54,341 nt of DNA from an uncultured Clostridia bacterium (GTDB lineage Bacteria > Bacillota > Clostridia > Christensenellales > Borkfalkiaceae). Within the stretch, counting starts at the first letter, position 1, and each line of letters opens with the position of its first letter. The notes beneath the pieces were generated by a model. The model did no database searches, was not told where the DNA came from, and was given only the letters and a program-made list of their open reading frames with translations. Where the stretch lies: positions 1 to 54,341 of the forward strand of contig CALVST010000009.1 in assembly GCA_944359365.1 (NCBI GenBank), in the 5' to 3' direction. Made by a program: the position numbers and the translations under genes. Of the stretch, positions 1 to 54,341 are shown in pieces.

Positions 1-93
1 CGGCAGGCACTCGTCAAAGCACATACCGCGCAAAACGGATAAAAATTTTTTTGCACATAGGTTCGCATACGGGAACTCATGTGTGAGAAAAGC

Positions 94-135
94 GGAAAGG
101 GCATGCCCTTTCCCGTAGCCTGCGGGCTACGGGAA
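94..135. repeat. two overlapping inverted repeats before the ABC pseudogene
   Basis: Positions 94-113 form a perfect 20-base palindrome (10-base arms around GGGCATGCCC). Positions 110-120 and 125-135 form an 11-bp hairpin, TTCCCGTAGCC / GGCTACGGGAA, with loop TGCG. The two structures share 110-113, so they cannot both form fully. No T-tract follows, so a simple terminator is unlikely. They lie about 25 bases upstream of the ribosome binding site at 161-165. An attenuator-like leader is possible but is inference. Confidence 0.5.
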
Positions 136-172
136 TACAAACAACTCTTAAAGAGAAAAAGGAGAACGCTCG

Positions 173-2243
173 GTGCTGTTAAAGTTAGAAAAAATCGGAA
201 AGATATACGATTCCAACGATATTCTCACGGTGGGTATCCGCGGGATCGATTTGGCGTTCGACTATAACGAGTTCGTGACGATCGAAGGGGAGAGCGGTTC
301 GGGCAAGAGCACGCTCTTAAACGTCATCGGCGCGAACGATACATACGAGGAAGGGGAATTATACTTTAACGGTGAGCCGACTTCGCACTACTCCGAAAGC
401 GATTGGGAGAAGTATCGCGAAAAGAATATTGCCACAATCTTTCAGGACTTCAATATCATAGAAAACCTCACCGTTCTGGAAAACGTGGAGCTTGCGCTCC
501 TTCGGTTGGACGACAAAAAGGAACGCCGGAGAAGAGCAAAGGAACTTATCGCCCGCGTGGGGCTTACCGAGCAGATGAACAGGCGTGGCAGCAAACTTTC
601 TGGCGGTGAAAAGCAGAGGACAGTCATAGCCCGCGCGCTCGCAAAGGACGCGCCCATCATTCTCGCAGACGAGCCGACGGGCAATCTCGACGTCAAGGCG
701 AGCAAAGAAGTGGCGGCGCTTCTGAAAGAGGTGAGCCGCGATAAACTTGTCATCGTCGTCACGCACAACCCCGAATTTTTCAAATAGTACGCCACGCGCC
801 GCGTGCGCATCTACGACGGCAGCGTGAGCGAAGATAAGCAAATAGAACCGCCCGCGCCCTTATTGCAGACGGTCTGCGAGGTTTTGCCTCCCGTCAGCCG
901 TTTCCATAATTTCAAAAACACGCTCCATATCGGCGTACTCAACTACAAGAGCCGTCCCAAATTCACCACGATGATGAGCCTTGCTCTCGCGGTGTGCGCG
1001 GTAACGCTCTTTCTCGTCATCGCGCTGTTCGGGCAGAGCCTGATCTCGCCGCTCACGACCACGCTGGATGGCGTGGGAATAGAGGGCAAAGTCATCGTGT
1101 CCGGCACGGGGGACGGAATTTCAGCCGATACGCTGGACGAACTCGCCTATGATACAAATGCGGGTTATATCCTCGGCGACAGAACGCTGTCCGAATTTAC
1201 AGTCACCGTTCCCGAAAGCGGGGATATGCTGGGCGATTATGAGGTCGTCTGCCTGTATTCTCCATATGAGTATAATCTTTCTGCAAACGAGGGCGTGCTG
1301 GTGCTTCCGCAATCGGCAAGCAGCGACGGAGCGGCGATTGCCGCCGCGTTTACAAACGCAGGCGTCGGGCTGGAGAATATAGAGATAAAAACTTCGCTCA
1401 CGGCGGAGGACGTGCGGCTGTATCTCGGATACGGAGCGCTTGCGGAAAACGGGCTGAAGATACAGGCGATAAACAGCACGGTCAGGCTGGGCGAGGACGA
1501 AACGACGGTCTATACCTTCACGGTAAATTCTTCGCTCGCGGACGGGAATATCAACCTCGTCAACTCTAACTACTTCAACGTGGTGGGACGGACAGCGGTG
1601 TTTACGACAAAGGCGGATAAGGCGTATATCGTCGCCGACGCGAGCGGGGAGAATGAGAATATAGACGGGCTGATCGTCGAAATGAGCGCGGCGGATTATG
1701 CCGCCATGTTTGAAAGCGATCTGTCCGGCGCCACGCAGGCATGCCTGTACTATTCCTCGGACGAAGCCGCCCGCGCCGCGATAGCAAATCTTCCCGAAGG
1801 GTACATGGGCTTGCTTTCGACAAGCAATATCTATGTGCAGAATCCCGGCGACGTATTTACGACAAACGTGCTCTGGTACGTCGCGCTCATTGCCGTGAGC
1901 TTGCTCATCGGCGTGCTGATCGGCATCATCTTTATGCGCAGCGTTAAGATCTATCAGGCGGACTTTGCTGTGTATCGGACGCTGGGCATTCCGAACAAGG
2001 TTTCCAGCCGTTCGCTGTATATCCAGATGGCACTCATTTTCCTGCCCGCTCTGGTGTTGCTGCCTCTCGTCTCTCATTGCGACGATTATCCCCGGTAGCA
2101 GTCTGACGTTCATCTCCATCGGCAATTACTTCTTTATCGAGATTATGCTGCTGCTGATCGTTGAACTCGTCGCGTTCGGGTTCAATAAGAGTTTGAACGG
2201 GCAGTCTATCCGCAAATCGCTAAGGAGGGGAAGCGGAGATTGA
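173..2243 (+). pseudogene. ABC transporter ATPase-permease fusion, broken by an amber stop and a frameshift
   Basis: Translation starts at GTG 173 after an AAGGAGA site at 156-166. The ATPase part shows Walker A (GESGSGKST), the signature LSGGEKQR, Walker B (ILADEPTGNLD) and the H-loop (VVTHNPEF), as in LolD/MacB-type exporters. TAG at 785-787 interrupts the frame exactly where these proteins continue with YATR-like residues. The same frame resumes at once with YATRRVRIYDG and runs through a first membrane segment, a long extracytoplasmic domain and the FtsX-type membrane segments up to 2098. The last membrane segment (GNYFFIEIMLLLIVEL) is in another frame, ending at 2243, so a frameshift lies near 2060-2080. 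With both lesions repaired the product would be about 690 residues, a normal ATPase-FtsX fusion. CAG to TAG is the simplest explanation of the stop. Sequencing error cannot be excluded, but two independent lesions favour a recent pseudogene. Confidence 0.8.
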
Positions 2244-2400
2244 TGACATTAAAGAAACTTTATCAAATAAGGAGCTTTGTTTCAGTCAATATGACGATGT
2301 GATGGTTTGGCGTCTTGTTGGATTGATAAGAGTGATGAAAGATAAGTCAATCGCCATTTACTTGAAAGGGGGATTAAGCATAACGGAAAAGGTTGAGTAA
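2224..2400 (+). pseudogene. C-terminal remnant of a probable serine site-specific recombinase
   Basis: The frame is open from 2224 to the TAA at 2398-2400 but has no start codon. It reads EIDDIKETLSNKEL followed by VWRLVGLIRVMKDKSIAIYL and KGGLSITEKVE. An (I/V)RRLIxxIxVM-x-DxxIxIxLKGG ending is what I associate with the C-terminus of large serine recombinases of clostridial mobile elements. It overlaps the last codons of the ABC pseudogene (2224-2243), so the two fragments look joined by a deletion or by insertion decay. The family call is from memory of the motif and is uncertain. Confidence 0.45.
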
Positions 2401-2405
2401 GGAGA

Positions 2406-2445
2406 AGGCGAGCCGATAATCTATCGGTTCGCCTCTTCCTTTTTC
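2406..2445 (+). terminator. rho-independent terminator
   Basis: The stem 2406-2418 AGGCGAGCCGATA pairs with 2422-2434 TATCGGTTCGCCT (one G-T wobble) around a 3-base loop. CTTCCTTTTT follows. It lies just after the recombinase remnant stop at 2400. Confidence 0.8.
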
Positions 2446-2500
2446 TTATCAGATGAATCTGTTTGACTACACTATATATATATTTTGGTATAATAAACAT

Positions 2501-2606
2501 GAATAGAGGCGAAAACGGCTGGTAGCATTTCTATCTATTAAAGCCAGTTTGGTGGCATGATGCCACATGAAAACCGTGGAAAACGAAATGTTTTTCGCGG
2601 TTTTTT
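2501..2606 (+). ncRNA. candidate small RNA of about 105 nt
   Basis: An extended -10 box (TG-G-TATAAT, 2486-2494) predicts a start near 2501. No good open frame follows. The transcript would contain a weak stem (GGCT 2517-2520 with AGCC 2542-2545), a short perfect hairpin (GTGGCA 2552-2557, loop TGA, TGCCAC 2561-2566) and a terminator hairpin ending in a T-run at 2606. No match to a known RNA family is recognised. It could instead be the decayed end of a mobile element. Confidence 0.35.
2570..2606 (+). terminator. rho-independent terminator
   Basis: The 15-bp stem 2570-2584 / 2590-2604 (AAAACCG at the base, two wobble pairs inside) has the loop GAAAT and is continuous with a T-run. It follows no coding gene directly, which supports a short non-coding transcript here. 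Confidence 0.65.
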
Positions 2607-2794
2607 ATTTTACTTTCAATCATTTTTCGAGATTCAAAGCAATCTCATGACGTCGGATTTCCGTTGACGGCTGTCCTCGGGTTAGGTTCAGACGCAAAGC
2701 GCAGGTGCAAAGAAGGGGCAAATGTATTAATCTTTCATATTTTATTTGTTAGGATTAAGAAATATTTTATGATTCATCCTAAAAGAGTAAAGGG

Positions 2795-2823
2795 TTGCCT
2801 TTTAAAAATATTTGTGCTATTAT
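2795..2823 (+). promoter_or_regulatory. sigma-A promoter for the lipoprotein operon
   Basis: TTGCCT (2795-2800), a 17-base spacer, then TATTAT (2818-2823), about 60 bases upstream of the lipoprotein start. Apart from this, 2607-2888 shows nothing I can identify. Confidence 0.5.
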
Positions 2824-2888
2824 TAGAGAGCCTAAAAGTATGTCCTCAAAACGTAATTAAAAACAAGCTTTTACAAACGGAGGTTGCT

Positions 2889-5800
2889 ATGAGAAAGAAA
2901 TGGCTTTGGGCAGTTGTGTCTGTATTGTGTTTGGCGGCTATTTTTGTCGGCTGCACGCATACGGCAGAATATGACGTGAAGTATATGAACGGCACGCAAG
3001 TGTTTTATACGGCTAAGGCGGAAGAGGGTGCGGCGCTCCCCGTTCCCACAATGGATCCGACAAAAGAGGAAGACGATACCTACACCTATACATTCAAGGG
3101 GTGGAGCCTTACCGAAAACGGCGAGATCGTCGATCTCGCTTCCGTGACCGTCACGGAAGCGATGACCTTTTACGCTGTGTTCGAACCTGTCGAAAAGCTC
3201 TTATATACCGTTACTTTTGCAGATTGGGACGGCACGGTGCTTTCCGAGCAAAAGGTCGAAGCGGGAAAGGCTGCCACTGCGCCCGAAGTGCCCGCGCGCG
3301 AGGGATATACGTTTACGGGATGGGATAAACAGTTTACGAACATCACGGGCAGAACGAAGATCACCGCGCAATATTCTATCAATTCATATACGCTCACGCT
3401 CGGCGTGCTCGGTAAAGAGCAGCCGCAAACCGTTGAATATAAAGGCTCTTTGGATATTTCCGCGCCTACAACGCCGGATGGACTGAAATTTGACGGTTGG
3501 TATGTGCAGGAAGAGGGAAGCGCACCCGAACTGCTTACCGAAAAGTATCTGAACGGTATGCCCGCGGCGGACGTTTCCGCATACGCGCAATTTGTCATCG
3601 ATTGGGACGGCATCGCTTTAGATACAGGGGACAATACCGTATACGGCGGCAGAGCAAGTGTAACGCTGCCCGAGTATGAGAATATCACCTATACCTGCAG
3701 GTGGCATGACAAATCGCGCGGCGAGAATTTTATCTATAAGAGTACGGGCGAACAGAATATTAAAGTGACCGTGACTGTTGTATATAAAAATGAAAGCGAC
3801 TATATTTATTCTGAAACGCAGACTTTCGAGGAAAAGATAAACGTCAAAAAGGCGCCGCTGTCGATCATTGTTTCTTCCGATAAAATCAAATACACCTACG
3901 GTGAAACGCCCGTAACGCGTGTTCAGTACAGCGGATTTGTACTCGGCGAAGATGCAAGCGACCTTACGGGCACCCTTTCCGTCAGCTATACGAAGGACGG
4001 AGAGGCGGTCAATGCGCCGTTTACCGCCGCGGGCGAGTACGTCGGCAAAGCGAGCGGCGTTTCTTCGCAAAATTATGAAATAACTTTCAGAGACGCAGAA
4101 TTTACCGTAGAAAAGGCGACGATCAAAGTGACGCTTTCGGCGGAAGAGGAATCCGTTGTTTACGGCGGAGCATATCCAGTCAAAGTATCGTACAGCGGTT
4201 TTCAATTTGGCGAAGATGCGCAAGTGATCAAGGGTACACTTGTATTTTCTTATATGAAAGACGGCAGTCCTTTGAGCGGCATTGCGGATATTAAGAATGT
4301 CGGCAATTACACCGTTACCGCCACGAGCGGACTTTCCGCGGACAATTATACTTTCGACTATGCGTCGGAAGGCAGCGCGTCATTCGAAATAACCCCCAAA
4401 GATCTCACCGTTACGATATCGGCGGATAAACCCGTTTATACCTACGGCGAAGTGCCGAAGTTCAGCGCTCAATATGACGGGCTGATAGAGGGCGACAATG
4501 AGGGAATGCTCGGCACGCTTACTTACGTCTACATGAAGGACGGCGCTTCCGTAAACGAAGCGAAAAACGCGGGTGCTTACACCGTTACCGCAGAAGGGCT
4601 TTCCAATGCGAATTACAATATTAAGTATGCATACGGCGGCGGGCAAAGCCTCAGCTTTACCATCAACCCTAAAGCGCTTACCGCAACGATAACGATAGGC
4701 GATACTTTTGCCTATGCTGAAGAAATTTCGCCCGAATATAAGATCGAAGGCTTTGAATTTGGCGAAAACGAATCGGTTATAGGCGACATTTACGTTGCCT
4801 TTATGCAGAAGGGCGAGGAAGTAAGCGGATATCTGCCCGTTGGCGCATATGCGGCAGAGCTCAAAGGCTTTGCGTCTGAAAATTATACGCTCGACGCAGA
4901 TGCGGCGGCGAAAAGTTTTACCGTAACGCAGCGCGAAGTTACCATTGCCGCGAGCGAAAACATTACAGGCGCGGCCTGGAGAAAGGATTCCTTCTCCTTC
5001 GGCCTGCCTGAGGACATCGGATTTACGGGCGTGCTCAAGCTGAACGTTGCCGAAGAAAAAACATACGAAGCAAACGGCGAGTCCTTGGAAGGCACCGGGT
5101 TCGAATGGGAAAGCGGACCTGTATTTACCTATAACAAAACGGATGTGACCGAGAACTTTAAAATCAAATACGCCCTGTCTATTTCGTATGCGGAAGGTCA
5201 ATTTGCATATACTAAGCCCGAAAACTATTCGACGCCTTACGCGGGCAGCGATATAACGGTTAAAACGGTCTATATCACCGATCCTGCCGAGGGCGTTACG
5301 GTGGAATATTCCTTAAACAGCGGAGCGTACAGCACGACAGTGCCCGTTGTAAAGGATGTGGGAACTTATACCGTGAACTATCGTATTTCCGCAGAGTATT
5401 ATGATACGCAAACGGGTTCTTATACCGTAACCGTTACGAAGGCGCAAAATTCCATCACGGTCAACGGGCAGATTCCCGAATTTACCTATACGGGAGCGGA
5501 GCAGACGGTAGACTATAAAGAATTTTTGACGGCGGCTTTCGGCGCGGATACGATGGATGTAAGCGAGGGCGTTAACACCTTTACGAATGTACCCGAAGGC
5601 GGAAAGCTCACCTTTACCGTGGCGATAGCCGGTACCGAAAACTATGAAGGCGCAGAGTATATTGTTATCGTAACGGTCAAAAAAGCCGACTATAAAGCGG
5701 AAGACGTACCCGAAGCGCTTGCACAGCCCGATGCGGTGTTCGTTCGCCAAGAGGGCAAAACGCTTGAGGATATTGTTTTGAACGAGTACTTTACCTGGGC

Positions 5801-7757
5801 AGATTCCGCAACGGAATTGAAAGGCGGCGGCGCGTTCGATGCGTATTACTGCGCCGATGCAAACAATTACAACCCCTTTAAAGTTTCCGTTACGGTGAAC
5901 ACGCGTAAACAGTATGTGAAGGTGTTTATCGACGGCGCGCAGCTGCCTGCGGAGAGCAGCGTTAAAATTACCGACGTTGCAAGCTCTGCTTTTGCCGACG
6001 GCAATTTTGGCAAATTTGTTTTGAAGGCGAGGGGAGAAACCGCCTCGTTTGCAAGCGAAAATCTGGCAGCCCTTTACGCACTCGACAACGGCGGCTTCGA
6101 TAAAGATACCGGCAGTACCTATATCATCACCTTTGCGGAAAATGCTGAAAATATTTACTACCTGCCGATTTTCACGACAGATGAAGATTATTACAACAGC
6201 GATGTATTTGTCCCCGAAGACGGCTCTGCCCGGGGTGACAGCACTTACGTTGCAAAATTAAAAATAACCTCTGTAAAGCTCGAATCCGACGCGGCGAACC
6301 TGTATACGATAGAAGATGCCTTAAATAATGCCGCAAGCGGCACCGTTATTATTACGGCAGACACAGCTTTTGCCGCCGCAGGCACTTACAGCGGTGATGG
6401 TTATTATACTGTGAAAGAAAGTGTTACATTATTGCTCCCTTATAGCGAAAGCGATAAGTTGGGCAGCAATGTTTACGAAAACGGTGAATTGTCCGCAACG
6501 GAATCTCCCGTTCTATTCCGAACAATGACGATTCCTGAAAATATTACTCTTATAAATAACGGCGCACTTACCGTCGGTGCTTATACGGGTATAAAAAGTG
6601 CGGGATATCGTAATCAAGGTACGATAACGGGCGGTTATTCTCAAATCGTTCTGAATGGCGAAATAGACAATACGGGCACAATGAACGTATACGGCAATAT
6701 TACGGGCGAAGGGTTGGTAAATGCTTCGGCGGGTACGGTGCGCGAACGCTTTGAAATATTGGATTGGCGAGGCGGCTCGATAGCAGGAGCTGTATTTCTT
6801 GCTTTTAAGGATTCATCAACTAATATTAGTTTGAGTTTTGGAGATAATAATATTGATTTACAAGAGGCAAACGAATTCCCGTTTAAACAGTATTCGATGG
6901 CGTCTATTACGGCACAAGTCGTAATAGAGTATGGCGCAACACTCAGTGGTATGGCAAGAATCTATACGAGCACGCCTGACGCATTAACGTCTTTGGATTT
7001 TGTAATAGTAAGCAAAGAGAATGACTCTAACGGGCTTATTCAGTTAAAAGAAGGAGCTTATGCGAGGAAAAAGACGAAAGATGACGGGCGCGTGGAAATG
7101 TTGGTTCACGGAGGAGCCGTCGGCGGGCAGGCTGACCTTGAGTTGACGGTTGGTTATCCCCCTTTAATATCTGCAACAATTCATATGAGGTCAGGATTGG
7201 TTGCATTTCCGATAACGGGCGGCTTAGATGTTGTACTTGAAGCCGGTACTTATACAAGCCAATACGGTTATAAAATATTGCCGGGAGCTACGCTTACATT
7301 GCAAAATGATGCACATCTCACGCTTACGAATACAGGAAAGGGTACCATCGTTTATACGCAAGACGATATCACCTATGCAGACAACTATTCGAGTACGGGC
7401 TTTGAACCCCAATATGCGACCGTGGGCAAATGGGAATATTATGCGCCTGATCAGGGCGACGGTATTTTCAAGGTTGGTGCGGGATGTTCATTAACCGTGG
7501 AAGGTGCGTTTGGCGGTGTAGTTAGCGGCGAAGAAGGCGCAATGGTCATTTTATCTTCGGCGGCTTCCCTGCAAACGACATTTTATGAAGGCTGGGGAGA
7601 TAATGAGATTGTTAGTTACCTCCCACCTAAAATGACTTTTACCTTTGAGTATACGAGTACAATAAATAATATTGCCCAACTTAAAAACACCGATGGCACG
7701 CTGGTCGATATGGTAACGGGCACAACCTACACTTTTACGGGCGGCGTTTGGGCATAA
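2889..7757 (+). CDS. giant surface lipoprotein with InlB-type and MBG-type repeats
   Basis: The start is ATG 2889, preceded by CGGAGG. An upstream in-frame extension has no signal sequence or ribosome site. The 1622-residue product starts with MRKKW, a hydrophobic stretch and a lipobox (IFVGC, Cys22), so it should be lipid-anchored outside the membrane. Residues about 25-250 hold three InlB B-repeat-like units (YTVTFADWDG...GYTFTGWDKQF). Residues about 320-680 hold four MBG-2-like beta repeats, each opening with a K/P-x-L-x-V-T-I strand and a TYGE or similar turn, with a more diverged one after. The C-terminal third is rich in short G/N/T beta turns, resembling a parallel beta-helix. No LPXTG motif is seen. 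It is first in a unit with an ABC exporter (36-base gap). Adhesion or glycan binding is likely; no enzyme motif is visible. Confidence 0.85.
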   Translation: MRKKWLWAVVSVLCLAAIFVGCTHTAEYDVKYMNGTQVFYTAKAEEGAALPVPTMDPTKEEDDTYTYTFKGWSLTENGEIVDLASVTVTEAMTFYAVFEPVEKLLYTVTFADWDGTVLSEQKVEAGKAATAPEVPAREGYTFTGWDKQFTNITGRTKITAQYSINSYTLTLGVLGKEQPQTVEYKGSLDISAPTTPDGLKFDGWYVQEEGSAPELLTEKYLNGMPAADVSAYAQFVIDWDGIALDTGDNTVYGGRASVTLPEYENITYTCRWHDKSRGENFIYKSTGEQNIKVTVTVVYKNESDYIYSETQTFEEKINVKKAPLSIIVSSDKIKYTYGETPVTRVQYSGFVLGEDASDLTGTLSVSYTKDGEAVNAPFTAAGEYVGKASGVSSQNYEITFRDAEFTVEKATIKVTLSAEEESVVYGGAYPVKVSYSGFQFGEDAQVIKGTLVFSYMKDGSPLSGIADIKNVGNYTVTATSGLSADNYTFDYASEGSASFEITPKDLTVTISADKPVYTYGEVPKFSAQYDGLIEGDNEGMLGTLTYVYMKDGASVNEAKNAGAYTVTAEGLSNANYNIKYAYGGGQSLSFTINPKALTATITIGDTFAYAEEISPEYKIEGFEFGENESVIGDIYVAFMQKGEEVSGYLPVGAYAAELKGFASENYTLDADAAAKSFTVTQREVTIAASENITGAAWRKDSFSFGLPEDIGFTGVLKLNVAEEKTYEANGESLEGTGFEWESGPVFTYNKTDVTENFKIKYALSISYAEGQFAYTKPENYSTPYAGSDITVKTVYITDPAEGVTVEYSLNSGAYSTTVPVVKDVGTYTVNYRISAEYYDTQTGSYTVTVTKAQNSITVNGQIPEFTYTGAEQTVDYKEFLTAAFGADTMDVSEGVNTFTNVPEGGKLTFTVAIAGTENYEGAEYIVIVTVKKADYKAEDVPEALAQPDAVFVRQEGKTLEDIVLNEYFTWADSATELKGGGAFDAYYCADANNYNPFKVSVTVNTRKQYVKVFIDGAQLPAESSVKITDVASSAFADGNFGKFVLKARGETASFASENLAALYALDNGGFDKDTGSTYIITFAENAENIYYLPIFTTDEDYYNSDVFVPEDGSARGDSTYVAKLKITSVKLESDAANLYTIEDALNNAASGTVIITADTAFAAAGTYSGDGYYTVKESVTLLLPYSESDKLGSNVYENGELSATESPVLFRTMTIPENITLINNGALTVGAYTGIKSAGYRNQGTITGGYSQIVLNGEIDNTGTMNVYGNITGEGLVNASAGTVRERFEILDWRGGSIAGAVFLAFKDSSTNISLSFGDNNIDLQEANEFPFKQYSMASITAQVVIEYGATLSGMARIYTSTPDALTSLDFVIVSKENDSNGLIQLKEGAYARKKTKDDGRVEMLVHGGAVGGQADLELTVGYPPLISATIHMRSGLVAFPITGGLDVVLEAGTYTSQYGYKILPGATLTLQNDAHLTLTNTGKGTIVYTQDDITYADNYSSTGFEPQYATVGKWEYYAPDQGDGIFKVGAGCSLTVEGAFGGVVSGEEGAMVILSSAASLQTTFYEGWGDNEIVSYLPPKMTFTFEYTSTINNIAQLKNTDGTLVDMVTGTTYTFTGGVWA

Positions 7758-7793
7758 CCCCGACAACATTCAAAAAAACATATGAGGATAAAT

Positions 7794-8555
7794 ATGGCGG
7801 ATGAACAGCAGGTGCCGCAGGCGGACGATATTGTCCGCGTAGACGGCTTGTATAAAAAATACGCGAAAAAGGCGAATTGGGCGGTGGAAAACGTTTCGTT
7901 CGCCGTTCGCGCGGGAGAAATTGTAGGCTTGCTCGGGCACAACGGCGCGGGCAAGTCTACCACCCTCCGCTGTTTAGAGGGGATGCTGCCTTTTGAAAAG
8001 GGCAGTATCTCTATCTGCGGCAAAAATATCGTAAAAGATCCCGTCGGGGCAAAGGCGAACATGGGCTTTGTTACGGACGATCACGCCGTTTTTGTTAAAA
8101 TGACAGGCATGCAATACATCGATTTTATGGCAGACGTATACAAGGTGCCGCAGGGCGAGCGTGCGGCGCGCCTTGCCGCGCTCGAAGAGATATTCTCTTT
8201 GGGCGACAGCATTCATAACCTTATCGCGTCCTATTCGCACGGCATGCGCCAAAAAATTTGCATGATGGGCTCGCTCATTCACAAGCCCCGTCTGTGGATA
8301 TTGGACGAACCGATGACGGGGTTAGATCCGCGCACCATGCGCGCCGTGCAGGATTTTATGCTTTCCTACGCAAAAGAGGGGAACGGCATACTCTTTTCCT
8401 CGCACGCATTGGGCACCGTGGCAAAAATCTGCGACCGCGTGGTGCTGATACGAAAGGGCAAACAGGTTTCCGACGTGAACGTAAAAGAGATAGCGGCGCA
8501 AAACCCGCAGTTTGATTTCGAGGAGTATTTTTTGCAAAATGAAAGACAGGCTTGA
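7794..8555 (+). CDS. ABC transporter ATP-binding protein
   Basis: This 253-residue ATPase powers the permease encoded next. Walker A is GHNGAGKST, the signature is YSHGMRQK (a diverged LSGGQ as in ABC-2 type exporters), Walker B is LWILDEPMTGLDP, and the H-loop is SSHAL. ATG 7794 is chosen over ATG 7782 because GAGG at 7785-7788 is well placed for it. The 3' end overlaps the permease gene by 17 bases, showing translational coupling. The position between two giant surface proteins suggests export or envelope work connected with them, but the substrate is unknown. Confidence 0.9.
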   Translation: MADEQQVPQADDIVRVDGLYKKYAKKANWAVENVSFAVRAGEIVGLLGHNGAGKSTTLRCLEGMLPFEKGSISICGKNIVKDPVGAKANMGFVTDDHAVFVKMTGMQYIDFMADVYKVPQGERAARLAALEEIFSLGDSIHNLIASYSHGMRQKICMMGSLIHKPRLWILDEPMTGLDPRTMRAVQDFMLSYAKEGNGILFSSHALGTVAKICDRVVLIRKGKQVSDVNVKEIAAQNPQFDFEEYFLQNERQA

Positions 8556-10227
8556 CTTTTCGCTCCTCGGCGCATTGCTCAGAAAAAACAGGCAGGAACG
8601 TGCCGCCGCTTTCAAAAAAGGGAACTTCAACGCCGTTGGGTTTATTTTCCGCGTACTGCTTACGCTCGTGCTCATCGCGGTGTTCGTTGTATTTTTCGGC
8701 GAATTTTTGGAAATTTATCTGAAAGTGGAAACGGGCGGCGCTGCGGATACTTCCGCGCGCCTGTACGAGGTGCTTACCATCGTCTACGCCGCGGTGCTGA
8801 TCGCCATGATCGTCGGCGCAATTTCTCAGATCAATCGCGCGCTCTTTTCGGCGGACGACATAAAAATCATGTCGGCTTTGCCCGTCGGCGCAAAAACTCT
8901 GTACGTTTCCAAGCTCATCACCATATATTTGAGTCAGCTGGTCTTCGCGCTCGTATGCGTATCGGCAATTAACCTGACCGCCGCCGTGCATGCGCCGCAG
9001 GGCGGAACTTTTTATATCTTTACGGTGCTTGCGTGCCTGTTTTTGCCCCTGCTTTCGGTGGGCGTGGCGTCCGTGCTCGCGCTTCCCTTCCACGCCGTTA
9101 AAACGGCGCTCAAAGACCGCTTTGTTCTGAGTTTTATCGTCATTACCGTCGTTACGGCGGCGCTTTTGCTTGTATACGCGTGGCTTTTGCGGGGCGTTAA
9201 AGAGCTGCTCCTCGGCGACGATCTTCGGTACTTTTTCAATGAAAGCGTTATGGCGTCCGTCGCGGCGCTCGTTTCCGCGCTCGTTCCCGCCAATTTTATT
9301 GCGGGGATACTGTTGGGCAGAAACGTGCTTGTCGGCTCGGTGGCGGTTTTGGCGGCGCTGCTTGTATGCACGGTGCTTTCGCTGTTCTTCATCCGCCTTA
9401 TTTTGGCTCGCGCGATGCAGTCGCGCATTTCCGGCGGCGGGAACGCCGTCAGGCGCAAAAAGGGGCTGAAAAAACAGCATTCGCCCTTAGCGGCGCTCAT
9501 GAAAAAGGAATTTTTGATGATCTTCCGCACGCCGAACTACATGTTTTCCTACTTTGCGGTCGCGCTCGTCGTGCCGCTCATGGTCTATTTTTGCATGTCG
9601 ATAGGCTCTTCGCTCGTCGTGCGGCTGATCGCCGTGCAGTGCGATTTAGAGCTCGCCGTCTTTCTTTCCCTGCTTTTCGGTTCGCTTGCGAACGTATTCT
9701 GCACGACCAACATCAGCCGCGACGGCGCCATGTTCTACTCCGTCAAGGCGATGCCCGTAGATCCGAAAACGGTCATCTTTTCCAAAGTTTTGCTGTGCCT
9801 TGTCGTCACGGCGCTTTCACAGCTTTTGTCTGCGGCGCTGCTGTGCGTTACGGGGTATCTGAGCGTGCCGTACGCGTTCTTTCTCTTTGCCGTCGGCGCG
9901 CTGTTCGGGTTCGCGCAGATCTGCATTGCCACGCGCATCGATTTTTCATACGCCAAATTTTCGACCGAGCCGGACGGGGAAATTAAAGAGTCGGGCAATA
10001 CGGTCAGCATTATGATCGTTGCGGGGCTGGTCATCTCCTTTTTGGTAGGGGGCGCGGTCGTGCTGATACGCATGATGTTCGCACTGCGCGGGCTTGCGGG
10101 GCAATTCGCGTATCTTACATTCGTCGTCGCGGGCGTGGTCGCGCTCGTTTCCGCGGCGTTGGGGTATTTCTTCCTGATGCATAATCTGAAGGTGCGCTAT
10201 TACCGTTTCAGCGGAGGTTGGTTATGA
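8539..10227 (+). CDS. ABC exporter permease
   Basis: The 562-residue integral membrane protein starts at ATG 8539 inside the end of the ATPase gene. Two similar halves, each with about six hydrophobic segments, are separated by a basic cytoplasmic loop (RISGGGNAVRRKKGLKK, around residues 305-320) followed by a second amphipathic entry motif, KEFLMIFRTPNYMFSY, typical of ABC-2 family permeases. It ends in an ATGA overlap with the next gene. It resembles the large two-half clostridial ABC exporter subunits. The substrate cannot be read from the sequence. Confidence 0.8.
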   Translation: MKDRLDFSLLGALLRKNRQERAAAFKKGNFNAVGFIFRVLLTLVLIAVFVVFFGEFLEIYLKVETGGAADTSARLYEVLTIVYAAVLIAMIVGAISQINRALFSADDIKIMSALPVGAKTLYVSKLITIYLSQLVFALVCVSAINLTAAVHAPQGGTFYIFTVLACLFLPLLSVGVASVLALPFHAVKTALKDRFVLSFIVITVVTAALLLVYAWLLRGVKELLLGDDLRYFFNESVMASVAALVSALVPANFIAGILLGRNVLVGSVAVLAALLVCTVLSLFFIRLILARAMQSRISGGGNAVRRKKGLKKQHSPLAALMKKEFLMIFRTPNYMFSYFAVALVVPLMVYFCMSIGSSLVVRLIAVQCDLELAVFLSLLFGSLANVFCTTNISRDGAMFYSVKAMPVDPKTVIFSKVLLCLVVTALSQLLSAALLCVTGYLSVPYAFFLFAVGALFGFAQICIATRIDFSYAKFSTEPDGEIKESGNTVSIMIVAGLVISFLVGGAVVLIRMMFALRGLAGQFAYLTFVVAGVVALVSAALGYFFLMHNLKVRYYRFSGGWL

Positions 10228-13200
10228 GAAAAAATATTATCGCACTGATGCTTGTTCTTCCGCTGTTGTTCGTGTTCGTCGTGTTTTCTTCGGGCAACGC
10301 GGCGAGCCTGGGCATTTCCGTTTCTGCAAGCGGCATCGTGATTCGGAACGCCCCCGAGGGCGGCCTGCATATCGACCTTGCGGAATATGATAACGACTTC
10401 CGTGTAGCCGCCGAAGTTTTGCCCGAAAACGCGTCGGATAAAAGCTTTTCGTATCGCGTGGAAGAGGTGGAAGGCTCTGCTTTTGCAGACGTCACGGTAG
10501 ATGAGGACGGCACCGTGCACGCACAGAGCGCCGGTTCGGCGCGCATCGTCGCCGTCAGCAACGACGGCGCTTATACCGACAGCATGACCGTCGTCGTCTC
10601 CTCTTCCAAGCCTTACGATATGAGCGTTTCGCTTTTTGAACCGTCGGGGGAGAAAGATCTGCTGACGGAAACGGAAGAGGGATACGAAGCTACCCTTTCC
10701 ACGGGCGTCTATCGGTACAGCACGGCGCTTTATCCGAGCGGCTTTGCCGAGGCGGAAGTGAATGTGGAGAGCGGGTTTGCCGTCTTAGACGGAGATACCG
10801 TACTTCTCCCGTTTGAAGGGGATACGGTGCTTTCCTTTACCGTGCAGGACGGCGCTTTCGGCGCCATCGTCCGCCGCGTCACGCTGCACGCTGTCAGCCC
10901 GGTCACCGTTTCGGGCATCACCGTAAACGGCGCCGCGTCCGTCACCCTTTCCGTAGAGCAGGAAAGCGGCTTTGCGGCTTTCTATGTGCAGGCGGACGAG
11001 GAGCCGGTCATAGAGGAGAATGAAAACATTGCGAGCGCCCGCGTTTCTCCCGTAAATGAGGCGGGCAGCGGCTGTTATATCGTCGAAATCAGCTTTGCCG
11101 AAAACCGCGGCGACGAGTTTTCTTTCGCCGTTCTCGCGGGAGAGGGGCGCGCGGAAGTCACCGTTTCTTTTGAAGAATTTGCATTCGACGTGCGTTCCAC
11201 GCTCCCCGTGCAGGGCGGAGACGTCGTCATGCTTGCGGGCAGCCCCGTCACCTTTTTCGCGGTGCCTTCCGTCATTGCCGACGGCGTGACTTTCGAATGG
11301 GAAGCGAAAGACGTTTCGCTCGAAAGCGCCGGCGTTTCCCTCCAACCGACCGCCTCGTCCTGCACCGTTACGGCGAACGGCACGGGCACCTTCACGCTCG
11401 TCGTTACCCCGTACAGGAACGGCTACGCGCTCGACGTTTACCCCGTAGAAATTGCAATAGAGGTCGTGCGCGACGTAACTTCCGTGGTCATCGGGAATCG
11501 TACCGACGTGGGGCTTGCGGGCATACTTACGGTGCCCGGGCTCACTTATAACGAAAAGGGCGCCGCCGAGGCGTATACTTACGAGCTCGATGTGCGCACA
11601 TATCACAATACCGACGAAATATCAGCGCTTGCGGATCTCGATTTTTCCGTTTCCGACGAATCCCTCGCTTCGCTTACCGTAACGGATGAAAAAGTGTTCC
11701 TGCGCGCCGTGGGCACGGGTAAAGTTACCGTTACGCTCGCGTGGACGGGCAACGAGGCATTCGGCAGGAACGTTTCGGTTTCCCTTACGTTAAACGTCGT
11801 GGCGGACGGCGTTCTGTGCGATACGAGCAAAGAAGTGTTTGCCGCATCCGACGCTAAGCCTTCGCCGCCCATTGTTTTAGGTGCGGATATCATGCTCGGA
11901 GAGGATATAAAGGACGATGTGGATGCGCTCCGTGCCCGCCTCGGCAGCATGAAGTCCACATACAACATTGAATTTTATAAAAACAACGGCATAGAACAGC
12001 AGGCTGTCGTAAATTATGTTGTAGAATTTAAAAACGACGTTTACGGCAACGGGTTTACGCTCAACGCCGAGTATTTTACGAATAAGAAAGACGGCTCGGG
12101 CATACCCTTGCTGTACCGCGGCCCGCTGCACTTTGTCAGCTTCGGAGAATTGGCGAGCGTTGCCGCGCAGGACAATATCTCTTATCTCGTCAGGACGGAC
12201 GGCGTTACCCTTTATAACGTTACGCTCCTCGGGTGCAGCGATTCTTCTTTGGAAGAAGACGGGCAGTATAAATTGGAATACCTCAACAATATCGGCACCG
12301 TGCTCGAAATCAATGCAGACTGCGAAGTTTTGAATTGCCGCGTCCGCAACGGCAGGACGGTCATGCGCGTTTACGGCGGCAACAGGAACGGGGAGAATTA
12401 TTTCATCGAAAGCCTTTCCCAAAATAAAGGGTGCGACGAGGAGCGCATAAACGTGCGCATCGAGGGCTGCGTCGTGTCGCAGGGCAGAGAATTTCTTTTA
12501 AAGCTCGGCGCGAACCGAGCGCTCCGCGCAAATACCGCCAACGGCATGGAACCCGATCTGACGGATGCGAGCGGCGCGCCTTATGCCGTGCCCGATGTCG
12601 CGGCAGGGAATGCCTATCTCGGCGACGAGTATTTTTACCGCATGTACGTCATGACAGACGTTACCTTAAAAAACAGCGTCCTTGAAACGAGCGGGCTGTT
12701 TACTGTGGGAGTGGAAGCCAACTTTTCGGGTGTCGTGCTCGCGCAAAACACCGCCGAGGGCAGCGACAATTTCAACGGTTGGCCCGGTACGGGAGGCACA
12801 TCGTTTGCGTCTGTTCTGCGGGTGGAAGGGGATGTGCGCATGTACGATTGGAAGGATATTTCCCTTATAGACAGCAGCACCCTGATCGATTCGCAGCTTA
12901 CGCAGTTCAAACTCGACATCGGCGGCATGCTTAAATTTGCAATGGGATTTCGCCCCGAGGAGTACGGCGATATCATCGCGTCGTATGAGGGAAAGCAGGT
13001 CGTGCACGGCGGCATCGCCGTTTACGGCGGCGGTAAAAATTACGCGCAGGTAGATTTCGGCGGCATGAATGGTTCGCTGACGGATTTTTCCAAATACGGC
13101 GTAGAACTTGCCATTTTACAGTATGCAGACGATGACGCGATGCAGGAACAGGGGAAATTTTTGCCTGTCGCCGCCGGCTCGCAAAAATTCCGCTTCTATA

Positions 13201-13298
13201 TGTACGGGAACGGCAGTGGAAACAGTTATCAAAAGCAGATCGCGGATGCTGCCGCAGGGATAAAATATAACGGGATATCGCACATATCCGTCTTTTAA
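10224..13298 (+). CDS. exported Ig-like / beta-helix surface protein
   Basis: The start is ATG 10224, seven bases after GGAGG (10213-10217) and overlapping the permease stop as ATGA. The 1024-residue product has an N-terminal signal (MRKN, a hydrophobic core, then SSGNAAS). Residues 30-130 and several later stretches look like bacterial Ig-like (Big_2-type) domains: DVTVDEDGTVHAQSAGSARI and FSVSDESLASLTVTDEK. The part after residue about 560 has repeated turns and asparagines like a right-handed beta-helix (YNVTLLGCSDSSLEEDG). There is no lipobox, LPXTG or S-layer motif, so anchoring is unclear; the uncleaved signal may serve. Coupling to the ABC permease argues that protein and exporter act together, perhaps as an envelope complex. 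Confidence 0.8.
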   Translation: MRKNIIALMLVLPLLFVFVVFSSGNAASLGISVSASGIVIRNAPEGGLHIDLAEYDNDFRVAAEVLPENASDKSFSYRVEEVEGSAFADVTVDEDGTVHAQSAGSARIVAVSNDGAYTDSMTVVVSSSKPYDMSVSLFEPSGEKDLLTETEEGYEATLSTGVYRYSTALYPSGFAEAEVNVESGFAVLDGDTVLLPFEGDTVLSFTVQDGAFGAIVRRVTLHAVSPVTVSGITVNGAASVTLSVEQESGFAAFYVQADEEPVIEENENIASARVSPVNEAGSGCYIVEISFAENRGDEFSFAVLAGEGRAEVTVSFEEFAFDVRSTLPVQGGDVVMLAGSPVTFFAVPSVIADGVTFEWEAKDVSLESAGVSLQPTASSCTVTANGTGTFTLVVTPYRNGYALDVYPVEIAIEVVRDVTSVVIGNRTDVGLAGILTVPGLTYNEKGAAEAYTYELDVRTYHNTDEISALADLDFSVSDESLASLTVTDEKVFLRAVGTGKVTVTLAWTGNEAFGRNVSVSLTLNVVADGVLCDTSKEVFAASDAKPSPPIVLGADIMLGEDIKDDVDALRARLGSMKSTYNIEFYKNNGIEQQAVVNYVVEFKNDVYGNGFTLNAEYFTNKKDGSGIPLLYRGPLHFVSFGELASVAAQDNISYLVRTDGVTLYNVTLLGCSDSSLEEDGQYKLEYLNNIGTVLEINADCEVLNCRVRNGRTVMRVYGGNRNGENYFIESLSQNKGCDEERINVRIEGCVVSQGREFLLKLGANRALRANTANGMEPDLTDASGAPYAVPDVAAGNAYLGDEYFYRMYVMTDVTLKNSVLETSGLFTVGVEANFSGVVLAQNTAEGSDNFNGWPGTGGTSFASVLRVEGDVRMYDWKDISLIDSSTLIDSQLTQFKLDIGGMLKFAMGFRPEEYGDIIASYEGKQVVHGGIAVYGGGKNYAQVDFGGMNGSLTDFSKYGVELAILQYADDDAMQEQGKFLPVAAGSQKFRFYMYGNGSGNSYQKQIADAAAGIKYNGISHISVF

Positions 13299-13311
13299 CG
13301 GACAGAGTTAC

Positions 13312-13350
13312 GCCGCGGCGATCGCTTAAATGATCGCCGCGGCATTTTTT
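13312..13350 (+). terminator. rho-independent terminator of the surface operon
   Basis: A perfect 12-bp stem, GCCGCGGCGATC (13312-13323) with GATCGCCGCGGC (13332-13343), has an 8-base loop and is followed by ATTTTTT. Confidence 0.9.
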
Positions 13351-13471
13351 ATGGGAATATCGGTTGTTTGTCAGTCAATACGGTATATGCCCGTTGTTTG
13401 TTCCCGACTGTTGTTTAACGCTTTTTATAGGTGAATAAAATAAAATCGGCGGATACTTTGACTTGCACAAA

Positions 13472-15712
13472 TCATATGCAAAAGGTTTCCCACCAATTGC
13501 CGTAATCTTCGGAACGATCCTTTTCCGAGCCGCTCCTTTTTGTATAAACAGTTGGCAGTTCGATCGCCTTTCCGTATATCTTTTCTCCCGCATCAGTCGT
13601 AAAATAGGGGGTAACGGTGTAGCGGTACTTTTCGTTTGAACGTATGTCGGTATCTGTATAAGCCTGCGCATTGCCCTCATAAACTGTGCGTTCTTTGCCG
13701 TTATTTGTTCTTTTTATGATAATATCGTAGTACTCTGTCTGACATATATCGATATAAATACGGTTGTTTTTGTATGCGATACTTGCTTGCAGCGAAGGCT
13801 CGGCAAACGTCATGCCCGTGTCTTTGGGCGCCGTGCCTTTTCTGAAATATTCGGTGAAAGTATATTTTTTCGGGGCGTTCGGCGGCGCGAGCAGCATGCG
13901 GTGGTCTTTATCGTATGCTGTTTTATCGAGCCGCGCCTCTTCCACGCTTTCGCACAAAGCAAACGGCGCGGGCGTTTTGCCGCTGTATAAGTGTTTGCAT
14001 ATGAGCATCGCGTAATGGCAGGGCAATCCTCCGCCCGTGATCGATGTGCGGGCGTTGTCGGCATTCCCCATCCATACGCCCACGGTATGCGATCCCGTAT
14101 ACGCCACTGTATATGCGTCGGTATTTCCGTCGTCCGCGCCGCACGTTCCGGTCTTTGCGCAAACGGAAAACGGCAGCGATGCGAGCTTTTTCGCCGTTCC
14201 CGTTTTTGCGGCATCTTTCAGGATATCGTTGATAAGGAATACGGTGTCTTCCGAAAACACTCTGCGCTCTTGCAGTTTTCGCTCGTACAGAGTATTGCCG
14301 TTGGAATCTTCTACTTTTCGGATGAATGCGGGCGAGGCGTATCTCCCTTCGTTTGCAAACAGAGTATAGGCGCCGGCAAGCTGTTGCAGGGTGAATCCTT
14401 CGCTTAGCCCGCCGAGCGCGAGGGAAAGATTTTTGTCATTTCCTTGCAGGGTAAATCCCATTTTAGCAAGATATTTTTCGCTTTCCGCGATGCCTAGCTC
14501 GGAAAGGATTTTGACGGCGGGCACGTTAACGCTTTCCGAAAGCGCCTGCCGCACGGAGATATATCCGCGGTATACGTCTTTATAATTGGACGGTGCATAG
14601 CCGCCGAAGTTTGTCTTTTCGTCGGCTACGGGCGTGCAGGGAGAAATGATATTTTCTTCGATGGCGGGCGCATATACGGCGAGCGGCTTGAAAAGGGAAC
14701 CGGGTTGCCGGCGGATATTGCCCTCCGTCGTGTACCATGCGGCGATGCCGCGCGTTTTATTGTCTATGATGACGATGCTCTTTCCCGAGCGGTCGGCGTC
14801 CGTCTTCAAATTTTCCGCATAATTTTGCGCGTCGGCGTCCATATAAGTATAAATTTTCAGCCCGCGCAGGAAGCGATAGGGAGAATAGAGCTCGGAAAGC
14901 TCTTCGAGTTCTGCCGATACGCATTGCAGATACGAGCGCGAAGAGATGGCGTTTTCCCTCTTCTGCGGCAGAGGTTCCGCGACGGCTTTTTCGAAGTCCG
15001 ATTCCGAAATATATCCCTGCTCGCGCATTTTTTTGAGTACGCCGTTCCGCGCTGCAAGGCATCTTTCCGCGTTAACGAAAGGGGAATAATTGTTCGGCGA
15101 GCGGATGATAGCGGCGAGCATGGCGCCTTCTGCGGGCGTCAGTTCGTTTACGGCTTTTCCGAAGTAATAGTCCGCCGCGCCCGCGATGCCGTAACAGCTG
15201 TGCCCGAAATAGATGGTATTCAGATACATTTCCAGGATTTCGTCTTTGGAGTAAGCCTTTTCGAGTTTGCGCGTCAGGCGTATCTCTTTCAATTTCCGTT
15301 TCAATGTTTTTTCGTTGGTCAGATGGGTGTTTTTTACAAGCTGTTGGCTGATGGTAGAGGCGCCTTGCCTAAAGGAATGCGCGCCGAGGTTTTTGACAGC
15401 CGCCTTGACCATGCGCGCGTAATCCAATCCGTGATGGCTGTAAAATTTTTTGTCTTCCGCGGCGATAAAGGCAAAGCGCACGCTTTCGGGCACTTCGGAA
15501 AGGCGCACCTTTTTGTCTGCTCCGAGGAAGGATATTTCCGCCGTCTTTTCGTTTTCGGCGTCGAACACTTCCGCAAAGCTTTCGGAAAGGGCAAGTTTAT
15601 CCGATTCAAGTTTCGCACCCGCGGTTACGGTAAAATAGTAAGCGAAGGCGGCGAGGATGCCTACGAGCACGAGCAAAAGCGCGGCAAAGAAAATTTTTTT
15701 CAGTACTCTCAT
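13472..15712 (-). CDS. class A penicillin-binding protein (PBP1A type)
   Basis: This bifunctional peptidoglycan synthase polymerises lipid II and cross-links stem peptides outside the membrane. It has 746 residues: a membrane anchor at 5-28, a GT51 glycosyltransferase (AAEDKKFYSHHG with catalytic Glu86; RQGASTISQQL) to about 240, and a transpeptidase with S339-x-x-K (GSLFK), S394-V-N and K520-TGT. An earlier KTGT at 503-506 lies where relatives have a GTGKKA-like loop and is probably not the active motif. A fibronectin-like C-terminal part (about 640-720) follows. The start has GGGAGA upstream on the minus strand. The gene converges on the surface operon and stands alone, divergent from miaB. 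Confidence 0.93.
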   Translation of the reverse strand: MRVLKKIFFAALLLVLVGILAAFAYYFTVTAGAKLESDKLALSESFAEVFDAENEKTAEISFLGADKKVRLSEVPESVRFAFIAAEDKKFYSHHGLDYARMVKAAVKNLGAHSFRQGASTISQQLVKNTHLTNEKTLKRKLKEIRLTRKLEKAYSKDEILEMYLNTIYFGHSCYGIAGAADYYFGKAVNELTPAEGAMLAAIIRSPNNYSPFVNAERCLAARNGVLKKMREQGYISESDFEKAVAEPLPQKRENAISSRSYLQCVSAELEELSELYSPYRFLRGLKIYTYMDADAQNYAENLKTDADRSGKSIVIIDNKTRGIAAWYTTEGNIRRQPGSLFKPLAVYAPAIEENIISPCTPVADEKTNFGGYAPSNYKDVYRGYISVRQALSESVNVPAVKILSELGIAESEKYLAKMGFTLQGNDKNLSLALGGLSEGFTLQQLAGAYTLFANEGRYASPAFIRKVEDSNGNTLYERKLQERRVFSEDTVFLINDILKDAAKTGTAKKLASLPFSVCAKTGTCGADDGNTDAYTVAYTGSHTVGVWMGNADNARTSITGGGLPCHYAMLICKHLYSGKTPAPFALCESVEEARLDKTAYDKDHRMLLAPPNAPKKYTFTEYFRKGTAPKDTGMTFAEPSLQASIAYKNNRIYIDICQTEYYDIIIKRTNNGKERTVYEGNAQAYTDTDIRSNEKYRYTVTPYFTTDAGEKIYGKAIELPTVYTKRSGSEKDRSEDYGNWWETFCI

Positions 15713-15784
15713 GTCTATATTTCTCCCGTAACAGTATTTATCGTTTTGCCGAAAATTATTAGAGCGCCAAGGAGTGCGAAAGGC

Positions 15785-15813
15785 TTGAAAAAATTCCGCA
15801 AAAAAGTTATAAT
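15785..15813 (+). promoter_or_regulatory. sigma-A promoter of the miaB-mutSL operon
   Basis: TTGAAA (15785-15790), a 17-base spacer, TATAAT (15808-15813), 33 bases upstream of miaB. Confidence 0.8.
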
Positions 15814-15846
15814 ATAACGTGTATCACTTATAAGATAAAGGACGTT

Positions 15847-17193
15847 ATGGCAAAGCATTATTTTATAGTTACCTATGGCTGTCAGATGAACGTGCATGAA
15901 TCGGAAAAGATAGCGGGGATTTTGCGTGCGAAGGGGTATTCTTCCTGCGACGCGCAGGAGGAAGCGGATATCATCGTTTTCAATACCTGCTGTATCCGTG
16001 AAAACGCGGAAAATCATGCATACGGAAATATCGGCGCACTCAAAAAGTTAAAACGCGCGCGGCGCGATCTGATCATAGCCGTCGGCGGCTGCATGACGCA
16101 GCAGGCAGGCGCGGCGGAGAAACTGCGGAAAAAGTTTCCTTTCGTAGATATTATTTTCGGCACGCACAATTTAGAGGAACTCGGCAAATTCATCGACGAA
16201 AAGGCGGGCGGAAGGAAAAAGGTCGTCGAAATATCCGACGAGCGCGACGACTTGGGCGACGACGAGGATATATCTTACCGCACAAGCTATCCGAATGCGT
16301 GGGTAAACATCATGTACGGATGCAACAATTTTTGTTCCTACTGCATCGTTCCGTATGTGCGCGGGCGCGAAAGGAGCCGCCGCCCCGAAAAGATCATTGC
16401 GGAAGTGAATTCTCTGCTCGACGCGGGATATAAAGAGATAACCCTTCTCGGGCAGAACGTCAATTCCTACGGAAACGACATGGGCAAAGCGTTCACTTTC
16501 CCCGCGCTCCTTTCCGACATTTGCAAGCGGAAAGAAAAATTCCGCCTTCGGTTCATGACGAGCAACCCGAAAGACTTCGGGGAAGAACTTGTCAGGACGA
16601 TCGCGGAAAACGAGCAGGTCTGCAATCTTGTACATCTGCCCGTGCAGGCAGGTTCTGACCGGATCTTGCGGCTGATGAACAGGAAATATACCGCCGGAGA
16701 ATATCTGAAAAAGGTAGAGCTTTTAAAAAAGCATGTTCCCGACTGTCAGCTTACAAGCGATATCATGGTCGGCTTTCCCACGGAAACGGAAGAGGATTTT
16801 CAGGCTACGCTTCGCCTCGTGAAAGAGGCGGGTTTTAGTACGGCTTTCACTTTTGTATATTCGCCGAGGAGCGGAACAAAGGCGGCGGCGATGGAAGGGC
16901 AGATCCCCGAAGAGGTGAAAAAAGACAGGATCATGCGCCTTGTGGAGCTTGTGAACAGCCAGACTCGGGAAATATCCAAAGGATATCTCGGAAAAACGAC
17001 GGAAATTCTCTGTGAAGACTATGACAAAAAGAAGGGGCTTTATCTCGGGCGCGACGAATACGGCAGGATGGGCTACTTCAAAAGCGAAAGTAACCTTATC
17101 GGTCAATTCGTAAATTTAAAAATAACCGATGCTTCGGGCGTTTCGCTGTACGGCGAAGTGCAAAAGCCGAACACAAAAGAGGAGAGGATATGA
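15847..17193 (+). CDS. miaB: tRNA-2-methylthio-N6-dimethylallyladenosine synthase MiaB
   Basis: This radical-SAM methylthiotransferase converts i6A37 to ms2i6A37 in tRNAs that read UNN codons. The 448 residues contain the N-terminal UPF0004 domain with three cluster cysteines (YGCQMNVHES, NTCCIRENA, VGGCMTQ), the radical-SAM motif CNNFCSYCIVPYVRGRE near residue 158, and a C-terminal TRAM domain ending in GEVQKP. It is first in the operon after AAAGGA. Its partner miaA, which supplies the i6A substrate, is three genes downstream. Confidence 0.96.
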   Translation: MAKHYFIVTYGCQMNVHESEKIAGILRAKGYSSCDAQEEADIIVFNTCCIRENAENHAYGNIGALKKLKRARRDLIIAVGGCMTQQAGAAEKLRKKFPFVDIIFGTHNLEELGKFIDEKAGGRKKVVEISDERDDLGDDEDISYRTSYPNAWVNIMYGCNNFCSYCIVPYVRGRERSRRPEKIIAEVNSLLDAGYKEITLLGQNVNSYGNDMGKAFTFPALLSDICKRKEKFRLRFMTSNPKDFGEELVRTIAENEQVCNLVHLPVQAGSDRILRLMNRKYTAGEYLKKVELLKKHVPDCQLTSDIMVGFPTETEEDFQATLRLVKEAGFSTAFTFVYSPRSGTKAAAMEGQIPEEVKKDRIMRLVELVNSQTREISKGYLGKTTEILCEDYDKKKGLYLGRDEYGRMGYFKSESNLIGQFVNLKITDASGVSLYGEVQKPNTKEERI

Positions 17194-19781
17194 GCGGGAG
17201 CGGGCTGTCGCCGATGATGCGGCATTACCTTGAGATCAAAGACAAATATAAAGACTGCGTCGTCTTTTACCGCCTGGGCGATTTTTATGAAATGTTTTTT
17301 GACGATGCGCTGGAAGTTTCTCAGCTTTTGGATCTCACATTAACGGGAAGAGACTGCGGGCTGGAGGAGCGCGCCCCCATGTGCGGCATACCGTATCACG
17401 CGGCGGATACTTATATCGCAAAGCTCGTTGCGCTCGGCAAAAAAGTCGCCATCTGCGAACAGCTTTCCGATCCGAAAGAAACGAAGGGCATCGTAGAGCG
17501 AGACGTCATCCGCGTGGTTTCGTCGGGTACGCTCATCGAGAACGAACTGCTCGACGAAAAGAGAAACAATTACATCGCTTGCTGTTTCAAAGAAAAGGAA
17601 AATTTAGGGCTTGCCTGGACGGACATCACGACGGGCGAGTTCTGCACGGCGGCGTTCGGCGGAGACAAGGGACTGACGGAGATGATGGAATATCTCGTCA
17701 AACTGTCGCCCGCGGAAGTCATAACGAACGAGGAATTTCTGCTTGCAAGCAAAAATTCGCCCGCCATCCGCGCGGGCGGGCTGCCTGCATTTTCCTGTTA
17801 TGTTCCCTGGGCGTTCGGCAAGAGCCGCGCGGAAAAGAATCTGTGCGAACAGCTCGGCACAAAGACGCTCGAGCCTTTCGGGATAGCCGGCCGCGATGAA
17901 GTGATCGCCGCGGCGGGCGCCTTGGTGGAATATTTGCGCGAAACGCAGAAGCACGCGCTGAAAAATATCGACTCGCTGCGCTTTATTTCGGGCGACGGCG
18001 TGATGATGCTCGACACCGCCGCGATCAAAAATCTTGAACTGATCAAAACATTGGGCGAAGGCAAGCGCAAGGGTTCTCTGTTGTGGCTATTGGACGATAC
18101 CCACACGGCGATGGGCGCGCGGCTCATGCATTCTCTCGTGCTCAATCCTCTGCATTCCAAACAGGAGATCGAATACAGGCTTATGGGGGTGGAAGAGCTT
18201 TATAACGCCACCGTGATACGCATAGGCCTTGCCGACACGCTCAAAGAAGTGCGCGACATTGAGCGCATCGCGGGGAAGATCTCCAATAATAACCTTACCC
18301 CGAGAGATTGCGAGGCGTTGGGCGCTTCGCTTGCCGTAATCCCCAATCTGAAATTTCAGCTTACCGGGTTTTCATCTCCGATATTGAAAGAGATCGAAGA
18401 GGGACTCGGCGATTTTTCGGCTCTCTGCGATTTATTGAAAAGGGCTTTTATCGCCAATCCGCCCGTGAACGTCAAGGAAGGGGGCTACATCGCGGAAGGT
18501 TACAGCAAAGAGCTGGACGAACTGCGCGATATGCACAAGAACGGCGCGCGCCGCATCGCGGAAATGGAGGCGCGCGAGCGCGAGACTACGGGTATACGCA
18601 ATTTAAAAATAAAATACAATCGCGTGTTCGGCTATGCGATAGAAGTTACAAACTCTTTTCTCGACAAGGTGCCGTACAGCTATCAGCGCAGGCAGACGCT
18701 TGCAAATGCCGAGCGGTTCGTGACGGACGAACTGAAAGAGATAGAGGAAAAAATCCTTTCAAGTTCTGAAAGGAGCCTTACGACCGAGATCGCGCTGTTT
18801 GAACAAATCAAGGATACGCTCGCGCAAAATATCGGGCGGCTGAAAAAACTGGCATCCTGCATCGCGCTTTTAGATTGCCTCACATCCTTTGCCTGCGTTG
18901 CAAAAGAGCGCGCGTATTGCAGGCCTTCTATCGTGGATGCGGGCGGCGAATTGATCATAAAGGACGGTCGGCATCCCGTCGTAGAGGCGCTTTCCAAAGA
19001 GCGTTTTGTTCCCAACGATACCGTATTGGACGGAAAAGAGACGCGCACGATGGTCATAACCGGCCCGAACATGGCGGGCAAAAGCACCTATATGCGCCAG
19101 ACGGCGCTCATCGTGCTGATGGCGCACATCGGCTGTTTTGTCCCCGCGCGTTCTGCGCAGATCCCCGTCATCGACAGGATATTTACCCGCGTCGGCGCGA
19201 GCGACAATCTTATACTCGATCAAAGCACCTTTATGGTGGAGATGACGGAAGTTGCGTCCATCATCATGAATGCTACGCCCGATTCTTTGCTTATCCTCGA
19301 CGAAGTCGGCAGAGGGACGAGCACTTACGACGGGCTGAGCATCGCTTGGGCGGTTCTGGAATATCTGACGGAAAAGATCCGCGCAAAGACGCTGTTTGCC
19401 ACACATTACCATGAGCTTACCGAGCTTGAAGGAAAAATCGACGGCGTTAAAAATTATAAAGTGACGGTAAAAGAAGCCGCCGGCACGGTCATTTTCTTGC
19501 GAAAAATCATGCGGGGCGGCGCGAATAAGAGTTTCGGCATCGAGGTGGCGCGCCTTGCGGGCATACCCTCCGCGGTAACGTCGCGCGCGAAGGACATCCT
19601 GAAAAAACTTGAAAAGAACGACATCGCGCGGACTGCGATGGTTGTGCGGGAAAATTCGGAAGAGGCGCAGGCGGAGAGCGAGGCGGAGCGCATCCTTCGG
19701 GAGATCGACTTCAACAACCTTACGCCCATGCAGGCGTTTCACATCCTTTCAGATTTAGCGGAAAAAGTAAAAAAGGACTAA
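17190..19781 (+). CDS. mutS: DNA mismatch repair ATPase MutS
   Basis: MutS binds base mismatches and small loops and recruits MutL. The 863 residues carry the mismatch-reading F-Y-E motif (GDFYEMFFDDA), the Walker A loop TGPNMAGKSTYMRQ, Walker B LLILDEVGRGTSTYDG and the helix-turn-helix dimer region near the end. The length is normal for MutS1. It overlaps miaB by ATGA, so the two are translationally coupled. mutL follows after 3 bases. Confidence 0.97.
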   Translation: MSGSGLSPMMRHYLEIKDKYKDCVVFYRLGDFYEMFFDDALEVSQLLDLTLTGRDCGLEERAPMCGIPYHAADTYIAKLVALGKKVAICEQLSDPKETKGIVERDVIRVVSSGTLIENELLDEKRNNYIACCFKEKENLGLAWTDITTGEFCTAAFGGDKGLTEMMEYLVKLSPAEVITNEEFLLASKNSPAIRAGGLPAFSCYVPWAFGKSRAEKNLCEQLGTKTLEPFGIAGRDEVIAAAGALVEYLRETQKHALKNIDSLRFISGDGVMMLDTAAIKNLELIKTLGEGKRKGSLLWLLDDTHTAMGARLMHSLVLNPLHSKQEIEYRLMGVEELYNATVIRIGLADTLKEVRDIERIAGKISNNNLTPRDCEALGASLAVIPNLKFQLTGFSSPILKEIEEGLGDFSALCDLLKRAFIANPPVNVKEGGYIAEGYSKELDELRDMHKNGARRIAEMEARERETTGIRNLKIKYNRVFGYAIEVTNSFLDKVPYSYQRRQTLANAERFVTDELKEIEEKILSSSERSLTTEIALFEQIKDTLAQNIGRLKKLASCIALLDCLTSFACVAKERAYCRPSIVDAGGELIIKDGRHPVVEALSKERFVPNDTVLDGKETRTMVITGPNMAGKSTYMRQTALIVLMAHIGCFVPARSAQIPVIDRIFTRVGASDNLILDQSTFMVEMTEVASIIMNATPDSLLILDEVGRGTSTYDGLSIAWAVLEYLTEKIRAKTLFATHYHELTELEGKIDGVKNYKVTVKEAAGTVIFLRKIMRGGANKSFGIEVARLAGIPSAVTSRAKDILKKLEKNDIARTAMVVRENSEEAQAESEAERILREIDFNNLTPMQAFHILSDLAEKVKKD

Positions 19782-19784
19782 GCG

Positions 19785-21821
19785 ATGGCAAAGATCAATA
19801 TACTCGACAGCAGCATCTACAATCGGATCGCCGCGGGCGAGGTCGTGGAGCGCCCCGCGTCCGCGGTCAAAGAGTTTGTGGAAAACTCTATCGACGCCGG
19901 CGCCAAGAATATAGAGGTGCGTATAGAGCGGGGCGGGAAAGACCTCATCTCGGTCATTGACGACGGTTCCGGCATAGAGAGGTCGGAACTGCGGTCGGCT
20001 TTTCTGCCGCACGCCACGAGCAAGATCGCAAAGGTGGAGGATCTGGACGTCATTCAGACGCTCGGCTTTCGCGGCGAGGCGCTCGCATCCGTCGCATCGG
20101 TCGCGAACGTGACGCTCAAATCCAGGGCGGAGGGCGCGGAAGAGGCATTTATGCTGACCTGTTCCGGCGGAAAAATGGGCGAAGTTTTGCCCTGCGCCTT
20201 GGAGTGCGGCACGGAGATCGCTGCGGAAAATTTATTTTTCAATACGCCCGTGCGCGCCAAATTCATGAAGACCGACAAGGGGGAAGAGAGCGAAGTTTCC
20301 ACCGTGATCGCGCGCTTTATCCTCGGCAATCCGCACATCGCGTTCAAATATTTCATAGACGGAAAGCTGTCCGTGCAATCGTTCGGCGGCGGAGAGGAAG
20401 AGGCTGTCGCTGCCGTTTACGGCGCTTCGGTCATCGGCGAATGTTACCGCCTGGATGCGGTAAAACACGGCGTTCGCATACGCGGTTATCTCGGAAAACC
20501 GTCTTATACAAAGGCAAACCGCACTTATCAGAGTACTTTCGTAAACGGGCGCTTTGTTTCAAACAATACGATATCTTCCGCCGTTGCCAACGCATATGCG
20601 AGATATTTGATGAAGCGGCAATATCCCTTTTATGTACTCTTTATTGATGTACCGCCTGAAGTTGTAGACGTGAACGTGCACCCCAACAAGTCGGACGTGC
20701 GCTTTGAAAACAATCAGGTCATTTACGGAAGCGTCTATTCCGTCATATCTGCGGTGCTCGACGGAAACGCGTCTGCTCTTGAATATGTCGTCAAAGGCGG
20801 CGAAAGCGGCGGAATGCAGGATACGGTTTCAGAGTTCATTTTGCCGAAACGCGATGAAAATACCGCGGCGCCGAACCCTGATAAACCGGTTGGGCAGACG
20901 ATAACGCCGGTACCATTTCCCGAGGCAGGAAAGAGCGCTGTGCCGAATGCCGCCGACTATGCCCCGCCGACAGATATTCGTGCGCCGCATTATTCCGCGC
21001 AAAGCGAGGCGCGGCAATATATTCCTCCGAAAAGCGAATTCGGCAGGGGATTTGAAATTTCTTTTCACGACAGCGTACCTTCGATGTCGCCGACCGGCAG
21101 CGCTGAAAGCAAACCCTCGTTTGCCGGCAGTACGTTTACGGAAGCTAACGGAAAGAACGCTGACGCGGAAAAAGAGGACGTCTTCGCGGAAAACAAAAAA
21201 TATCTCGAACTTCTTGCACAGAAGGCGAAACAGCAGAAGATCGTCTTTGAAAATGCGGTTTATAAGGGCAGCCTTTTCAATACCTATCTCATCTATGAAG
21301 AGGGCGACAATGCGTATCTGATAGATCAACACGCCGCGCATGAGCGCTTGATATTTGACCGGCTCTGCGCGGAGATGAAGGAACGCAAAGTGATACGCCA
21401 ACCGATGCTCGTTCCCTTTGTCCTTTCGGTCAACAGAGAAGAGTCGCAGTTTGTGGCGGACAATCTTGACAACATTTCGGATATCGGTTTCGAGATAGAA
21501 GAATTCGGGGAAGGGAGCTATAAAATATCCGCCGTTCCCGTAGATTTGCAGGATATAGACTTGCAGGCATTTTTCGCGGAGCTGCTCGGAGAACTCGGCA
21601 ATCTGAGAGGGATACGCTTAAACGAGTTGCTGCGCGATAAGATCGCAATGACTGCGTGCAAACACGCGATAAAGGGCGGCATGGCTTTGACCGATTCGGA
21701 AAAGGAAAAGCTCTTTGCAATGCTGCGCGGCGATATGGGGCTGAAATGTCCGCACGGGCGCCCTGTCGCGGTGAAACTTACGAAGTATGAAATTGAAAAA
21801 ATGTTCAAAAGGATCGTTTGA
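19785..21821 (+). CDS. mutL: DNA mismatch repair endonuclease MutL
   Basis: MutL links MutS recognition to strand incision. The 678 residues have the GHKL ATPase motifs (EVVERPASAVKELVEN-like, DDGSGI, TLGFRGEALASV) in the first 330 residues and a low-complexity Pro/Ser/Ala linker (about 345-470). The C-terminal domain has the metal motif DQHAAHERLIFDR, ACKHAIKG and CPHGRP. This is the endonuclease-type MutL of bacteria without MutH. AAGGA precedes the ATG. Confidence 0.96.
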   Translation: MAKINILDSSIYNRIAAGEVVERPASAVKEFVENSIDAGAKNIEVRIERGGKDLISVIDDGSGIERSELRSAFLPHATSKIAKVEDLDVIQTLGFRGEALASVASVANVTLKSRAEGAEEAFMLTCSGGKMGEVLPCALECGTEIAAENLFFNTPVRAKFMKTDKGEESEVSTVIARFILGNPHIAFKYFIDGKLSVQSFGGGEEEAVAAVYGASVIGECYRLDAVKHGVRIRGYLGKPSYTKANRTYQSTFVNGRFVSNNTISSAVANAYARYLMKRQYPFYVLFIDVPPEVVDVNVHPNKSDVRFENNQVIYGSVYSVISAVLDGNASALEYVVKGGESGGMQDTVSEFILPKRDENTAAPNPDKPVGQTITPVPFPEAGKSAVPNAADYAPPTDIRAPHYSAQSEARQYIPPKSEFGRGFEISFHDSVPSMSPTGSAESKPSFAGSTFTEANGKNADAEKEDVFAENKKYLELLAQKAKQQKIVFENAVYKGSLFNTYLIYEEGDNAYLIDQHAAHERLIFDRLCAEMKERKVIRQPMLVPFVLSVNREESQFVADNLDNISDIGFEIEEFGEGSYKISAVPVDLQDIDLQAFFAELLGELGNLRGIRLNELLRDKIAMTACKHAIKGGMALTDSEKEKLFAMLRGDMGLKCPHGRPVAVKLTKYEIEKMFKRIV

Positions 21822-22724
21822 GTGAAAACATTGGCGGTATGCGGCGCTACGGCGTCGGGAAAAACCGGATTTGCGGTCGACATAGCGGAAAAGATCGGCG
21901 GAGAGGTCGTCTCCGCCGATTGTATGCTCGTATACAAAGGCTTGGATATCGGTACGGCAAAGCCTACGAGGGAAGAGATGCGCGGCGTTGTGCACCACAT
22001 GATAGACGTCGCACAGCCGACGCAAAATTATTCCGTGAGCGAATATGCGGCAGACGCGGAACAGGCGCTGCAAGATATGGCAAAGCGCGAAGTGCCTGCC
22101 GTCATCTGCGGCGGCACGGGGTTCTATATTCAGTCGCTTTTATTTGAAAGAGGGCTTGGCGGCGCGCCTGCCGACGAAAAGATACGCCGCGAGTACGAAG
22201 CGATCGTGCGCGAAAAGGGCAATTCATATCTGCATTCTCTGCTGAAAGAAGTGGACGCCGAAAGCGCGGAAAAACTTCATCCGAATGATGTAAAGCGGGT
22301 TGTGCGAGCGTTGGAAATATATCGGCTGACGGGCAGAAAAAAGTCCGAGCAGAAGGACGGTTTTGTTCCGAAACGCGATTATATTGCCGTCGCGTTCGAT
22401 TATCCGAGGCAGGAGATTTACGAGCGCATCGAGCGCCGCGTGGACGACATGCTGGCGGCAGGGCTTGTGGACGAAGTGGAAGGTTTATATCGTAGCGGCA
22501 TAGACGAACATTATCAATGCATGCAGGGCATTGGCTATAAAGAAGTGCTTGAATATTTAAAAAATAATATTTCATACAGTACTATGTCAGACATGATAAA
22601 GCAAAATACGCGCAATTATGCCAAGCGGCAGATCACTTTTTTCAAAAAACTGCCGAATTTGCGATGGCTTACGCCGGGCAAGGACAATTGCGATACTGTA
22701 TTGAGGTGGATGAATGAAAATTGA
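21822..22724 (+). CDS. miaA: tRNA dimethylallyltransferase MiaA
   Basis: MiaA transfers dimethylallyl to N6 of A37 in UNN-reading tRNAs, making the substrate for MiaB. The 300 residues contain the P-loop GATASGKTGFA, the D-S-A-D-C-like SADCMLVYKGLDIGTAKP motif, HHMIDV, and QCMQGIGYKE. The start is GTG, directly after the mutL TGA, with AAAAGGA inside the mutL end. Its 3' end overlaps the next gene by 11 bases. Confidence 0.96.
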   Translation: MKTLAVCGATASGKTGFAVDIAEKIGGEVVSADCMLVYKGLDIGTAKPTREEMRGVVHHMIDVAQPTQNYSVSEYAADAEQALQDMAKREVPAVICGGTGFYIQSLLFERGLGGAPADEKIRREYEAIVREKGNSYLHSLLKEVDAESAEKLHPNDVKRVVRALEIYRLTGRKKSEQKDGFVPKRDYIAVAFDYPRQEIYERIERRVDDMLAAGLVDEVEGLYRSGIDEHYQCMQGIGYKEVLEYLKNNISYSTMSDMIKQNTRNYAKRQITFFKKLPNLRWLTPGKDNCDTVLRWMNEN

Positions 22725-23931
22725 AGAATTGATAAATTCTTGCGAAAATTCCCTGCAAGAAAAGTTCCGCTACGCCGACGAGGTGGCGTATTTCAATCAG
22801 AGCAAAGTTTTAGAGGCGTTCCGCAAAAACAGGATCGCGCTCCGCCATTTTGTGCCTTCCACGGGGTACGGGTACAGCGATGAAGGACGCGACGCGTTGG
22901 GCACATTGTTTGCTGATATTTTCGGCGCCGAGGCGGGGCTTGTTTCGCCGAATTTGGTTTCGGGCACGCACGCTTTGACGGTCGGGCTGTTCGGCGTTCT
23001 GAAAACGGGCGATACGCTCTTTTCCATATCGGGAGATCCTTACGATACGCTGCAAGAAGTCATCTCGGGCAGAGGGAACGGTTCTCTTGCGGACTACGGC
23101 ATCAAATTCAAAAAATGCGAGCTTATCGGCGGCGATTTCGATTTTCAGGCGATCGCCGAAGGACTGAAAGATCCGGCTGTGAAAGTTGTTTTTATTCAGC
23201 GCTCGCGCGGCTATGCGTGGAGAGATGCGCTCAGTGAAGAGAAAATCGCGAGCGCGACGGCTTTCGTGCGCGCGCAAGGTTTCAACGGCTGCATATTCGT
23301 GGACAATTGTTACGGCGAGTTCGTCGAAAAAACGGAGCCTACGCAAAACGGAGCGGACATTGCCGTCGGCTCGCTCATCAAAAACGCGGGCGGGGGCATC
23401 GCGCCTACGGGCGGCTATATCGTCGGCAAAAGAGAATATGTCGACCGGATCGCAGGGCGGCTGACCGCGCCTTCCGTCGGGGCCGAAGTCGGTTCTTATG
23501 CGTTCGGTTATCAGTATTTTTATGAGGGCGTGTTTTTGGCGCCGCATACCGTCTGCCAAAGCGTGAAGGGCGGGCTTCTTATCGGAGCGTGCCTTGAAAA
23601 ACTTGGGTATAAAACGTCGCCCTCGCTCGACGTGCCGCCTTACGACATCACGCGTGCCATCCGCTTTCATACGAAAGAGCAGTTGATCGGGTTTATTCAG
23701 GCAGTGCAGGAGGCTTCGCCCGTCGACAGTTTCGTGACGCTCGAACCTTGGGATATGCCGGGGTATCAGGAGCAGGTCATCATGGCCGCGGGTACCTTCG
23801 TGCAGGGCGCGTCCATCGAGCTTTCTGCCGACGCGCCGATCAAAGAGCCGTATATCGCTTATTTTCAGGGCGGGCTTACTTACGAACACTGCAAGTATGC
23901 GCTCTCGAAGATCCTTGCAAAATTGGTGTAA
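22714..23931 (+). CDS. ynbB: methionine gamma-lyase family PLP protein (YnbB type)
   Basis: This 405-residue fold-type I PLP enzyme belongs to the family often labelled aluminium-resistance protein / YnbB, whose physiological reaction is not settled. The PLP lysine lies in GSLIKNAGGGIAPTGGY, and the preceding VDNCYGEFVE supplies the Asp that contacts the pyridine nitrogen. The N-terminal part has HFVPSTGYGYSDEGRD. GAGGTGG precedes ATG 22714, inside the end of miaA. In many Bacillota this gene sits beside miaA/hfq; no hfq is found between them here. Confidence 0.88.
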   Translation: MKIEELINSCENSLQEKFRYADEVAYFNQSKVLEAFRKNRIALRHFVPSTGYGYSDEGRDALGTLFADIFGAEAGLVSPNLVSGTHALTVGLFGVLKTGDTLFSISGDPYDTLQEVISGRGNGSLADYGIKFKKCELIGGDFDFQAIAEGLKDPAVKVVFIQRSRGYAWRDALSEEKIASATAFVRAQGFNGCIFVDNCYGEFVEKTEPTQNGADIAVGSLIKNAGGGIAPTGGYIVGKREYVDRIAGRLTAPSVGAEVGSYAFGYQYFYEGVFLAPHTVCQSVKGGLLIGACLEKLGYKTSPSLDVPPYDITRAIRFHTKEQLIGFIQAVQEASPVDSFVTLEPWDMPGYQEQVIMAAGTFVQGASIELSADAPIKEPYIAYFQGGLTYEHCKYALSKILAKLV

Positions 23932-23977
23932 CCTTTTGCGGCTGTTTTACAGTTAAATCACGGAGATATAGCATTCT

Positions 23978-24517
23978 ATGCCGCTGACAATAAAAAGGAT
24001 CGGCAAAAAATATGCCGACCGAAAAAACATAAAAAGGTTATATAAAACCGCCTTTCCGCGAAACGAACGCATGCGCTTTCGGTCGCTGGAAAAATCTGCA
24101 GATTCCGCAATGGTGGAATGGCTTGCCTATTATAATGACGGCAAATTCGTGGGGTTTTCGTATCTCTCTTTCGACGATGCGATCGCGTATCTTTTTTATT
24201 TTGCGGTGCATGATGAGTCTCGTTCCAAAGGTTACGGCAGCGAAATATTGGCGGATATAAAGCGCAGGCATGCAGATAAAACCGTCGTTTTGGATATAGA
24301 AGCGTGCGGCGATGCGGCAAAAAACCGCGAACAGCGGCTCAGGCGCAGAGATTTTTACTTTCGCAACGGCTTTGCGGATGCGGGGTTCGATTCCAATTAC
24401 CACGGGGTGCATTACGATACACTGCTTTACGGCGGAGAATGCAGCAAAGCGCGCCTGATGCAGTTATTTAAGAAATACCGTCGGGAAGTTTTAAGCGAAC
24501 GGGTGAAGGACAAATAA
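23978..24517 (+). CDS. GNAT family N-acetyltransferase
   Basis: The 179-residue product shows the GNAT fold: beta strands around FVGFSYLSF and YLFYFAVHDE, the acetyl-CoA loop R-S-K-G-Y-G-S (residues about 86-92), then a helix and the conserved late strand VVLDIEACG. Residues 20-50 are rich in basic amino acids. CGGAG lies about 12 bases before ATG, so initiation may be weak. The substrate is unknown. It follows ynbB by 46 bases and may be the last gene of the operon, since a bidirectional terminator follows. Confidence 0.8.
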   Translation: MPLTIKRIGKKYADRKNIKRLYKTAFPRNERMRFRSLEKSADSAMVEWLAYYNDGKFVGFSYLSFDDAIAYLFYFAVHDESRSKGYGSEILADIKRRHADKTVVLDIEACGDAAKNREQRLRRRDFYFRNGFADAGFDSNYHGVHYDTLLYGGECSKARLMQLFKKYRREVLSERVKDK

Positions 24518-24543
24518 AATCATACAAATTCGCAATAAAGAGG

Positions 24544-24570
24544 AAGGGCACGGATCAATTCCGTGCCCTT
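24544..24570. terminator. bidirectional terminator between the GNAT gene and groEL
   Basis: An 11-bp perfect stem, AAGGGCACGGA (24544-24554) and TCCGTGCCCTT (24560-24570), has a 5-base loop and lies between convergent genes. T-rich stretches are modest on both sides. Confidence 0.75.
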
Positions 24571-24620
24571 CGGCATTTTCGCGGCGTTTGCCGCGCTTTT
24601 ATTTGTCTTTCAATAAAGGC

Positions 24621-26270
<1,650 letters not shown>

Positions 26271-26276
26271 TTACCG

Positions 26277-26561
26277 TTATTCGACGATCGCCAAAATATC
26301 GCTTTGGCGGATGATCGTAAATTCTTTGCCGTCTACCTTGAATTCGCTGCCCGAATACTTCGAGTAGAGAATGGTGTCGCCCACTTTGACGACCATTTTC
26401 ACCTCTTTTCCGTCTACCATTCCGCCGGGGCCGACGGCAACTACGCGCGCGGTCTGCGGTTTTTCCTGTGCGGAAGAGGGAAGAATGAAGCCGCTCTTCG
26501 TCTTCTCTTCTTTCTCAACGCTTTCGACAACTACTTTATCGAATAAGGGTTTGATGTTCAT
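26277..26561 (-). CDS. groES: co-chaperonin GroES (10 kDa)
   Basis: GroES caps the GroEL ring. The 94 residues start MNIKPLFDKVVVE, contain the mobile loop EEKTKSGFILPSSAQEKPQ, and end with the GDTILYSKYSGSE strand. It is full length. AGGAGG precedes the start on the minus strand. It is transcribed from the promoter at 26631-26658 and probably repressed by HrcA. Confidence 0.98.
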   Translation of the reverse strand: MNIKPLFDKVVVESVEKEEKTKSGFILPSSAQEKPQTARVVAVGPGGMVDGKEVKMVVKVGDTILYSKYSGSEFKVDGKEFTIIRQSDILAIVE

Positions 26562-26593
26562 AGAGTCTGCCTCCTAAAAATTTTCAAATCGAT

Positions 26594-26620
26594 TTAGCAC
26601 TTTCTTGCCCTGAGTGCTAA
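26594..26620. promoter_or_regulatory. CIRCE operator 1 (HrcA site)
   Basis: TTAGCACTT, 9 bases, GAGTGCTAA: one mismatch to the CIRCE consensus TTAGCACTC-N9-GAGTGCTAA. It lies between the groES promoter and the groES start, the classic repressor position. Confidence 0.95.
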
Positions 26621-26630
26621 TTTACTATAT

Positions 26631-26658
26631 ATTATATACAATCGGAAACAAAAGTCAA
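26631..26658 (-). promoter_or_regulatory. sigma-A promoter of groESL
   Basis: On the minus strand, TTGACT (26658-26653), a 16-base spacer and TATAAT (26636-26631). It lies between the two CIRCE elements. Confidence 0.8.
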
Positions 26659-26685
26659 ACGTTTTAACGGCAAAAAAGTAAATTT

Positions 26686-26712
26686 TTAGCACTTTTATTA
26701 AAAGAGTGCTAA
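26686..26712. promoter_or_regulatory. CIRCE operator 2 (HrcA site)
   Basis: A second TTAGCACTT-N9-GAGTGCTAA, with both arms identical to operator 1 and a different 9-base centre. It lies upstream of the groESL promoter and about 90 bases before the divergent deaminase gene, so it could also affect that gene. Confidence 0.9.
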
Positions 26713-26802
26713 ATTTATTTATTTCAGAAAAAAGTATATAATTTTTTTGTGCTTGCGTTTCGCGTGGAAATATGGTAAAATATAAAACAAAGGAGAAATG
26801 GC

Positions 26803-27264
26803 ATGGATAAGTGGGACAAACGATTCATGGAACTTACGGAAACGGTCGCCGGTTGGTCGAGCTGTTTTCAGGAAAACAGACACGTCGGCGCGGTCATCGT
26901 GCTGGATAAAAGGGTGCTTACGACGGGGTATAACGGTGCGCCCGCGGGCATACGCAGCTGTGTAGACAAGGGCGAATGCCTCCGCAGGAAACTGAATGTT
27001 CCGAGCGGAACGAGGCAGGAATTGTGCTATGCGGTACATGCCGAACAGAACGCCATCATACAGGCGGCGCGGCTCGGCATCAAGATCGGCGGAGCGACGC
27101 TGTATTGCACACATCAGCCCTGCGTTATCTGCGCGAAAATGATCATCAACGCGGGCATCGCGCGCGTCGTCTATAAAGAGGGGTATCCCGACGAATTTTC
27201 CGTGCAGCTGTTCAAAGAGGCGGGCGTGCTCGTTCAAAAATATGAAGATATCGAAAAGGAGTAA
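26803..27264 (+). CDS. dCMP deaminase family protein (ComEB-like)
   Basis: The 153-residue zinc cytidine/deoxycytidylate deaminase fold has the metal motif H79-A-E81 (AVHAEQNAII) and P-C107-V-I-C110. It probably deaminates dCMP to dUMP for dTTP synthesis. The product resembles ComEB of competence loci, but no com genes are nearby. AAAGGAGAA precedes the ATG. It is divergent from groESL and followed after 6 bases by the cyclophilin gene. Confidence 0.88.
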   Translation: MDKWDKRFMELTETVAGWSSCFQENRHVGAVIVLDKRVLTTGYNGAPAGIRSCVDKGECLRRKLNVPSGTRQELCYAVHAEQNAIIQAARLGIKIGGATLYCTHQPCVICAKMIINAGIARVVYKEGYPDEFSVQLFKEAGVLVQKYEDIEKE

Positions 27265-27270
27265 AATCGC

Positions 27271-27792
27271 ATGAATCCTATCGTAACCATTCAAATGCAA
27301 AGCGGAAAGATCATTAAGGCGGAACTTTATCCCGATAAAGCGCCGAACACCGTCAACAATTTCATTTCGCTCGTGAAAAGCGGGTTTTATGACGGCTTAG
27401 GCTTTCACAGGATCATCGAGGGCTTTATGATACAAGGCGGCGATCCTGCGGGCAACGGTACGGGCGGCCCCGGGTATTCCATTAAAGGAGAGTTCCGTTC
27501 CAACGGTTTTGCGGCAAACGACGTCAAACATCTTCGCGGCGTCCTTTCGATGGCGCGGTCGATGATGCCCGACAGTGCCGGTTCGCAGTTTTTTATCATG
27601 CACGAGAACGCGGCGCACCTCGACGGGCAGTATGCCGCATTCGGCAAAGTTACCGAGGGCATGGACGTCGTGGACGAGATAGCTGCCGTTCCTACGGATA
27701 TGCGCGACAGACCGCGCGAACCGCAGGTCATGGAAAAAGTTACGGTGGAAACTTTCGGCACGGAATATCCCGAACCGAAAAAAGCAAGATAA
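27271..27792 (+). CDS. cyclophilin-type peptidyl-prolyl isomerase
   Basis: The 173-residue enzyme speeds cis-trans isomerisation of prolyl bonds. Visible motifs are FHRIIEGFMIQGGDPAGNGTGG (catalytic Arg in FHRI), SMARS...DSAGSQFFI and LDGQYAAFGKVTEGMDVVD. No signal peptide is present, so it is cytoplasmic. AAAAGGAG overlaps the end of the deaminase gene, indicating coexpression. A terminator follows at once. Confidence 0.93.
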   Translation: MNPIVTIQMQSGKIIKAELYPDKAPNTVNNFISLVKSGFYDGLGFHRIIEGFMIQGGDPAGNGTGGPGYSIKGEFRSNGFAANDVKHLRGVLSMARSMMPDSAGSQFFIMHENAAHLDGQYAAFGKVTEGMDVVDEIAAVPTDMRDRPREPQVMEKVTVETFGTEYPEPKKAR

Positions 27793-27799
27793 GTCAAAG

Positions 27800-27829
27800 A
27801 AGGCGGGAATGTGAAGTCCCGCCTTTTGC
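27800..27829 (+). terminator. rho-independent terminator
   Basis: AAGGCGGGA (27800-27808) pairs with TCCCGCCTT (27817-27825) around an 8-base loop. The 3' arm runs into TTTT. Confidence 0.85.
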
Positions 27830-27866
27830 ACGCCCGGATCTTTATGCGCATATCATTATATTATAT

Positions 27867-28655
27867 ATGATCGCCGATTTTCACAACGATTTTCTTACCG
27901 AAGGGAAAGGCTCTCTTTCCGATATCGCTTGCAAGGCAAAGTATATGGTATGCGCGCTGTATCGCGGAGCCCGGAGTGACGGGGAAGTCGTAAAATTGCT
28001 CCGCCGTTTCCGCACGGAGCATGCGAATAATCAATTTTTAGGGTTGGAAGACGCGGGATACATCGTCCGAATTGGTGCGGAAACGGTCGCCCGATATTCA
28101 CCTGTTTATGCGTCGCTGACTTGGAATTTTGAAAACGAATTGGCGGGCGGGTGCTTGGAAGACACGGGGTTGAAACGAGCGGGAGCGGAAGCTGTCCGTC
28201 AATTGACTTCTTTGGGGATCGCCGTCGACTGTGCGCACCTCGGGAAAAGAGCTTTTGCCAAGGTCATGGACATGACGGACATGGTCGTTGTTTCGCACGC
28301 CTGTTCGGCGGCGCTTTATCCGCATCCGCGCAATTTGGAGGATCGGCAGGCGCAGGAGATTGTGTCTCGCGGAGGAATGATAGGCATTACTTTTGTCGGT
28401 TCGTTTTTATCAAAACGTCCGTCAGCAGAAGATGTTTTTGCGCATGCCGATCATTTTGTACAAAAATTTGGTCCCGAATATTTTTGTTTCGGGACAGATT
28501 TCTACGGGAGCGACGATTTGCCCGATGGGTTGAAATGCTTTGCGGATGCTGACAGGCTGCACACATATTTTATGCGTGCGGGGTACGAAAAATCTGTCAT
28601 AGACAGATTATTTGTCATAAATCTCCGCAACTATCTTTTAAGAAATCGACATTAA
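27867..28655 (+). CDS. M19 family membrane-dipeptidase-like protein
   Basis: This 262-residue TIM-barrel metallopeptidase homologue is shorter than the 310-400 residues usual for renal-dipeptidase relatives. The binuclear zinc ligands appear retained: H6-x-D8 (DFHNDF), bridging Glu61 (GLEDAG), His144 (VSHACS) and His153 (HPRNLED), plus Asp211 (FGTDFYGSDD). The normal D-x-SH after the third strand reads VDCAHLG. No signal peptide is seen. No Shine-Dalgarno sequence precedes ATG 27867; instead AT-rich -10-like boxes (27851-27862) lie directly upstream, so a leaderless transcript is possible. The substrate could be a D,L- or cyclic dipeptide. Confidence 0.82.
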   Translation: MIADFHNDFLTEGKGSLSDIACKAKYMVCALYRGARSDGEVVKLLRRFRTEHANNQFLGLEDAGYIVRIGAETVARYSPVYASLTWNFENELAGGCLEDTGLKRAGAEAVRQLTSLGIAVDCAHLGKRAFAKVMDMTDMVVVSHACSAALYPHPRNLEDRQAQEIVSRGGMIGITFVGSFLSKRPSAEDVFAHADHFVQKFGPEYFCFGTDFYGSDDLPDGLKCFADADRLHTYFMRAGYEKSVIDRLFVINLRNYLLRNRH

Positions 28656-28694
28656 ATACTTTAAAAACAGCTCTCAGTCTATCGCTATACAAAA

Positions 28695-28701
28695 TTCGAC
28701 A
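28695..28701 (-). promoter_or_regulatory. candidate 0A box (Spo0A site)
   Basis: TGTCGAA on the minus strand matches the 0A box core exactly, about 75 bases upstream of the predicted start of the spo0A-like gene. The 7-mer also occurs inside coding sequence elsewhere (near 3189 and 41453), so chance is not excluded. Confidence 0.45.
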
Positions 28702-28741
28702 AAATTTGTACATAAAAATCAGAATATTTTTACAAATATAC

Positions 28742-28770
28742 TTTACAAATGAAAAACGATGATGTATAAT
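28742..28770 (+). promoter_or_regulatory. sigma-A promoter of the spo0A-like gene
   Basis: TTTACA (28742-28747), a 17-base spacer, TATAAT (28765-28770), 27 bases before the ATG. Confidence 0.75.
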
Positions 28771-28797
28771 CAGTATTACTAAACAGAAAGAGGTCGT

Positions 28798-29574
28798 ATG
28801 TACATGAAAAAAGTCGTTTTGATGGAAAGTAATGGCGATTTTGCGAAAGAAGTTGCCGAGTATTTGAATCGCAGCGGTGTGGAAGTGAGTGGGATCGCGG
28901 ACGACGGCAACGTCGGGCTTGAATTTGTCAAACAGTTTTCACCCGACGTTGTCGTCGTGGGTATGGTACTGAAATCTCTCGACGGATTCGGGGTTTTGGA
29001 CAAGCTTCGCGAACTGTCTTTTAAAAGCAGTATCATAGCGGTCGGCAATTTCAATGACGATGCGCTCGTTTCAAAAATTCTTGCGAAAGGGGCAAAATAT
29101 TATCTGATGAAACCTGTAGCGGCAGAGCTTGTCGGCGAAAGGGTAAAAGAAATGGCGGGCGAGGAAAGGGGAAATACGCCCTCTGCCGGTCTGGGGGTGC
29201 GCGAGAGAAGGAATGCTGTAAGTATTGACGAAAAGATCAGCAATATTTTTATTTCCATAGGCATTCCCGCAAGCATCAAAGGATACGGATATCTGCGAGA
29301 AGGCGTCAAGATGGCGGTCGAAAACCCGTCGATAATCAATAACATCACAAAAGAGCTGTATCCTAAAATAGCGGAAAAATTCAGCACGACGCCGAGTAAA
29401 GTCGAGCGCGCGATCCGCCATAGCATTGAAGTCGCGTTCAATAAAGGCAGGATAGAGGCGATCAATTCCATCTTCGGCGTGCGCGTGTATATCGGTACGG
29501 AGAAGCCCACCAACAGTGAGTTCATCGCTTTGCTTGCGGACAAATTACTTCTGGATGCCGCCTCGGGCAATTAA
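28798..29574 (+). CDS. spo0A: Spo0A homologue with a degenerate receiver domain
   Basis: The 258-residue protein has the Spo0A architecture. The C-terminal DNA-binding domain (about 145-255) is strongly conserved, with IPASIKGYGYLREG, the recognition helix SKVERAIRHSIEVAFNKGR and KPTNSEFIALLADKL. The N-terminal receiver keeps the fold but not the chemistry. The acidic pair (ADDN in Bacillus) reads M-E10-S11-N, the phospho-acceptor aspartate is Gly55 (PDVVVVGMVL, codon GGT), and the switch threonine is Gly83. Only the late lysine (MKPV, Lys105) remains. It therefore cannot be phosphorylated at the usual site. AAAGAGG precedes ATG 28798; ATG 28804 is an alternative. It is monocistronic with its own promoter and terminator. 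Confidence 0.9.
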   Translation: MYMKKVVLMESNGDFAKEVAEYLNRSGVEVSGIADDGNVGLEFVKQFSPDVVVVGMVLKSLDGFGVLDKLRELSFKSSIIAVGNFNDDALVSKILAKGAKYYLMKPVAAELVGERVKEMAGEERGNTPSAGLGVRERRNAVSIDEKISNIFISIGIPASIKGYGYLREGVKMAVENPSIINNITKELYPKIAEKFSTTPSKVERAIRHSIEVAFNKGRIEAINSIFGVRVYIGTEKPTNSEFIALLADKLLLDAASGN

Positions 29575-29594
29575 AAATGTCTAAAATAAATTTG

Positions 29595-29636
29595 AAAAGC
29601 CGACGGTTTTTGCTTGCAATTCGTCGGCTTTTATAT
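29595..29636 (+). terminator. rho-independent terminator of the spo0A-like gene
   Basis: AAAAGCCGACG (29595-29605) pairs with CGTCGGCTTTT (29622-29632) around a 16-base loop. The tRNA-Leu promoter overlaps the loop and 3' arm. Confidence 0.85.
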
Positions 29637-29642
29637 TATAAT
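29614..29642 (+). promoter_or_regulatory. sigma-A promoter of tRNA-Leu
   Basis: TTGCAA (29614-29619), a 17-base spacer, TATAAT (29637-29642), 21 bases before the tRNA. The -35 lies in the loop of the upstream terminator. Confidence 0.7.
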
Positions 29643-29663
29643 TCTAATGTTGTAAATTAGTAT

Positions 29664-29750
29664 GCCGCTGTGGTGAAACTGGCAGACGCGCCAGACTCAA
29701 AATCTGGTGGTAGCGATACCGTGTCGGTTCGAGTCCGACCAGCGGCACCA
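29664..29750 (+). tRNA. tRNA-Leu (anticodon CAA)
   Basis: The acceptor GCCGCTG (29664-29670) pairs with CAGCGGC, followed by discriminator A and encoded CCA (29748-29750). The anticodon stem CCAGA/TCTGG encloses CTCAAAA, giving anticodon CAA, which reads UUG codons. A long variable arm (class II) and a TTCGAGT T-loop are present. The length is 87 with CCA. Confidence 0.96.
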
Positions 29751-29761
29751 AACAAAAAAAG

Positions 29762-29798
29762 AAAAGGCGACGGGTTTTGTACTCGTCGCCTTTTCTTT
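29762..29798 (+). terminator. rho-independent terminator of tRNA-Leu
   Basis: AAAAGGCGACG (29762-29772) pairs with CGTCGCCTTTT (29784-29794), followed by CTTT. Confidence 0.88.
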
Positions 29799-30147
29799 GC
29801 GCCCGAGTCCGGGGATGATTGATGATCGATCGGGCGCCCCTGATCGACCGCTTTCTATAAAGGAGCGGTTAGCCGGATCGCTTTCGTTTATTAAAAGAAC
29901 AAGCCGGACAAAATTCAGCTCGCTGTCAATTAAGGTCACAAAATTTGCATATTTTTTGTGCCGCCGCAAAAATAAAAGACCGTGTGCGGGCATTCGTCTG
30001 CATTACATTCATGATAATGTGCGGAAGGGATATACTATGAAAGATAGAAACACTCCGTACAGACAGATTGTGGTAACGTTTCGCTAAATTTTTTACATTT
30101 TTTATACGTTTTTTCCTTGAAAATAAGAAATTTTTTTAAATTAACTG
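29799..30147. other. non-coding stretch between tRNA-Leu and the glycogen promoter
   Basis: I see no credible gene. GCCCGA...TCGGGC and GATCGATCGGGCGCC...GATCG form several imperfect inverted repeats near 29800-29850. The rest is increasingly AT-rich. A minus-strand frame across the tRNA is spurious. Confidence 0.5.
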
Positions 30148-30176
30148 TTGAAATGAAAGAAATATTATTGTATAAT
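30148..30176 (+). promoter_or_regulatory. sigma-A promoter of the glycogen operon
   Basis: TTGAAA (30148-30153), a 17-base spacer, TATAAT (30171-30176), 43 bases upstream of glgB. Confidence 0.8.
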
Positions 30177-30218
30177 AAATACATAGAATTGATACCAAGC
30201 GGCGCAAGCGGAGGGCGA

Positions 30219-32102
30219 ATGATGAAACAGGTAGATTTTCCTTTATATGTCTTTCATCACGGAAAGAATTACAGGGCATATGACTTTTTCGGGGCGCATC
30301 CCGAAAAGGCTGACGGCGTTAAGGGCTATGTTTTCAGAGTCTGGGCGCCGCACGCAGAAACTGTTTCCGTCGTGGGGGATTTTAACGATTGGGATCCTTC
30401 CGCAAACGTAATGGAACGGCTTTTGGACGGAGAATCTTTTGAACTGTTCATCCCGGGCATCAAGGAATACACTTCTTATAAGTATTGCATCCAAACAGCT
30501 GACGGCAGATTCCTATACAAGGCAGATCCCTATGCATTCCATGCGGAAACGCCTTCAAAAACCGCCTCGAAAACATATTCCCTCGAAGGGTTCAAGTGGT
30601 CGGACAGGGAGTATCTGAAGGCGAAAAAAAGCCAAAGCATATATTCTTCGCCTGTGAATATATATGAAATGAATGCGCTCTCGTGGAAACAGTACGGAGA
30701 CGGCAATTTCTTTGATTTCAACAAACTTATCGACGAGCTGATACCGTATCTGAAAGAGTGCGGATATACGCATGTGGAATTTATGCCGCTCAGCGAGTAT
30801 CCTTACGACGCCTCTTGGGGGTATCAGGTGACAGGATATTTTGCCATCACCTCTCGCCTCGGCACGCCGCACGATTTTATGCGCCTCGTCAACGAGCTGC
30901 ACAAGAACGGCATCGGCGTGATTATGGATTGGGTGCCCGCGCATTTCCCGAAAGATGCGCACGGGCTGTATGAATTTGACGGGGGACCGCTGTACGAAAG
31001 CTCTCAGTGGGACAGGCAGGAACATAAAAGCTGGGGAACGCGCCGCTTTGATTACGGCAGGAATGAGGTGCTTTCTTTTCTGATCTCGAACGCCGTGTTC
31101 TTTTTCGACAAATATCATGTGGACGGGCTGCGCGTCGATGCGGTTGCCTCCATGCTTTATTTGGACTACGATAAACGCCCCGGCGAATGGCTGCCCAACA
31201 AGTACGGCGAAAATAAAAATCTGGAAGCGATCGAATTTTTACGCAGGCTGAATACGACCGTCTTTTCAGAGTATCCCGACGCAATGATGATCGCGGAAGA
31301 ATCGACCGCGTGGCCGCTCGTGACAAAGCCGGTGGATATAGGCGGCCTCGGGTTCAACTTCAAGTGGAACATGGGATGGATGAACGACGTGCTCGCATAT
31401 ATGCAGACGGATCCGCTGTGGCGGCGCGGGAATCATAACAAGCTCACATTTTCGATGATCTATGCGTTCACTGAAAATTATATCCTGCCCATTTCTCACG
31501 ACGAGGTCGTCTACGGCAAAGGCTCCCTCATCAATAAAATGCCCGGCAATTATGAGGATAAATTTGCCAACGTGCGCGCCTTTATGGGGTACATGATGGC
31601 GCATCCCGGTAAAAAGCTGCTCTTCATGGGCAGTGAATTCGGGCAATTCAAGGAATGGAATTATAAGGAAGGGTTGGAATTCTTCCTCAAAGAAGAATAT
31701 CCCATGCACGCAAAGCTGTTCGAAATGAACAAGGAGCTGAATCACTTCTATAAAAACACGAAGGCTTTTTATGAGATAGAGGATTCCTGGGACGGGTTTG
31801 AATGGCTGGCCGCCGACGACGCGGACAGGAATATGATCGCCTTTATGCGTAAAGACAGCGAAGGCAATAGTTACGTCGTGGCGATCAACTTTTCGGGCGT
31901 TGCGGCGGAAGGGTACAGGCTCGGGGTGCCGAAGGGAAAATATCGGGTTGCGTTCAATACCGACGATACAAAATTCGGTGGCGAAGGCGCATGGAAAAAG
32001 CGCATTCTGAATACGCAGAAAAAACCGAGCCACGGCAAAGAATATTCTATTCTGCTCGAACTGCCGAAGCTGACGTGCGTATATCTGGAAAAGATAGGGT
32101 AA
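30219..32102 (+). CDS. glgB: 1,4-alpha-glucan branching enzyme GlgB
   Basis: GlgB cuts alpha-1,4-glucan chains and rejoins them as alpha-1,6 branches. The start is ATG 30219 (then ATG 30222) after GGAGGG; the frame upstream lacks a ribosome site. The 627 residues have the CBM48 N-domain (YVFRVWAPHAETVSVVGDFNDWD) and a GH13 barrel with DWVPAHFP, nucleophile Asp307 (GLRVDAV), the acid in AEESTAWP and LPISHDEVVYGKGS, then a C-terminal beta domain. It lacks the second N-terminal domain of E. coli-type enzymes, as is usual in Bacillota. It is first in the operon. Confidence 0.96.
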   Translation: MMKQVDFPLYVFHHGKNYRAYDFFGAHPEKADGVKGYVFRVWAPHAETVSVVGDFNDWDPSANVMERLLDGESFELFIPGIKEYTSYKYCIQTADGRFLYKADPYAFHAETPSKTASKTYSLEGFKWSDREYLKAKKSQSIYSSPVNIYEMNALSWKQYGDGNFFDFNKLIDELIPYLKECGYTHVEFMPLSEYPYDASWGYQVTGYFAITSRLGTPHDFMRLVNELHKNGIGVIMDWVPAHFPKDAHGLYEFDGGPLYESSQWDRQEHKSWGTRRFDYGRNEVLSFLISNAVFFFDKYHVDGLRVDAVASMLYLDYDKRPGEWLPNKYGENKNLEAIEFLRRLNTTVFSEYPDAMMIAEESTAWPLVTKPVDIGGLGFNFKWNMGWMNDVLAYMQTDPLWRRGNHNKLTFSMIYAFTENYILPISHDEVVYGKGSLINKMPGNYEDKFANVRAFMGYMMAHPGKKLLFMGSEFGQFKEWNYKEGLEFFLKEEYPMHAKLFEMNKELNHFYKNTKAFYEIEDSWDGFEWLAADDADRNMIAFMRKDSEGNSYVVAINFSGVAAEGYRLGVPKGKYRVAFNTDDTKFGGEGAWKKRILNTQKKPSHGKEYSILLELPKLTCVYLEKIG

Positions 32103-32189
32103 TGCGGCAGGCTGCGTCATCGGGGCTGAATGTTGCGATGACGGTCGGCGCGTCGTTCAAATATGTTAATTAAAACGTGGGGGTTTTTT

Positions 32190-33392
32190 ATGCAAAGAAA
32201 AAAGGAATGTGTAGCTATGCTGCTTGCCGGGGGGCAGGGCAGCCGACTGTACGCTTTGACGAACAACATCGCAAAGCCGGCGGTCCCGTTCGGGGCGAAA
32301 TATCGCATCATCGATTTTCCGCTTTCGAACTGTATCAATTCGGGCATCGATACGGTCGGCGTGCTTACGCAGTATCAGCCGTTGGTGCTCAACGAGTATA
32401 TCGGCAACGGGCAGCCATGGGATCTTGACCGCAATTTCGGCGGCGTGCACGTTCTTTCGCCGTATCAGAAAAAGGCGAAATCGGCATGGTATGAGGGCAC
32501 GGCGAACGCCATTTATCAGAACCTGAATTTTATAAAAATGTATAATCCCGAATATGTGCTCATACTTTCGGGCGACCACATTTATAAAATGGATTACAGC
32601 AAAATGCTGAAAGCGCACATCGAAAAGCAGGCGGATTGCACGATCGCCGCGATAGAGGTGCCGCTGAAAGAGGCGTCCCGTTTCGGCATCCTCAATACCA
32701 ATGCAGACGATTCCATTTATGAATTCGAAGAGAAGCCGAAACAGCCCAAAAGCACGCTCGCGTCTATGGGCATATACATCTTTACCGCCGAGAAAATGTA
32801 CAAATACCTCGAAGAGGACGAAGAGAACCCCGATTCGTCGAAGGACTTCGGCAAAGACGTTTTGCCTACCATGTTGAAGGCGGGGGAAAGGATGTTTGCT
32901 TACCGCTTCGAGGGATATTGGAAAGATGTGGGGACGATCAGCTCCCTGCTCGAAGCAAATATGGACCTTCTCGGCGAACCGCCCGCGTTCGACGTAAGCG
33001 ACGGAGATTGGAAGATACATTCGCGCAACCCGCTTGCTCCGCCCGAATATTTGGGCGAGAAGGCGGTCGTTAAAAACAGCATGCTCGCGCTCGGTTCGGA
33101 AATTTACGGTACGGTGGAAAATTCCGTCATTTCAAGCAACGTCGTCGTTGAAGAGGGCGCTTGCGTAAAAGACAGCGTCATCATGAGCGGTTCCGTCATC
33201 AAAAGAGGTGCAGCCGTAAGTTATTCCATAATCGATGAAAACGTCATTGTGGACGAAAACGCATGCATCGGCGAAGATAAAGAGAGCGCTAAGGGGATAG
33301 CCGTTCTCGGCAGGAATATCACCGTAGGAAAGGGCGCTGTTGTAAAGGGCGGCGACATCGTTGACAAAAGCATTGAAATGGAGGTAAAATAA
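32190..33392 (+). CDS. glgC: glucose-1-phosphate adenylyltransferase GlgC
   Basis: GlgC makes ADP-glucose from ATP and glucose-1-phosphate, the committed step. ATG 32190 gives the usual [20 protein letters not shown] start, after a poor GGGGG ribosome site. ATG 32163 would add nine unusual residues. The 400 residues contain the nucleotidyl loop [38 protein letters not shown] and a left-handed beta-helix C-terminus. It is followed after one base by glgD, its regulatory-type paralogue. Confidence 0.95.
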
Positions 33393-33393
33393 T

Positions 33394-34500
33394 ATGTCTG
33401 CGGTAGGCGTTATTTTTTCCAATATACACGATGAAAACGTACCCGAGCTTTCCCGCCAAAGGACGATGGGCTCCATCCCTTACGGCGGCAGATACAGGCT
33501 CATTGACTTTGCCCTCTCCAATTTTGTCAATTCGGGCATCACGACGGTCGGTGTAATCACAAAAAACAATTATCAGTCGCTTTTGGACCACCTCGGCAGC
33601 GGAAAAGATTGGGATCTTGCGCGCAAAACTGGCGGGTTGATCCTTCTGCCGCCTTTCGGCGCAACGAACACGGAAGGGCTTTACAGGAATCGTTTGGAAG
33701 CGCTCAAAAACATAACCGGGTTTTTGAACAGGCGCAACGAAGATTATGTCGTTCTGAGCGATTGCGACGGCGTTTTCCGTATGGATTTTTCCGATGTGGT
33801 AGACTATCACGAAGCGAAGGGGGCAGATATAACGCTCGTATGCCACGACGAAGAGATCGATTCGGCATCGGGCTATACCGCGATCAAGGCAGACGAAACG
33901 GGCAGAGTCACCGATATCCGTATTAATTCCATGCTCCGCGGCAAAAATAAATTTTTCATCAACGTGATGGTCCTGAACAGGAGTTTCCTGATAGACCTCA
34001 TCAACGATTCGGTGGCGCACGGCTATAAAAGTTTCCGCGAAGATATCATACTTAAAAACACGAAGAAGTTCAAGATCTACGCTTACGACTTCAACGGCTA
34101 TCACGCGAGCATCGATTCTCTGAGCACATACTTCAAACACAACATGGAGCTTTTGGATAAGAATGTCCGCGACGAGCTGTTCGGCGCGCGCGATATTTAT
34201 ACAAAAGTCAGAGATTCCGCGCCCTCAAAATACGGCAGCGATTCTCATGTGAAAAATTCTTTGATCTCGGACGGCTGCGTTGTGGAGGGGACCGTTGAAA
34301 ACAGTATCCTTTTCCGCGGCGTGAAAATAGGCAAGGGCGCGGTCATCAAAAACTCTATCATCATGCAGGATACGGTGATCGGAGAAAAAGTCATAACCGA
34401 CTGTGTTATAACAGATAAAAATGTAGTGATCAGGGACAACAGGATCTTGGCGGGGTGCGACGTTCAGCCGTACTTTATTCCCAAGGGAACAATGATCTGA
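33394..34500 (+). CDS. glgD: GlgD, non-catalytic GlgC paralogue
   Basis: The 368 residues align with GlgC (YGGRYRLIDFALSNFVNSGI, the SGKDWDL strand, a hexapeptide beta-helix end) but lack the GGxGxRLxxLT nucleotide loop; the same place reads SAVGVIFSNIHDENV. In Bacillota GlgD forms a hetero-oligomer with GlgC and raises its activity. The GGAGG within the glgC end and one-base spacing show tight coupling, which suits a 1:1 complex. Confidence 0.93.
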   Translation: MSAVGVIFSNIHDENVPELSRQRTMGSIPYGGRYRLIDFALSNFVNSGITTVGVITKNNYQSLLDHLGSGKDWDLARKTGGLILLPPFGATNTEGLYRNRLEALKNITGFLNRRNEDYVVLSDCDGVFRMDFSDVVDYHEAKGADITLVCHDEEIDSASGYTAIKADETGRVTDIRINSMLRGKNKFFINVMVLNRSFLIDLINDSVAHGYKSFREDIILKNTKKFKIYAYDFNGYHASIDSLSTYFKHNMELLDKNVRDELFGARDIYTKVRDSAPSKYGSDSHVKNSLISDGCVVEGTVENSILFRGVKIGKGAVIKNSIIMQDTVIGEKVITDCVITDKNVVIRDNRILAGCDVQPYFIPKGTMI

Positions 34501-34529
34501 AAAAATAAACTACGGGGGAATTCTATTTT

Positions 34530-36194
34530 ATGCCGACAAAAAAAGGGACAAACAGTAACGTGAACATGAAGGAAACGCCGGTTGGCGAGAATGCGGTGAA
34601 GGAAGTTGTTTCTGCACCCGAGAAAGAATTGAGCGCTGAAGTGCCCGCAAAAACTGTAAGAAAGACGGGGGCTGCAAAGCCTTCTGCGAAGAAAAAGGCG
34701 AATGCGGCAAAAGAAGAGACGAAGACTATCGAACAAGCGCCTGTACCCGTTACCGATATCCGGATCGTTCCGAAAAAGAAGATACTTTTTGTGGCATCGG
34801 AGGCAACGCCGTTCATCGCAACGGGCGGGCTGGCGGAAGTTATCGGCTCGCTTTCCAAGGCGATCGCACGCGATCCCGATTACGATGTGCGCGTGGTCAT
34901 TCCGCTGTACTCGGATATTTCGTGGGAATACCGCAGCAAATTCAAATACATCGGCAATATTTTTGTGCCGCTTGCGTGGCGCAATCAGTATTGCGGCATT
35001 TTCAGCTACGAATCTGACGGGGTAACTTTCTATTTCTTAGATAACGAATATTATTTCAAGCGCCCCGGCTGTTACGGCTATTATGACGACGGCGAACGGT
35101 TTGCCTTCTTCTGCCGCAGCGTGTTGGAGATCATGCCGTTTTTGAATTTTTATCCGGATATCATGCATTGCCACGATTGGCAGGCGGCGCTCGCTTCCAT
35201 TTACCTGAAAACCATCTACTGTTTCCGCCCCGAATACCAATTCGTGCGCTCCTTCTTTACCATTCATAATATTGAATATCAAGGGCAGTATTCGTTGGAT
35301 ATTCTCGAAGATCTTTTCGGCATCTCCAATACATGGCGTTATCTGCTTGAATATAACAAGTGCATCAACTTGATGAAAGCCGCGATCGAATGCAGCGAAA
35401 AGTTCTCCACCGTCAGCCCGCGTTATGCGCAGGAGATCAAAGATCCGTTCTATGCGCATAAACTCGATCCGATCATCCGCCGCAACGAATTCAAACTTGT
35501 GGGCATTCTGAACGGCATCGACACCGATTCATACAACAGCGAAACGGATAAAGCCATCTTTGCGAATTACAGCGCGGACGACATCGAACCCAAAAAACGC
35601 TGCAAGGAAGAATTGCAGAAGATGTTCAATCTGCCCGTCAAGCCCGATACGCCGATGATAGCCATCATATCGCGGTTGGTCGCGCACAAGGGGTTAGACC
35701 TTGTCCGTACGGTCATCGAAGAGGTGCTGCGGCAAGACGTGCAGGTCGTTATCCTCGGGAAAGGGGATTCCGCATACGAGAATTATTTCAGTGACCTTGC
35801 CCGCAAGTACGTCGGAAAATTGGTCACCGTAATAGCATTCAATCCCGATCTTTCACGCAAAATATATTCGGGGGCAGACCTGTTCCTGATGCCTTCCAAA
35901 TCGGAGCCGTGCGGGCTTTCGCAGATGATCGCGAGCCGTTACGGTACGGTGCCTATCGTGCGAGAAACGGGCGGATTGTATGACAGCATCAAGCCTGTCG
36001 GCAACGGCGGCAACGGGTTTACTTTTGCAAATTATAATGCATATGATATGCTGTATGTGATACGCGAAGCCATCAACTGCTATCATAACAAAGATTTCTG
36101 GCCGCAGCTCGTAAAGCGGGTGATGCAGGTCGATTTCAGTTGGCAGCGCTCCGCGAAAGAATACGAAAAAGTTTACGGGGAAATGTTGAAATAA
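34530..36194 (+). CDS. glgA: glycogen synthase GlgA with an N-terminal extension
   Basis: GlgA extends alpha-1,4-glucan from ADP-glucose (GT5, GT-B fold). Of 554 residues, the first about 82 form a Lys/Ala/Glu/Pro-rich, probably disordered tail not found in typical GlgA of about 480. The enzyme proper starts KKKILFVASEATPF. The usual K-x-G-G-L nucleotide motif reads A97-T-G-G-L, so the lysine is replaced, as I recall in some Bacillota homologues. The C-terminal active-site region SKSEPCGLSQMIASRYGT is intact. ATG 34530 sits after ACGGGGG. No better in-frame start near residue 80 has a ribosome site. Confidence 0.93.
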   Translation: MPTKKGTNSNVNMKETPVGENAVKEVVSAPEKELSAEVPAKTVRKTGAAKPSAKKKANAAKEETKTIEQAPVPVTDIRIVPKKKILFVASEATPFIATGGLAEVIGSLSKAIARDPDYDVRVVIPLYSDISWEYRSKFKYIGNIFVPLAWRNQYCGIFSYESDGVTFYFLDNEYYFKRPGCYGYYDDGERFAFFCRSVLEIMPFLNFYPDIMHCHDWQAALASIYLKTIYCFRPEYQFVRSFFTIHNIEYQGQYSLDILEDLFGISNTWRYLLEYNKCINLMKAAIECSEKFSTVSPRYAQEIKDPFYAHKLDPIIRRNEFKLVGILNGIDTDSYNSETDKAIFANYSADDIEPKKRCKEELQKMFNLPVKPDTPMIAIISRLVAHKGLDLVRTVIEEVLRQDVQVVILGKGDSAYENYFSDLARKYVGKLVTVIAFNPDLSRKIYSGADLFLMPSKSEPCGLSQMIASRYGTVPIVRETGGLYDSIKPVGNGGNGFTFANYNAYDMLYVIREAINCYHNKDFWPQLVKRVMQVDFSWQRSAKEYEKVYGEMLK

Positions 36195-36214
36195 TTTTAA
36201 CATAGGAGTATCTA

Positions 36215-38650
36215 ATGAGCAATACTACTAACATTACTGAAAAGGAAGTGCAGATGCTGATACGGGGCAAACTGTCGAGATATTTCGGCGTTTCGCCGCA
36301 AGAAGCTTCCAAGGACCAGCTTTACAAAGCGGTCGTTATGAGCGTGAGGGATATTTTACTTGAAAAGCGTCAGCAATTTCATAAGGTAATGAAAAGCAAA
36401 AAGGGCAAGCGAGTTTATTACCTTTGTATGGAATTTTTGCTTGGCAGGTCCCTGAAAAACAATATATATAATCTGAACCTCGGCGAGGCGTATGAAGAGG
36501 CTTTAAAGAGTTTCGGCGTTACGCTCGAAGAGCTTTACGAACACGAACCCGATGCAGGGCTCGGCAACGGCGGTCTCGGCCGCCTTGCCGCCTGCTTTAT
36601 GGACGCGCTCGCTACGGGGAATTATCCCGCAATGGGCTATTCCATCCGCTACGATTACGGTCTGTTCAAACAAAAGATCGTGGACGGATGGCAGACTGAG
36701 CTGCCCGATATTTGGCTGCCCGGCGGCGAAGTTTGGCTTACGCAGAGGAGCGACAAAACTTTTACCGTTAAATTTGACGGCTGGGTAAATGAAAATTGGA
36801 CGGAGAACGGGCTGCAAGTCACTTACGGCGGCTATAAAGAAGTAGAGGCAGTTGCTTACGACATGATGATCTCGGGCAAAGACAGCGACGCCGTTTCCGT
36901 TCTGCGCCTGTGGCGTGCGAGGAATATCTCTCACTTCGATATGAAACTCTTTTCACAGGGCGATTATCTAAGGTGTATGCAGGAGGAGAACGAGGCGGAG
37001 GTCATTTCCAAAGTCCTTTATCCTGCGGACGATCATTATGAAGGGAAATCTTTGCGGTTAAAGCAGCAGTATTTCCTCGTATCCGCATCTTTGCAGAACA
37101 TCATAAGCGACCATAAGCACAGGTACGGACCTCTCGACAAATTGCCGCAGCTTGCCGCGATCCATATCAACGACACGCATCCCGCTTTGGCGATACCCGA
37201 AATGATGCGCCTTCTGATGGATGAAAACGGGTTCACTTGGGACGACGCGTGGAACATCACGACGGGTGTGTTTGCTTATACCAACCATACCGTCATGGCA
37301 GAAGCGCTCGAAACATGGCAGGAAGACCTTATCGCAAGGCGGCTTCCGCGTATCCATATGATCATAAAAGAGATCAACCGCCGCTTCTGCGAACAGCTTT
37401 GGGCACGTTTCCCCGGGCAGCACGCGCTTATCGACAGCATGTCGGTCATTTCAAACGGTCAAATAAAAATGGCGAATTTGTCGGTGATCGGCTCGCATAA
37501 GGTGAACGGCGTTTCGGCGCTGCACAGCGATATCATTAAAAACAGCATATTCAACGGATTTTATCAGCTTTGGCCGGATAAATTTACGAACGTTACCAAC
37601 GGCATCGCGCACAGGCGTTGGCTTTGCCAATCCAATCCCGAGCTTTGCGAATTGCTGAACGACTGCATCGGCGAAGGATACGTCAAAAATGCCGCAGAAC
37701 TTGCGAAATTCAAAAAGTTCGAAGACGACAAGAGCGTGCTGAAAAGGCTTTCAGAGATCAAGGCCATCAAAAAGAAGCAGTTTATTGACTATGCTTATAA
37801 AAAGAGCGGCGTCAAGATCGATCCGAATACGGTGTTTGACGTACAGGCAAAGCGTCTGCATGAGTATAAGCGTCAGCTTTTGAACGTTATGAATATCATA
37901 GCGCTCTATAACGAACTGCTCGACGATCCCAACGCCAATATCCAGCCGCAGACGTTCATATTCGGCGCGAAGGCCGCATCGGGCTATCTGATGGCCAAGC
38001 AAATCATAAAACTCATATGGTTTTTGGCTGAGGATATCAAAAAACATCCGAATATAAACGAAAAGCTGAATGTTGTCTACATGGAAGATTATAATGTCAC
38101 CATGTCGGAAAAACTGATGCCCGCAAGCGAAGTGAGCGAACAGATCTCCCTGGCAGGGAAGGAAGCGAGCGGCACGGGCAACATGAAGTTCATGATCAAC
38201 GGCGCCATTACAGTGGGAACGCTTGACGGTGCGAACGTTGAGATGAGCGAAGTGGTCGGTGACGACAACATTTTCATTTTTGGTCTGCATGCCGACGAAG
38301 TAGAGGATATGTGGGCGAAGGGCTATAATGCGAGCCAATATTATAATAGGGATATCAAGCTGCGCAGAATAACGGAGAGCCTCGTAAAGGGCTTTAACGG
38401 CGAATCGTTTGCAGATATCGCAAATTATTTGCTTACGGGATCGCCGGTCGCCGATCCTTATATGTGTATGGCTGACTTTGAATCTTACTATACAACCCAA
38501 AAACGCGTCAAAGAGCTATATGCGGAAGACAAAATGCGTTGGGCGCAAATTTCCCTCAATAATATTGCCGGGGCAGGTATTTTTTCTGCCGACAGAAGCA
38601 TTAAGGAATATGCGGATAACATCTGGAATTTGAAGCCCTTAAAAGTGTAA
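36215..38650 (+). CDS. glgP: glycogen phosphorylase GlgP
   Basis: GlgP releases glucose-1-phosphate from glycogen ends (GT35, PLP-dependent). The 811 residues are full length. Motifs include DAGLGNGGLGRLAACFMDALAT in two parts, the PLP-lysine segment KEASGTGNMKFMINGA, and TLDGANVEM. TAGGAG precedes ATG 36215. Placing degradation beside synthesis is common for clostridial glycogen operons. Confidence 0.97.
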   Translation: MSNTTNITEKEVQMLIRGKLSRYFGVSPQEASKDQLYKAVVMSVRDILLEKRQQFHKVMKSKKGKRVYYLCMEFLLGRSLKNNIYNLNLGEAYEEALKSFGVTLEELYEHEPDAGLGNGGLGRLAACFMDALATGNYPAMGYSIRYDYGLFKQKIVDGWQTELPDIWLPGGEVWLTQRSDKTFTVKFDGWVNENWTENGLQVTYGGYKEVEAVAYDMMISGKDSDAVSVLRLWRARNISHFDMKLFSQGDYLRCMQEENEAEVISKVLYPADDHYEGKSLRLKQQYFLVSASLQNIISDHKHRYGPLDKLPQLAAIHINDTHPALAIPEMMRLLMDENGFTWDDAWNITTGVFAYTNHTVMAEALETWQEDLIARRLPRIHMIIKEINRRFCEQLWARFPGQHALIDSMSVISNGQIKMANLSVIGSHKVNGVSALHSDIIKNSIFNGFYQLWPDKFTNVTNGIAHRRWLCQSNPELCELLNDCIGEGYVKNAAELAKFKKFEDDKSVLKRLSEIKAIKKKQFIDYAYKKSGVKIDPNTVFDVQAKRLHEYKRQLLNVMNIIALYNELLDDPNANIQPQTFIFGAKAASGYLMAKQIIKLIWFLAEDIKKHPNINEKLNVVYMEDYNVTMSEKLMPASEVSEQISLAGKEASGTGNMKFMINGAITVGTLDGANVEMSEVVGDDNIFIFGLHADEVEDMWAKGYNASQYYNRDIKLRRITESLVKGFNGESFADIANYLLTGSPVADPYMCMADFESYYTTQKRVKELYAEDKMRWAQISLNNIAGAGIFSADRSIKEYADNIWNLKPLKV

Positions 38651-38658
38651 AAAGCATT

Positions 38659-40467
38659 ATGAATGTATACTATAACCCCTTAGATAAAACGTGCAAAAGC
38701 ATTACCGGTGGGATCAGGCGAAACGAACTTCTTACTGTCAATGTTTTTGGCGACGGTGATGAGCCTTGCCTCTTCGTCTTTTTTAAGGACGGGGGCGAGG
38801 CTCAATACCTGCATATGAAAAAATGCGGAAAATACTGGACCGTTCAGATAAGTTTTTCGGAAACGGGCCTGTATTTTTATTATTTTATTATCGGCGGCAG
38901 CAAAGCGGGCGTCGGTAAGTTCCGCGATCTTGAATTCAGCGAGAACATAGCATATTATCAGCTTATTGTTTATTCGGAAAATTATGTCGGTGCGGATTGG
39001 TTTCGCGGCGGCGTAATGTATCAGATATTCCCCGACAGGTTTTTTAAAGGGAAAGATATCGCGATCGAACAAGGTAAATGGCTGCATAAAAATTGGAATG
39101 AAACGCCCGAATACCGCATGAACGCGCAGGGCAAAGTGCTCAACAACGATTTTTTCGGCGGGAACATTGACGGCGTCATAAAAAAATTGGATTATATAAA
39201 GGCGCTCGGAGTGACGGTTATCTATTTCAATCCGATTTTTAAGGCATATTCGAATCATCGCTATGATACGGGCGATTATCTGCTGATCGATCCGCTTTTC
39301 GGTTCCGACGAAGATTTCGACCGACTGGTAGAGGAATGCAACCGCCGCGGCATTCGCATCATACTCGACGGCGTTTTCAATCATACGGGCGACGACAGCC
39401 GATATTTCAATAAGTACGGTCATTACGACGAGTTGGGAGCCTTTCAATCGCAAGATTCAAAGTACTATGCGTGGTATAATTTCAAGCAATTCCCCGATAA
39501 ATATGACAGCTGGTGGGGTATAGATGTTCTGCCTGCGGTCAACGAGTCGTGCGAATCTTATGCGCAGTTTATAACCGGAAAAGACGGTGTTATCGAACAT
39601 TGGATGAGGCGCGGCGTCAGCGGATTCCGTTTGGACGTAGCGGACGAATTGCCCGACGAATTTATCGAAAAAATCCGAAGTGCTGCGAAGGGGGTAAGCA
39701 AAGATGCGATTATTATCGGTGAAGTATGGGAAGATGCTTCCAACAAGATCGCATACGGAAAACGCCGGAAATATCTGCAGGGGACCGAGCTTGACAGCGT
39801 AATGAATTATCCCTTAAAAGATGCTATCATTCAATATGTGCGTTCGGGCGATACGCGCGTATTGAGGGAAACGATCGCTCAGCTTCGGGATAATTATCCT
39901 AAATTTGTCCTTGATTCCTTGATGAATATATTGGGAACGCATGACACTGCGAGAATCTTGACGGTTCTGGGCGGCATTCCTGCTTATAATAAGGATGAAA
40001 TGGCCGGGACCGCAATGCCGCCGGAAGTTAAAGAGAGGGCAAAAGAACTTTTAAAAACGGCGGCGATTTTACAGTTTACATTATTCGGGGTTCCCTGTAT
40101 TTACTACGGAGATGAGATCGGCATGGAAGGGTACGGCGATCCTTTTTGCAGGTATCCTTTCCGGTGGGACGATATCGATGAAGAGTTGCTTGCGTTTTAT
40201 AAAAACTTGGGGAAATTACGCGCCGCTGCAGATATGTTCAAGGACGGAGAATATATCGAATTGTATGCGGATGAAAAATGTTTGGTCTATGAGCGCACCA
40301 ATGGCTCTGAGCAGGTGATCGTAGCTGTTAACAGTGGGACAAATCTTTTCGATATTAAGTATAGCGGCACATTATACGACATAACTGATCATTGCCGCAT
40401 TTTCGAAAATTTATTTACCATTAAACCCGGCAGCGCAACGATATTAGCGAATTTCAGGCTCGAATAA
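38659..40467 (+). CDS. GH13 alpha-amylase / neopullulanase-like glucan hydrolase
   Basis: This 602-residue intracellular enzyme has no signal peptide. An N-terminal CBM34-like beta domain (residues 1-110) precedes the GH13 barrel: YQIFPDRFFKG, the four GH13 regions with DGVFNHTG, nucleophile Asp326 (GFRLDVADELP), acid Glu355 (IIGEVWED) and Asp429 (LGTHDTAR). It probably hydrolyses maltodextrins made by glycogen turnover (neopullulanase or maltogenic amylase type). No ribosome site is visible; it starts 8 bases after glgP and likely depends on coupling. No clear terminator follows at 40468-40650; a TATAAT at 40591-40596 may belong to the next gene. Confidence 0.92.
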   Translation: MNVYYNPLDKTCKSITGGIRRNELLTVNVFGDGDEPCLFVFFKDGGEAQYLHMKKCGKYWTVQISFSETGLYFYYFIIGGSKAGVGKFRDLEFSENIAYYQLIVYSENYVGADWFRGGVMYQIFPDRFFKGKDIAIEQGKWLHKNWNETPEYRMNAQGKVLNNDFFGGNIDGVIKKLDYIKALGVTVIYFNPIFKAYSNHRYDTGDYLLIDPLFGSDEDFDRLVEECNRRGIRIILDGVFNHTGDDSRYFNKYGHYDELGAFQSQDSKYYAWYNFKQFPDKYDSWWGIDVLPAVNESCESYAQFITGKDGVIEHWMRRGVSGFRLDVADELPDEFIEKIRSAAKGVSKDAIIIGEVWEDASNKIAYGKRRKYLQGTELDSVMNYPLKDAIIQYVRSGDTRVLRETIAQLRDNYPKFVLDSLMNILGTHDTARILTVLGGIPAYNKDEMAGTAMPPEVKERAKELLKTAAILQFTLFGVPCIYYGDEIGMEGYGDPFCRYPFRWDDIDEELLAFYKNLGKLRAAADMFKDGEYIELYADEKCLVYERTNGSEQVIVAVNSGTNLFDIKYSGTLYDITDHCRIFENLFTIKPGSATILANFRLE

Positions 40468-40650
40468 TAATTTTGTTTAGTACTTTGTCTGACATAATCA
40501 GTTTGTTTTTAACTTGTTCGTCCGCATAAAAAGATTTTTATAAGTTATCCTTTTTTTCGTTAAAAACATACGCTTTTCACATTACGGTATTATAATAATA
40601 ATACTGATTCTTAAAAGGAAGCAAATTTATTGTCTTGAGGCTGATCGATC

Positions 40651-41571
40651 ATGAGAAAGCTGTGCGCGGCTTTTATGGCGCTTTCAACATTTTTTATTTT
40701 TTGCGGTTGCGCATATTTTTCCAGGGAAGCATCACCGCAGAATATTTATAAATCGTACATTGCGGTCGGCGATCCTGACGGGGTTTACGATTCTCCGTCG
40801 GAGTATATCAGCGAAACGCAGAGCGGGGCGGTCGTGTCCATCGTTGCAACATATTATGTCTATAGCGGCGGAACAAGGGAGAGGCGGAACGTATATTCTT
40901 CCGGTATAGTTTTGAATGCTGAAGGTTATATATTGACGACGGCATCCGCTTCGGTCATTCAAGTCGATTCGACGGAGTATGAGGCGGCTTCGATCCGTGC
41001 TGTATTGGCACCCGTATATGAAGACGATACGCTTTATACGATCAAAGAAGTGGATCGAGATGAGGAGAGCGGTTTGGCTCTCTATCGTTTTTACGATGAT
41101 TTCTATTATCCAAACGAGGAGGGGGCGACAGAGACGGGTTTGCAGTTTACGGCAACATTATCGACGGAAAGCGTCTCCGTGGGTGACTCCTGTTGGTTAG
41201 TGGGCAATAATTTGGGGGACGTTTTCGGAGTTTCTTACGACTTGAATATGTTGGGTGGCATTGTTTCCGATGCAGCTGCCGACGGTAACATTTTTGACTT
41301 GACTTATAATAACGAAAATTATAATTATTTGCTCGCTGCCGTGCCGGCTACGCCTGAAATGCAGGGCGGTGGGTTGTTCGATAAAAACGGCTATATTATC
41401 GGTCTTTTTGCGAGCAAGGTCGTATCCGAAACGAACGGATCGTATGAGTACTTGTCGAAAAGCTCTCTGTTTTATAAGACGGATATCATGATCGAATATG
41501 TAAACGATGTATCCGAGAAATTACAGACAGTGATACCGCTGTCTGTTGCGCAAAAGGAGGCTGTCGCATGA
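40651..41571 (+). CDS. lipoprotein with an inactive trypsin-like (HtrA-type) fold
   Basis: The 306-residue product has a signal ending in a lipobox-like FCGC (Cys20). The body follows HtrA-type strands: SSGIVLNAEGYILTT, ESGLALYRF, GLFDKNGYIIGLF. All three catalytic positions are changed: His is Ser99 (GYILTTAS), Asp is Gly141 (EESGLALY), and Ser is Gln238 (EMQGGGLF in place of GNSGGPLF). No PDZ domain is present. It should be a membrane-tethered pseudoprotease, perhaps binding or regulating the protease made by the next gene, which overlaps it by ATGA. GAGG lies ten bases before ATG. Confidence 0.85.
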   Translation: MRKLCAAFMALSTFFIFCGCAYFSREASPQNIYKSYIAVGDPDGVYDSPSEYISETQSGAVVSIVATYYVYSGGTRERRNVYSSGIVLNAEGYILTTASASVIQVDSTEYEAASIRAVLAPVYEDDTLYTIKEVDRDEESGLALYRFYDDFYYPNEEGATETGLQFTATLSTESVSVGDSCWLVGNNLGDVFGVSYDLNMLGGIVSDAAADGNIFDLTYNNENYNYLLAAVPATPEMQGGGLFDKNGYIIGLFASKVVSETNGSYEYLSKSSLFYKTDIMIEYVNDVSEKLQTVIPLSVAQKEAVA

Positions 41572-43442
41572 AAGCTCGTTTGAAAACGGTGTTCATATGT
41601 GTAGTGATCACATTATTCGGTGCTTATTTGTTTGCGGCCTGCAGTTCCGGTGAGCAAGAAAACAGAAGTACTGATGTTATCGAGATACCATACACGGGAA
41701 ATGATATAAATTCATCCGAATATACGGAAAAAACTTACGGGGAAACAGGCGTGGATTTCTCCGAGTTATACGAAAAAACCGTTTCTTCCGTTGTAGAGGT
41801 GAAGGTAACGTATTCAACTTTCGGCCGTGAGATTACAAATACCGGCAGCGGATTTTTTATCACGGAAGACGGTTATATTTTGACCTCATCGAATTTGTTT
41901 GTTACCGAAGGAAACTTTGTTCTCCGCTCGGAAATCGACGTTACGACGAATGATGGTTCGTCTTATACGGCGTCGCTTGTCGGTTATGACGTGGTAACTC
42001 AGCCGTCCGTCCCCGGGGTGCAGTTAACGGAACTTGCGAATTCTGACCTTGCGCTTATCAAAATATCTGGTTCTGAAACGGTTTTTGACGCGGTAACGTT
42101 TGGGAATTCCGAAGCGGTACAGTACGGGGAAGCTTGTTATACGATCGCCACCTTTTCGGATGAAGATGATGATATTAATTCTTTGATTGCCGATGGGATC
42201 GTTTCTAAACCCGTCAGCGCCCGAGTATCAAATTTTTTAATTTCAAGAAGCCGAACATATTTTGACGGATCTTTTGATTATTTGATCCAAACTACATTGC
42301 CGACAAACGACGGCAATGAGGGAGCGCCTGTTTTCAATTCGCAGGGAGAAGTCATCGGGGTTTTAAATCTCGGTGCGGAAAACACGCTTATGTATCAAAA
42401 CAATTCGCCGTTCGCGATATCTTTTGCGGTTCCGAGTGTCACGCTAGAGCGCTTTGTGCAGGAAATCTCTGATGCTAATGGTTTAAATTTAAGTATTGCT
42501 TGTGCCGATCCGGATTTCAGCGAGCAACGTGCAGAGTCGATTTTAGACAGCGATAACGATATCGATTTGTTGCAAAGTTCGGCAAATTCCATCGAAGATT
42601 CGATCATTCGGATCGGAGAATTCTCGATCGCTGATCCCGATGCGGAAGTTGTTTTTTTGCATCAAGCGGAGAGCGATGCGGGTGCCGGCGTTGCGGAAAA
42701 AATTGCATCACAAAGATTAAATGCAACGGTGAACATCGTCTGTGCAAGTTCTGCCGGAACGAGCGAGGGATCAGGGTTCATCGTATCGCAAGACGGCTAT
42801 TTGGTGACGAATCTTCATGTGATAAATAAAAACTCGGAACAAAACAGCGAAAAAGGTTTGTCTGCAAATGCAACGGTCGATATTGAGGATATCTGCGTAT
42901 ATGCCTATTTTGACAACGCAAAAATTAACGGTAAATACGTTCTGTTTTCTCTTGATGTGATTGCGTATGATCAAACCGAAGATATAGCTGTGTTAAAATT
43001 TAAGAATAATTTTACACATTATAACGTAGCTTCTCAGAAGGTCGACGGGTTTGAAAACGTATGCAGCCTTGATACGGAAACTCCTGAGCAAGGCGAACGC
43101 GTTGTCGCAATAGGAAACGCCCTTGGGTATGGGCTTTCCGTTACGACAGGGATCGTGTCTGTTCCGCAAATGTCCGGATATTATGAGATATACGGACACA
43201 ATTTTATTCAGACAGATTGCCCGATAAACTCGGGAAATTCCGGCGGTCCGCTGTACGGTGCGGACGGAAATGTAATCGGTATCAACTCTATGGGGCTCAG
43301 TTCAGATTTAACCGCTTACGAGGATGTCAATTGGGCGATACCCTCAGCGAGTTTGACGGCGTTTCTCGATGAAGTTAACACGGGCACCGTCGAGAACGGT
43401 GTCGTTTTGGAACAGGCAAATATTCAATATACGGTGGCATAA
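41568..43442 (+). CDS. lipoprotein with two trypsin-like domains, first dead, second active
   Basis: The 624-residue product has a signal and lipobox FAAC (Cys25). The first HtrA-like domain (about 65-300) keeps Asp160 (NSDLALIKI), but His is Asn109 (GYILTSSN) and Ser is Glu251 (GNEGAPVF). After an acidic linker (about 310-370) the second domain (about 385-600) has an intact triad: His417 (VTNLHVI), Asp472 (TEDIAVLKF), Ser558 (GNSGGPLYG). No PDZ domain is present. It would act outside the membrane. AAAAGGAGG precedes the ATG, inside the previous gene. Duplication with decay of the N-terminal copy is the simplest history. Confidence 0.88.
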   Translation: MKARLKTVFICVVITLFGAYLFAACSSGEQENRSTDVIEIPYTGNDINSSEYTEKTYGETGVDFSELYEKTVSSVVEVKVTYSTFGREITNTGSGFFITEDGYILTSSNLFVTEGNFVLRSEIDVTTNDGSSYTASLVGYDVVTQPSVPGVQLTELANSDLALIKISGSETVFDAVTFGNSEAVQYGEACYTIATFSDEDDDINSLIADGIVSKPVSARVSNFLISRSRTYFDGSFDYLIQTTLPTNDGNEGAPVFNSQGEVIGVLNLGAENTLMYQNNSPFAISFAVPSVTLERFVQEISDANGLNLSIACADPDFSEQRAESILDSDNDIDLLQSSANSIEDSIIRIGEFSIADPDAEVVFLHQAESDAGAGVAEKIASQRLNATVNIVCASSAGTSEGSGFIVSQDGYLVTNLHVINKNSEQNSEKGLSANATVDIEDICVYAYFDNAKINGKYVLFSLDVIAYDQTEDIAVLKFKNNFTHYNVASQKVDGFENVCSLDTETPEQGERVVAIGNALGYGLSVTTGIVSVPQMSGYYEIYGHNFIQTDCPINSGNSGGPLYGADGNVIGINSMGLSSDLTAYEDVNWAIPSASLTAFLDEVNTGTVENGVVLEQANIQYTVA

Positions 43443-43914
43443 AGAGATTAAATCATGCGCTATTCTGTCTGAATGTGTCTAAAGGGATTTAATTAACTAA
43501 ATACAGTATATATATATATATATCATTGACGAACAAGCGAAGAAAAGCAGCAAGAAAGCGCTGCGTTCTTCGCTTGTATTGCGTTAAAATGCCTTGTGAC
43601 GTTGCTGCCGCTAATTTATTTTAAATAAGACGCGAACCACAATCAAGTTGGTTTAAATTTGTTTAAAAATTAAAGAATTGCATAAAAATATAGATTCAAT
43701 TGCATAAATTTACTTTATCTATGCGTAAAAGCCGTGTTTTACGCATAGATATGAATGTCGCAAGATGAACTGATAAATGCCCCACACGTTTATTTATCTA
43801 CGTTGCTCATAAATTTAGACGGTTGCTTTAATCTGACGACCTTTTTGTAATCTTCAAATTATATTCGTTTTATGCCCCTCTTTGTTTGAAATTTTTAGAT
43901 TTACTTTTTTGTTC
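43443..43914. other. long non-coding stretch with two strong inverted repeats
   Basis: AT-rich and without credible genes. It holds a TA dinucleotide run (43507-43521) and a hairpin with 12-bp perfect arms ACAAGCGAAGAA (43533-43544) / TTCTTCGCTTGT (43566-43577) and an inner GCAGC/GCTGC stem. The hairpin has no T-run, so it is not a typical terminator. The 34-bp inverted repeat at 43717-43750 is listed separately. Confidence 0.6.
43717..43750. repeat. 34-bp inverted repeat, candidate tyrosine-recombinase core site
   Basis: ATCTATGCGTAAAA (43717-43730) and TTTTACGCATAGAT (43737-43750) are perfect 14-base inverted arms around the asymmetric centre GCCGTG. The length and layout match dif/loxP-type core sites (11-14 base arms, 6-8 base centre). 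It lies 200 bases upstream of the XerS-like recombinase gene, the arrangement known for xerS/difSL. A regulatory hairpin is the alternative. Confidence 0.5.
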
Positions 43915-43943
43915 TTGCTTTTTTACTCACTGTCGGTTATAAT
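43915..43943 (+). promoter_or_regulatory. sigma-A promoter of the recombinase gene, leaderless type
   Basis: TTGCTT (43915-43920), a 17-base spacer, TATAAT (43938-43943). The ATG at 43950 is seven bases after the -10 box, where transcription should start. Confidence 0.75.
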
Positions 43944-43949
43944 ATAAAT

Positions 43950-45008
43950 ATGGAACGGAAAAGCTTTTACGACAAGCGAAATTTGCATAATTTAGAAAAA
44001 ATCGAGTACTTGAAAGACGATTTGCCCCCTTTTGTGGATGATTATTTTTTAGGCATCGAAAATCAGACGAGTACGTTGACCAGGCTGAACTACGCTTATG
44101 ACCTGCGCATTTTCTTTGATTACATCGTTAAAAAGGTCTTCAAAAATAAAACCGTGCGTGATCTGACTCTTGCAGATCTTGAAAATATATCGAGTAACGA
44201 TATTGAGCGTTTTTTAAGTTATTTGAGCCATTATGAGTACAATGGTTCCTATGAAAACTGCAATGAGCGCGCCAAGGCCCGTAAATTGTCCACTATTCGC
44301 GCCATGTTTAAATATTTTTTCAAAAAAGAGCGCATAAATGTAGATAATGCCGCAAAAGTTACCATGCCGAAGTTGCACGATAAAGAAATTATTCGGCTTG
44401 AAGTCAATGAAGTCGTCGATCTGCTCAATTGCGCGGAGTCGGGTGACGGCATGACGCAGCACCAACGCGCTTTCCATGAAAAAACACGAGTCAGAGATAT
44501 CGCGATTTTGACGTTGTTTTTAGGAACAGGCATCCGTATCAGCGAGCTTGTCGGGCTGAATAACGACGATATCGACTTTACGACAAACAGTTTCAAAGTA
44601 ACCCGAAAAGGCGGCAACCAGGCGATCCTCTATTTTTCCGATGAAGTCGCGGATGCGCTCGCACGATATATTGCTTTCAAGGAAGACGACAAAAACACGC
44701 CGAGCGGCGAACCCGCCCTGTTCCTCTCGTTAAAAATGCAGCGGATCAGCATTCGCGCCGTGGAGAATCTTGTCAAAAAATACAGCAGAATCGTTACGCC
44801 GTTGAAAAAGATATCCCCTCATAAACTGAGAAGCACATACGGCACGCAATTGTATCGCGAAACCAACGATATTTATATTGTCGCCGACGTGCTCGGGCAT
44901 AAAGATGTCAACACAACGAAAAAGCATTATGCCGCAATCAGTGAAGACCTGCGAAGAGCCGTAGCCGGAAAAGTCCGACTCCGCGAAGATAATGACACAA
45001 ATAAATGA
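43950..45008 (+). CDS. XerS-like tyrosine recombinase
   Basis: The 352-residue product has a SAM-like N-terminal core-binding domain (about 28-130) and the catalytic domain with R196 (GTGIRISEL), K220 (RKGGNQ), H291-x-x-R294 (HKLRSTYG), H317 (LGHKDVN) and Tyr327 (KKHYAAI). It is longer than XerC/XerD (about 300). The spacing and segments such as RDIAILTLFLGTGIRISE and DVTRKGG-like KVTRKGG recall the single-recombinase XerS of streptococci (about 356). No Shine-Dalgarno is seen and the ATG coincides with the predicted transcript start. Chromosome dimer resolution is a reasonable inference, supported by the adjacent 34-bp site; no phage or transposon genes are nearby. Confidence 0.88.
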   Translation: MERKSFYDKRNLHNLEKIEYLKDDLPPFVDDYFLGIENQTSTLTRLNYAYDLRIFFDYIVKKVFKNKTVRDLTLADLENISSNDIERFLSYLSHYEYNGSYENCNERAKARKLSTIRAMFKYFFKKERINVDNAAKVTMPKLHDKEIIRLEVNEVVDLLNCAESGDGMTQHQRAFHEKTRVRDIAILTLFLGTGIRISELVGLNNDDIDFTTNSFKVTRKGGNQAILYFSDEVADALARYIAFKEDDKNTPSGEPALFLSLKMQRISIRAVENLVKKYSRIVTPLKKISPHKLRSTYGTQLYRETNDIYIVADVLGHKDVNTTKKHYAAISEDLRRAVAGKVRLREDNDTNK

Positions 45009-45035
45009 TTTTATGTCACACATAATACTATACAA

Positions 45036-46268
45036 ATGGAACAAATTAACGTTAAATTGACCGAAAAAGTTTATATTATACAACCAATCCTTGAATCGAT
45101 GAACTATCGCGTTGAACACGACGAAGCGGTATCGCTCATCGAAAGCGCCGACGCGGTATATATCGGAACGACATACCAAAAAATTAAAACGATAGTCCCC
45201 GCCACTTTTATCGGGAGCGGAAAGCTTTCCGAGATCCGTGAAAAGCTCGACGGGCTGCAGGATATTACGGTCCTTTTCAACGGCGAATTGACACCGTCAC
45301 AGACCTTAAATATATCCTCCGCTTTGGGCGATTTGAAGGTCATAGACAGGACTACATTGATTTTAGATATCTTTGCCAAACGAGCACAAAGCAATGAAGG
45401 AAAATTACAGGTTGAGCTTGCACAACTCAAATACATTTATCCCCGCCTAAAAGGCAAAGGCGCTGCACTATCAAAGCTCGGCGGCGGTATCGGAACGCGC
45501 GGTCCTGGTGAAACACAGCTTGAGACGGACAGAAGACACATCCGCCTTCGAATGGATTATCTTGAAGAAAAACTGCGCGCTCTGTCCGTTCGGCGCAAAC
45601 TGATCACGGATAGGCGCGAAAAAAATTCAGTCAAAACAATTTCCTTGATCGGCTATACAAATACGGGAAAATCTACCTTGCTCAACAAATTGACGAACGC
45701 CGAAGTTTACGCCGCCGACAGGCTGTTTGCAACACTCGATCCGACGTCACGCCGTTTTGAAATTGACGGTTCGGAATTTATTTTGACGGATACCGTCGGA
45801 TTTTTACAATCTCTCCCGCACGATTTGATCGAGGCTTTCCGCTCCACTTTAGAAAGTGCGCTGCGCTGCGATCTTGCGCTTATCGTATGCGATGCGTCGG
45901 GCGAGTATGAGATGCAATTGAAGACGACTCTCGATACCCTAAGCGATATGGGATTCGAAAAGCCGTATTTGGTCGTCATGAACAAATGTGAAAAGGTATC
46001 CGACCGAACCGCATACCCGAAAGATTGCATATTTGTTTCAGCGAAAGAAGACATCGGACTCGATCTTTTGAAAAAGAAAATTTTGAATTACTTCAGACAG
46101 AGTACTCTGCAAATTCGGCTGAAAATCCCCTATGAGCAGATGGCTGCGTATGGAAAACTAAAAAAATACGTTGTAGAAAAAAGTTTTAAGTACGGCAACG
46201 ATGCGCTTTATGTGAATGCGGTCGTAGAATCTTCCTTGATCGAGTATTTCAAAAACTTTATTGTATAG
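45036..46268 (+). CDS. hflX: ribosome-associated GTPase HflX
   Basis: HflX binds the 50S subunit and splits stalled ribosomes. The 410 residues hold the N-terminal HflX domain with the glycine-rich linker GGIGTRGPGETQLETDRRHIR and a G domain with G1 GYTNTGKST, G3 DTVGF and G4 NKCE. It lies 27 bases after the recombinase gene without a visible Shine-Dalgarno; TACTAT at 45026-45031 might be a -10 box of a leaderless transcript. A terminator follows. Confidence 0.95.
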   Translation: MEQINVKLTEKVYIIQPILESMNYRVEHDEAVSLIESADAVYIGTTYQKIKTIVPATFIGSGKLSEIREKLDGLQDITVLFNGELTPSQTLNISSALGDLKVIDRTTLILDIFAKRAQSNEGKLQVELAQLKYIYPRLKGKGAALSKLGGGIGTRGPGETQLETDRRHIRLRMDYLEEKLRALSVRRKLITDRREKNSVKTISLIGYTNTGKSTLLNKLTNAEVYAADRLFATLDPTSRRFEIDGSEFILTDTVGFLQSLPHDLIEAFRSTLESALRCDLALIVCDASGEYEMQLKTTLDTLSDMGFEKPYLVVMNKCEKVSDRTAYPKDCIFVSAKEDIGLDLLKKKILNYFRQSTLQIRLKIPYEQMAAYGKLKKYVVEKSFKYGNDALYVNAVVESSLIEYFKNFIV

Positions 46269-46271
46269 GCA

Positions 46272-46299
46272 AAAGGCGCCCGTTGTTGCGGACGCCTTT
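46272..46299. terminator. terminator between hflX and the HD gene
   Basis: AAAGGCG (46272-46278) pairs with CGCCTTT (46293-46299), with inner CCG/CGG pairing. It lies between convergent genes, with short T-rich flanks. Confidence 0.65.
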
Positions 46300-46310
46300 C
46301 CTTATCTTAC

Positions 46311-46898
46311 TTATTGGATATGCCTCTTTTCGTCTATATAAGTTGCCTCTAAATCTGAAACGTGCAAAAATACGGCAAGCGGGTACAGGCGGTATGCATC
46401 GCTTATGGATGAATCGCCGCCCTTTGCACGGTAGTCGAACCCGCCCATGTGCCAATTGATCGCCATCGCCTCTTCGCGCGTCAGTCGGATAAAACTATTG
46501 ATGATATAAACGGACTTCTCCCCGTGCCCGAACGGCAGTTCTTCCTCTCTCGTAAAGCAGGGTTTTCGCACCCACTCCCCGTTTTCCTTTACGTTCCGGA
46601 AATCCTGTTTATAATACCCGATCTTACAAAGATCATGCAGCAATCCGCATATTGCAACCGTTTCATGCTTAAAATGCTGGTCCCACGTTTCCCCGTATTC
46701 ATTCTGAATATTTTTCAAAAGGCGTTTATAGGTATTCACGCTGTGCTCGCACAGCCCGCCGGCAAAAGCACAGTGATAGCGAATACTTGCGGGGGCGTCA
46801 AAAAAGTCCGATTTCAATAAATATTTTCTCAGCTCGCCGCAGCCCTCTCTCACGATCAGGCGGTCAAAAAGTTCCAAAAATTCTTCTTTTTTATCCAT
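46311..46898 (-). CDS. HD domain phosphohydrolase-like protein
   Basis: The 195-residue product has the HD motif LLHDLCKIG (His88-Asp89), the upstream histidines YHCAFAGGLCEHS (His42, His52), and later HGEKS and NWHMGG, which fit the remaining metal ligands. Such small HD proteins hydrolyse phosphate esters, often of nucleotides; the substrate is unknown. GAGAGG precedes the start on the minus strand. It has its own near-consensus promoter and is likely monocistronic. Confidence 0.85.
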   Translation of the reverse strand: MDKKEEFLELFDRLIVREGCGELRKYLLKSDFFDAPASIRYHCAFAGGLCEHSVNTYKRLLKNIQNEYGETWDQHFKHETVAICGLLHDLCKIGYYKQDFRNVKENGEWVRKPCFTREEELPFGHGEKSVYIINSFIRLTREEAMAINWHMGGFDYRAKGGDSSISDAYRLYPLAVFLHVSDLEATYIDEKRHIQ

Positions 46899-46917
46899 CG
46901 GAAACCTCTCTTTTTAA

Positions 46918-46946
46918 AGTATAAATTCTTTTTGAAAGATTGTCAA
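46918..46946 (-). promoter_or_regulatory. strong sigma-A promoter of the HD gene
   Basis: On the minus strand, consensus TTGACA (46946-46941), a 17-base spacer and TATACT (46923-46918), 19 bases before the ATG. Confidence 0.85.
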
Positions 46947-47043
46947 ACGTTATCCTTTTATAAGATGAAAAACTTTATTTTCGGTCCCAACGACTTATTC
47001 ATTATTTTTTGAAATAAAAAAGAAAAAATACCGACGAAAACGA

Positions 47044-47072
47044 TTGTAAAATTACTTTTGATATGCTATAAT
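47044..47072 (+). promoter_or_regulatory. sigma-A promoter of tRNA-Val
   Basis: TTGTAA (47044-47049), a 17-base spacer, TATAAT (47067-47072), 52 bases before the tRNA. Confidence 0.75.
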
Positions 47073-47124
47073 ATATAAGGTTTTTACAGGAACGGGTGAA
47101 ACCGAAAAGTTATTCGCACATTAT

Positions 47125-47201
47125 GGAGGCATAGCTCAGTTGGTTAGAGCGCTCGCTTCACATGCGAGAGGTCGTAGGTTCGAGTCCTACTGTCTCTACC
47201 A
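47125..47201 (+). tRNA. tRNA-Val (anticodon CAC)
   Basis: The acceptor GGAGGCA pairs with TGTCTCT (two G-T pairs), with discriminator A and encoded CCA (47199-47201). The D arm has AGTTGGTTAGA. The anticodon stem CTCGC/GCGAG encloses TTCACAT, giving CAC for GUG codons. The T arm is GTAGG-TTCGAGT-CCTAC. The length is 77 with CCA. Confidence 0.95.
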
Positions 47202-47202
47202 A

Positions 47203-47239
47203 AAAGGAAGTTCCGCATTCGGCGGAGCTTCCTTTTTTT
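47203..47239. terminator. bidirectional terminator of tRNA-Val and the aldehyde dehydrogenase gene
   Basis: AAGGAAG (47204-47210) pairs with CTTCCTT (47228-47234), with inner TCCGC/GCGGA. Seven T follow on the plus strand and a five-T run follows on the minus strand. Confidence 0.85.
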
Positions 47240-48636
47240 CATTTTAAAAACTTTTTGATTGTTTTCAGCTTTTTATCGGTGAACGGCGGAAATGCCAGCG
47301 ACATTTTTATGCGCGTCGAACGTCTTAAAACGGCGCGTTCATACGAGAACGTCTGAAAGCCGTATTTTCCGTGATATCGCCCCATGCCCGAATGCCCTAC
47401 CCCGCCGAACGGCAATTCGGTATTGATGATATGGCTGACCGTATCGTTGACGCAGACGCCGCCGGACGCGGTCGACGCGATTATTTTTTCCGTAAGAGCC
47501 TTGTTTTCGCTGAAAATATAAAGTGCGAGCGGTTTTTCGTTTTGATTGATATAATGAAGAGGTTCTTCGATTTCAGAATAAGTGAATACGGGCAAAAGCG
47601 GACCGAATATCTCTTCCCGCATACATGCGGCGCCTTCGATATCTGGCGGACATAAGAGCGTCGGACTTATAAACCGTTCGCTCATATCGGTCAAACCGCC
47701 GAACACGATCGCATCTTTATCCGCATCCAAAATTTTTCCGAGTCGTGTCATATGCCGCTCATTTACGATCCTCCCGTAATCGGAGTTGAGCTTAATATCT
47801 TCTCCGTAAAATCGAACGATCGCGCCTTTCAGTTCTTCCAAAAAGGCGCCCGCTATGTCCTTTTGTACAAAAACATAATCCGGCGCAACGCAGGTCTGCC
47901 CGGCGTTCATAAATTTCCCCCATGCGATCCTTTCGCACGCTGTACGCAGTTTTGCGGAGCCGTCTACAATGACGGGGCTTTTTCCTCCGAGTTCCAATGT
48001 AACAGGCGTCAGGTTTTCAGCGGCGGCACGCATCACGATTTTGCCGACATAAGGGCTTCCGGTAAAAAATATCGTGTCAAAGCGGTTTTTCAAGAGCACT
48101 GTATTATTTTCGGTTCCGCCCTCAACGCAATAAATATACTCGCCGTCAAAGGTTTGCTCCAACATGTTTTTGATAACGCCCGAAGTGTGCGGCGTAAGTT
48201 CCGAAACACTCAGAACGGCACAGTTGCCCGCCGCTATGGCTGCGGTGAGAGGCTCTATCAAAAGTTGGAAAGGATAGTTATACGGTCCTATGATAAGGGC
48301 AACGCCGTAAGGCTGGCGCAAAACATAACTTTTAGCCGGAAAAACCGTCAATGGCGAGCGGACTTTTGTCGGTTGCATCCATTCTTTTAAGTGTTTACAT
48401 GCATGAGAGATCCCGTTAAGGACAAAGCCAATCTCGGTCATGTAGCTTTCGGCATAACATTTGCCGAGGTCTTTTTCAAGTGCCTTCGCGAGTTTATCCG
48501 AATAAGACAGCACTGCCCGCTGTAATTTATTCAATTGCTCCAGTCTGAAAGAAATCGACGATGTTTTGCCGCTTTCAAAAAAATCTTTTTGCTTTTTTAA
48601 AAGTTGTGAAATAAATGCGTCTGTCGTATGTTCCAT
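47239..48636 (-). CDS. aldehyde dehydrogenase (class 3 type)
   Basis: The 465-residue NAD(P)-dependent aldehyde dehydrogenase has catalytic Cys249 (NAGQTCVAPDYV), general base Glu215 (LELGGKSPVIV), oxyanion/hinge GPYNYPFQL and the nucleotide loop FTGSPYVGK. The length and the IGPYNYPF segment match the short class 3 / YwdH-like group that oxidises fatty or aromatic aldehydes. The usual lysine of the KPSE cofactor motif is changed (LSVSEL). AAGGAAA precedes the start on the minus strand. It is alone on its strand, ending at a shared terminator. Confidence 0.93.
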   Translation of the reverse strand: MEHTTDAFISQLLKKQKDFFESGKTSSISFRLEQLNKLQRAVLSYSDKLAKALEKDLGKCYAESYMTEIGFVLNGISHACKHLKEWMQPTKVRSPLTVFPAKSYVLRQPYGVALIIGPYNYPFQLLIEPLTAAIAAGNCAVLSVSELTPHTSGVIKNMLEQTFDGEYIYCVEGGTENNTVLLKNRFDTIFFTGSPYVGKIVMRAAAENLTPVTLELGGKSPVIVDGSAKLRTACERIAWGKFMNAGQTCVAPDYVFVQKDIAGAFLEELKGAIVRFYGEDIKLNSDYGRIVNERHMTRLGKILDADKDAIVFGGLTDMSERFISPTLLCPPDIEGAACMREEIFGPLLPVFTYSEIEEPLHYINQNEKPLALYIFSENKALTEKIIASTASGGVCVNDTVSHIINTELPFGGVGHSGMGRYHGKYGFQTFSYERAVLRRSTRIKMSLAFPPFTDKKLKTIKKFLK

Positions 48637-48696
48637 ATCTTTTCCTTATCAGTAAATGTGTGCAATGATGTAAAAAAATAATCATGACGCCGAGAA

Positions 48697-49381
48697 CTAT
48701 ACGATCGTCTGTCTGCCCTTTTCCAATTTGCAGGATATCTTTCTGCCGTTCACGATCATTCCTATAATATCGTCCTTGTTTGCGGTGAAAACAATTTTCT
48801 TTACGATGCCGTCATCCCAATAGACATCTGCTTTATGACCGCCGCGGAGCGTAATGCCGTTCAATGAACCGCTCCCCCACTCGGAAGGGAGCGCTCCGCC
48901 GACAACGATATATCCACCCTGTTCGGATATAATACTTTCGACGATTGCAGCTACGCCGCCCAGATTCCCGTCTATCTGAAAAATATCGGGCGGGATAAGA
49001 TCGAGCAACGATTCGGTGGAGCATTGCATCAATTTGCGCAGCGCAGAAGAAAAACCGGGTTTATCGCCGCAGCGCGCATACATTGCGGCTGCCCATGCTG
49101 CACTCCAGCCTGTACCCCCTCCGCCGTTCTGCATGCGGAAATCGAGAGATCTTTTCGCCGCCGAAAAATATTTTTTGTTTCTGTATTTGGTAAAAAGATC
49201 CCCGGGATACAAACCGTACAGATGCGAAAAATGCCTGTGCCCTTTTTCCGTTTCATTCATTGTTCAATGATATGCGAAGGATCTCGTCGCCCCAGATCAT
49301 GGCGGCAATACGACCGTTACCGATCGGGTATCCGTCTCGCCACTCTTTTGCCGGTAAATCGCTGTTAAGAATGTATTTCAT
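48697..49381 (-). pseudogene. GH95 alpha-L-fucosidase, internally deleted
   Basis: Two ends of a GH95 enzyme remain. The N-terminal piece (start ATG at 49381 with AGAGGAAG upstream, stop at 49253, 42 residues) reads PAKEWRDGYPIGNGRIAAMI and ends ISLNNE, the family's opening (W-x-x-x-x-PIGNGRxGAM...LNExxxW). The C-terminal piece (49260 to 48697) reads ETEKGHRHFSHLYGLYPGD, GGGGTGWSAAW, DIFQIDGNLGG. About 450-500 central residues, including the catalytic core, are missing, and the halves are in different frames. The join at about 49253-49260 lies in a repeated AATGAATGAA, pointing to deletion between short repeats. No function is expected. Confidence 0.85.
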
Positions 49382-49417
49382 AAAACTTCCTCTTTATTCG
49401 GTCGATGCATCTGCAAC

Positions 49418-49603
49418 TTATTTGGTGCGTTTCTTTTGTTCGCCTAAGCCTACGATCTTATCGATGCGGATGGTCGCATAATCTTTGATATCGAGGCATT
49501 TTCCGCAGTTGTCGCATATCTTGTTCGGATCGAGGTCGCATATCTCGCATTCCAAACAGCCGATGCAATCTCTGTCATACAAAACACATTTACGGCTTTC
49601 CAA
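49418..49603 (-). CDS. small cysteine-rich protein, probable metal or Fe-S binder
   Basis: A 61-residue cytoplasmic protein with eight cysteines in CxxC-like spacing (residues 6, 13, 16, 19, 22, 30, 33, 36), ending in the CDNCGKC knuckle, then a basic tail. The pattern is close to, but not, a standard 2x[4Fe-4S] ferredoxin. The start is TTG (49603), chosen because AGGAG lies nine bases upstream and the cysteines begin at once. It is divergent from lexA. I do not recognise a named family. Confidence 0.7.
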   Translation of the reverse strand: MESRKCVLYDRDCIGCLECEICDLDPNKICDNCGKCLDIKDYATIRIDKIVGLGEQKKRTK

Positions 49604-49640
49604 TTTTTTGATCTCCTGCTAAAAAAGTTAAAAATAATAT

Positions 49641-49652
49641 AAACATTTGTTT
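49641..49652. promoter_or_regulatory. candidate SOS box (LexA operator)
   Basis: The palindrome AAACATTTGTTT overlaps the -35 region of lexA and resembles the Bacillota SOS box (GAAC-N4-GTTC). It matches about 10 of 14 consensus positions. LexA usually represses its own gene. Confidence 0.5.
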
Positions 49653-49679
49653 GCTTTTATTTGTTTTATATGATATAAT
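49651..49679 (+). promoter_or_regulatory. sigma-A promoter of lexA
   Basis: TTGCTT (49651-49656), a 17-base spacer, TATAAT (49674-49679), 28 bases before the ATG. Confidence 0.75.
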
Positions 49680-49706
49680 AGAAAAAAAGGGAGAGGTGTA
49701 TGGTTC

Positions 49707-50297
49707 ATGTCTGACGCGAGCAGGGCCAAAATGCAGGCTGTTTTGGAATTTATCAACGAATACAATGCGGAATACGGCTACGCCCCCACCGTGCGTGAAA
49801 TTTGCGCGGAGCTCAACATCAAGTCGACCGCCTCTGCGTATTATTACCTTGAAAAGTTGAAAGACGAAGGTTGGCTTTCTAAATCGCCCAATAAAAACAG
49901 GGCTGTCAGCTTTAAAAAGAATGCCTCCGTCAACATCCCTTTGATCGGTACCGTTACTGCCGGTCAACCTATTTTTGCTTATGAAAATTATGAGGATTAC
50001 TATTCCTTCCCGGCGGGCAGTTTTCGCGGGAGCGAGTTGTTTATGCTGTCCGTGCAGGGCGAAAGCATGATAGACGCAGGCATATATAACGGAGATAAGA
50101 TCGTCGTGCGGAAACAGCAGACGGCTGAAAACGGTGATATTGTGGTTGCTTTGCTTGACGACAGCGCCACCGTAAAACGCTTTTACAAGCGCGACGGTCA
50201 TTTTGTTTTGCACCCCGAAAACGAAACCATGCAAGACATCGTTGTCAGCGAGGTCGCAATCCTCGGCATCGTGATCGGTCTGGTGCGCACGTTTTGA
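49707..50297 (+). CDS. lexA: SOS repressor LexA
   Basis: LexA represses DNA-damage genes and cleaves itself when RecA is active. The 196 residues have the winged helix (TVREICAELNIKSTASAYYYLEKL), the cleavage site Ala85-Gly86 (TVTAGQP), Ser120 (VQGESMIDAG) and Lys157 (ATVKRFY). ATG 49707 is right because the closer ATG 49700 stops after four codons; GGGAGAGG is nine bases upstream. The gene is monocistronic. Confidence 0.96.
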   Translation: MSDASRAKMQAVLEFINEYNAEYGYAPTVREICAELNIKSTASAYYYLEKLKDEGWLSKSPNKNRAVSFKKNASVNIPLIGTVTAGQPIFAYENYEDYYSFPAGSFRGSELFMLSVQGESMIDAGIYNGDKIVVRKQQTAENGDIVVALLDDSATVKRFYKRDGHFVLHPENETMQDIVVSEVAILGIVIGLVRTF

Positions 50298-50313
50298 TTA
50301 AAATATATTTATC

Positions 50314-50349
50314 GGACGGAGACGTTACACGCGGCTTCCGTCCTTTTTT
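50314..50349 (+). terminator. terminator of lexA
   Basis: GGACGGA (50314-50320) pairs with TCCGTCC (50337-50343), followed by six T. It overlaps the 3' end of the convergent YjbR gene. Confidence 0.8.
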
Positions 50350-50714
50350 ATTTTCGGTAAAGTCAGGCGATAACTCAAATCGACAAGCGACATTGTTTCC
50401 TCCTCGTCTGCCCTGCCGTCCAACGTAATTGTGATCCAATGTGTTTTATTCATGTGGTAGCCTGGAAAAATCGTTGTTCCGTTGCATAGTGCGGCGGCAA
50501 GCATCGGATCACATTTCAAATCGAGGATATCTGTTGAACCGTCTTTGTCTAAACCGAGCTTGCGGTACTCGACTTTCATGAAAACGGCATACCATTTGCC
50601 CTTTTCGCCGTGCCTGCAAACCCCGACATCGGGCGCATTGGCAAACATATAGGCGACGGTTCCGCCGTACTGTTCGGATATGTACTTCTCTATAAAATTT
50701 TTCCTTGCACCCAT
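50325..50714 (-). CDS. MmcQ/YjbR family protein
   Basis: The 129-residue protein has the YjbR (CyaY-like fold) signature: KWYAVFMKV, ILDLKCDP, and FPGYHMNKTHWITITLDG. The family is said to bind DNA non-specifically, but its cell role is unclear. It has its own promoter (50733-50761) and ends inside the lexA terminator. Confidence 0.88.
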   Translation of the reverse strand: MGARKNFIEKYISEQYGGTVAYMFANAPDVGVCRHGEKGKWYAVFMKVEYRKLGLDKDGSTDILDLKCDPMLAAALCNGTTIFPGYHMNKTHWITITLDGRADEEETMSLVDLSYRLTLPKIKKDGSRV

Positions 50715-50732
50715 GCTTGCATCCTTTATTAT

Positions 50733-50761
50733 ACTATATCACTTTTTTGTTGTTTTGACAA
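50733..50761 (-). promoter_or_regulatory. sigma-A promoter of the YjbR gene
   Basis: On the minus strand, TTGTCA (50761-50756), a 17-base spacer and TATAGT (50738-50733). Confidence 0.75.
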
Positions 50762-50829
50762 GCAATCCGTTTTAATTTCAAAGTTCGCACACAGTTTTCA
50801 TATGCCTGAGAATTATTTTTTCATCTCCC

Positions 50830-50858
50830 TTGAAATCGCAAAAAAAGTGTGTTATACT
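50830..50858 (+). promoter_or_regulatory. sigma-A promoter of the sialidase-like gene
   Basis: TTGAAA (50830-50835), a 17-base spacer, TATACT (50853-50858), 27 bases before the ATG. Confidence 0.75.
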
Positions 50859-50885
50859 ACGGATATAAGGATCAGGAGGAAAATT

Positions 50886-52031
50886 ATGGCACTGAAAATC
50901 ACAAGGGAAAATATGGGCGTCGTATTTACGCCGCGCGATGAGGAGGTCTACTCAAATTCGTCGGGCGTGTTGTATCCGCGCGTCATCGAACTGCACCATG
51001 CGGGAAAGCTGAACGGCATGCTGCTTGCTACATTTGACCATTCTACCGTAAAGGAACCGCCCGTCGTACCCGTCATGTCCAGCGCAGACGGCGGCGTAAC
51101 ATGGGAAAAATACAGCCAAATCGAGGATATCCAAAATGGGTTCGGCATTCGTTTTCAGCCCGTCATTTTCGAACTTGACCGCCCCTGCGGAGATCTTCCG
51201 ACAGGTACGATCGTGTTTTCGGGAAATTCCGTTCCCCTAGACTTTACTTCCACCGAACTCGTCTTTTATGTCAGCCGCGATCACGGCAAAACGTGGGAAT
51301 TTCGCTCCTCCGTCGCAAAAGGCGGACCGCCGATCGAGCAGAATTTCGATGCGCTCGGACCGGTATGGGAGCCGAACATCTACATCAACAAGTACGGTGA
51401 ATTGACCATCGCGTTCACGGACGAGCGCCCGCATACAGATCCGCGGTTCAATCAGACGCTCGGACTCGTTACCTCGGCGGACGGCGGCAAAACGTGGAGC
51501 GACGTCGAATATACCGTGACGGTCCCCGACCGCGCGATGCGCCCCGGTATGCCCGTCGTAACGCAAATGGGAAACGGAAAATTCATCATGGTATATGAGA
51601 TCGTCGGAAAGCCCTGCTGCGATATATATTATAAACTTTCCGACGACGGGGTAAATTGGGGCGATCCGCTTTGGGAAGGGAAACGCGTAGAAACGCCCGA
51701 CGGACTTTTTCTCGGCAGTATGCCCTATGTCATTTGGGTACCGCAGGGCGGAAAATGCGGGACGGTCATCGTGACGGCAAAGCGTGAAGGAGAGCATATC
51801 GGCATGCGCGATCCGGGGTTTTATCATGTAAATTATGAATACGGAACGGGCGAATGGCACCGCATCCCCATGCTGATAACATACAATACCGACACTTTGC
51901 AGGCGGGTTGGAGTATGGGCATGACGCTCATGCAAAACGATAAGCTCATCCAATTGGCGCCAACCCCTATCAACAGGCGGCTTATGCAGATCACTTACGG
52001 GATAGGAAAGTTGGAAACAACGGAAAAATAA
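50886..52031 (+). CDS. sialidase-fold (BNR repeat) glycoside hydrolase-like protein
   Basis: ATG 50886 follows CAGGAGGA; a longer upstream frame lacks any ribosome site and crosses the promoter. The 381 residues show Asp-box repeats of the six-bladed propeller: SSADGGVTWEKY, SRDHGKTWEF, SADGGKTWSDV and SDDGVNWGDP. Arg in LYPRVIEL and other Arg/Glu residues (ERPHTDP, VWEPNIY) may form the active site, but the sialidase arginine triad is not certain. No signal peptide, so it would act on imported glycans in the cytoplasm. The GH95 fucosidase relic nearby fits a glycan-use background. Exo-sialidase or a GH93-like arabinanase are options. Confidence 0.8.
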   Translation: MALKITRENMGVVFTPRDEEVYSNSSGVLYPRVIELHHAGKLNGMLLATFDHSTVKEPPVVPVMSSADGGVTWEKYSQIEDIQNGFGIRFQPVIFELDRPCGDLPTGTIVFSGNSVPLDFTSTELVFYVSRDHGKTWEFRSSVAKGGPPIEQNFDALGPVWEPNIYINKYGELTIAFTDERPHTDPRFNQTLGLVTSADGGKTWSDVEYTVTVPDRAMRPGMPVVTQMGNGKFIMVYEIVGKPCCDIYYKLSDDGVNWGDPLWEGKRVETPDGLFLGSMPYVIWVPQGGKCGTVIVTAKREGEHIGMRDPGFYHVNYEYGTGEWHRIPMLITYNTDTLQAGWSMGMTLMQNDKLIQLAPTPINRRLMQITYGIGKLETTEK

Positions 52032-52086
52032 ATCTGATATCGCTTGACGGCGGCAAATTCTTCCGCCCTCTGGTTGAGGTCGTTCT

Positions 52087-52986
52087 ATGGTAAAAAAAGA
52101 TGTAAAGGTCTGGGCTTTCGACTGCACCGCAATGGTCGTTTTGGCTGTGCTGTTTGCGTTCAATTATGAGCTGTTCATCGTAAAAAATCATTTTGCGCCC
52201 GCGGGCGTCAACGGTATGGCCACGATGATACAGTACAAATTCGGTTTCAGCATCGGCTATTTTTCGCTGATCGTCAACATACCGCTGTGCCTGTTCGCTT
52301 TTTTTTGCATCGACCGCGCTTTTGCGATTAAAACGGCGGTTTTCAGCGTCGTCTACTCGGTTGCAGTCTTGCTGTTGGAATTTATAGACATATCACGCTT
52401 TCAGTACGATGCGCAGGGCGTGGATACCATCTATCCCGTGCTGATCGCGGGCGCCGTCGGCGGGTTCGTCTACGGATTGGCGTTCCGCAGAAATTCATCC
52501 ACGGGCGGCGCGGATATAATCGCAAAATTTGTCAGTAAAAAGGATCCTTCGCTCAACTTTTTTTGGATAAATTTTGCGATCAATGCGGCGATTGCCGTCC
52601 TTTCCTTTTTTGTTTACGCCGAGCCGAACGCTGAGGGTATACTGCAGTATGACTTTAAGCCGGTCTGCTTATGCCTGCTGTATTGCCTGCTTTCCGGCAT
52701 CGTCGGCAACGCCATTATAAAAGGCTCTAAATCCGCTTACAGATTCACTGTAATTACTTCTCATGCGGACGAAATAGATGCGGAAATACTGTCTAAACTC
52801 AAACACAGCGCCACAAGATTGAGCGCTACGGGCGCGTACAGCAATTCTTCGCGCGAAATGATCGTCTGCGTCGTCAATAAACGTCAGCTTATAGAGTTCA
52901 AAGACATTCTGAAAAATTACGACGACACGTTTGCGTTCGTGGAAACGGTAAACGAAACGATCGGTAATTTTTCGAAAGTAAAATAA
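52087..52986 (+). CDS. YitT family membrane protein
   Basis: The 299-residue protein has five or six hydrophobic segments in the first 215 residues, with family marks APAGVNGMATMIQYKFGFSIG and FRRNSSTGGADIIAKF. A cytoplasmic C-terminal DUF2179 domain (about 220-290: FTVITSHADEI, RLSATGAYSN, MIVCVVNKRQ) follows. The function of YitT proteins is not established; transport is suspected. GAGG precedes ATG. It is 55 bases after the sialidase-like gene and 16 before the dehydrogenase, so the three may form one operon. Confidence 0.92.
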   Translation: MVKKDVKVWAFDCTAMVVLAVLFAFNYELFIVKNHFAPAGVNGMATMIQYKFGFSIGYFSLIVNIPLCLFAFFCIDRAFAIKTAVFSVVYSVAVLLLEFIDISRFQYDAQGVDTIYPVLIAGAVGGFVYGLAFRRNSSTGGADIIAKFVSKKDPSLNFFWINFAINAAIAVLSFFVYAEPNAEGILQYDFKPVCLCLLYCLLSGIVGNAIIKGSKSAYRFTVITSHADEIDAEILSKLKHSATRLSATGAYSNSSREMIVCVVNKRQLIEFKDILKNYDDTFAFVETVNETIGNFSKVK

Positions 52987-53002
52987 GAGGAAACAGTATA
53001 AA

Positions 53003-54037
53003 ATGCTCGCTTATACTTACGTTGAAAAAGGAAAATTTGCCCTTTTGGAAAAGCCGCGTCCGCAGCTGACTGATGACCGCGACGCAATTGTCAAGGTCAC
53101 TCTCGCCTCTGTCTGTACGAGCGATCTTCACATAAAGCACGGCAGCGTGCCGCGTGCAGTTCCCGGAATCACCGTCGGGCACGAAATGGTCGGCGTCGTT
53201 GAAGAAGTCGGCAAAGCCGTCAAAAATGTGAAAAAAGGCGACCGCGTTGCCGTTAACGTCGAAACATTTTGCGGCGAATGTTTTTTCTGCAAGAACGGTT
53301 TCGTAAATAACTGCGCAGACGCCAACGGCGGGTGGGCGCTCGGCTGCCGCATAGACGGCGGGCAGGCTGAATATGTGCGCGTACCTTTTGCCGATACAGG
53401 GTTGACAGGGATCCCCGACAACGTTACCGATGAACAGGCCCTTTTTGTCGGCGATCTGCTTTCTACAGGATATTGGGCTGCAAAAATCAGCGAAATATCT
53501 CCAGACGATACCGTGCTCATTATTGGCGCCGGACCTACGGGACTATGTACGCTGCAATGCGTATTGCTGCACCGCCCCAAACAGGTCATCGTCTGCGAGA
53601 AAGATGCGTTTCGCCTCGACTTTGTGCGTAAAAATTACCCTTCCGTGACGGCTCTGCCGCCCGAATCGCTTTTAGATTATATCGGCAAAAACTGCCCGCG
53701 CGGCGGGGCAGACCGCGTGATCGAAGCAGGCGGCACGGATAAAACTTTCCGCATGGCTTGGCAGTCTGCCCGGGCAAATGCCATCGTAACGATCGTAGCC
53801 TTGTATGATAAGGCGCAGATTCTTCCCCTGCCCGATATGTACGGAAAAAACCTGATTTTCAAAACGGGCGGCGTAGACGGATGCGACTGCGACAAAATAT
53901 TGAAACTGATCGCCGAGGGAAAATTAGATACAACTGCGCTTATCACACATACATTTTCTCTTTCCGAAATTGATAAGGCATACGATATATTTGAAAATCG
54001 TAAAAACGGCGTTATAAAAACAGCGATTCGCCCGTGA
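53003..54037 (+). CDS. zinc-dependent alcohol dehydrogenase (MDR family)
   Basis: The 344-residue medium-chain dehydrogenase has catalytic zinc ligands Cys38 (SVCTSDLH) and His60-Glu61 (VGHE), structural zinc cysteines 90, 93, 96 and 104 (CGECFFCKNGFVNNC), and Rossmann loop IIGAGPTGL at about residue 172. It resembles bacterial secondary-alcohol or polyol dehydrogenases (threonine/sorbitol/butanediol type); the substrate is not readable. AGAGG precedes the ATG. It is probably last in the operon with the YitT gene; a weak inverted repeat (GTTTC...GAAAC, about 54053-54070) follows, and 54071-54207 shows nothing clear. Confidence 0.92.
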   Translation: MLAYTYVEKGKFALLEKPRPQLTDDRDAIVKVTLASVCTSDLHIKHGSVPRAVPGITVGHEMVGVVEEVGKAVKNVKKGDRVAVNVETFCGECFFCKNGFVNNCADANGGWALGCRIDGGQAEYVRVPFADTGLTGIPDNVTDEQALFVGDLLSTGYWAAKISEISPDDTVLIIGAGPTGLCTLQCVLLHRPKQVIVCEKDAFRLDFVRKNYPSVTALPPESLLDYIGKNCPRGGADRVIEAGGTDKTFRMAWQSARANAIVTIVALYDKAQILPLPDMYGKNLIFKTGGVDGCDCDKILKLIAEGKLDTTALITHTFSLSEIDKAYDIFENRKNGVIKTAIRP

Positions 54038-54207
54038 ACGTTACAAAAACGTTTCGGTAAAAGAAACGCTTTACAATAAGTCATTAAACCGGAATGCAGG
54101 CGCCATCCGCATTCGTCGGAAAATGTTTCCCCCGATCGTTTCATTTGTCAAATCAGACAGTGTATATAATTAAGCGGACGAGGCGTTATGTTTCTCTGCT
54201 TAAAACA

Positions 54208-54241
54208 GCAAAAAGTCCTTGATGAAACAAGGACTTTTTGC
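54208..54241. terminator. bidirectional terminator next to the tRNA-Arg fragment
   Basis: A perfect 14-bp stem, GCAAAAAGTCCTTG (54208-54221) and CAAGGACTTTTTGC (54228-54241), has a 6-base loop. On the minus strand it lies just downstream of the tRNA-Arg 3' end and was probably its terminator. Confidence 0.8.
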
Positions 54242-54264
54242 TTTGCACTCAAAAATGCTGTTCA

Positions 54265-54308
54265 TGGTACTCCCGGCGGGAATCGAACCCACAACGGCCC
54301 CTTAGGAG
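54265..54308 (-). other. 3' half of tRNA-Arg (anticodon CCT), candidate attachment site
   Basis: Read on the minus strand, the segment runs from the anticodon loop CTCCTAA through GGGGC, a short variable loop, the T arm (GTGGG-TTCGATT-CCCGC), the acceptor 3' arm CGGGAGT, A and CCA. The 33 bases before it, to the window end, contain no D arm, no ACTCCCG 5' acceptor and no partner for the anticodon stem. A sequence starting at the anticodon loop and ending at CCA is what integration by a tyrosine recombinase leaves at the far end of an element. The element would lie to the right, outside the window. Confidence 0.65.
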
Positions 54309-54341
54309 CAATAAGAATTAAGCGTTATAGTGTGCATTATA

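Follow-up and report, generated by a model that had tools for sequence, protein, structure and literature searches.

A Spo0A orthologue without a recognisable phosphorylation site in Candidatus Borkfalkia

Spo0A is the textbook output of the phosphorelay. The gene found at positions 28,798–29,574 (+ strand) of the window, the 54,341-bp stretch of Candidatus Borkfalkia DNA analysed here, codes a 258 amino acid-long Spo0A homologue whose phospho-acceptor residue appears to be missing. This raises the question of how such a protein could be controlled, and whether its loss is a peculiarity of one gene or a property of the family. The genome is a metagenome-type assembly of 76 contigs that is 89.7% complete.

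The spo0A gene and its aspartate-less receiver

The ORF was confirmed and scores 234.4 bits with the NCBIfam equivalog model for Spo0A (TIGR02875; cut-off 200). Its initiation codon is possibly the ATG at 28,804, where several relatives start. The gene is preceded by a σA type promoter (TTTACA-17-TATAAT; 28,742–28,770, + strand; 11 of 12 positions), visible by eye in all eight close relatives inspected, and by the ribosome-binding-site-like AAAGAGG (28,787–28,793, + strand), read off the sequence directly. It is followed by an intrinsic terminator hairpin (29,595–29,632, + strand) whose 12-bp stem gives −17.8 kcal/mol (z −4.2) on folding; the consensus terminator scan did not report it because the loop is longer than the scan permits. 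The M19 dipeptidase gene located 5′ of spo0A (27,867–28,655, + strand; PF01244) is a frequent neighbour with no known link. Among 80 named loci the genes 5′ of spo0A code a dCMP deaminase and a PPIase in 18, GroEL/GroES in 17 and the M19 dipeptidase in 15, and the close relatives L093, L099 and L107 have none of these neighbours. The same window encodes a frame of 1026 aa that contains a Big_2 domain (10,218–13,298), a phage-type integrase (43,950–45,008) and a BNR-repeat protein (50,610–52,031).

The best match to the protein (81% identity) comes from a chicken isolate, judging by its title, and named matches at 78–80% identity include Candidatus Borkfalkia avistercoris and stercoripullorum. 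The protein shares with canonical Spo0A (TIGR02875; structures 1qmp, 9phz, 5wq0, 1fc3 and 1lq1) its domain order, its equivalog score and a closely similar DNA-binding domain. The Spo0A_C domain (29,236–29,547, + strand) has a full score of 130.6 bits (130.6–132.9 bits, positions 1–104 of the 104 in the profile) and an intact recognition region, and residues 142–253 align with 1fc3 at E 1.5e-34. It is the single Spo0A_C match of the 89.7% complete genome, in which a second canonical spo0A was sought. The receiver (residues 4–121; 28,807–29,160, + strand) reaches a modest 53.2 bits with Response_reg. The AlphaFold2 model, computed with 31 orthologues (mean pLDDT 83.5, pTM 0.49), has a regular (βα)5 receiver with block means of 83–96 across residues 1–120, a helical DNA-binding domain and a low-confidence linker between them. 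Among its Foldseek matches are the Spo0A receivers 5wq0 and 1qmp and the DNA-binding domains 1fc3 and 1lq1. The prediction is therefore one of a folded receiver devoid of the pocket residues, not of a broken one.

When aligned residue by residue with 9phz, a solved Spo0A receiver, the protein has Gly55 (codon GGT; 28,960–28,962, + strand) at the phospho-acceptor Asp, Glu10-Ser11 (28,825–28,830, + strand) at the Asp-Asp acidic pair and Gly83 (29,044–29,046, + strand) at the switch Thr/Ser. The original prediction had named these residues by eye, together with a near-canonical DNA-binding half and a clean promoter, ribosome site and terminator; all were borne out. In contrast to canonical Spo0A, the protein lacks the Asp at the end of β3, the second residue of the Mg2+-binding acidic pair and the switch Thr/Ser, features that distinguish phosphorylation-activated regulators. 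It keeps Lys105, which corresponds to the conserved Lys at the end of β5 and is a residue that the original prediction had not named. The five other receivers of the genome all carry the full D/E-D-D-S/T-K site. Phosphotransfer signalling is therefore alive in this organism and the loss is specific to Spo0A. From these alignments it is close to certain that the phosphorylation site of the window Spo0A has been lost. On the features tested the protein reads as a Spo0A orthologue and not as a phosphorylation-activated response regulator; profile, alignment and predicted structure agree on a receiver fold without Asp, that of an aspartate-less (pseudo-)receiver.

Extent of the loss and constraint on the protein

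A profile search identified Spo0A_C in 141 of 151 genomes of the family, covering 18 of 18 genera, and gave no match in the other ten. From 109 of the Spo0A_C genomes 110 rows were taken, 109 of which have a receiver (the row of G019 has none, and the receiver-less row of G081 had already been dropped). The Asp column of the 109 receivers holds Gly (31), Ser (27), Asp (26), Glu (15), Asn (9) or Ala (1), Asp being absent from 83. The close relatives agree with the window protein: none of the 17 members of its genus, all separate assemblies, has Asp (12 Gly, 5 Ser). Genus g10 has Ser in 15 of 15 rows, and g4 and g6 have only Glu (2 and 4 rows, respectively). Asp is retained in g2, g15, g17 and g18, in 12 of the 16 rows of g8 and in one of the 13 of g3, and a complete phosphorylation site is found in just two rows of the family, both from g17. 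None of the 69 rows of the larger clade around the window's genus (SH-aLRT 97) has Asp/Glu at the second acidic position, not even those that retain Asp55. Five of the 80 named loci, a set that overlaps with the family genomes, have Asp.

Outside the order, the 30 best-scoring loci of the class comprise 28 with Asp, one with Gly and one fragment, and 40 further loci lower in the list comprise 38 with Asp and two with Glu. Asp is thus present in 66 of the 69 receivers of the combined control and missing from three. It is also found in all six full-length class rows chosen by genome (L250, L256, L257, L258, L263 and L271). Within the same order, family f2 is divided between one genus with the full site and another with Glu, and family f3 has one Spo0A copy with Asp and another with Glu. 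The loss of Asp is thus specific to Spo0A, frequent in this family and infrequent in the sample taken outside it.

A quick Spo0A tree, built without the active-site columns and having many weak branches, requires ten or more transitions between Asp and not-Asp. A single ancestral loss is not supported by this tree, in which loss and regain are indistinguishable. The Glu-bearing f2 genus, g19 (L252–L255; near-complete genomes of ~0.8–0.9 Mb), represents a separate Asp to Glu change with loss of the acidic pair, and SpoIVA is retained in G155, its sole genome tested. Some relatives encode Spo0A_C proteins of about 120 aa that have no receiver. Spo0A_C proteins that are short (about 115–180 aa) and lack a full receiver are found at the family loci L340–L342 and L344–L347, and in the sister family f2 at L265, L267–L269, L274–L276 and L278. 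The genome G066 has two near-identical copies of such a short protein.

The two halves of the protein diverge at different rates. The mean dN over the nine closest orthologues is 0.066 for the DNA-binding domain, which has many invariant residues, 0.30 for the receiver and higher for the linker; only this order of dN was used, the dN/dS ratios having been discarded with dS saturated. The ratio of receiver to DNA-binding-domain divergence has a median of 3.46 (2704 pairs) versus 1.74 in canonical Spo0A (111 pairs, leaving aside the divergent controls L178, L182 and L192, a fragment and an Asp-less row) or 1.80 over 118 pairs once the three divergent controls are restored. These alignments indicate a receiver that diverges about twice as fast as the canonical one, relaxed but not free.

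In the 32 Asp-less rows of the window's genus and g10 the pocket columns have changed. Gly83 (Gly in 32 of 32), Asp62-Gly63, Gly98, Tyr102, Pro106 and Arg115 are invariant, and Asp87-Asp88 invariant or nearly so. Strand β5 is better conserved than in canonical Spo0A (entropy 0.56 versus 0.92) and the other receiver elements are mostly less conserved. Pro59 is replaced by Lys/Arg in 31 of the 32 rows. Canonical rows mostly have Asp/Glu at position 100 (26 of 28) and Lys/Arg at position 114 (18 of 28); here the charges are mostly opposite, with Lys/Arg at position 100 in all 32 rows and Glu/Asp at position 114 in 24 of them. A salt bridge between positions 100 and 114 is only suggestive because other genera do not all show the charge swap.

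0A boxes, kinases and the sporulation genes

An exact 0A box (TTTTGTCGAA; 28,695–28,704, − strand) is present 5′ of spo0A, with a second, weaker 0A-like half site (TTTTGTATAG; 28,685–28,694, − strand) in 10-bp tandem phase with it. An exact 0A core occurs within 250 bp 5′ of spo0A in 47 of 76 loci, compared to a mean of 3.46 and a maximum of 8 in shuffled sequences (n = 50). The set comprises the Asp-less loci and five with Asp, five of the initial 81 having been dropped for too little upstream DNA. For the 73 loci with longer upstream sequence the core was found in 45, 3, 3 and 0 cases in successive 250-bp bins. Additional 0A-like sites (at least 7 of 10 matches) lie around the 47 cores at −20 bp (12), −10 bp (20) and +10 bp (10). 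The region 5′ of spo0A is thus one of putative 0A sites in 10-bp tandem phasing, which the head-to-tail Spo0A dimer requires on DNA (1lq1 complex).

In the window genome an extended 0A box is found 117 bp before spoIIAA. An exact core lies within 250 bp 5′ of this gene in 7 of 19 loci, the window genome included (two of 21 loci were left out; shuffles: mean 0.52, maximum 4, n = 200). No exact 0A box was found 5′ of spoIIGA. There is no enrichment of 0A cores across the whole window and the 0A signal is therefore positional. Promoters without an exact box are those of spo0A in 29 of 76 loci and of spoIIA in 12 of 19. Like canonical Spo0A, whose boxes occur at its own promoter and at that of spoIIA, the window protein thus has 0A boxes, recognised by sequence only, at two known target promoters.

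The window genome encodes six receivers and five histidine-kinase hits (PF02518 search, assembly 89.7% complete), four of them Pfam-confirmed and the fifth a short, below-cut-off fragment adjoining the C7 regulator. The five receivers other than Spo0A each have a histidine-kinase hit no more than about 2.1 kb away. Every kinase hit is thus beside another receiver and none is left for Spo0A. No orphan kinase or Spo0F-like lone receiver was found in this PF02518-only search of the 89.7% complete assembly, which sets the genome apart from canonical Spo0A systems with their phosphorelay or orphan kinases. In the study of Davidson and colleagues, where orphan status serves as a mark of sporulation kinases, a single one of the 48 spore-formers was without an orphan kinase (PMC6136694). 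The clostridial direct-phosphorylation Spo0 described there likewise has no need of Spo0F/Spo0B, but has orphan kinases that act on Spo0A.

Nine Asp-less genomes were sorted by hand for kinases (that of the window, G000, and G002, G006, G009, G010, G013, G014, G016 and G055). A clear orphan kinase was found in one, the genus member G010, and G016 encodes an Hpt protein adjoining a receiver-HD protein. The Asp55-bearing genomes G007, G040 and G064 have two, three and three long frames, respectively, with kinase and receiver together, three of the eight being confirmed by Pfam. The match between Asp state and kinase supply would count as one contrast, and not as proof, because these three genomes belong to one genus and also lack the second acidic residue. 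Unpaired hits of ~610–770 aa or below 280 aa were assigned by size to gyrase, MutL, HtpG and SpoIIAB types, few of them being inspected. An unpaired 845-aa hit of G006 (C19) is a SpoIIE-domain protein; further unpaired frames have 554 aa (G040, C15) and 402 and 874 aa (G064, C11), and in G009 and G016 one long frame each was flagged beside a separate regulator frame. G011 was excluded from the sorting (46 kinase-type and 58 receiver hits). This 2.0-Mb genome, of genus g11, thus has 58 receivers and 46 HATPase hits, and the 12 other family genomes counted have 2–11 receivers. Directly 5′ of spo0A in the Asp55-bearing G007 (L285:2469-7516) lie genes for a receiver-HD protein, a 116-aa frame and a hybrid histidine kinase. 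The 116-aa frame has no Pfam match and is Hpt-like by its place only; the neighbourhood hints at the ancestral wiring of Spo0A.

Downstream of Spo0A the programme appears partly preserved. In NCBIfam searches of the window genome SigE, SpoIIAB and SpoIVA score above their cut-offs, SigK does so by 0.6 bits, SigG is above one of two models, and SigF, SigH and SpoIIGA are best matches below their own cut-offs. The set that marks an endospore former, σH, σF, σE, σG and σK with SpoIVA, is thus present with some factors below cut-off. SigB/F/G-type factors above cut-off are found in 18 of 18 genus members. Full-strength SpoIVA was found in 28 of 37 family genomes tested, with SpoIVA present in most of the genera covered, and, within the genus, in one of nine, that of the window alone. 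In the g1 genomes G010, G028, G043, G056, G085, G093, G118 and G130 it is absent or strongly diverged. No α/β SASP was detected in 43 family genomes or in four other genomes of the order, the class controls being positive in four of four. The family has possibly an endospore programme without these DNA-protecting proteins. Beyond the reach of the original prediction were this combination of sporulation sigma factors with undetected α/β SASPs, the tandem 0A boxes, the scale of the Asp trend in the family with its several changes on the tree, and the missing second acidic residue in those relatives of the clade that retain Asp55.

MAGs grouped with Borkfalkiaceae, chosen first on the presence of spo0A, are treated as potential spore-formers in one study (PMC11536998), and SpoMAG classes Borkfalkiaceae MAGs as non-sporulating (PMC12536801). 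The programme may not yield spores, because full-strength SpoIVA is found in one of the nine genus members tested and α/β SASPs were not found.

Control of a Spo0A that lacks its aspartate

The most probable reading, which we favour with reservations, is a Spo0A that works without Asp phosphorylation and whose output is set by its own level. The protein would be the Spo0A orthologue of a Borkfalkia species in which the usual Asp can no longer be phosphorylated. Its receiver would persist as a folded pseudo-receiver, probably with the dimer-type face kept, and the DNA-binding domain is expected to have kept its recognition of tandem 0A boxes, those before spo0A and, in the window genome, before spoIIAA-spoIIAB-sigF among them. 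DNA binding would then occur without phosphorylation, output would follow the amount of Spo0A, its own 0A boxes would autoregulate the promoter in place of kinases, and Spo0A would still start the σF programme. The isolated DNA-binding domain of canonical Spo0A is active, and freeing or fixing the receiver would therefore be an easy route. The original prediction held that the protein works without the phosphorelay, whether always on, controlled by level or by a ligand. The first part gains support, short of proof, from the missing Asp throughout the genus (17 of 17) and the lack of a detectable lone receiver or orphan kinase; the three options are not separable at the level of sequence, level control with autoregulation fitting best. 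Against this reading stand the twofold receiver divergence, which is also compatible with slow decay, the spo0A and spoIIA promoters that have no exact box, the lack of 0A enrichment across the window, the doubts about spore formation and the Asp-less genomes with an orphan kinase (G010) or an Hpt protein (G016).

The main rival, in itself unlikely, is a pseudo-receiver under a ligand or partner protein, in which binding of a small molecule or protein to a rebuilt receiver controls dimerisation. It would account for a receiver whose constraint persists (dN 0.30, lower than in the linker), for the invariance or near-invariance of Gly83, Asp62-Gly63, Asp87-Asp88, Tyr102 and Arg115 in the 32 Asp-less rows and for the replacement of Pro59 by Lys/Arg in 31 of them, as if the pocket had been rebuilt. 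However, the invariant columns are mostly conserved in canonical Spo0A too, so that no new pocket is evident, and the frequent neighbours (groES/groEL, dCMP deaminase, PPIase, M19 dipeptidase) include no obvious sensor. Slow decay is the other rival, ranked after it and also improbable: sporulation would be eroding in small genomes, with the receiver lost first and Spo0A to go next. The absence of detected α/β SASPs in 43 family genomes, a SpoIVA absent or strongly diverged in eight of the nine genus members tested, the doubled divergence ratio and the ten of 151 family genomes without a Spo0A_C match are all in its favour. Against it speak a DNA-binding domain of dN 0.066 and many invariant residues, a conserved promoter and tandem 0A boxes, Spo0A_C in 141 of 151 genomes and 18 of 18 genera, and σ factors of the SigB/F/G type above cut-off in all 18 genus members. 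The original view that this is not a decaying gene is supported, short of proof, by the conserved promoter and boxes and by the agreement of the 17 genus members; the fast receiver counts against it.

Phosphorylation at another site seems very improbable; an example would be a Ser/Thr of the old pocket, such as Ser11 of the window protein or Ser55 of relatives, modified by a Ser/Thr kinase or through a non-cognate route. In a set of 90 rows Ser is the commonest residue at both positions (27 rows for the Asp column and 44 for the second acidic residue) and the Lys105 column is Lys in 83 of 90 rows and Arg in 7, but Ser is conserved at neither column: the window protein has Gly55, and its Asp-less relatives Gly, Ser, Asn, Glu or Ala. 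Least credible of all is a sequencing or assembly error, or a minor paralogue that coexists with a canonical Spo0A. A metagenome-type assembly of 76 contigs, 89.7% complete, leaves some room for either, and some relatives do have a second Spo0A_C. Yet the missing Asp is shared by all 17 genus members, which come from separate assemblies, the window genome has a single Spo0A_C match, the upstream gene order is common to up to 18 named loci and the full-length second copy in G141 is likewise Asp-less. Error and minor paralogue, which the original prediction had named as what would refute it, are thus rejected as far as an 89.7% complete assembly allows.

GlnR, FrzS and other proteins have aspartate-less or atypical receivers, in which the fold is kept without the phosphorylation pocket. 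The case described here differs in that it concerns Spo0A, the archetypal phosphorelay output, and the majority of the genera examined in one family. Receivers without Asp are familiar as a class; the literature searches, judged by titles and abstract openings, turned up no report of an Asp-less Spo0A or of such a trend throughout a family. A close parallel is Epulopiscium type B, also a gut symbiont that keeps sporulation genes with the late ones reduced and in which known Spo0A kinases were not found (PMC3416734). The same source indicates that Epulopiscium retains the phospho-acceptor residues and SASP genes, whereas in Borkfalkia the Asp is gone and α/β SASPs were not found.

The presence of spo0A serves as a marker of spore formation (PMC11536998, PMC8340488) and, as the second of these studies warns, does not confirm it alone (PMC8340488). 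Our data add that the gene need not imply a phospho-switch that works. Related genera, with Asp, Glu, Asn, Ser or Gly at a single column, form a mosaic ready for comparison, and a natural Spo0A without its site, accompanied by sigma factors and conserved 0A boxes, makes development by regulator level alone testable. A wider reading, speculative and rather unlikely, would be that a large part of the family uncoupled entry into endospore-type development from phosphosignalling. Spo0A would there be a constitutive, self-regulated protein that lost its site more than once and drives a remodelled sigma cascade without α/β SASPs and, in some species, without a normal SpoIVA coat base, in an engulfment-derived process other than resistant-spore formation. 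In gut Borkfalkia and most of its examined relatives the master switch of spore formation has been kept and its activating residue lost, and the switch is probably controlled otherwise.
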